This document shows positions 1 through 38,670 of a DNA stretch of 38,670 bases, in pieces. Origin of the DNA: an uncultured Porphyromonadaceae bacterium (GTDB taxonomy: Bacteria; Bacteroidota; Bacteroidia; Bacteroidales; Muribaculaceae); assembly GCA_947177145.1 (NCBI GenBank), contig CAMWTL010000004.1, positions 1 to 38,670 on the forward strand. The letters run 5' to 3'. A model generated the notes under the pieces. The model did not search any database, was not told the DNA's origin, and was given only the letters and a program-made list of their open reading frames with translations. The position numbers and the translations under genes were made by a program. Within the stretch, counting starts at the first letter, position 1. The number at the start of each line of letters is the position of its first letter.

Positions 1-73
1 CTCACACATCGATTAACATATCGCGATAACATATTTTCAATCGGATTCTTGCTAAGGAATCAATAAATTTGTG

Positions 74-82
74 TAATTTTGC
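74..82 (+). promoter_or_regulatory. Probable Bacteroidota -7 promoter element (TAATTTTGC) upstream of cobalamin riboswitch
   Basis: TAATTTTGC matches TAnnTTTG(C) just upstream of the riboswitch start; the -33 element is not well matched. Confidence 0.5.
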
Positions 83-89
83 AATACAA

Positions 90-297
90 TTAGGTGAATC
101 TGCAAAGATGATTGCAGATGAGAGGGAAGTCGGTGTGAATCCGACACAGTGCCAGCTACTGTAATGCCTATATGAGTCTCTGACCAATTCAACGGTCACT
201 TCCTTAAAACAATACCCCGCTCCTTTAAATGAGAAGAATCGGGGAAAAGGAGGGAAGGCCGGTCAGAGATGGGCTAAGTCAGGAAACCTGCCTTATT
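90..297 (+). ncRNA. Cobalamin riboswitch (forward operon)
   Basis: agagggaagtcggtgtgaatccgacacagtgccagctactgtaatg (B12-box core) and aagtcaggaaacctgcc 3' element, upstream of the PepSY/cobUTSC operon. Confidence 0.93.
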
Positions 298-340
298 GAA
301 ATATGACTAAAAGATTATTTCTGGAACAAAATAATTAGTT

Positions 341-1411
341 ATGAATAAGAAAGTTTTCAAGCTTATCCATCTTTGGCTTTCGGTGCCTTTCGGACTGATT
401 GCAGTATTGATGTGCCTATCCGGAGCCATCCTGATTTTTGAACGCGATTTCGGTCATATAGGTCAGGCTGAAGTCACTCCCCTCGGACGGTCGGAATTAC
501 CCTTAGACTCTATTTTGACTTTAGCACAGAAGCAAGTTCCTAAAGGGAAACAAATAATTGGAATTACCACTTACAGCAATCCTAATCATGCATACAAAAT
601 TATGCTAAATAAACCGGCCATGGCTGCCGTATGGGTTGACCAATACACCGGTAAGGTGATCGGAGAATATAAAAGAGCGGAAATATTCAAACTCGCCAGT
701 GCAGCCCATCGTCGCTTATTCGGAAAGGCTAAAGCAGATAGCACATTCGGTGCCACAACAGGAAAAATGATAATAGGCATAACCACCATAGCTATGTTAG
801 CCATAATAATTTCAGGGTTAATAGTATGGTGGCCTGCAGAAGGAATGTGGAAACGTAAACTCTCTATTTCCACCCAACACGGAGCTTACCGTTTTTGGCA
901 TGATTTCCACTGTGTAGGAGGAGCTATCACATCCTTAATACTGGCCATATGTATATTAACGGGATTAAATTGGTCGTTCGGCTGGTATAGAAAAGCTTTT
1001 TATGCCATATTCAGCACACAACCGGCAAAGTCAGCCCTCCACAAAACACCCGCTGAGAATTTTACAGCTTGGGAAATAGCCTATAGAAAGATTAAAGCAA
1101 AAAATCCCGATAAAGAGATACGCATATACCAAGGGGAGGCCGATGTGGTTATAGGAGGCAGTGGCAACCAACAAGCATATGATACATATAAATTCAACGT
1201 ATCATCCGGACAAGTCAGTTCATTGACCTCTTATTCGGAAAAAGCAAAAGCCACCCAAATAAAGGGTTGGATTTATACTTTACATGTCGGGTCATGGTTT
1301 GGCTGGATTTCAAAGATTATATATCTTCTTACAGTGCTTATCGGTGCATCACTACCTATTACAGGATACTATTTATGGATAAAACGCCTGATCAGAAAAA
1401 AACAAAAGTAA
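341..1411 (+). CDS. PepSY-associated TM helix protein (possible membrane reductase)
   Basis: ORF; N-terminal HLWLSVPFG TM helix, HRRLFG, FWHDFHCVGG and LHVGSWFGW motifs typical of PepSY_TM proteins; first gene after riboswitch. Confidence 0.85.
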   Translation: MNKKVFKLIHLWLSVPFGLIAVLMCLSGAILIFERDFGHIGQAEVTPLGRSELPLDSILTLAQKQVPKGKQIIGITTYSNPNHAYKIMLNKPAMAAVWVDQYTGKVIGEYKRAEIFKLASAAHRRLFGKAKADSTFGATTGKMIIGITTIAMLAIIISGLIVWWPAEGMWKRKLSISTQHGAYRFWHDFHCVGGAITSLILAICILTGLNWSFGWYRKAFYAIFSTQPAKSALHKTPAENFTAWEIAYRKIKAKNPDKEIRIYQGEADVVIGGSGNQQAYDTYKFNVSSGQVSSLTSYSEKAKATQIKGWIYTLHVGSWFGWISKIIYLLTVLIGASLPITGYYLWIKRLIRKKQK

Positions 1412-1911
1412 TAATGGTGACGGGTGGTCAACGCTCAGGGAAAAGCTTATTTGCCGAACAGTTGACGTTGAGCTTAGCAGAGCGACCCATATATCTTGCC
1501 ACAGCGCGTGTGTTCGATTCCGATATGCAACGGCGCGTCGATGCCCATAGGCAACGTCGTAAACAGAGATGGCATAATCTCGAAAGTCCACTCCATATCT
1601 CACAGCATACTTTCACCTCCTCAGACACAGTTCTACTCGACTGCCTGACATTATTGGCAACAAACTGGTTTTTCGAAATGGATGAATCAATAGATGCCGC
1701 ATACGATGAAATCAAACGAGAGATTGACGGTCTGATGTCTACCGGCGCCACAATTATTATCGTTACCAACGAAGTAGGTCTCGGAGGAGTCAGCGGCAAC
1801 GATATGCAGCGACACTTCGCTGATCTCCAAGGCATGCTCAACCAATTTGTAGCGGCTAAAGCCGAAGAAGTGTATATGATAATCTCAGGTATTCCCGTAA
1901 AAATAAAATAA
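1375..1911 (+). CDS. cobU: Adenosylcobinamide kinase / adenosylcobinamide-phosphate guanylyltransferase
   Basis: KVIMVTGGQRSGKS Walker A at N-terminus and TNEVGLGGVSGN; the ORF-track start at 1267 overlaps PepSY too far, and 1375 keeps the beta strand before the P-loop. Confidence 0.9.
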   Translation: MDKTPDQKKTKVIMVTGGQRSGKSLFAEQLTLSLAERPIYLATARVFDSDMQRRVDAHRQRRKQRWHNLESPLHISQHTFTSSDTVLLDCLTLLATNWFFEMDESIDAAYDEIKREIDGLMSTGATIIIVTNEVGLGGVSGNDMQRHFADLQGMLNQFVAAKAEEVYMIISGIPVKIK

Positions 1912-1917
1912 ATATAG

Positions 1918-2958
1918 ATGATAAAATTTAATATCCTTCCCCTCAACCGTGAATCGGAATTGTTAATTACCGACAAAATAGATAATCTCACCAAACCAAA
2001 AGGCTCATTGGGCAGATTAGAGGAGATAGCCAAACAAATATGTATGATTCAGAATACCCTTACTCCTGAACTTCGATCACCACACAATGTGCTTTTCGCA
2101 GGTGATCATGGAATTTTGGAGGAGGGTGTAAGCGTATCTCCGAAAGAAGTCACCTGGCAGCAGCTGAGTCATTTCTCAAAGGGGGGTGCCGGTATAAATT
2201 TCCTTTGCGAACAACACGGCTTTCAGTTGGTGCTGGTAGATGCCGGAGTGGATTACGATATCCCTGCAGGGCATAAGATTATAGACATGAAAGTGGGACG
2301 AGGCACGCGCAACTTTCTTACGGGGCCCGCGATGGCAAATGAAGAAATGGAACTTTCAATAGAACGCGGTGCCGAAATCGTAGAAAATATACATAATACA
2401 ACCGACTGCAACATCATAAGTTTTGGAGAGATGGGCAGCGGCAACACATCCCCATCTGCAATATGGATGCACCTATTTACCGAAATACCTCTTGAGAAAT
2501 GTATCGGTGCAGGTGCAGGACTTAATACCACCGGAATACGCCATAAACATGCAGTGCTCTCAAAGGCTATAGCCAATTATAAAGGTAAAGATACCACTGA
2601 GGACAAAATAGCGTGGTTCGGAGGATATGAGATGGTAATGGCTTTAGGTGGCATGCTAAAAGCAGCAGAACTTGGAATGACAATAATTATAGATGGCTTC
2701 ATCATGACAAGCGTTATCCTTGCCGCCTCTCAGCTTTACCCCACAGTGATGGACTATGCCATCTTCGGACATCAGGGCGATGAAAGCGGACACAAGCTGA
2801 TGCTGGAGGCAATGGGAGTGAAAGCGTTGCTCCATCTCGACTTACGTCTTGGGGAAGGGTCAGGAGCCGTGTGTGCCTACCCGATTATCGATTCAGCGGT
2901 GAGGATGATAAATAGTATGGATTCTTTCCGATCAGTCAACGTAACCAAATATTTCTGA
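1918..2958 (+). CDS. cobT: Nicotinate-nucleotide--dimethylbenzimidazole phosphoribosyltransferase
   Basis: [37 protein letters not shown] and LGEGSGAV motifs. Confidence 0.95.
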
Positions 2959-3710
2959 TGAGACGCATTGCGGCAGCTCTTACTTTCTTTACCCGTATCC
3001 CGGTATGGAGATGGATAAATATCCCTGAATCAGGCTACTCCTCGGTGGTGGTCTATTGGCCACTCATAGGATGGGTTACCGGAGGCGTAACAGCATTGTT
3101 ACTGTGGTTGTCAGCATATATCCTACCTATATTGCCAGCTGTCATACTCGCCCTTACGGGGCGTACGCTAATGACCGGAAGCCTGCACGAAGACGGGCTT
3201 GCCGATTTCTGCGACGGTTTTGGAGGAGGGCACTCCAAGGAAAGGATCCTCTTAATTATGAAAGATTCACATATTGGCACCTTCGGCGTAATCGGATTGA
3301 TCTTGTACTATCTTTGGTTCATTTCACTCTTATCCTCGTTACCGGTTGTCATAGCGGCTCTTGGATTACTGGCAGCCGATAGTTTTGCCAAAGCGTGTGC
3401 TGCACAGCTCACCAACCTCTTGCCATATGCCCGTCCCGAAGGGGCGAAGAATAAGATTACCTATGTCCTGATGTCGCCTAAACAATTGTTTATAGTAAGC
3501 CTTTCCGGACTTGTTCCACTTCTCCCATTGGCCTTTCACACTCCCTTATTCTTACTATCGGGGTTATTCCCTATCGCCACCACGGGCATGCTGATATTAT
3601 TTATGAAAAAACGTCTTGGAGGATATACGGGCGACTGCTGCGGTGCCGTTTGTTTAATATGTGAAATATCCATGCTCTTAGGAATAACAATCATTTATCA
3701 TTACCTATGA
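2958..3710 (+). CDS. cobS: Adenosylcobinamide-GDP ribazoletransferase
   Basis: ALTFFTRIP, LHEDGLADFCDGFGGG, KDSHIGTFGV and GGYTGDCCGA motifs. Confidence 0.95.
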   Translation: MRRIAAALTFFTRIPVWRWINIPESGYSSVVVYWPLIGWVTGGVTALLLWLSAYILPILPAVILALTGRTLMTGSLHEDGLADFCDGFGGGHSKERILLIMKDSHIGTFGVIGLILYYLWFISLLSSLPVVIAALGLLAADSFAKACAAQLTNLLPYARPEGAKNKITYVLMSPKQLFIVSLSGLVPLLPLAFHTPLFLLSGLFPIATTGMLILFMKKRLGGYTGDCCGAVCLICEISMLLGITIIYHYL

Positions 3711-4240
3711 AACTGACTCTTATACGACATACCTCGGTAGACGTTCCGCCAGCCACCTGCTACGGACAGACAGACGTGCCTTTAAAAGATACATTCCCAC
3801 AAGAGGCAGCCATCGTAGCCGATAAATTAAAACGTCAGTCATTCGACCGTGTGTATACAAGTCCACTCAGTCGCTGTGTAAGGTTAGCCGACCATTGCGG
3901 CTATCCGGATGCAATAAGAGATAAACGTCTTTTGGAAATGAACTTCGGAGACTGGGAAATGCGCCACTATACCGAAATCAAGGATACCCGACTTAAAGAA
4001 TGGTTTAATGATTATATGAACGTGGTGCCCACCGGAGGCGAGTCGGCTATGCAGCAACGGAATCGTTTTCTTGAATTTATCGATACTCTCCGGTCAGAAC
4101 TACCCTCCACAGCTTCTGTGGCATTATTTACCCACGGAGGTATACTCATACACGCCCTGAACGCTTTCGCCGGTAAGAGCTATGAGGAATTATTCACAAC
4201 CATACCGCCATATGGGTCAGTGATAGAACTGACCATCTGA
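3707..4240 (+). CDS. cobC: Alpha-ribazole phosphatase (histidine phosphatase family)
   Basis: LIRHTSVDV, YTSPLSRC and FTHGGI motifs; after cobS with 4-bp overlap. Confidence 0.88.
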   Translation: MKLTLIRHTSVDVPPATCYGQTDVPLKDTFPQEAAIVADKLKRQSFDRVYTSPLSRCVRLADHCGYPDAIRDKRLLEMNFGDWEMRHYTEIKDTRLKEWFNDYMNVVPTGGESAMQQRNRFLEFIDTLRSELPSTASVALFTHGGILIHALNAFAGKSYEELFTTIPPYGSVIELTI

Positions 4241-5150
4241 CCGCTATTGTCAAAATTATACCCACCACTTCCACGCTCCGGTTTATCCCAATTGCCCTAA
4301 CGGCATCGTCCATGGAGAAATCACGATGATTCCGACCAATAAATGGCTTAGATACCCGCTCGCCGAAATAGTCGTGTGGACCACCAAACCTGCAATCGAG
4401 TATTCCCGCTAATGCCGCTTCAGGATAACCACTGTTCGGGCTGGCATGACGTGGGCCATATTCACATACAAACCTAAGTCGGTCTATACGTCCCGATACA
4501 AGTATCATCAGTAAAGCAGTGATACGTGCGGGAATATAATTTGATATATCGTCGATACGCGCTGCCACACATCCGAACTCCCTGTACCGTATAGTGCGAT
4601 AACCTATCATAGAGTCCAGCGTGTTAACCATCTTATAAGTTAACATTCCCGGCACACCTAAAAGGACGTACCAGAATAATGGTGCTATCACACCGTCGCT
4701 AAGATTCTCGGCAAGAGTTTCAAGTGCAGCGGTGCGTATTTCCTGAGCTGAAAGATCCGAAGTATCACGGCCCACTATTCTTCCCACCTGTTTACGGCCA
4801 CATTCAAGCGACCTATCCACAGCTTCGAAAGTCATTCTGACCTCCCGGCTTAACGTTGTGCCTGCCAAGCAATAAAACACCATCAATGACTGAACCAACA
4901 ATTCAAGCCACCATATTGGAGAAATCACCCTGAGCGTTAAGGCAGTAAGAACAAATACAGCGACTATAAGTATTATAGCTACAACTCCACCTTTAAGCTT
5001 AAGATATTTGCCTTTATTATAACGATGTTCAAATAGCGATATAGCCTTTCCAAACCATACGATAGGATGCGGCAAATGCTCCGGATCACCAAAAAGACGA
5101 TCCAATATCCACCCTATTAGAAGGGGTAATAAGGTCATAACATAATCCAT
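4194..5150 (-). CDS. cbiB: Adenosylcobinamide-phosphate synthase (CbiB family)
   Basis: LDRLFGDPEHLPHPIVWFGK, NLSDGVIAPLFWYVLLGVPG, NTLDSMIGYR and RHASPNSGYPEAALAGIL motifs. Confidence 0.95.
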   Translation of the reverse strand: MDYVMTLLPLLIGWILDRLFGDPEHLPHPIVWFGKAISLFEHRYNKGKYLKLKGGVVAIILIVAVFVLTALTLRVISPIWWLELLVQSLMVFYCLAGTTLSREVRMTFEAVDRSLECGRKQVGRIVGRDTSDLSAQEIRTAALETLAENLSDGVIAPLFWYVLLGVPGMLTYKMVNTLDSMIGYRTIRYREFGCVAARIDDISNYIPARITALLMILVSGRIDRLRFVCEYGPRHASPNSGYPEAALAGILDCRFGGPHDYFGERVSKPFIGRNHRDFSMDDAVRAIGINRSVEVVGIILTIAVRWSVLSLTHMAVWL

Positions 5151-6160
5151 TCTTCAATACTTTTGATAAGCAAATCATTCCTCTCCGGACTCTGAGCAGC
5201 TATTCGGAAATGACATTTACCCAGGCTCTCAAAATTAGAAGCATCTCGTATTAGTAGCCCTCTATTATTTACGAGCCACTCTTTAAGGGATGCTGAGCTT
5301 CCATAAGGAAGCTCACACAACAGAAAATTGCAATCCGTCGGACCGGACAATATGCCAAATACTTTTAAAGCCTCCCCTATTCTTCTTACCTCCTGATTCA
5401 GGAAATAGCTATCTATCTTATAATCACTCTTATGGGCAAGCAGATAATGTGATGCTTCAATGGCAAACGAGTTTATTCCCCAAGGCATCCTCATTGAGCG
5501 TAGAGCTAACGTCACTTCTAACGGTGCAACAGCATAGCCAATCCGCAGCCCGGGCACTGAAAAACGTTTGGTAAGAGAGTATAAAAGAACTATATTTCTT
5601 CTTACCATCACATCGTCCACTGTCAATAGGGCAGCTACAGAATAATCCGCATACGCCTGATCAATAATAAAGAGTGTGTGCGGCATCGAATCAGCCAATC
5701 TCAAAAGGAGGGAACGGTCATATATACGTCCGGTAGGATTATTTGGATTACATAACCAAACAGCGTCATTGTCATCTTCTATTTTACCAATGCCAATGAA
5801 ATTATCTTCAGTTAAAAAATTGATATTATGACCATACATTGTGCAAGCATCCTGGTATTCGCGAAAAGTGGGCACTATTACTGTCGATCTTTTTCCCTGC
5901 ATTTTTCGCGCTATCAAATAAATTGCCTCGGTAGCTCCGTTAGTCACCACTATATTCTCCTCATTTATACCGTGCTCAGCGGCAAGTAAGCGCTCCACGC
6001 TCAACGGTTCCGGTTCTGGATAATTAGAAAGCAGTCCGGGGAATAACATAAGATGCCGCATCAGAGATGTATGGTCAATATCTTGACAGATATTTGTGCT
6101 GAAATTCACTTTTACCTTGTCACCATATCTGAAAATATCGTCACCGTGCCCATTAATCAT
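5135..6160 (-). CDS. cobD: PLP-dependent threonine-phosphate decarboxylase / aminotransferase (CobD family)
   Basis: MINGHGDDIFRYG start, TNGATEAIYLIAR, NPNNPTGR, YSLTKRFSVPGLRIGY PLP-lysine region. ORF-track start is 6190; the internal Met at 6160 fits better. Confidence 0.85.
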   Translation of the reverse strand: MINGHGDDIFRYGDKVKVNFSTNICQDIDHTSLMRHLMLFPGLLSNYPEPEPLSVERLLAAEHGINEENIVVTNGATEAIYLIARKMQGKRSTVIVPTFREYQDACTMYGHNINFLTEDNFIGIGKIEDDNDAVWLCNPNNPTGRIYDRSLLLRLADSMPHTLFIIDQAYADYSVAALLTVDDVMVRRNIVLLYSLTKRFSVPGLRIGYAVAPLEVTLALRSMRMPWGINSFAIEASHYLLAHKSDYKIDSYFLNQEVRRIGEALKVFGILSGPTDCNFLLCELPYGSSASLKEWLVNNRGLLIRDASNFESLGKCHFRIAAQSPERNDLLIKSIEEWIML

Positions 6161-7622
6161 AGCTTTGCATAATACTATATAGTTTTTCAATATCCACGTA
6201 TCGTCTCAGCCAATCGGCAAGAGCATCATATTGAGCTTCCTTATAGGCTTTGTAATCGCAGTTAACTGCTCTCTTATCACTTTTGAAAGGTGCAAGAAGG
6301 AAGTCCACTACCGTTACATTGTCAAAGATACCGTGTATATAGGTGCCGAAACAATGTGTATCTACAAAACATCCATCTTGCCGACCATACGTGTCCACAG
6401 TCAGAGGTGCTTTAGAGTCTGTATGTCCCATATGAATCTCATAACCTTCACACACCTCATCCGAATTAAGAAAATGAAACTGAGTCTGTCTGGTTACCTT
6501 CTCAGCAGTCAAACAAGTAGTGACAGGGAGAAGCCCTAATCCGGGTAATATGCCTATGTCGCCTTCTACACCTTGCGGATCTGTCACCGTAAGACCCAGC
6601 ATCTGATAACCTCCACATATACCCACAATTGTCTTACCTTTTGCACGAGCCTCCAAAATCTTACCGGAGAAGCCTTTTTTACGCAGGAACTGAAGGTCAG
6701 CCAACGTGTTCTTGCTTCCGGGGAGAATAATTATGTCAGCCTCATCAATTTCATCCGAGGTGGTGGCATAAAACAGATTGATATCCTGATGCCTTTCCAG
6801 CGCATTGAAATCCGTAAAATTGGATATGTGCGGCAACAGTATCACAGCCACATTGATTTTCTCTGCCGATGTTACTTTACCCTTACTTTCCAAAGCCACA
6901 GAGTCCTCCTCTTCGATAGCTATATGTGGCGCCATAGGGACCACCCCGAGCACCGGCACTCCGCATATCTCTTCCAAGAGCATCCGGCCGCTTTCAAAAA
7001 GCCGGAGGTCACCACGAAACTTATTAATGATAACACCCTTTATACGTTGCCTGTCTTCAGGAGATTGCAGCATTATTGAGCCATAGACACTCGCAAATAC
7101 TCCACCTCTGTCAATGTCTGCCACAAGAATCACCGTAGCATTCGCATATCTCGCCATAGACATATTCACAATATCGCCATCACGCAGGTTAAGTTCTGTA
7201 ATGCTGCCGGCACCTTCAAGGACTATAGGATGATAGCAGCTTCGTAGACGATCAAATGCCGCATGGGCAATTTCACGTAATTCCTCTTTACCATCCTTAC
7301 GAAAATATGTATAGGCGTCACGATTACCATAAGGTTTACCGTTGATCACCACCTGCGATGTGTGCTCGCCTGAGGGTTTCAACAAGATAGGATTCATATC
7401 AGTGCTACAGGCGATTCCGGCTGCCTCTGCCTGTACTGCTTGAGCACGTCCGATCTCCAGACCGTCAGGAGTTGCATAAGAATTAAGAGCCATATTCTGA
7501 GCCTTAAACGGAGCGGGATTATAACCGTCTTGAAGGAAAATCCTGCATAGTCCGGTAGCAATAAGACTTTTTCCAACATCACTGCCTGTGCCGGCAAGCA
7601 TAATCGGTGACAATCTTTTCAT
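6153..7622 (-). CDS. cobQ/cbiP: Cobyric acid synthase
   Basis: MLAGTGSDVGKSLIATGLCRI, FKAQNMALNS, VLEGAGS, ICGGYQMLG, GTYIHGIFDN motifs. Confidence 0.95.
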   Translation of the reverse strand: MKRLSPIMLAGTGSDVGKSLIATGLCRIFLQDGYNPAPFKAQNMALNSYATPDGLEIGRAQAVQAEAAGIACSTDMNPILLKPSGEHTSQVVINGKPYGNRDAYTYFRKDGKEELREIAHAAFDRLRSCYHPIVLEGAGSITELNLRDGDIVNMSMARYANATVILVADIDRGGVFASVYGSIMLQSPEDRQRIKGVIINKFRGDLRLFESGRMLLEEICGVPVLGVVPMAPHIAIEEEDSVALESKGKVTSAEKINVAVILLPHISNFTDFNALERHQDINLFYATTSDEIDEADIIILPGSKNTLADLQFLRKKGFSGKILEARAKGKTIVGICGGYQMLGLTVTDPQGVEGDIGILPGLGLLPVTTCLTAEKVTRQTQFHFLNSDEVCEGYEIHMGHTDSKAPLTVDTYGRQDGCFVDTHCFGTYIHGIFDNVTVVDFLLAPFKSDKRAVNCDYKAYKEAQYDALADWLRRYVDIEKLYSIMQSYD

Positions 7623-8191
7623 CTTATTCTGCGTTTATATCCAAATTCACGCCAAACCTCCTCTCCACAACCGGAATGTTGAAGTTCATAGCGTGCCATT
7701 ATAAAAAATAGATCTGAAAGACGGTTTATATATTGGAGAATCATCTCCTCAACAGGATCTTCCATATTCAAGCTCCATAATCTGCGTTCTGCTCTCCGGG
7801 CTATAACACGTGCCTGATGAAGAAGTAATGCCAGAGGAGTTCCACCGGGAAGAATAAAGCTGTCGGGTGGTGTACATTGGGAAGTAATGGTATCAATAAG
7901 TCTCTCCACCTCCTCCACCAGATCATCGGGCAAAGAATTGGGATTATTATGGCGCTTTGCGCTACGAGTAGCAACTAAGCTCATAATAACCATTAAATTA
8001 AGTTGTATCTCACGCAGATAGGATTGCCACAGATGATCTGAAGGTAATGAGGTGCGTACATTACCCACAGCCACATTGAGTTCATCAAGAGTCCCGTTTG
8101 TCTCGATGCGTATATCTGTCTTGGCTACTCTCTCACCACCGTGAATAGCGGTGGTGCCTTTATCGCCTGACCTTGTATATATTCTTTTCAT
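7619..8191 (-). CDS. pduO: PduO-type cob(I)alamin adenosyltransferase
   Basis: MKRIYTRSGDKGTTAIHGGERVAK, LPGGTPLALLLHQARVIARRAERRL, INRLSDLFFIMARYE; start at 8191 gives ATGA coupling to the upstream cbiA stop. Confidence 0.92.
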   Translation of the reverse strand: MKRIYTRSGDKGTTAIHGGERVAKTDIRIETNGTLDELNVAVGNVRTSLPSDHLWQSYLREIQLNLMVIMSLVATRSAKRHNNPNSLPDDLVEEVERLIDTITSQCTPPDSFILPGGTPLALLLHQARVIARRAERRLWSLNMEDPVEEMILQYINRLSDLFFIMARYELQHSGCGEEVWREFGYKRRIR

Positions 8192-9495
8192 TGCTTCCAA
8201 AGTTTAAATATGTCAGTTTCCGCCCAATAAAGATGCGTATATCCGGCAATTGTATTTTTATATCTGTAAAAAGGGGTAGCTACATTTCCCCCCTTCACAT
8301 TAAATTGACAGGATATGGAAGGAGGTGTTTTTTCCTCTTTGATATTCTTTTCCTCTTTGATATGGGAATAATGAAACTCGTGACCTTTTAGGGTTAAAGC
8401 ACTTTCCGGAAACACAATTCTCCTATACCCCAATGTCAACCGGGCAACTTCCATTGTGGCCTGCAACGGCAATACCCCACACATCTTCCGCCCGTCAATA
8501 TCCTCCGTAAGATAGATCATCCCACCACATTCAGCAAGAATCTTCCCTCCTTCCTCAGCAAAGTCCTTTATCGCCTTACGCATAGAAAGGTTGGCTTCCA
8601 ACTCCGAAGCATATAGCTCAGGATACCCGCCGGGAAGATATATCATATCAGCGGTCGGCAATGATTTGTCATGCAACGGTGAAAAATACACAATCCTGCT
8701 TCGTAAGGTTTCGAGATTGACGGGATATGTGAAATTAAACGCTTCATCACATGCCACAGCCACAACGCGACTCGGCTCCTCTTTTTCATTTTCTCTTATT
8801 TCAGGCACGGTTAAATCTACCTTTGTAAGCGATAAGAGACTTTCAATATCAACGTGTTTGTCTACTTCATCAGCAGCCACCTCAATAAAGCTCTCCATTT
8901 CGATACGTGAGTCAAGCGACAACCCTAAATGACGCGACGGGGTTTTCAGCATCTCGTTACGCGACATATACCCTAAAGCCGGCACTCCGGTTGCCCGGCA
9001 GGCATCACAAAGAAAAGTATAATGATTTTCCGAGGCTACCCTATTGAACACAACTCCTACAACATTTATATCCTCACGAAAACGTGTGAAACCATATATA
9101 GTAGCAGCCACAGAAAATGCAGTGGAAGCGGCATTGACAAGAAGTATGACAGGAAGGCTGAGACGAAGAGCAATGTCAGCACTACTGCCTGAAAATTTAT
9201 CATACCCGTCAAACATACCCATAACTCCCTCTACAACACTCACATCGGTTTGTGAACCAAATCGGCTGAACAGCTCCTTAATATGCTCTTCAGAAGCCAT
9301 AAAAAGATCGAGATTTATCGACTTGTTACCGGTAGCCTGACAATGATACTGCGTGTCGATATAATCAGGACCGCATTTAAAAGGCTGTACAGTCAAGCCT
9401 CTGCGTTTTAAAGCTCTCATCAGCCCTAAAGACAATGTGGTCTTTCCGCTACCGGATGATACAGCCGCTATTAGAAAAGCATTCTTCATAATCAT
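8188..9495 (-). CDS. cbiA: Cobyrinate a,c-diamide synthase
   Basis: AAVSSGSGKTTLSLGLMRAL, FKCGPDYIDTQYH, VEGVMGMFDG, YLPGGYPELYA, ECGGMIYL motifs. Confidence 0.95.
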   Translation of the reverse strand: MIMKNAFLIAAVSSGSGKTTLSLGLMRALKRRGLTVQPFKCGPDYIDTQYHCQATGNKSINLDLFMASEEHIKELFSRFGSQTDVSVVEGVMGMFDGYDKFSGSSADIALRLSLPVILLVNAASTAFSVAATIYGFTRFREDINVVGVVFNRVASENHYTFLCDACRATGVPALGYMSRNEMLKTPSRHLGLSLDSRIEMESFIEVAADEVDKHVDIESLLSLTKVDLTVPEIRENEKEEPSRVVAVACDEAFNFTYPVNLETLRSRIVYFSPLHDKSLPTADMIYLPGGYPELYASELEANLSMRKAIKDFAEEGGKILAECGGMIYLTEDIDGRKMCGVLPLQATMEVARLTLGYRRIVFPESALTLKGHEFHYSHIKEEKNIKEEKTPPSISCQFNVKGGNVATPFYRYKNTIAGYTHLYWAETDIFKLWKQ

Positions 9496-11288
9496 ATTCT
9501 ATTTAATATTTCACCGTCATCAGCTATAAGGACCGCTTCAAGCCGTCCACTGAAAAGTTCGGCACATCTTGAATGGCACATTTTCAAAAGAGCCGAAAAG
9601 AAACGGCGTGCATCATCAGGAGTCAAAAGCAGGGGGAGTTCGCGAGCAAGGGTCAACTTACCAATAACTAATTTAACTTTCTCCGAACATCCGCTCTCTT
9701 GCGCCACCATTTTAAGGAACTCCTTGTTAAGAGTGACCCTATGACTATGTGTATCCATATTTCCCTCAGCAAGTTTCACCGCCTTACCCAACATAAGTCC
9801 GATTGCCATATGTTTCACCCCACACTCCTGAGCAATACGCATCGTGTCGCCCACGGCATTACCATAATGTATGAAAGCTTGCTGCGGTAATTCGGGGAAA
9901 AGATTTTTCATATATCGTTCACTCTTTCCACCGGAATTTACCACCACCATATGACAATCTATCGCCATTGCCACCTCCATCTCCCTGCGGATAGAATTTA
10001 TAAAAGCTTGATGAGAAAATGGACGCACAATGCCCGAAGTGCCGATTATTGACACTCCGCCCACCACACCTACCCGAGGATTAAATGTCTTTAGAGCTAA
10101 TTGCTCACCCCCTTCAAGTGAAATAGTCACATCAAGACCACCGGCGTAGAGGGAGGAAAGTTCGTTAGTGATCATAGTGCGAGGCACCGGGTTTATAGCC
10201 GCCTCACCCACTTTCACACCCAACCCCGGCAGAGTGACAGTACCTATACCCTCACCTCCGTGAAATCTTATTCCAGTGTGAAACGCATAAGAGATTTTAA
10301 CTTTTATACGACTTTTATTTGTAACGTCAGGATCGTCTCCGGCATCCTTGATTACACTTGCCTGTGCATTGCCCCCGTCCAGCATTACCGACTCTATGTC
10401 CATATGCATTGTCTCTCCCTCCGGAATCCGAAAATAAACTTTCTTCAAGATCTTGCCTGTCATTAAGGCGGTCAAAGCCGCCTTTGCGGCTGCCGTAGCA
10501 CACGAGCCGGTAGTGAATCCGGTATGAAGCTGATAAAATTCAGGCAGAAGTTTTTCAATCTCACGGCGTAGTCCGTGTCGGCCATCTACAACAATGAAAT
10601 TCTCCGGCAATTTTGGCCGAGCCACTACAAACACCTTTATATCATATTTGCGAGCTGCTGCTATCTTATCCATGAACCCACCCGACTCACCACTCTCCTT
10701 GGTAATTATCGCATCGGGCTTAATCAGTTCCACCATAGAGGATGTATTGGCAGTCGTGTCGTCAAAATACACTAATCGTTCTGTAGGGAAACCGGTCTGT
10801 AAAGCCTTATTGAACGATTCAGCTCTCCGTAGGATACGAAACCAAGTCGTATGCTTTGTCCAATATGGTTTGAGACGTTCCATTGTCTGCACACCGGTAA
10901 GAGCTAATAAGCATTTTACCTTCTCCTGTTCCATCAATCTCATCGCCTCCTCGAAGCTGCCACACATAACTATCCCGGTATAATCAACCGTAGGATAACG
11001 TCGCTCCAATCTCACGACAGGTACCTCTAATGTCTCTGCCACTTTCCCAATAGTATTGTGTAGAAGCGACGCAAACGGATGAGAAGCGTCGACAATAAGA
11101 CGAATGTCGTGGCTTCGGCAGAAAGCTACCATACTCTCTTGGTCCATAGCTCCATAAATATGCTCGCCGTGTCCGCACTCCACCTTCTGCACATCGCTAC
11201 GAGTAGAATAGAAATACCTTCCCTCTCCCTCGTCCAGAGTTTTGACTGCCAAGCGTCCCTCAGTGGTGCCTCCAAATATCAATATCAT
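9492..11288 (-). CDS. cbiJ-cbiD: Fusion: precorrin-6A reductase (CbiJ/CobK, N-term) + cobalt-precorrin-5B C1-methyltransferase (CbiD, C-term)
   Basis: N-term MILIFGGTTEGR ... IRLIVDASHPFA; C-term HTGFTTGSCATAAAKAA ... GTSGIVRPFS ... SGGKSERYMK. Confidence 0.92.
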   Translation of the reverse strand: MILIFGGTTEGRLAVKTLDEGEGRYFYSTRSDVQKVECGHGEHIYGAMDQESMVAFCRSHDIRLIVDASHPFASLLHNTIGKVAETLEVPVVRLERRYPTVDYTGIVMCGSFEEAMRLMEQEKVKCLLALTGVQTMERLKPYWTKHTTWFRILRRAESFNKALQTGFPTERLVYFDDTTANTSSMVELIKPDAIITKESGESGGFMDKIAAARKYDIKVFVVARPKLPENFIVVDGRHGLRREIEKLLPEFYQLHTGFTTGSCATAAAKAALTALMTGKILKKVYFRIPEGETMHMDIESVMLDGGNAQASVIKDAGDDPDVTNKSRIKVKISYAFHTGIRFHGGEGIGTVTLPGLGVKVGEAAINPVPRTMITNELSSLYAGGLDVTISLEGGEQLALKTFNPRVGVVGGVSIIGTSGIVRPFSHQAFINSIRREMEVAMAIDCHMVVVNSGGKSERYMKNLFPELPQQAFIHYGNAVGDTMRIAQECGVKHMAIGLMLGKAVKLAEGNMDTHSHRVTLNKEFLKMVAQESGCSEKVKLVIGKLTLARELPLLLTPDDARRFFSALLKMCHSRCAELFSGRLEAVLIADDGEILNRI

Positions 11289-13054
11289 CTCCTGAACAGA
11301 TGTTTGAAATTATCATTATATAGGTGTGACACCCCTTCTCTGTTGTCTATAGCCTCCCCGACCACAAGTAGAGTGGTCAGTGTCAGCTTATTATCATGAA
11401 CCAGCTTTGCAAGATCCTTAAGCTCTCCCCGGTAGATTTTCTCCTCGGGCCACGTCAATTTATAACAAGCTGCCACAGGTGTCTCCGGAGGATATGCCAT
11501 AAGGAGCTGGCGTTGAACCTCATCTACAATTCCTGCGCTGAGATAAATACACATAGTACTTTGCGACTGAGCAAGCTTATGTAGCTGTTCCTTCTCCGGC
11601 ATAGGAGTACGTCCCTCACCTCTGGTCAATATTATTGTCTGCACCTTTTCAGGGATTGTAAATTGCGAACGTAAGACAGCGGCAGCTGCCTGAAAAGATG
11701 AGATTCCGGGAGTGATGTGATAAGACATCGCATATCGGTCGAAAAAAGCCATTTGTTCCTGTATAGCCCCGTAAATACAGGGGTCTCCCGTATGAAGACG
11801 CACCACTAACATATCACGGTCATAGAAGGCTTTCATAAGTTTAAATTGCTCCTCCAAATTCATCGAGGCTGAACTACGCACCACACAACCCTGCTTGGCA
11901 TAATGAGTCAGGCGTTCAGGCACAAGGCTGCCGGCATATAGGATCAAGTCGGCTTCCTCTAAGAAACGTTTTCCTCTTACTGATATAAGTTCGGGATCGC
12001 CCGGACCGGCCCCCACAATCTCTATATGTCCACCCCGTTTTACACCTCGGTCTATAGACACAGCAAAAGTGAAGTCGGAATCTTCTGCTAATTTCCCTTT
12101 CTGCTTCTCAAGTAAGAGAGAGCCTCCATCGGATGCAGCAATGGCACAGCTCTCTGCCACACCCCACACACCTGTAACTTCCTTAACCTTTTCTGACGGA
12201 TTCGGAACCGGTATATCTTTCAAATCATCGGCAGAATAGATATTGACCGTATCTATTTCCGGTTGACTACTCAACTCTGCGACAAGCGCCTCATCTCTTT
12301 TAAGATCAATTGTTGAAAGAGATTTCACGGAAAGAAAACTGAGCCGATGTGAGGTAAGATTGGCGTGTATATATCCCTTCACTCCCGACGGATTACACCC
12401 TCGCCGGCAACCTAAGCCCAGATTCAATACGCGTGGACGATAATAGACCACCGGGATTGGCACTTCTAAAACCTTATAAGTCACTGCTATAAGCAGCTTA
12501 ATATCTCCTATGTCCACTGTATCCTTTATTATCCTCACATTTGGAGGCAAAGACCTCTCCAGATAATCAGTGCCCCGATCCTTAACTTCGAGCAGCAAAC
12601 CAATAGGCTTTCCGTTGACAAGAGAAACAATAGCCCGATTCATCTCCTCTTTAGTTGCTTCCGGCCGCCATCCAAATTCTGAAGCGAGGGTATCAAGTGC
12701 CCATAGTCCGCAATTATCACTTTGAGTCGTGATAACCGGTCTTGCTCCAATTATACGAGCCACTTTCCGACATAAGTCGTTGGCACCTCCTATATGTCCC
12801 GACATAACGGATATAGCATTGATTCCGTCAGTATCTACACATACTACCGCAGGATCAGTATACTTATCTTTCACCATCGGTGCTATGGCACGCACACATA
12901 TACCAAGAGCACCGATAAATATCAGCCCCTCACTACTGGTAAAATCATCAATACCGAATGCCTTATACGGAATTGAGACCGCGTCTCTAAGTTCATGTCT
13001 CAACGTCTCAGCTATACGTTGTGAAACAGGATTTAGGTATATTATTGTTATCAT
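11285..13054 (-). CDS. cbiG-cbiF: Fusion: CbiG (cobalt-precorrin-5A hydrolase) + CbiF/CobM (precorrin-4 C11-methyltransferase)
   Basis: N-term ALGICVRAIAP, VMSGHIGGANDLCR, LNLGLGCRRG; C-term EIVGAGPGDPELISVRGKRFLEEADLILYAGSLVP, LHTGDPCIYGAIQEQ. Confidence 0.93.
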   Translation of the reverse strand: MITIIYLNPVSQRIAETLRHELRDAVSIPYKAFGIDDFTSSEGLIFIGALGICVRAIAPMVKDKYTDPAVVCVDTDGINAISVMSGHIGGANDLCRKVARIIGARPVITTQSDNCGLWALDTLASEFGWRPEATKEEMNRAIVSLVNGKPIGLLLEVKDRGTDYLERSLPPNVRIIKDTVDIGDIKLLIAVTYKVLEVPIPVVYYRPRVLNLGLGCRRGCNPSGVKGYIHANLTSHRLSFLSVKSLSTIDLKRDEALVAELSSQPEIDTVNIYSADDLKDIPVPNPSEKVKEVTGVWGVAESCAIAASDGGSLLLEKQKGKLAEDSDFTFAVSIDRGVKRGGHIEIVGAGPGDPELISVRGKRFLEEADLILYAGSLVPERLTHYAKQGCVVRSSASMNLEEQFKLMKAFYDRDMLVVRLHTGDPCIYGAIQEQMAFFDRYAMSYHITPGISSFQAAAAVLRSQFTIPEKVQTIILTRGEGRTPMPEKEQLHKLAQSQSTMCIYLSAGIVDEVQRQLLMAYPPETPVAACYKLTWPEEKIYRGELKDLAKLVHDNKLTLTTLLVVGEAIDNREGVSHLYNDNFKHLFRR

Positions 13055-14238
13055 TGTGCTTTCAGAATTTTTATAGTGTTATGATTGTCAAGGGTGAGGG
13101 AATGAGATTCTGTTATCGATAATCCGGCTTCCATAATTCCCTCCCCAAACATCTTACAGCTTTGCTCCGTCACAGAATTAAACACAATCACTCCCCCCGG
13201 AAGTAAAACTGTAATAATTCGGGCTATTATATCTTTCAAACGCCCGCCATGACCACCTATAAAGACAGCATCAGGACGAGGAAAGAGTGCCACATCACAA
13301 TTCATAAAATCCTCTATCACAGCGTTTATACCCGGCACCCCGAATTTTCTGCAATTCTTCTTAAGCAGATTGCGTGATTCTTCCCTGCGCTCAAAGGCCG
13401 TGACTTCCAACTGAGGAAATTGTAATTTTGCCTCTATCGACACTGAACCTGTACAAAAACCTATATCCCACAATGACTTTCTATGTGGCAGGTCAAGCAT
13501 CGAAAGTGTCAATAGTCTGATAGGCATCTTGGTTATCATCTTTTCCCTTCCGAAGAGATGATAAAACTCCTTTTCGGGAATACCGAAATAGCGTTGCCGC
13601 TGATGAGTCATCTGAAGTATCACACAATTAGGCTGCGAAAAGCTATGTTGTATGGCATCGTTAAGCGAAAAAGTTGTAACACGCTCGGAAGTTTCGTGGC
13701 CAAGGTTCTCACCCACAGATATAATATAGTTGTCATAACCGTACCTGATCATTCTTTTGGCAATTTCGGCAGGTCCTTTCTTACGGTCGGTCAACACACC
13801 AATCAAATTACGATGCTCAATAAGCGCAGTGTCAAGACCACTCCATGGTCGACCTGTGACCGACACGTTTACCATATCGGCATACGGCAACAACATACGG
13901 TGAGCCAACATCTGCAAGGAGGTGAAGGCTGGAAAGACAACCAGATCAGCGTTAGGAAACTCCCGTTGTAATGTCACGGCATAACCGTAAAACAGAGGGT
14001 CGCCGGAAGCAAACACCACTATTCTGTCATATTCTTCATATTTACGCCATACCTCTTCCAACGGAACTATAATATCAATCCATATGCTTCCCGGAGGGAG
14101 CAATTGACGCACAATGCTATGATGCCTCTTCCCGCCGGAAAAGACACTGTTACTCCTCACCACTTCTAAAACATCGGGAGAAAACCATTGATCGCGCTTA
14201 TCGCTGACTCCTATTACTACAAATGATTTTTCAGACAT
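13051..14238 (-). CDS. cobL: Precorrin-6Y C5,15-methyltransferase (decarboxylating), CbiE-CbiT fusion
   Basis: N-terminal tetrapyrrole methylase (FASGDPLFYGY) and C-terminal SAM methyltransferase (LWDIGFCTGSVSIEA, FIGGHGG). Confidence 0.92.
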   Translation of the reverse strand: MSEKSFVVIGVSDKRDQWFSPDVLEVVRSNSVFSGGKRHHSIVRQLLPPGSIWIDIIVPLEEVWRKYEEYDRIVVFASGDPLFYGYAVTLQREFPNADLVVFPAFTSLQMLAHRMLLPYADMVNVSVTGRPWSGLDTALIEHRNLIGVLTDRKKGPAEIAKRMIRYGYDNYIISVGENLGHETSERVTTFSLNDAIQHSFSQPNCVILQMTHQRQRYFGIPEKEFYHLFGREKMITKMPIRLLTLSMLDLPHRKSLWDIGFCTGSVSIEAKLQFPQLEVTAFERREESRNLLKKNCRKFGVPGINAVIEDFMNCDVALFPRPDAVFIGGHGGRLKDIIARIITVLLPGGVIVFNSVTEQSCKMFGEGIMEAGLSITESHSLTLDNHNTIKILKAQ

Positions 14239-15634
14239 CTCTTCCGGGTTTTAGACATTGTGCATCGGGCCAACATAGTATGGAATTAACCAAGGTAGCG
14301 GCAAGATTACTGCCCCCTTTCCGACCTTCCACTATTATTTTGGGTATATCGTTAAATGGCTTTATCATATGCTTGCTTTCGCACACATGTACAAACCCCA
14401 CAGGCGCGGCAACGACACCACTCGGCCGGGCTTTTCCTCGGCGGATAAGACTACACAGTTCCATAAGGGCTGTTGGAGCGTTTCCGAACACATACAGAGC
14501 ATCGGGATGCTCATCAACAGCCAGACGTATGCCAGCCTGTGTACGTGTTATGTTCTCCTTTTTAGCAAGCTCTAAAGCGGCAGGCTCATTGAGGTAGCAT
14601 TTTACAGTTATGCCTAAACGTTGTAAAGCACCTTTCCGTATGCCTGAAGCCGCCATTGTCACATCGGTGATTATTGTCTTCACACCATCTTCTGCCAATG
14701 CCCTATAGATTCTTTCCACAGCTCCGTCATCGGCACGGACTATATTTTCCATATCAAAATCGGCAGTGGTGTGAATGGCATGGAGAATAGGCCATTTTAA
14801 ACCTAAAGGTAGATGAGGATTGCGCATTTCGCTCTCTATAGTACGAAAACTTTCAATCATAATAGACTGCCCTATAGATTTCTCCGACATATTGACCTTA
14901 GTATGGTAACCACGAGGAGTAGTAAAATGATTATCATATGCATATGACTGGGAATTGCCGATTATTATCACCGTAAACATATCGATCTCCTCAGGATTAA
15001 AATCCCTTAGCGTTGTCAAAGTGACTTTCTCACCATCCCGACCGGCATTACGTACATATCCCACAGGAGTATCGGAAGCACGGTGATGTAGGAATAATTC
15101 TTTAAGTCTATAAAGCTGCCAATAGCGTCCGTGACTTTTAGGATTATATACCGCAGTGACAAAATCTGCCTCTGCAGCACAGTTTATCCGGCGTTCAATC
15201 AAGCTCCATGGTGTCATCAGGTCGCTAAGAGAGATGACGCAGAAATCGTGTCCCATAGGCGCACCTAACAGAGAGGCAGCTTTCTGAAAGGCACTTATGC
15301 CCGGCCAAACTTCCACCTCAATATCACACCCACGTTTTCTCAGCATCTCATAGACCAACGAAGCCATACCGTATATCCCGGCATCACCCGAACTTATGAC
15401 ACTAACATCATCTCCTTTCTCAGCTATCTCAAACGCTTTCTCTATACGAGCCTCTTCCTGACGCATACCGTTTTCTATCACTGTGGCATCTTCCGGAAGC
15501 AACGATCGGATAAAGGGGATATAACACTTATATCCAACCACTGTATGGCTATGCCGAAGCACTGCTATAGCACCTGATGTCATATCCTCAATCCCACCCG
15601 GACCTATGCCGACCACATTTATTTTCCCTTTCAT
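14231..15634 (-). CDS. cbiH-cbiC: Fusion: precorrin-3B C17-methyltransferase (CbiH/CobJ) + precorrin-8X methylmutase (CbiC/CobH)
   Basis: N-term INVVGIGPGGIEDMTSGA, SSGDAGIYGMA; C-term IVRADDGAVERIYRALAEDGVKTIITDVTMAASGI ... VVAAPVGFVHVCESK. Confidence 0.93.
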   Translation of the reverse strand: MKGKINVVGIGPGGIEDMTSGAIAVLRHSHTVVGYKCYIPFIRSLLPEDATVIENGMRQEEARIEKAFEIAEKGDDVSVISSGDAGIYGMASLVYEMLRKRGCDIEVEVWPGISAFQKAASLLGAPMGHDFCVISLSDLMTPWSLIERRINCAAEADFVTAVYNPKSHGRYWQLYRLKELFLHHRASDTPVGYVRNAGRDGEKVTLTTLRDFNPEEIDMFTVIIIGNSQSYAYDNHFTTPRGYHTKVNMSEKSIGQSIMIESFRTIESEMRNPHLPLGLKWPILHAIHTTADFDMENIVRADDGAVERIYRALAEDGVKTIITDVTMAASGIRKGALQRLGITVKCYLNEPAALELAKKENITRTQAGIRLAVDEHPDALYVFGNAPTALMELCSLIRRGKARPSGVVAAPVGFVHVCESKHMIKPFNDIPKIIVEGRKGGSNLAATLVNSILCWPDAQCLKPGRDV

Positions 15635-15646
15635 ATTTTCTGAATA

Positions 15647-16675
15647 TCAAGTAGATAATTTAGTATCTATCCCATCAATCTTATTAACCAGATTTACCAC
15701 AGCTTCAAGAAGAGTGTCAATCGAAGGATATGGCTTATTGTCAAGATAATAATTGTCACGTTCCACTTTTATAAAATGTAGTCCGGGCTCGTGCTCGGAA
15801 ATGGTTGTTATTCCGTGTCGTGCCAAACCCTTCTTAACCATATTCGCTCTCGATCCGGAACCCTCCAAAGTAATACGGTGACGCATATCATGTGCTATTC
15901 TGAATAACCCTGTCTCCATATCAAAGTCTACGCCCTCCCTATGAAAATAGACCGACATATCCCCATTGAGCGATAAATCCTCCGGAGAGCCTACGGTCAA
16001 GCCGTGCGATTTGTCAAGAAGCCATATCTTATCAGCTATCTGCAACGCCAACTCAAGATCGTGGGTTGACTGAAACACTGTCTTATTCCTGTCGCGGGCC
16101 AATTTCTGCAGCAGCTGCATAATTTCCACTTTACTTGGATAGTCAAGAAAAGCTGTAGGCTCATCAAGGAAGATAATCGGTGTCTCCTGAGCGAGCGCCT
16201 TAGCTATCATTACCTTCTGCCTTTCGCCGTCGCTGAGTGTCTGTATCATACGTCCACGAAGATGCTCTATCCCTACCAGCGAGATAGCCTCATCCACTAC
16301 TTCACGGTCATGATCATCCATACGTCCCCAAAAACCGGTATAGGGGCTTCTACCCATCCCTACCAATTCATCTACCGACATATTATTTATAGCCAATTTT
16401 TCAGTCAGCACCACTCCTATGACCCGCGACAATTCACTGTCGGAATATTCACACAACGGTTTGTGTTCTATTATAATCTCTCCTCTCACCGGCGGGAGGA
16501 AAGCTGTCAGGGTTTTGAGCAATGTGGATTTGCCCGCCCCGTTCGGTCCTAAAAGACATGTAAGCTCACCGTTGTAAAGGCAGGCGTTGATATTATTCGT
16601 AATGACTGTGGTACCTTTTTTATCATGATAGCCCGTAGCAAGATTAATAAGATGTATAGTTTCCTCCTTCATCAT
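15647..16675 (-). CDS. ABC transporter ATP-binding protein (FecE/BtuD-like) with C-terminal extension
   Basis: LLGPNGAGKSTLLKTL Walker A, LSDGERQKVMIAKALAQ signature, IIFLDEPTAFLD Walker B; about 90 extra residues after the NBD. Confidence 0.92.
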   Translation of the reverse strand: MMKEETIHLINLATGYHDKKGTTVITNNINACLYNGELTCLLGPNGAGKSTLLKTLTAFLPPVRGEIIIEHKPLCEYSDSELSRVIGVVLTEKLAINNMSVDELVGMGRSPYTGFWGRMDDHDREVVDEAISLVGIEHLRGRMIQTLSDGERQKVMIAKALAQETPIIFLDEPTAFLDYPSKVEIMQLLQKLARDRNKTVFQSTHDLELALQIADKIWLLDKSHGLTVGSPEDLSLNGDMSVYFHREGVDFDMETGLFRIAHDMRHRITLEGSGSRANMVKKGLARHGITTISEHEPGLHFIKVERDNYYLDNKPYPSIDTLLEAVVNLVNKIDGIDTKLST

Positions 16676-17706
16676 ACTTCGTTTTTACGTTTATCAAATA
16701 ATACCCACATCACAACCGGAGCACCCACAAGAGCAGTGACCGAGTTGACAGGTAACGCTCCCTCAAAACCGGGCATACGTGCTATTAGATTACAGAGCAG
16801 AGCCAAAGAAGCGCCTCCCAATAGCGACGCGGGAAGAATAGTGGCATGGTTGGATGTATGAAACAGTCCACGGCATATGTGAGGCACAGCAAGACCAAGA
16901 AACACCACCGGGCCACAATAAGCCGTGACCACTGCCACCAACACTCCGGAGCAACTTATGACAAGCAGACGTGCCCTCTTGATATTCAAGCCCAAATTAC
17001 GGGCATAAGAATCACCAAGCAGCAAGAGATTAAGCGTTTTAATCAGAAAAAAGGCCGTGGGCAATAACAGACACATCAGAACAATAAAGACTGTGGTCTG
17101 CCCACCGGAAACACGTGAAAAGCTACCAAGTCCCCATATTACATAGGTACGGATATCTTCCTCCGCACTAAAGAATTTCAGCACACCTATTATGGCATTG
17201 GCGATATATCCGATCATCACGCCCATAATGAGCAACGTGACGTTGCCTCTCACTTTTTGTGCTACAAAAGCTATGAGAGCCATTATCAACAGAGAGCCAA
17301 CAACTGCCGACAGAGTTATGGTGACCTCACCAATTACCCCGAGCTTGCTCAGGGCCATACCTCCCACACTTCCTGACACCAATACCACACAAGCCACACC
17401 AAGGCTGGCACCTGAACTTATACCTAACACCGATGGCCCGGCAAGCGGATTACGAAAGACTGTCTGCATCAAGAGTCCACTCACGGCAAGTCCCGCTCCG
17501 GCCATAGCTGCCGTAGCTGCCTGGGGCAATCTCGACTTAAGCACAATATTAGTCCATATCGTATTGTCATTATCCTGTCCGATCAAGATTCCAAGAATGT
17601 CAGACATCGGTATCTCTACAGAACCTAATAATAAGTTCAGGATAAAAAACAGGATAATCGTGACCGCCAATACAATCATCAGAATTACAGTCTTGCTCCG
17701 GCTCAT
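16672..17706 (-). CDS. FecCD/BtuC-family ABC permease
   Basis: LKSRLPQAATAAMAGAGLAVSGLLMQTVFRNPLAGPSVLGISSGASLG; multiple TM helices. Confidence 0.93.
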   Translation of the reverse strand: MSRSKTVILMIVLAVTIILFFILNLLLGSVEIPMSDILGILIGQDNDNTIWTNIVLKSRLPQAATAAMAGAGLAVSGLLMQTVFRNPLAGPSVLGISSGASLGVACVVLVSGSVGGMALSKLGVIGEVTITLSAVVGSLLIMALIAFVAQKVRGNVTLLIMGVMIGYIANAIIGVLKFFSAEEDIRTYVIWGLGSFSRVSGGQTTVFIVLMCLLLPTAFFLIKTLNLLLLGDSYARNLGLNIKRARLLVISCSGVLVAVVTAYCGPVVFLGLAVPHICRGLFHTSNHATILPASLLGGASLALLCNLIARMPGFEGALPVNSVTALVGAPVVMWVLFDKRKNEV

Positions 17707-18845
17707 TTCAGCAGATGATAATAGCTTGGTTGATGATTCGGAAGAACACCCGGATGAAAAATATGAATAAAGTCAGCCAACACCACTTCCGGTTCAACCG
17801 GCATACGTTCGTAAAAAGGCACCTCCTTCATATTACAGTAGATTACTCCCTTATTTCTCCACGCATCGAAATCAGTATAGCGGTTGTCTTGCTCCTTCAA
17901 CACATTATACCCGTAATCCCCTTCAAAACTATTGACTATACGCCAGTAGTCGGCATGGGCAGCATTAGTGTAGACTGTCTCATAGTCTAAGGTCACACCT
18001 CCGGACTCCTTGTTATCCTTAAGGAAATAGTCACCTCCGGCATCCCTGAACATCTGTGCAAGGAAACTCTTTCCTCCTACCGCATACCAATTGCCACCTC
18101 GCATCTCTCCACTGAACACGGTCGGACGCTCCGACACAGTGTCAACCATGGCTTTTAATCCGTTATATCTCGCTTCTATTTCACCAAAGATAGAATTCGC
18201 TTTAGCTGCATTTCCGGTTAATAGGCCGATAACCTTAATCCATTCAGCCTGTCCCAAAGGGGTCAGTTCCTTATAACCGAGATGAGGAACCATCGGTATA
18301 TCCACATTACGTATCGCGTCATATCCTCCGCGTTTGAACGGCGAGATGAAAATCACATCCGGATTTATCGACATTATCACCTCGTTGTCAAAATTGCCCT
18401 CGATCCCTATCTTGTGTGTTTTGCCACTCTTTAGCTGCTGATTCATCTTCTCATTGTGCAGATGGCGTGTGCTTGTGATGCCTACCACTTTCTCCGGTAT
18501 GTCAAGTTTTAGAAAATTGGAGAGTTGGAGCGATGTCATACAGATAGCTGATTCTATAGGCACATTCAAACGTGTATAACCTTCGGGTATTTTCCCTTCA
18601 AAGTCTTTATTGACCAAAGCAAAGTGAAATTGCTCCGATTCAAGATTTTCAGGATCATTAATGTCAAGGAGCGTAACGTCGCTGCCATAGGTCACATTGA
18701 AACCTTTAGCATATGTAGGTGTGATCATCGAAGCCGAATCCACATACACTTGTTCGTGCCCGGTATAGCCAGAGCGTCCTTGCCCACCACACGAAATCAT
18801 AAGGACTACCCCCAAAAGGAGCGGAATAAACATATATTTATTCAT
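17703..18845 (-). CDS. ABC transporter substrate-binding lipoprotein (BtuF/FecB-like)
   Basis: Lipobox LLGVVLMISCGG; NPDVIFISPF, VGGKSFLAQMFRDAGG motifs; overlaps permease start by 4 bp. Confidence 0.88.
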   Translation of the reverse strand: MNKYMFIPLLLGVVLMISCGGQGRSGYTGHEQVYVDSASMITPTYAKGFNVTYGSDVTLLDINDPENLESEQFHFALVNKDFEGKIPEGYTRLNVPIESAICMTSLQLSNFLKLDIPEKVVGITSTRHLHNEKMNQQLKSGKTHKIGIEGNFDNEVIMSINPDVIFISPFKRGGYDAIRNVDIPMVPHLGYKELTPLGQAEWIKVIGLLTGNAAKANSIFGEIEARYNGLKAMVDTVSERPTVFSGEMRGGNWYAVGGKSFLAQMFRDAGGDYFLKDNKESGGVTLDYETVYTNAAHADYWRIVNSFEGDYGYNVLKEQDNRYTDFDAWRNKGVIYCNMKEVPFYERMPVEPEVVLADFIHIFHPGVLPNHQPSYYHLLK

Positions 18846-18866
18846 AACACAACTGATTATAAGTAT

Positions 18867-19196
18867 TTATTCAGGAATATATATTATCTCACCATTCTCA
18901 AGCTGATAAGCCGCACCTATCCTTTTTCCTTTGGAGCCTTGGTCGGATGAAGTATTATCAGCCGGGGTGTATTTTCTTATCTTTCCCCCCTCTTTTGTTA
19001 TAATCTCCATATTTTCGGCACCGGGATTCTTCACTATGGTAAAATCTTCATTTGAAAATATCTCACTCATATTAAAATGACTTACCAAGGCCACCATCAG
19101 CGCAACAGCAAACACCATAGCCACATCAAACAAATTCGTAAGCATACCCAGAGGATTATCCTCTTCATCAGCTCGGAGTATAGGATTCTCTTTCAT
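18867..19196 (-). CDS. DUF2149-like single-TM protein (ExbD-like topology; HmuV-like position)
   Basis: Short ORF with NPLGMLTNLFDVAMVFAVALMVALVSHF TM segment; next to ExbB-like gene. Confidence 0.75.
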   Translation of the reverse strand: MKENPILRADEEDNPLGMLTNLFDVAMVFAVALMVALVSHFNMSEIFSNEDFTIVKNPGAENMEIITKEGGKIRKYTPADNTSSDQGSKGKRIGAAYQLENGEIIYIPE

Positions 19197-19783
19197 TCAG
19201 CAATGATTTTATGGGTTATAAACTCAAGGTCGTTCAAACATCGGGCATAGAAACGCTGATTTAATTGTAGAGCCAGTAAGCCTATACCCGCTACAAGCAT
19301 ACCGACCACCGTAGTGGCAAAGGCAACCTGCATATTATAAGCCATCGAAGCAATGTCGCCAACTGCAAGTCCGACAAGAGCCGGACCCATAGGTATCAAT
19401 GTGCCCATAAGTCCTAACATCGGCCCTATTTTTATTAAAATTCTATATCTTGACAGAATACCTTGAACCTCAACCTGAAAATCTGCAAGCTCATATTCAC
19501 AGTATGGCCGATCCTCCTTATGTACCACAATACGGCTGAGATAATCAATTACAGCACACCCACGAATATCAGCCAAATCCGACAGAGTGTTTTCAAGCAG
19601 TTCGGGAGAGAAATTCTGTACGGTATGACCAATAGCAGAACCTACACGATTATGAAGCCGCCAACGGCTATAACAACCTGCCAAAATCCACAGACCTTTA
19701 GCAAAAAAATAAAGAAGCAAAAGAATCACAGGAATCAACAGACCGTTTGATATAATAAAAAGTATTTCAGATATTATTTTCAT
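19193..19783 (-). CDS. MotA/TolQ/ExbB-family proton channel (HmuU-like position)
   Basis: IGPMLGLMGTLIPMGPALVGLAVGDIASMAYNMQVAFATTVVGMLVAGIGLLALQLN; internal Met at 19783 gives ATGA coupling (ORF-track start 19807). Confidence 0.88.
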   Translation of the reverse strand: MKIISEILFIISNGLLIPVILLLLYFFAKGLWILAGCYSRWRLHNRVGSAIGHTVQNFSPELLENTLSDLADIRGCAVIDYLSRIVVHKEDRPYCEYELADFQVEVQGILSRYRILIKIGPMLGLMGTLIPMGPALVGLAVGDIASMAYNMQVAFATTVVGMLVAGIGLLALQLNQRFYARCLNDLEFITHKIIAE

Positions 19784-20280
19784 AATAGACCAAACGTTGA
19801 GACACACACCAGAACATTAAGCAGAGAAATCTCATAAAGACTCTCCTTATGTAATCGGAAATAACGGCAAAGAAAAATAAAACCAATCATAGCCACATAG
19901 ACCGATACGCCCGTCAATATGGCAATGACAGTGAAATCCATTCCCGGAAAAACCCGATATGAAGAAGCGGATAAGAAAGCAATCGGAACACAAATCATCA
20001 CTCCGGGATATATGCCTAATATCCTACTTTTACCTCCTGAAGAAAAGAGCCACGTTATAAAGATAAGCAGTTCTATAAACTCCCCTATCACAACATTTCT
20101 CATATTCAACAGATTAGAAATTTCAGCCGGAGTAAGTCCCGATATACAATAAGTGATGACCATAGCTACAAGACCCCATAAAGCCACTATTGCCAACCAA
20201 ATCTTGATTGACATCAGTGAGAGCCTGACCAATGTAGTCAAGGCAATCATAACGTATAACATAACTAAGATCACGGTCAT
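19780..20280 (-). CDS. Small polytopic membrane protein (HmuT-like position)
   Basis: 166-aa ORF with about five hydrophobic segments, coupled by 4-bp overlap to the CobN-like gene. Confidence 0.7.
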   Translation of the reverse strand: MTVILVMLYVMIALTTLVRLSLMSIKIWLAIVALWGLVAMVITYCISGLTPAEISNLLNMRNVVIGEFIELLIFITWLFSSGGKSRILGIYPGVMICVPIAFLSASSYRVFPGMDFTVIAILTGVSVYVAMIGFIFLCRYFRLHKESLYEISLLNVLVCVSTFGLL

Positions 20281-23200
20281 ATCTTATCCTTTCGTTTCTT
20301 TAACCACAGACCAATCACAAGGAACGCCAAGAATATAATGACGGACAACACCACATAAATGGATGCAGTATTTTCAGAGGTAGGAGATAATAAGCTGCGA
20401 CTTTCCTCTTTTAGCACCCTTGCTCCCGACGATTCAGACACAGCAGCTGCCATATCTTTATTATACCGTTCAGCACTCTCCTTATTGAGATGACGGGCAA
20501 TGTAATTCTGGAGTTTTTTATTTCCACATACAAACTCCGTACATGGTGCTCCGTGATTAGCTGTAATCTCTGAATGTAGTTTGGAAGTTGTGGCAAGTTG
20601 TTCATCACTCGGTTTCCAAAAACCCTTACGGGCACTTTCGAGCATAGTAGCCGTCATTTCCTGAAGGGCCGCCGGATTTACCCTTTCGAAATATTCCTTC
20701 ACACCAAGATCATACATATCCTCTACATAGATGTCGTGTAGATCATCGTAGATATTCTCATTCAAAACCCCGGGACGCGTGGCACTCCAACCAAAAATAT
20801 TACGGAAGATCTCGCCAAACATCTGCGCGGTGGTAGCGCCTCCTTTCATACGCTCCTTTATAAATTCCGGATTAAGGATAGTTGCCCTTGTTTCTACTGC
20901 CACAGCTTCTTTGGTATCCTGAAGACGAGGCAGATAGGTATTACGGTAGTCAGCCATCACAGCATCCGGTTCTTTGCCACTGACAACAGTGGCAGCAAGG
21001 GAGAGCGCACCTGTGAATTCATAAACGTGGTCAAGCGAAATCGGGCCCCAAGTATTGCTTTGTCGAGGTTGTATGATTATATCAGTACCGGCTACACCGG
21101 CTTCCAAGGCATCACGGTTCATCACACCCCAATTATCCTCGTCACCATACATAGCGCACATATTATTGAAATAGCCCTCAGCCAATTCATTCCTGTTGTC
21201 CCATTCACCGGAACTCTCCGTATATCCGAGCATACCGGTGCTGTAGCCTGAATTCACCGGTCCGAACACACGCATAGTCGATAATTCACGTGCACGTTTT
21301 GGCGACTCCCCCTTCTCTACCATCCTTTTTTCCTGCTCAAGAGATCCTTCAGCCACATAGTTAGGATAAATGTCATCCGATGCCGTCGAAGCAAGCTTCA
21401 CGGCATCTGTAATCATCTTAAGACGAGATCCCGCTATGTCGCGTAGCTGGCCCGATACCTGCACGTGGACATTTATACGGGGTCTGCCAAGTTGTTCGGA
21501 AGGTATTAGCCGAAGATCCATAACGCGCCCTTGTTCATCGCGTATCGGTTCCACACCCAGCATACGTAATGCTTGTGCGACGGTAGCGCCTTGAGAAGAT
21601 ATAAATTCACCTGCCCAGAAAGTATAACTCACCTTCTTTGGATATTCCCCGTGTTTTTCTCGATATGTAGTCAATGTTTGTTCTGCAAGCGCCACCCCGT
21701 TTTCCCAAGCCTTCTCCCCGGGAGTTGCCTCAGCATTAATGCTATACATATTACGTCCCATCGGAAGAACATTGGGATTCAGAACCGGATCACCACCCGG
21801 AGCCGGACGCACGGGAACACCTTTCAATGCATTGACCATAGCATCTATTTCAGCACCGGCTGATTCAGTCAATAGTGCCTTAACTTGAAGTGCCTTCTCA
21901 TTATTAACTGTGTTGCAGGAAGCTTGTCCTGTGAGTAATTTAGTTAGGTCACGTTTTGCTTCCGGAAGATAGTGATGTGAAATAAAAGTGAAATCCTGCA
22001 ACTCTTCCTTACTTATCCTGTCCTTCTCATACTCCTCTTTAGCACGTGAATAAGCCAACTCATCCGCAGTGATGGCAATCACTGTGGTGAGCATATCTTT
22101 GGGAGAGTAGGGCTGACCCATAGTGTAATAGGATCCGGTGATTTTCTCATTCACTAACTCCTCAACAAAAGCATCAATCTTCTTAAGTTCATCCTGACTG
22201 TATATACCTGTGCCAACCGAGTCGAAATCTAAGTCTTTATGGAGTCCATAGCCTATGATTTCCTGCTTTAGATCTGAAGTGTTTTTTGTTGGGTCAACAA
22301 TGGCTTGATGCAGCCGCTCGATAAGCACAGCATACTTCTGACGTAATCCGCTTTCAACGTATGGAGGGGTAAGATAAGTTACAATCACTGCATGACTACG
22401 ACGTTTAGCTATTATAGATTCTCCGACATTACCTGTAGTATAGAAATAGAAATGAGGACGATTGCCCACAAGCACCTCTGCCCAGTCTGCCTGAGAGAGC
22501 CCGGCATTTTTACCGGGAGTGAACTCCAGGTTGCCATGTGTACCGAAATGAATCAGCACATCGGCATCAAACTCTTTTTGCATATATAAGTAAGGAGCAA
22601 TGTAACTGTGGGGAGGCGCCACCTCGGCACCATGTACAAGTTTAAATTCATCATTGCCCAAGGCAGGTCGCGGTTGAGGAAAGAGAAGGATGTTGCCGTA
22701 TCTTATCGCAGCTATGGCAAGGCTATCACCACGTGCCAACAAGCTACCGGGGGCCTTACCATAACGCTCCTCCACCTCTGCATACTTATGTGGAAGAAGT
22801 GTCTCCTTAGCCCATCTTTCATAATCACTCTTATCTATCCATATAGGATTGGTATAGTCCATAAATTTTTCTTGAGCGGAGGGAGCATATGAACCCATCA
22901 CACTGCCATAGGCCATAAGTTGCTGTCTGAATTCCTCAAGCGTTAGGGGCAGACCACTCACATTATAACCCTCTTTTTCCAGTCGCTTTAAAAAGTTGTA
23001 AAGAGACGGTACTACCTCCATACCGGAAGCTAAAAGTGCGTCTTTTCCGGGCGACTTAAAATATCCTATCGCTATTCTCTTTTCTGAAGCCGACGTATCA
23101 CGCAACTTCATAAACCGGTCAAATTGTTCTATAAACGCATTCATACGTTCCGGATCAGGTGTATAAAGAAGATACCCTTCCGATGAGGCATCCTGGGTCG

Positions 23201-24167
23201 AAATACACAGTGGAGTCATTCCACCATCAATTTCAGGCACTACAATCCGTGCGTTTAGTGTCCCCCCACCCATAGGGTTGTTGACATCGAGCCATTCCTC
23301 ACGAGACTGAATCAGAGGATAAGGCATAAATAAAGGAATCTGCTTGTCGTAGGCCCAATTTATCAGCGAATCATTGCCAAGCCTCCCCATCGGAAGATAA
23401 ATTATAGCTTGAGGGTTAACTTCTTTTATCATCTTTGCCCGAGCCTTACCGGTGGCTGTCAACGGATAGACATTATAACCCTCCTCAGTGAGACGAGATA
23501 CAAGGGTATCAATGTGGGCCCGGTTATTCTCAACAGGGAAATTCACTCCGGATACGAATGCTATATTCCTACCGGAAGGAGAATAAAGACCTTTCTTTTT
23601 AAGATAAGCAGTAAGCTGGTCTGCCTTGTCGAAATATTTTCCTGCTTCAAGATGGTAATACATATTAGAGGGCATAGCCAAAGGCTCTGAATAGTCTTGG
23701 TCGCCAATGCGTTGAGGAGTAGCTATATGACGCACATAGCGCAGCATATTACGGTAGTTTGTCCGGCACGGATTTGAGAAGTACAGCTGCAACATCTCTA
23801 TCTGCAAGGAATCAAGATTATGTGTCACTACAAAGCTGAAATTTCTTAGGGTATTGGTAAAGATCGGAATACCTTTACGGGCTGCCTTGTCAAGCGACTC
23901 CAACTGCAACGAGTCGAGATATAGGCCGCGACCATACATAAGCACAGCATCATAGTGGTCAAAATCCGTTGCCGTCTCCATGCTCTGACATTTCACCTTA
24001 ATACTCCGGCTGTCATTATTGAGAACAATCTCAGCCTCCTGAGCCGGTAATGGATTCACTATCAAGATCCTTGTAGGACTGAACCAATATGCATATATAG
24101 CCCAAGCCACACATATGGCGGCAAGGGCTGCTCCAACGCAAACAACTATTTTCCCGGCTCGTGACAT
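20277..24167 (-). CDS. CobN/HmuS-family chelatase large subunit with N- and C-terminal TM anchors
   Basis: IHFGTHGNLEFTPGKNAGLSQADWAEVLVG, PVRPAPGGDPVLNPNVLPMGRNMYSINAEATP, ATVAQALRMLGVEP, RQSNTWGPISLDHVYEF; N-term VVCVGAALAAICVAWAIYAYW and C-term IYVVLSVIIFLAFLVIGLWLKKRK. Confidence 0.92.
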   Translation of the reverse strand: MSRAGKIVVCVGAALAAICVAWAIYAYWFSPTRILIVNPLPAQEAEIVLNNDSRSIKVKCQSMETATDFDHYDAVLMYGRGLYLDSLQLESLDKAARKGIPIFTNTLRNFSFVVTHNLDSLQIEMLQLYFSNPCRTNYRNMLRYVRHIATPQRIGDQDYSEPLAMPSNMYYHLEAGKYFDKADQLTAYLKKKGLYSPSGRNIAFVSGVNFPVENNRAHIDTLVSRLTEEGYNVYPLTATGKARAKMIKEVNPQAIIYLPMGRLGNDSLINWAYDKQIPLFMPYPLIQSREEWLDVNNPMGGGTLNARIVVPEIDGGMTPLCISTQDASSEGYLLYTPDPERMNAFIEQFDRFMKLRDTSASEKRIAIGYFKSPGKDALLASGMEVVPSLYNFLKRLEKEGYNVSGLPLTLEEFRQQLMAYGSVMGSYAPSAQEKFMDYTNPIWIDKSDYERWAKETLLPHKYAEVEERYGKAPGSLLARGDSLAIAAIRYGNILLFPQPRPALGNDEFKLVHGAEVAPPHSYIAPYLYMQKEFDADVLIHFGTHGNLEFTPGKNAGLSQADWAEVLVGNRPHFYFYTTGNVGESIIAKRRSHAVIVTYLTPPYVESGLRQKYAVLIERLHQAIVDPTKNTSDLKQEIIGYGLHKDLDFDSVGTGIYSQDELKKIDAFVEELVNEKITGSYYTMGQPYSPKDMLTTVIAITADELAYSRAKEEYEKDRISKEELQDFTFISHHYLPEAKRDLTKLLTGQASCNTVNNEKALQVKALLTESAGAEIDAMVNALKGVPVRPAPGGDPVLNPNVLPMGRNMYSINAEATPGEKAWENGVALAEQTLTTYREKHGEYPKKVSYTFWAGEFISSQGATVAQALRMLGVEPIRDEQGRVMDLRLIPSEQLGRPRINVHVQVSGQLRDIAGSRLKMITDAVKLASTASDDIYPNYVAEGSLEQEKRMVEKGESPKRARELSTMRVFGPVNSGYSTGMLGYTESSGEWDNRNELAEGYFNNMCAMYGDEDNWGVMNRDALEAGVAGTDIIIQPRQSNTWGPISLDHVYEFTGALSLAATVVSGKEPDAVMADYRNTYLPRLQDTKEAVAVETRATILNPEFIKERMKGGATTAQMFGEIFRNIFGWSATRPGVLNENIYDDLHDIYVEDMYDLGVKEYFERVNPAALQEMTATMLESARKGFWKPSDEQLATTSKLHSEITANHGAPCTEFVCGNKKLQNYIARHLNKESAERYNKDMAAAVSESSGARVLKEESRSLLSPTSENTASIYVVLSVIIFLAFLVIGLWLKKRKDKI

Positions 24168-24171
24168 CTCC

Positions 24172-25071
24172 TTAAATATTTTCTTTTATGTAATTAGCTT
24201 TCTGCGATGTTGCGTCAATCACAGATGCATTCCACGCTGCTTTGAGATGATCAATATAAAGATCTTGTATTGCAGGAAGTTGACCAAGACCCTCTATGAC
24301 AACCGTGACCTGAAAGCCTTCCTTTTCAAGCAACTCACGCCATTCCCCGTCAATATCATTTCGTGCATGGTCGCCCGCGACAAACATAAAGGGCACAAGA
24401 GTCACTCTCCCTATGCGTTCTTCCTTAAGTTTGCGGAGCGTGGTCTCATAGGTAGGATACCCCTCTACGGTAGCCGTATGAAAATGGGGTGTCCCATCAA
24501 CCGAAAACATATAATCTATCTGTGAATATATGGCGTTAGCCGGAGTAGAAGTACCGTGACCGATAAATACCGCTCCACTATTTTTCCCAAGGCTACCTTC
24601 ATATCGTCTCTGAAGAGCAGCTACCACCTTTTGACAGTCATCAATAGAATATAAAAGTGGCTTACCTACCCTTAGCTCATCGAAAAAAGGGGCCATCAGA
24701 GCACCCTCTTTACGAAGCACCTCTGCTTCTATCCCGTCTATGACATTAGTACTCTGGATAACCACGTATTTATAGCCATCGGCAGCCAACTGTAATAAGG
24801 CCTCCTGTGGTGTCAGCTTCTTTATGCCTCGCTTCGCAAGACGACTGATAATGATACGTGACGTATAGGCTTCTATCACCTTCACACCAGGGAAGGCAGT
24901 TGCTACCTTATCGTTGATTGCGTCGATCGTGACGCTACGGGTATCGTCATAAGTAGTGCCAAAATGAACCATTACTATCGCACTCTTTTCTTTCGGGAAG
25001 ACACCCGAAGTTTGAGCATCCATAAAATTCACGCTACATAATAGGATAAGAATCAGTATCAACTTTTTCAT
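24172..25071 (-). CDS. cbiK: CbiK-family sirohydrochlorin cobaltochelatase with signal peptide (predicted periplasmic)
   Basis: MKKLILILILLCSVNFMDAQ signal peptide; VMVHFGTTYDDTR, FIGHGTSTPANAIYSQIDYMF and VPFMFVAGDHARNDIDG with both catalytic-type His. ORF-track start is 25125. Confidence 0.9.
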   Translation of the reverse strand: MKKLILILILLCSVNFMDAQTSGVFPKEKSAIVMVHFGTTYDDTRSVTIDAINDKVATAFPGVKVIEAYTSRIIISRLAKRGIKKLTPQEALLQLAADGYKYVVIQSTNVIDGIEAEVLRKEGALMAPFFDELRVGKPLLYSIDDCQKVVAALQRRYEGSLGKNSGAVFIGHGTSTPANAIYSQIDYMFSVDGTPHFHTATVEGYPTYETTLRKLKEERIGRVTLVPFMFVAGDHARNDIDGEWRELLEKEGFQVTVVIEGLGQLPAIQDLYIDHLKAAWNASVIDATSQKANYIKENI

Positions 25072-25155
25072 GTCTGCTGAATTAGTTAAAGCATCCCCCG
25101 GAACTACCACAGCCCCGGGAGACACGGCAAATAACTAAAAAACTGTTTTCAATCT

Positions 25156-26436
25156 CTATTTCAAATCCTCCACAACGCGAATCTGCTCGAAATAGTAGCC
25201 CGAGGCCATCGTTGCCCCAAGAGAAGTTTGACCCGATGTCACGTCATAGATATAGATCTGAGGCTTCGCATTTTCGGCATCCACACCTATATATGCTTTA
25301 TGGTTTACGTAGGCCATACGTGAGGAGAAACGTCCGCTGCTGAAAGCAAGACGCTGACCATTATAAGTGATGGGAGTGCTTGTTTTAGATACGACATCAA
25401 GGACTGTATAGTAGTGGCTGAAATCATCTATCTTAACTCCTTTCTCATCATCACGGGCATAAGCAACAACCTTATTGTTTCCGACATACATCACCGAAAT
25501 CAGCTTTCCTCCCGCTGTAAAGCCGTCGTAATCTCTGTCAAACTCGGTTGAATTGGCAGGTATCTTAAGCAGGTGACTATGTTCCTTGCCTTCAGCATCG
25601 TCTGTGACGCAAGCAATGTAAAGATTATTGTTGCCGTCGATAAAGGTAGTGGTTTGCAGCAGCTCACCATACGCAGTGCCGACCATTTCACAATCAAGGA
25701 AACAAGGCGTATCGCTCTCTACAGCCATAGTGGCAGGATTTATCACTGCGGTCATCATAGGAGTAACCCGCTCCCCGCCGAATGCCTTGCCCTGCTTGAT
25801 GTAATAGAAGTAGAAAAGCTTATTGTCTGAAGCACGGTAAGTGAGAATGCCTGAAGTGGTATAAAGCTCCCCTTCTCCAGTCTTTTTCACATCAAGTGTG
25901 CCTTCGCTGATTATGGTCATATCATCAGCATTGAGCTTAGTCCAAAGAATTTTATCGCCATCGCCGTTGGAAGCTACAATAACCAATGTATTGTCATTGA
26001 TCCAAGCGTGGGTATATTTACGGGTGGCATAAGTGTTTGTCTGGAAACGACGTTCCTTCACAACCTCTATCTTATTGTCAGTGATTGTATATTTTGCGAA
26101 ACGGTCACCCGACACGGGTACCTGATAATAGTAGGCTCCTTGCAATATTGTCTCCAACGACAATACTGAGTTTACCTCTGTGCCCTCTCCCTTAAATGTG
26201 ATTTCCGGCTGATCAGCTTCAAGAGAGCTGACACTTCTCACAAGAGTCTGCACATCGCGACCCATGCCTCCGTGACGATCGAGCGCTACCCAAAGATCAA
26301 AATGATAGTCTTGGATAATACCGGGGTCATTCGGCTTTTCAGGTCCGTCCGGACCATCTTTTTTGTCACAACTTGTCATGGCTAATGCGCCAATCAACAT
26401 CATTGCGGCAGATAAGAGAAACTTAAACTTTTTCAT
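25156..26436 (-). CDS. DUF4374-like surface lipoprotein (propeller-like)
   Basis: Lipobox LIGALAMTSC followed by acid-rich DKKDGPDGPEKPNDP; beta-rich repeats; between TonB receptor and cbiK. Confidence 0.75.
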   Translation of the reverse strand: MKKFKFLLSAAMMLIGALAMTSCDKKDGPDGPEKPNDPGIIQDYHFDLWVALDRHGGMGRDVQTLVRSVSSLEADQPEITFKGEGTEVNSVLSLETILQGAYYYQVPVSGDRFAKYTITDNKIEVVKERRFQTNTYATRKYTHAWINDNTLVIVASNGDGDKILWTKLNADDMTIISEGTLDVKKTGEGELYTTSGILTYRASDNKLFYFYYIKQGKAFGGERVTPMMTAVINPATMAVESDTPCFLDCEMVGTAYGELLQTTTFIDGNNNLYIACVTDDAEGKEHSHLLKIPANSTEFDRDYDGFTAGGKLISVMYVGNNKVVAYARDDEKGVKIDDFSHYYTVLDVVSKTSTPITYNGQRLAFSSGRFSSRMAYVNHKAYIGVDAENAKPQIYIYDVTSGQTSLGATMASGYYFEQIRVVEDLK

Positions 26437-26449
26437 AATACTATATTAA

Positions 26450-28798
26450 TTAATTAATGAAAATTCTGAATTTTACAGAAAACGCACGACCGGGTTTCTG
26501 GAGCATATAGTTATCGTAGGCCAGACAGTCAAAGAGATTGTTACACTCCAATGAAAGATTATATCTCTCTTTCTTCCAGGAATAGGTTATTGAAACGTTG
26601 GTAATATTCTGTGTTGGGATACGTGCTTTTGATACAATGGCACCAAAAGCCTCCCAGTTAAGATAATACCAATGTATGTACTGATATGCGACACCGACAC
26701 GGAGGCGATCCGCCGTAGCAATTAAATCGTGAAATGTATAAGATGCCTCGGCATTGCCAAACATCCATGGGCGATTGGGCACCCTGTTTTTATAGGTAGC
26801 AGAAGGATTGCCGTCAGTCTTGTATTTCTTTAGGTCGCGAGCATCACTCCAACTTCCGTTTAAGGATATGTTTAATCTGTTGTTCCAGAAATAAGATATG
26901 TCAAAGTCACATCCTTTTATATCAATAGCAGGCTCATTGACATATTGCATCATTCCTTCACGCTCCGACACAGTAGCTCTAATATAATTCTGTACGTGGC
27001 GTATAAACCCGTTTGCCTCATAGTTTATTTGGTTTTCATCATCTATAAGCCAGGTGCCAAACAATCCTAAATTATAATTATTGCTCGTTTCCGGACTCAG
27101 AGCTAAGTTAGCATATACAGTTGTACCGTTGCCTAACAGCTCTCTCGAAAGTGGAAGCCGTACACTATGTTCATAGGATGCTTTGACTGAAAACGATTCC
27201 GCCACTGAATATCGGCTTCCAATTCCTGCACCCCAATAGCTTTTTGAAGATTTTGTATCTATTTGGTCAGAGCCAGTAATTGTGAAATCATCTCTTTGCT
27301 TAATCAACAAAGCATTAATATAATCTTTCACAAAGTAAGATGTCTGCCACCTTTGGTCGAAGAATGTCTGGGCATAGGTAAATGAAAGAATATGTTTGGT
27401 CACAATATCATTTGACGGTTCAAATTGGTTATCGACCTTATCCCACCGATTATTGCCCCGACGGTTAAGCATATAATTCAAAGCGAAAGTGTGATGGTCA
27501 TTCAACTCATAATCTACCCCTGCATTGGCAACGGTAAGTGGACGCTTATATACTCTGATAGTCCGACGCTTATTATTCAACTCGTTACCTGTAGATGGCA
27601 TCCATGTGCCGTCCCAGGAGTATTTACGGTAAGCCGTATCCACAGTTTCGCTATAGTCACGAGTATGCGACAAGATAGCTCTTGTAGCCCATTTTCCCCA
27701 ACGCTTATTGTAGCGAGCTGACACACCAAAGGAATGCGAATGACGGCTTGCCTCCCCATATACCTTATTTTGCATGGCCCCTGTCTGAATCTGCTTATCC
27801 AGCTTATTATAGGAGACACCTACAAAAAAACGATCAGTCCATTTCACATCACTCACACCTGCCTCGATCTGACCGAAAAGGGATAAATAATCATCGTGAA
27901 AGCGACGTTTGTCAGTGAATATGTATTTATCCTCCTCCTCACTCCATACCTCGACACCTCTCATCTTATAATCATTCTTTGAGTAATTGATACTAAAAGT
28001 AGGATGTATAGCTATGACCGTACCGGGAATGATATACTGCCCTGTAATGTCACCTGAATGAGTATGAAATGAGCCAATAGCATATGAGGCATCTAAGAAG
28101 TTTTGTCGTTTCCTCTTTGTGACAATATTAACCGCACCCCCCAAAGCATCCGAACTTAAATAAGAGGGCACCACCCCTTTGTAGAGCTCCACACGCTCGA
28201 CAGTATTGATAGGGACATTATCCAAAGTAAGACCGGAGCCTTTTGTCTCAAGAGGCACACCGTCTATGAAATAGCGTATGGAATTGCCGGACATCCCATT
28301 AATGGTCAAGTCAAACTCCGAACCCATTCCCCCTTCCCGTCTGACCTTTACGCCAGCCGTGCGGTCAACCAGGTCATTGAGTGTAACCATCTTATTGACA
28401 TTGGGAGTAATTTCAACAGCATTTACGGAGAAAGCACCCTCCTCCAATTTTTTTGCCGTGGTCTTACCATAGACGCTCACACCTTGTAGCACCACCACAT
28501 CTTCATCTAATCTGATATTAAGAACTGTATCCTTACTAATCTTAATCTTAAAGTTATAGGGCTTGAATCCCACGGCAGTAACCTTACCCGTATAAATTCC
28601 CTGAGGTACCTTTAGAACATAATCACCCTCAATATTTACGGCAGCGGCGAATTTAGTATGCTCTAACGCTATAGTGGCAAAAGAAATCGGCTCTCCCAAA
28701 CCGTCAGTTACCTTACCGGACAGTATATATACAGATTTAGCCGCCTGTGAAGACAGACAGCTGATTAACATTAACAATATCAGAATGGAATACCTCAT
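26450..28798 (-). CDS. TonB-dependent outer membrane receptor with N-terminal carboxypeptidase-regulatory-like domain
   Basis: Signal peptide MRYSILILLMLISCLSSQAA; SGKVTDGLGEPISFATIAL; plug RYFIDGVPLETKGSGLTLDNVPINTVERVELYKGVVPSYLSSDALGGAVNIVTK; beta-barrel C-term ending in F. ORF-track start 28849. Confidence 0.93.
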   Translation of the reverse strand: MRYSILILLMLISCLSSQAAKSVYILSGKVTDGLGEPISFATIALEHTKFAAAVNIEGDYVLKVPQGIYTGKVTAVGFKPYNFKIKISKDTVLNIRLDEDVVVLQGVSVYGKTTAKKLEEGAFSVNAVEITPNVNKMVTLNDLVDRTAGVKVRREGGMGSEFDLTINGMSGNSIRYFIDGVPLETKGSGLTLDNVPINTVERVELYKGVVPSYLSSDALGGAVNIVTKRKRQNFLDASYAIGSFHTHSGDITGQYIIPGTVIAIHPTFSINYSKNDYKMRGVEVWSEEEDKYIFTDKRRFHDDYLSLFGQIEAGVSDVKWTDRFFVGVSYNKLDKQIQTGAMQNKVYGEASRHSHSFGVSARYNKRWGKWATRAILSHTRDYSETVDTAYRKYSWDGTWMPSTGNELNNKRRTIRVYKRPLTVANAGVDYELNDHHTFALNYMLNRRGNNRWDKVDNQFEPSNDIVTKHILSFTYAQTFFDQRWQTSYFVKDYINALLIKQRDDFTITGSDQIDTKSSKSYWGAGIGSRYSVAESFSVKASYEHSVRLPLSRELLGNGTTVYANLALSPETSNNYNLGLFGTWLIDDENQINYEANGFIRHVQNYIRATVSEREGMMQYVNEPAIDIKGCDFDISYFWNNRLNISLNGSWSDARDLKKYKTDGNPSATYKNRVPNRPWMFGNAEASYTFHDLIATADRLRVGVAYQYIHWYYLNWEAFGAIVSKARIPTQNITNVSITYSWKKERYNLSLECNNLFDCLAYDNYMLQKPGRAFSVKFRIFIN

Positions 28799-28927
28799 TT
28801 CGGTTTGCTGCCAAACGTTAATACTAAGGTATACTCCACAGCAAACCATATTCCTATCTCATCATAGAGATAGTGAATAGCTGTTTTGTGGTAATATAAC
28901 CCGAAAACTACAAAACTATATGTTGTT

Positions 28928-29088
28928 ATGGCAGGTCTCCTGACTTATCCTGCTCACCAACGCCTTCCCATCGGCCAATCCGACAGTGGCATAATGTCAG
29001 TGAGTTTTATAGGAATTACAGTAGCGGGTCTGTCCCGGATTCTCACCGGATTCCCTATTAATCGCGTTGCCGCGAACCAAAACGTGGC
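28928..29088 (-). ncRNA. Cobalamin riboswitch (reverse operon)
   Basis: Minus strand: tagggaatccggtgagaatccgggacagacccgctactgtaattcc ... ataagtcaggagacctgcc. Confidence 0.95.
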
Positions 29089-29120
29089 GCAAAGTTACGT
29101 AATCTTTCTGTCACTACAAA
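29089..29120 (-). promoter_or_regulatory. Bacteroidota sigma-ABfr-type promoter for the reverse operon
   Basis: Minus strand TTTG (29120..29117), 19-nt spacer, TAACTTTGC (29097..29089), immediately before the riboswitch. Confidence 0.8.
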
Positions 29121-29240
29121 ATAAATCTTGAAAAAACTTAGAAAAAGAAAGAATCTGTTAACAAGCTAATTTTTTTAGATTTTTAAATATTATCAAAAAT
29201 AAAATCTCTGGAAAAGTGTCGCTATTTCCGAAGATTTTCT

Positions 29241-29249
29241 TACCTTTGC
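29241..29249 (+). promoter_or_regulatory. Probable -7 promoter element (TACCTTTGC)
   Basis: TAnnTTTGC about 32 nt upstream of the ATG at 29281. Confidence 0.6.
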
Positions 29250-29280
29250 ACAACAATTACAACTTTTTAATTAATCGCTA

Positions 29281-31017
29281 ATGAAAAAATCTTTACTTTT
29301 CGGGTTAGCGGTAGGCGCTTGCTTCAGCACTGCAATGGCTGACAGCACAAACCTTCCGGAGCCCAAACTCTATCCCGAGACATCATTCCAGGGCTTCTCA
29401 GCCGATGGTCGTTACGTAGTGTCAGAAGTTAACGGCACTATTACCATATTAAACACAGAGACAGGAAAGATCACAGAGTTCATCCAGGATGAAGACAGTA
29501 ACCAGTTTTATACTCTTGGTCTCGGCAACTTCATAACCGCTGATGGCAGCATATTATTGGCCTCTACAAGCACTAACCTCGATGCTGCTTACTATCAAGG
29601 CGGTGAGTGGCATGAACTCGATGTTCTCGACCCTACTCGTTCAAATATGGCTAACGGCATCACTCCGGACGGCTCACGTATATGCGGAAGTATCGGTCTG
29701 AACGCCATGTCATTTGACGATGTAATCATGCTTGCTCCTGCATTCTGGGATCGTAACCCTGATGGAAATGGCTATGGTTCCTGCACAGTGCTCCCTTATC
29801 CTACTAAGGATCTCTTCGGGGAAACTCCCCAGTATGTCACCGCTGTGGCTATCTCCTCTGATGGTAAGACCATTGTCGGCCAAGTGACATTCTCAAGTGG
29901 AATGATGCAAGTGCCAATTGTGTATACAGAGGATGAAAATGGTCTATGGGCATATTCCTTCCCCACCCAAGCACTCTTCAATCCCGATAAGCTTGAACCG
30001 GTTGAGAATCCCGGCGACGGTCCGATGATGCCTTCAGCTGAAAGTTTCCTGTCGGCAGAAGAGCTTGAAGATTATTTGGCTGCATTAAAGGAATATAATA
30101 CTACATATCAAGGCCCTTATCCTGATCCGGAAGACTTTATGTCGGAAGAGGAGAAGACTGCCTATACAGAAGCTATGGAAGAATATGCTGCCAAATATGA
30201 AGTGTGGCAGGAACAATTTTATGCTTATTGGGACTATGCCAATGCTGTAATGGAGTCCTCACCTAACTTCGTATTCAACAACGTATACCTTTCCACTGAC
30301 AACAAGACTATCGTCGGCACCCTTGAGACGCAGATTCCCAACACCGATCCCGGGGCTTGGATGCCTTTTAAGACAGCCTACAGACCTTGTTCAGTTGACA
30401 TTGCTACCGGTGAACTTACATCTTACGAACCCGCTGAATCATGTCTTGCCTCCGGTGTAGCTGACAACGGCGTAATCCTCGCATATGATGAGCAGGGCAC
30501 CATACCGATGATGGGCTATATCATCAAAGACGGTAATATTCAGACTGTCAATGATTACATCAGCTCCATCGTACCCGAATACGCTTCATGGATTGATGAA
30601 AATATGACTCATGAAGTTATTGTAGGTTACGACTATGATGAAGATGAGGAGATCTATGAAGAGGTTACTTTCGGAGGTATGCCCGTAGCAACTCCCGACC
30701 TAAGCATGATTGCTATGTGGAATGATACTCCCTGGGATGGCGGGTCTTTCGCAGAAAGTGTATTGTTTGACCTCAGAAAGACTACCGGCGTAACCACAAT
30801 CAGCACCTCCAAGAACATCTCTGCCGGCGCAAACGGCACAGTGATCGTTCCTGCCGGCTTCGTTTCGCTTGATGTCTACGCACTCAGCGGTGCATGTGTA
30901 AAGACAGTCAAAGAGCCTAACGGCGTGATAAGCCTTAACTTGCCCGAAGGTGTATACGTTGCCAAGGGTACACGTGCTGACGGCACTACTTCTGTAGTTA
31001 AGGTGGCTGCCAACTAA
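29281..31017 (+). CDS. Secreted protein with T9SS/Por-type C-terminal tail
   Basis: Signal peptide MKKSLLFGLAVGACFSTAMA; propeller-like FSADGRYVVSE / SSDGKTIVGQ repeats; C-term NLPEGVYVAKGTRADGTTSVVKVAAN. Confidence 0.7.
   Translation: MKKSLLFGLAVGACFSTAMADSTNLPEPKLYPETSFQGFSADGRYVVSEVNGTITILNTETGKITEFIQDEDSNQFYTLGLGNFITADGSILLASTSTNLDAAYYQGGEWHELDVLDPTRSNMANGITPDGSRICGSIGLNAMSFDDVIMLAPAFWDRNPDGNGYGSCTVLPYPTKDLFGETPQYVTAVAISSDGKTIVGQVTFSSGMMQVPIVYTEDENGLWAYSFPTQALFNPDKLEPVENPGDGPMMPSAESFLSAEELEDYLAALKEYNTTYQGPYPDPEDFMSEEEKTAYTEAMEEYAAKYEVWQEQFYAYWDYANAVMESSPNFVFNNVYLSTDNKTIVGTLETQIPNTDPGAWMPFKTAYRPCSVDIATGELTSYEPAESCLASGVADNGVILAYDEQGTIPMMGYIIKDGNIQTVNDYISSIVPEYASWIDENMTHEVIVGYDYDEDEEIYEEVTFGGMPVATPDLSMIAMWNDTPWDGGSFAESVLFDLRKTTGVTTISTSKNISAGANGTVIVPAGFVSLDVYALSGACVKTVKEPNGVISLNLPEGVYVAKGTRADGTTSVVKVAAN
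30031..30210 (+). repeat. Internal tandem duplication (2 x 90 bp / 30 aa) in the secreted protein
   Basis: PSAESFLSAEELEDYLAALKEYNTTYQGPY / PDPEDFMSEEEKTAYTEAMEEYAAKYEVWQ, in register at 30 aa, 11/30 identical. Confidence 0.65.
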
Positions 31018-31040
31018 TTCTTCTATTAAGCATTGAATAA

Positions 31041-31095
31041 CCGAATTCACGGTATGCCTTTTAAGGAGCCACATACCGTGAATTTCGGTACTTTT
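31041..31095 (+). terminator. Rho-independent-like terminator hairpin
   Basis: ccgaattcacggtatg ... cataccgtgaatttcgg (one bulge) followed by tactttttatat. Confidence 0.75.
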
Positions 31096-31148
31096 TATAT
31101 CTCCTCCTAATTAATAGCATGAGAACTAACCATCTAAATAATATTCTA

Positions 31149-33098
31149 ATGAAAAAATATTTACTGGCATTCGCCGCAGCGTTCATTGCAATGTCGGCTT
31201 CAGCCCTGTCTCTTACAGGCAGCAATAAAACTCAACTGCACCCTGAGTTGCGCCCCGACCTGAAAGCTGTGGAAATCACATCGGCTATCAAAGCTGAAAA
31301 TATACTTAAAACCCGTGCCGAGCAGCCGGAAGAGATATATTATACTTTGGCAGGACTTCCGCAGGAGGGTCTGTCATTTCAAGACCAGAAAAAAGGGATG
31401 CAGCTTGCCATGGCATTCCAAATTGACCCGGCCTTCATCGATGCTCTCACCGACGGTGAAATAACAGGTATCTCTTTCTATACCGGTGTTGAAGATGGCG
31501 GCAACGTTAATAATATCCGCACTGCCACGGTCTTCATAGCCAATGCCCTTGACGGCACTTATCTCTATGAACAAGAGGTGGAATGTCCTGCTACCCCTTT
31601 CTCACCGGTATATGCAGAACTTAATGAGCCATTTAAGATTCCTACCGATACAAAAGTCTATGTGGGAGTCTATTTCACCCTTACGAGTCCGAACAACGTT
31701 CCTGTCGTAGTGGACAGCAGTGCCCATGTCAACACCCTTGGAGGCTGGGTGGGAATACTGAGCAACACATCTCCAACATGGAGTTGGGAGAATATCGCGG
31801 ATTATTATGGTTTCCTTACCCTCGGAGCCACAATCCGGGCTACATCTATGCCTAAGAATTCTGTTTCGCTTCTCGCCATTGACGGCCAACCTATATCTTA
31901 TCAGAATGAGCCTCTCTCCTTCCAGTTCCTGCTGCAAAACAATGGCGTCAATGTCATTAATACCCTCACTGTGGAATATGGCATTGAAGGAGAGACACCG
32001 ATTTCACAGGAGCTTTCTTTAGAGGAACCACTTGAACTGAATCAGCATCTCATAGCCGGAGTTATGGATTTCGTAGCTACGCAGCCTACAAAAAAATCGG
32101 ATATCAACGTGACCATTACCCGTATCGACGGAGTGGAGAACACAGCCTCCGACCGAACAGCCAGCTATCCGGTGACAATTGTGGCAGAGGATAAAGGACT
32201 TCCGCGCAATATTGTGATTGAGGAGTTTACCAGTACCTCTTGTGTATACTGTCCCGTAGGCTATACTGCCATGGAGAAAATACGTGAGGAATATACTGAC
32301 GGCAGCATTATTCCTGTCTGCATCCATGTAAACTCACCCGGCAGAGACCCGATGACTGCCACCACTTATAACAACGTGTTTAATAACTACTGTAAAGAGG
32401 GTGTTCCGAGCGCAGTCATCAATCGTGCATACGACATTTATCCCGTCTACGACAATCTTATCGAGATGGCTACCCAGCTCCGGGCTCTTCCCGGCATAGC
32501 TTCTGTCACAGCTGAAGCCTCCATCAAAGAGGGAACCCGTGAACTGACTATAGACACCAAGACAAAATTTGCTTTCGACTATGCTGACGGCGACCAGAAC
32601 TTCATTCTCGCTTATGGCATCACAGAGAACGACCTTGGTCCCTACACACAGCAAAACGGTTATGCAGGTGCTGATATTGAGGTATCGGGCGACTGGCAGA
32701 ATAAACCTAAGACAGTTGAGTTAATTTACAATGACGTTGCACGTCAACTTGATAAGTATTCCGGCATCGCCGGAAGTATCCCGGCAGAAATCGTAGCGGG
32801 TGAAGAGTATTCCTACTCACATACACTCAATCTGGTAAGAGGCGTTAAAGACTTGGATAACATCAACATCGTTGTATATCTTATCAACCGCACGACTCGC
32901 GAGATTGAGAACGCTTGTATGCTTAAAGCCACAGGTGACGGCTCATTCTCAGGCATCAATGATGTCACCTATGATGAGGAAACTGCCGATGCCCCGGTAG
33001 AATACTACAATCTTCAGGGTATCCGTGTAGCCAATCCTTCTAACGGGCTCTACATCGTCCGTCAAGGTAAGAAAGTAAGTAAGACCTATATCCGCTAA
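31149..33098 (+). CDS. Secreted Omp28-like/thioredoxin-fold protein with C-terminal sorting tail
   Basis: Signal peptide MKKYLLAFAAAFIAMSASA; NIVIEEFTSTSCVYCPVGYTAMEKI with CxxC; C-term YYNLQGIRVANPSNGLYIVRQGKKVSKTYIR. ORF-track start 31119. Confidence 0.78.
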   Translation: MKKYLLAFAAAFIAMSASALSLTGSNKTQLHPELRPDLKAVEITSAIKAENILKTRAEQPEEIYYTLAGLPQEGLSFQDQKKGMQLAMAFQIDPAFIDALTDGEITGISFYTGVEDGGNVNNIRTATVFIANALDGTYLYEQEVECPATPFSPVYAELNEPFKIPTDTKVYVGVYFTLTSPNNVPVVVDSSAHVNTLGGWVGILSNTSPTWSWENIADYYGFLTLGATIRATSMPKNSVSLLAIDGQPISYQNEPLSFQFLLQNNGVNVINTLTVEYGIEGETPISQELSLEEPLELNQHLIAGVMDFVATQPTKKSDINVTITRIDGVENTASDRTASYPVTIVAEDKGLPRNIVIEEFTSTSCVYCPVGYTAMEKIREEYTDGSIIPVCIHVNSPGRDPMTATTYNNVFNNYCKEGVPSAVINRAYDIYPVYDNLIEMATQLRALPGIASVTAEASIKEGTRELTIDTKTKFAFDYADGDQNFILAYGITENDLGPYTQQNGYAGADIEVSGDWQNKPKTVELIYNDVARQLDKYSGIAGSIPAEIVAGEEYSYSHTLNLVRGVKDLDNINIVVYLINRTTREIENACMLKATGDGSFSGINDVTYDEETADAPVEYYNLQGIRVANPSNGLYIVRQGKKVSKTYIR

Positions 33099-33161
33099 TC
33101 TTATATCCTACCCGATAACGACTATCCACGATTCTTGGTAAGAATCATTTGAGAAAAAAGA

Positions 33162-33195
33162 GGACGGCAACTCGAACAAGTTGCCGTCCCTTTTT
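33162..33195 (+). terminator. Rho-independent terminator
   Basis: ggacggcaact-cgaaca-agttgccgtcc perfect stem followed by ctttttaa. Confidence 0.88.
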
Positions 33196-33255
33196 AATAT
33201 GGACATCTGCCCGAATGTAAATCGCTTCTATTCAGTGGTGGCACCTTACGATTTA

Positions 33256-33288
33256 TTTGCGGATTACAATTCTGTTTTGTAATTTTGC
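33256..33288 (+). promoter_or_regulatory. Bacteroidota promoter for the AsmA-like gene
   Basis: TTTG (33256..33259), about 20-nt spacer, TAATTTTGC (33280..33288). Confidence 0.7.
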
Positions 33289-33314
33289 ATATAATCGGAC
33301 AATATGATCAACCT

Positions 33315-36300
33315 ATGTGCGCAGACAGGAAAGCCAATATAACGGTGAAGGTGCTGAAAGTGCTTGGACGGACACTCTTAACAATAGTGGTGGTGCTGAG
33401 TGCCTTGCTTTTTTGTGCCGTTAAGTTTCTCGAATCCAAAGAGCTGTCGCCCTGGGTTGAGCGTACAGCCAACGAATATATCGACGGACATTTGAAGGTA
33501 GGCAGTCTTAGACTTGGCTTTCACCCGCGATTCCCCATTTTAGGAGTGAAGGTGGAGAATCTTTCCGTAATTTCGCACGCTTTTGACTCATTGACTGTCG
33601 AGCAACCTGGTCTGCTGCCAAACTATGCTGATTCACTGGTGACACTCGACCATCTAAGCGGTTCATTGGATGTCAAGCGTCTTATTATGGACAAAGAATT
33701 AGCCCTGCAAAATGTAGTGTTGCGTGGTCTCAGTGTAAACCTGGTCATAGCCCATAACGGCAAAGCCAACTATGACCTGGTGAAAACATCTACAGACACA
33801 GTGAAAGCGCCAAAGAAAGAGATGCCGAAATTCCGCATTAACCAGTTTGCCCTTGAGCAACCCAAAGAGATACGTTTTTACAATGCCGCCGACTCTACCT
33901 CTGCCGCAGTGCTATTGCTGACCGACGCTGCGGTTGACGGTGATAAGATGCCGACTTACCGACTTAAAATCAACGGTAATGTCACTTCTCCGAAGGCAAC
34001 CCTGATTACAAATCTTGATCAAATCAGCTTTGGGCTTAATGGTAAGGTGTTTTGGGATCCGGCACATCCCGGGCTGGTGGCAATGGATGAGATGGAGCTT
34101 AAAGGAGCTTTTATTAAAGCTGTAGTCACGGGAGAAATTGATCTGAAAGAGAGTCCGATTGTCCGAAAAGCTATTGTGGATTTGCCTCCCGTTGCCCTTA
34201 CTGATATACTTACCCTGCTCCCCGACTCAATTCGTCGTGTCCATCGCCTCTATGAGCCTTATTTCTCGACCGACCTTACCATAGGGGGAAGGTTTGAACT
34301 TAAGCAACCGATGAACTTGGCAACCGATACCATGCCTACCGCTCAACTTAAGCTATCAATACCTCCATCGAACCTGCACTATGAAAAAGCACAGTTTGAG
34401 GATATTGCTCTGGATGTGATTGTAAATACACTTACCAACCTTCCCGACAGCACCGTTGTCAATGTGAGCCGTTGCAACATAGATGGTCCGGCAACTCATC
34501 TTGAAGCATCGGCTATCATTTCTAAACTATTCTCCGACCCCACTTTCGACACAAAACTTCAAGGAGAAATCAACTTGTCTAATCTCCCACCGATTATACG
34601 TGAAAAGATTCCCGGATATCTCTCCGGCAGTATTTTGACCGACCTACACGCCAATGGAAAGGCATCGCTGCTCAAACAGGAGCGTCTGCATCGCCTTGTA
34701 GCAGATGGTTCTGTGACGGCTCAGAACATATATTTCCTCTCAGGAGATACCAACAAGATGGTGGAGGTGAATAAGGCGCGGATAGACTTCGATTCCAAAC
34801 GGATTGTCGACAGTCTTCCCATATTGAGTGCAAAAGTTGATGTTGACACTGCAAACCTGCTTATTGGGGGTGTAGATATAGCCATAGGTACACTCTCTCT
34901 CGGATTGGGACTGGAGAATGCAGTGCAGCATATCGACACTACAGAGATGATGCCACTGGGCGGTGACCTGAAGGTGAGCCGACTCAATATCATATCTATT
35001 ACCGACAGTGCCGGAGGTCGCATACGCAACCTGGACGGACATGTCACGTTACGTGGACTTAAAGCCCACGATCCGATACCGGAGATAGTGGCTGATCTGA
35101 ACACAGGTCGTGTCTCTGCCGGAAGTCTTTCCGACCGTATTCTTCTAAATGACACCAAGATTAAAGCAACGCTGTATAAGTTGCCCTCTACCTCTAAGAA
35201 AGCAGCCACGTCGCGTCCAAGTGCAAACACTCATAAGGAATATCCTTACATAGCTCCTGCCAAGGTGTTTAAATACGTTTATGAGAAACGTCACCGTAAA
35301 CCGGGACAGAAGCGCAAACGCCGTGTCTATGGCACTATAGGAGCCGACGATAACGAAGTTCTGGAGTGGGATCTCGCCAAGGGATTTAGCAAGTTCCTGA
35401 ACGAATGGAAACTGAACGGCTCGGTAATCACGACTCACGCCCGGTTGCTTACCCCTATCTTTCCCCTGCATAATCGCTTCTCACTAATCGACCTGAAATT
35501 CAACAACGACACAGTTGATATATCCAACATTGCTTTGAGGACCGGGAGATCCAACATTGCCCTGTCCGGGTTAGTGACCAATGTGAAACGTGCCCTCACT
35601 TCAAAGACCAACAACACTCTCAAAGTAAATCTTTCGCTCCTTAGTGATACTATCGACATCAACCAACTGTCGGCGGGAGTCTTTACCGGAGCCTCGTATG
35701 CTGACCATAAACGCCACGGAAACTTCCACATTGAGGGTACAGATGACGATGCCACACTACAGGCACGTCTCGATGATCTTGCGAAAAAAGGACCCGGTAA
35801 AGCGGCTCCTGTGCTTATACCTGTCAATGTCGAAGGTAATTTAAAGATTGCAGCAAACCACGTCCTATATAGTGACCTTGCACTCCAAAATTTTGGAGGG
35901 GATATACTGGTATATGATGGTGGAGTCAACCTGCATCAGATGAAAGCAAATTCAGATGCCGGTAATTTAATTGTATCAGCTCTTTATTCTGCCCCTAAGC
36001 CCGAAAATATGCACTTCGGGTTCGGACTGGAATTAGAGGATTTCAATATAGGCAAATTCGTAAAACTCGTACCTGCCGTCGACTCGATAATGCCGCTGAT
36101 TCACGATTTCTCAGGCACGGTCAGCGCAGATATAGCCGCCACTTGTGACATTGATTCGGGTATGAATCTTGATCTGCCGACTCTCAACGCTGCCATAAGA
36201 ATAACGGGTGATAATCTCGCATTCATTAATCCGGAAACTTATCGTACCTTAGGCAAATGGTTAGGCTTTAAAAATAAGGCAGACAATACAATCAAACGCA

Positions 36301-36860
36301 TGAACGTGGAAATGACCGTTGATGACGGACTTATGCGTGTATATCCATTTGTGTTCAATATCGACCGTTATCGCCTTGGCATATCCGGCTCCAACGACAT
36401 AGCCATGAATTTCAATTACCATATCTCGGTGTTGAAATCGCCCCTCCCCTTCAAATTCGGTATCAACATTTCGGGTAATCCCAAGAAATACAAGGTACGG
36501 TTTGGTGGTGCCAAATTCAAAGAGGACACGGCTATCGAGAGTGTCAACATTGTGAATAACGCACGTATCAATCTTCTCGACCAAATAGAAAACGTCTTCA
36601 GGAGAGGTGTGCAGAACTCGCGCTTCGCCAAGTTGCAGGTGCAGCATCCTGCCGGTTACGACTCACTGACTGATGTGGAATTGAGTGCAGCCGATTCTCT
36701 TCAACTCATAAAAGAGGGACTTATCGACCCGTCGATCTCCACTAAAGCCAAGACATCTAAGAAAAAATCCAAAGGCAAGAGTGGGAAAAAGGACAAATCC
36801 GACAAAAAGGATGACGCCGACAAGCCCAAGAAAAAGCGCAAAAGATTCATCTTCTTCTGA
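33315..36860 (+). CDS. AsmA-like family large membrane-anchored protein
   Basis: N-terminal TM LLTIVVVLSALLFCAV; HLKVGSLRLGFHPRFPILGVKVENLSV; AsmA-like C-term FNIDRYRLGISGSNDIAMNFNYHISVLKSPLPFKFGINISG. ORF-track start 33285 lies in the apparent promoter. Confidence 0.82.
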   Translation: MCADRKANITVKVLKVLGRTLLTIVVVLSALLFCAVKFLESKELSPWVERTANEYIDGHLKVGSLRLGFHPRFPILGVKVENLSVISHAFDSLTVEQPGLLPNYADSLVTLDHLSGSLDVKRLIMDKELALQNVVLRGLSVNLVIAHNGKANYDLVKTSTDTVKAPKKEMPKFRINQFALEQPKEIRFYNAADSTSAAVLLLTDAAVDGDKMPTYRLKINGNVTSPKATLITNLDQISFGLNGKVFWDPAHPGLVAMDEMELKGAFIKAVVTGEIDLKESPIVRKAIVDLPPVALTDILTLLPDSIRRVHRLYEPYFSTDLTIGGRFELKQPMNLATDTMPTAQLKLSIPPSNLHYEKAQFEDIALDVIVNTLTNLPDSTVVNVSRCNIDGPATHLEASAIISKLFSDPTFDTKLQGEINLSNLPPIIREKIPGYLSGSILTDLHANGKASLLKQERLHRLVADGSVTAQNIYFLSGDTNKMVEVNKARIDFDSKRIVDSLPILSAKVDVDTANLLIGGVDIAIGTLSLGLGLENAVQHIDTTEMMPLGGDLKVSRLNIISITDSAGGRIRNLDGHVTLRGLKAHDPIPEIVADLNTGRVSAGSLSDRILLNDTKIKATLYKLPSTSKKAATSRPSANTHKEYPYIAPAKVFKYVYEKRHRKPGQKRKRRVYGTIGADDNEVLEWDLAKGFSKFLNEWKLNGSVITTHARLLTPIFPLHNRFSLIDLKFNNDTVDISNIALRTGRSNIALSGLVTNVKRALTSKTNNTLKVNLSLLSDTIDINQLSAGVFTGASYADHKRHGNFHIEGTDDDATLQARLDDLAKKGPGKAAPVLIPVNVEGNLKIAANHVLYSDLALQNFGGDILVYDGGVNLHQMKANSDAGNLIVSALYSAPKPENMHFGFGLELEDFNIGKFVKLVPAVDSIMPLIHDFSGTVSADIAATCDIDSGMNLDLPTLNAAIRITGDNLAFINPETYRTLGKWLGFKNKADNTIKRMNVEMTVDDGLMRVYPFVFNIDRYRLGISGSNDIAMNFNYHISVLKSPLPFKFGINISGNPKKYKVRFGGAKFKEDTAIESVNIVNNARINLLDQIENVFRRGVQNSRFAKLQVQHPAGYDSLTDVELSAADSLQLIKEGLIDPSISTKAKTSKKKSKGKSGKKDKSDKKDDADKPKKKRKRFIFF

Positions 36861-37078
36861 TACAATTAGCCATCACCATAGCTTATCAAATGATCATGTG
36901 AACAGATTTATCGTTACCCATTCTTTTTAAAGAGACTTAATTCACGAAGAGCTTGAATTTATCTTTTAGCCCTTTTTTCATACACTTAATACTTATAATC
37001 TACTATAATTGGACTCAACAACCCTTAAACACTTTTAATATATCAAATAAAAGATTTACAACAATATAGATTTAATTT

Positions 37079-37115
37079 TATCGCAAAATGAGACAAATTG
37101 CGATAAATTGCGATA
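37079..37115 (+). repeat. 37-bp three-half-site repeat, fic downstream copy
   Basis: tatcgcaaaa-tgagaca-aattgcgata-aattgcgata; inverted relative to the copy at 38467..38503 (about 31/37 identical). Confidence 0.8.
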
Positions 37116-37125
37116 ACATAGATTA

Positions 37126-38439
37126 CTACCTATGAATCATATTTTGAAAGTTATCACTTTTTACATATCCCTTTGTTCTACCGTTAAGGGAAATTTCTGA
37201 TAGATAGCCCTTCTTTGCTAAATCCCTTAAATCGGATTTAGCAGTACCGGGACTAACTCCAAACCTATTTATTACGTCTACAGAAGTTAGAATCTCATCT
37301 GGATTGTCAATGTACCTACGTATAATCTCTGCTTGTCGTCTTGTGATGTTTCCTAAATGAAGCAATCGCTCTGATTTTTTCTTTTCCTGATGTTTTCTTA
37401 ATAAATATTTTCTCAATTCTTCAAATGATTTACCTAAAACTTCCAAATTATACTGGATAAAGTAGCCGATGTCATTTGAATCATGTTCAGCATAGAGATA
37501 AGATTTCTCGTAGGCTTTCTTAGAACCTCTAATAATACGAGAAATAGACAGATACTGGACAAGCCAATAATCATTTCTCATCATATACCAATAAAACAAT
37601 GCTCTTGCAGTACGTCCATTTCCATCTGCAAAAGGATGGTAATATCCGATTAGAAAATGTATAATTATTCCACGGATAATAGGATGAATAAATATCGCAG
37701 GAGTCTTGTCATTAAAAAATCTACAAAGTAGTTCAATAAAATTTGGTAAGCATGCCGCAGATGGAGGCATATGAACGGTTTCTCCGGTTATCCCATTTCC
37801 TACAACAATGTTTTCCTCGCTCCTTCTAAACCTTCCAGCCGCATCTTCTATATCAAGAGCACCCTCAGTCATCATACCATGTATTTGCATTATCAATTCT
37901 GGTGTCAAATCCTTTTTTGCATTGTCCCGAATAAAGTTTATTGTTGTATAATTATTAAGAATCATCCGTTGGCTTTTATCTCGCGGGTTCATCTTTTTTC
38001 TCAACATTTCTTTAGCCACCTCTCTGGTTGTGGCTGCTCCTTCCATTTGACTTGATGCAATTGCCTCTTCCATAATAGAGCTAATAAGATATAACTCCTG
38101 CGTAGTCTTGTCATCTGGAAAAATCTTGGATGCACCCCACGACCCACCGAAGTTCATATCAAACTCATGACAACGCTTTTGCATATAGTTAGACAATGAA
38201 AAATGTATATTTTCAAATCCTACAATCTTAACATCTGTACGACTTCGTAAAAATTTTACCAACCGCCACAAATCATCTTTTTCAAAACCTAAAGCATTTG
38301 CTCTGTATTTGACATCTGTCCAATACAAATAATTATCATTGATTTTATTAATACTGGCGAGTGTCTCTTCATTCTGGAGTTTGTCCAAAATTTCTTCAGT
38401 AAATAAAATCATATCAACCAATGGAGGATTTTCTATCAT
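37126..38439 (-). CDS. Fic/DOC family protein with C-terminal winged-helix domain
   Basis: Fic motif HPFADGNGRTAR; N-terminal inhibitory motif SSQMEG (S/TxxxEG/N); C-term ITRRQAEIIRRYIDNPDEILTSVDVINRFGVSPGTAKSDLRDLAKKGYL. Confidence 0.93.
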   Translation of the reverse strand: MIENPPLVDMILFTEEILDKLQNEETLASINKINDNYLYWTDVKYRANALGFEKDDLWRLVKFLRSRTDVKIVGFENIHFSLSNYMQKRCHEFDMNFGGSWGASKIFPDDKTTQELYLISSIMEEAIASSQMEGAATTREVAKEMLRKKMNPRDKSQRMILNNYTTINFIRDNAKKDLTPELIMQIHGMMTEGALDIEDAAGRFRRSEENIVVGNGITGETVHMPPSAACLPNFIELLCRFFNDKTPAIFIHPIIRGIIIHFLIGYYHPFADGNGRTARALFYWYMMRNDYWLVQYLSISRIIRGSKKAYEKSYLYAEHDSNDIGYFIQYNLEVLGKSFEELRKYLLRKHQEKKKSERLLHLGNITRRQAEIIRRYIDNPDEILTSVDVINRFGVSPGTAKSDLRDLAKKGYLSEISLNGRTKGYVKSDNFQNMIHR

Positions 38440-38462
38440 ATCAGATTATTTATTTTAAAAGG

Positions 38463-38493
38463 CAAATATCGCAATTTTTCGCAATTATTCAAA
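38463..38493 (-). promoter_or_regulatory. Probable fic promoter overlapping half-site operators
   Basis: Minus strand TTTG (38493..38490), 19-nt spacer, GATATTTG (38470..38463; TAnnTTTG with one mismatch). Confidence 0.5.
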
Positions 38494-38503
38494 ATTTGCG
38501 ATA
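38467..38503 (-). repeat. 37-bp three-half-site repeat, fic upstream copy (putative operator)
   Basis: Minus strand: tatcgcaaat-tttgaat-aattgcgaaa-aattgcgata, same spacing as the downstream copy. Confidence 0.8.
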
Positions 38504-38545
38504 AACAAAGTGTTATTTATGTGATAATCACGGCTCTGACGCATC

Positions 38546-38668
38546 TTAATTTTTAATAACGTCAAAACTTTTTAAGGCGTAAAAGTCGTTGTCCCATCCA
38601 GCCTTCTTACGATGCCCTTTGACTCCCATTGAGGATACTTTAGCGTTCTTGATTATATTCAGGCCGAT
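38546..38668 (-). mobile_element. 3' end of a probable ISAs1-family transposase gene (truncated by window edge)
   Basis: Minus-strand open frame IGLNIIKNAKVSSMGVKGHRKKAGWDNDFYALKSFDVIKN*, resembling ISAs1 transposase C-termini (hydrophobic LN helix, KR-rich, AGWDxDF). Confidence 0.55.
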
Positions 38669-38670
38669 AC

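Follow-up and report, generated by a model that had tools for sequence, protein, structure and literature searches.

A SoFic-like fic gene lies between two copies of a 37-bp site

Close to one end of the window, as we call the whole 38,670-nucleotide stretch analysed, an open reading frame on the minus strand (positions 37126–38439) encodes a SoFic-like Fic protein of 437 amino acids. It matches the Pfam Fic family (2.7e-15) and is recognized by the PADLOC SoFic model (1.4e-43). Its score against the NCBIfam SoFic equivalog, 46.5 bits, falls far short of the cut-off of 550, so the product belongs to a related family and is not itself a SoFic equivalog. The catalytic motif HPFADGNGRTAR (residues 268–279) fits HxFx(D/E)GNGRxxR, with H268, D272-G273-N274-G275-R276 and R279 invariant among 44 sequences. 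N-terminal to the Fic core lies the inhibitory motif SSQMEG (S129-SQM-E133-G134), which fits (S/T)xxxE(G/N) and whose S129 and E133 are likewise invariant (44 sequences). Together, these motifs identify the protein as a class II Fic.

An AlphaFold model, built with 44 sequences (pLDDT 88.8), predicts a C-terminal winged helix at residues 367–427, consisting of three helices (367–378, 386–393 and 397–409) and two strands (413–417 and 423–427). From this predicted secondary structure and from the half-site co-variation described below, we propose that the C-terminal winged helix-turn-helix (wHTH; residues 364–437, positions 37129–37350, minus strand) is a DNA-binding domain. The best fold matches of the model in the PDB are full-length Fic-wHTH proteins, led by SoFic (3zcn) and including a Desulfovibrio Fic, 7xux and CbFic2 (8cil). 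By sequence, the top PDB match is 7xux, which we presume to be CccR, judging by its date and description.

The earlier note on this DNA, made from its letters alone, had placed a 37-bp copy of a three-half-site unit on either side of fic, and both positions held. Site B (37079–37115, plus strand), which is operator-like and ends 10 bp past the fic stop codon, reads TATCGCAAAA-TGAGACA-AATTGCGATA-AATTGCGATA, that is, 10-bp half-sites with an N7 spacer. Site A (38467–38503, minus strand), a putative promoter operator, reads TATCGCAAAT-TTTGAAT-AATTGCGAAA-AATTGCGATA; it has the same order of half-site, N7, inverted half-site and direct half-site, and B is inverted relative to it. The two belong to a slightly wider inverted repeat (37077–37115 and 38467–38505) of 39 nt, 33 of which (85%) are complementary. 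With up to 3 mismatches allowed, the 37-bp pattern matches the window at exactly two places, and 100 dinucleotide shuffles gave no match. In the 2.9-Mb draft genome, the core palindrome occurs once, at 37079–37105, and the two-half-site core TATCGCAATTTATCGCAA, with one mismatch allowed, is found at sites A and B only; a reversed-pattern control gave no match across 198 genomes. A role for the sites in regulating other genes was rejected, as the genome has no further locus.

Counting open reading frames of at least 50 amino acids, fic is the sole gene between the sites; no linked small antitoxin gene of the Fic/FicA or Doc/Phd type was found, and neighbouring genes vary among relatives. The AsmA-like gene adjoining fic in the window has no conserved region after it in the relatives compared, and the window's own locus is not syntenic in them. 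Beyond site A, 167 bp of the contig remain, and a minus-strand reading frame at its very end (38570–38670) resembles, by eye, the C terminus of an ISAs1-type transposase.

The site architecture recurs at the promoters of fic relatives

We scanned genome contigs and collected 78 relatives at 45–79% identity, most of them metagenome-assembled and almost all with a Bacteroidales annotation. In the 110 bp upstream of each start codon, we scored a 10-bp half-site, an N7 spacer, an inverted half-site and a direct half-site at +10, and shuffled each sequence by a first-order Markov model to set the significance threshold at the 99th percentile. The architecture exceeded this threshold in 62 of 76 promoters, which supports the earlier proposal of selected protein-binding sites. 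The unit can exceed three half-sites, as relatives often add a fourth, degenerate one.

What is kept beside the fic relatives is the arrangement of the half-sites; their sequence varies by clade. The main types are AATTGCGATA, AATTGGAAAG, AATTTGCAAG and AATTATCAAG; the AATTGCGATA type is that of Muribaculaceae and similar bacteria, the window among them, and the AATTGGAAAG type is that of most other relatives. Within the half-site, the inner AATT is constant and the outer six bases vary. A search of 295 genomes of the order with the AATTGGAAAG-type pattern returned five matches, four of which lie at fic relatives.

Site A overlaps the candidate core promoter

Bacteroides promoters carry TTTG near −33 and TAnnTTTG at −7 (PMC7366714). 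In the window, a candidate −33 box, TTTG (38490–38493, minus strand), falls within the N7 spacer of site A. A candidate −7 box, GATATTTG (38463–38470, minus strand), overlaps the third half-site and is imperfect, agreeing with TAnnTTTG at 5 of 6 specified positions. An interval of 19 bp separates the two boxes and contains the second half-site. Among 53 loci in register, TTG occurs in or at the N7 spacer in 44, and a −7 box begins 6–8 bp into the third half-site in 34. This recurrence and the narrow −7 offset indicate that A spans the core promoter, which a protein bound at A would cover.

Half-site sequence co-varies with the winged helix

The distance between half-sites tracked that between winged helices when the rest of the protein was controlled for (partial Mantel r = 0.54, 0 of 2,000 permutations, N = 58), and the reverse partial, for the rest of the protein with the winged helix controlled, was −0.05. 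In a sliding-window control, the winged helix ranked first among the segments, with a partial r of 0.57. Two segments outside it, 130–197 and 160–227, were also raised (0.46 and 0.38, respectively), and partial Mantel tests are anticonservative on phylogenetic data. Given the raised values in these two segments, the co-variation supports recognition by the winged helix and is not decisive proof of it.

A second site often follows the stop codon

Of 73 loci, 37 have a significant B-type site of the same architecture 3′ of the fic stop. Relative to A, it is inverted in 13 of these and direct in 24, being mostly inverted in Muribaculaceae and mostly direct in other clades. B also matches the half-site of its own locus's promoter: at least 2 matching half-sites occur within 110 bp of the stop in 59% of loci, compared with 3% in cross-class comparisons and 0.6% for segments inside fic. 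Because roughly half of the relatives lack B, and those that have it differ in its orientation from clade to clade, B is, on this comparison, non-essential. Its presence is independent of the orientation of the neighbouring gene (Fisher p = 1), and a function as a road-block or promoter for that gene was rejected on these grounds.

At five loci of Muribaculaceae type (L002–L005 and L013), a third site, again of B type, lies upstream of fic at a distance of about 235 bp, so that direct repeats bound a 1.56-kb unit containing the gene. This arrangement may be a scar left by a former tandem copy.

Genomic context and sites without fic

In at least 12 loci, fic is embedded in a type I restriction system, with hsdM on one side and hsdS on the other (L044, L045, L048, L057, L059–L061, L063, L078 and others). 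The embedded gene starts about 80 bp after hsdM, and the gap holds its own operator and promoter. Our search of the open-licence literature returned nothing relevant on Fic within type I restriction loci of Bacteroides. Elsewhere, fic occupies many varied and unrelated contexts. The gene thus moves on evolutionary time, though not visibly by way of the A and B repeats.

Operator pairs lacking a fic gene were found among 198 genomes of the same family, in genomes without a close fic, and often stand between convergent genes. In genus g3, a gene for a DUF2795 protein is followed by B and fic in one genome (G031) and by B alone in another (G127). Beside the latter B lies GGTAAAATCAGATAAT, identical to the fic 3′ end of a relative; this alignment scores 32, and 300 shuffles reached at most 25. 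Because of this match, we read the G127 orphan as a remnant left after fic deletion and not as a clean excision.

In G145, a block of about 55 nt that includes the operator is present in two identical copies, one at the fic promoter and the other at an unrelated locus close to where a different contig ends (L161:5248–5305 and L157:120–175), with a flanking stretch in opposite relative orientation. The duplication could be an assembly effect.

Several viral contigs (L211, L212, L221, L223 and L225–L227) bear Fic-type operator sequences. A phage-borne fic was considered and dismissed, as no fic relative is encoded in the sequence retrieved for any of the 23 viral loci that have operator-like sites. 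Operator-like pairs were also noted at L154:7840–9450 and L156:8519–8547, some of them within phage- or ICE-like coding sequences, where they are translated as NLSQ..NCDN; such matches may be due to chance or to something else.

Probable Fic autorepression and alternative explanations

Taken together, the architecture, its overlap with the promoter, the co-variation, the match of B to A, the independence of B from the orientation of the neighbouring gene, the concentration of sites at fic and the precedent of CccR suggest, with a probability of about 0.75, that A and B are operators for Fic itself, bound via its C-terminal winged helix, and that fic is autorepressed. Binding by the Fic winged helix and autoregulation had both been raised in the earlier note, and the comparative data support them well: half-site sequence follows the winged helix more closely than it follows other parts of Fic, and the architecture overlies the fic promoter in most relatives. 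Weighing against this reading are the raised values of two segments outside the winged helix, the missing or differently oriented B of many relatives, the orphan sites in genomes that lack a close fic and the imperfect −7 box of the window. A Fic dimer would bind the inverted half-sites of A through its C-terminal winged helices and, lying across the −33 box, spacer and −7 box, would block RNA polymerase. Fic enzymes tag other proteins, and such repression would keep this potentially toxic AMP-transferase at a low level. Further half-sites 10 bp (one helical turn) apart may let extra protomers bind cooperatively. B would be a second operator of the same specificity without an obvious promoter, and would most likely reinforce repression, either by looping over the gene, which is possible between A and B, or as a local reservoir of Fic.

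The earlier note also raised a mobile fic cassette marked by the pair. In the form considered here, A and B would be its terminal repeats, with a recombinase acting in trans. The many unrelated contexts of fic, the direct repeats around the 1.56-kb unit in five Muribaculaceae loci, the solo sites without fic and the block shared by two places in G145 are all consistent with such a cassette. However, the orientation of B is not conserved, which argues against A and B being transposon ends, and no recombinase is linked to them. Moreover, the sequence of the sites changes together with that of the Fic winged helix, A is bound up with promoter boxes, and the one comparable orphan, in G127, appears to be a deletion scar with fic remnants. 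We consider mobility through these repeats unlikely.

An RNA hairpin at B, serving as terminator or 3′-end stabilizer of the fic mRNA with A as a related copy, seems similarly doubtful. As RNA, B folds better than shuffles (z −3.2 to −4.2), it lies 3′ of the stop codon, and the L002 flank has a short U run; yet the stem is AT-rich, the window copy lacks a U run, and the same sequence type stands at A, in the promoter of the same locus. In addition, the third half-site, a direct repeat that would be unpaired in the hairpin, changes along with the others. That A and B are bound by another defence-gene regulator would fit the solo sites in genomes without a close fic and on phage contigs, but we hold this to be very unlikely, since half-site change follows the Fic winged helix better than the rest of Fic, the only sites of the window's own genome flank fic, and CccR provides a precedent for Fic itself.

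Relation to known systems and significance

Autorepression by a Fic-HTH protein is known from CccR of Yersinia pseudotuberculosis (YPK_0951), which acts on an inverted repeat near the promoter boxes to repress its own gene, as shown by EMSA, footprint and reporter assays (PMC9755527). The window Fic resembles it in combining a Fic domain with a C-terminal HTH and in having an inverted-repeat operator on its own promoter, the latter being predicted here from sequence. In CccR, half-sites AGATAATCAT stand 26 bp apart in one operator, whereas here the spacer is N7, extra half-sites follow at 10-bp steps and a second operator is often present. CccR is also a secreted T6SS effector, whereas the window Fic shows no sign of secretion.

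SoFic of Shewanella oneidensis (3eqx/3zcn) and the anti-phage Sofic of E. coli (PMC12249575) have in common with the window Fic a class II architecture with a winged helix. SoFic shares about 18% identity with it in the structure alignment, and the window protein falls far below the equivalog cut-off; DNA binding by SoFic has been termed undemonstrated (PMC10628234). CbFic2 of Coxiella burnetii (8cil) is likewise a class II Fic with a winged HTH, which binds DNA, and DNA binding induces (de)AMPylation (PMC10628234). That study used random DNA, did not identify a specific operator and proposed a role involving host histone H3. By analogy with DNA-induced AMPylation in CbFic2, operator binding may also control the activity of the window Fic. 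Because DNA binding induces activity in this related protein, a bolder version can be formulated, in which the two operators would keep Fic looped and DNA-bound, a state controlling enzyme activity as well as synthesis. If so, invading DNA bearing the same operator, like that of some phage contigs, would titrate or retarget Fic, making the operator pair a defence sensor; we regard this as highly improbable. In having repeated half-sites over the gene's own promoter, site A resembles the cooperative operators of the AbiEi antitoxin and other multi-inverted-repeat autoregulators (PMC7319586). Unlike AbiEi, there is no antitoxin gene here, and enzyme and proposed repressor are one protein.

Within the open-licence literature, Fic-HTH autorepression is already known from CccR; what would be new is how widely it occurs, a specificity that co-varies with the protein and an additional operator behind the gene. 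Self-repression by Fic rests in that literature on one well-studied case, and the operators proposed here would extend it order-wide, mostly in gut bacteria. The half-sites come in at least four specificities, which change with the protein and form a natural series from which the recognition code of the Fic winged helix could be read. Under the autorepression model, operators are also to be expected for other Fic proteins in which no role is known for the DNA-binding tail. Finally, both the second operator and the location of fic within type I restriction operons suggest that this defence-like and potentially toxic enzyme is tightly controlled.
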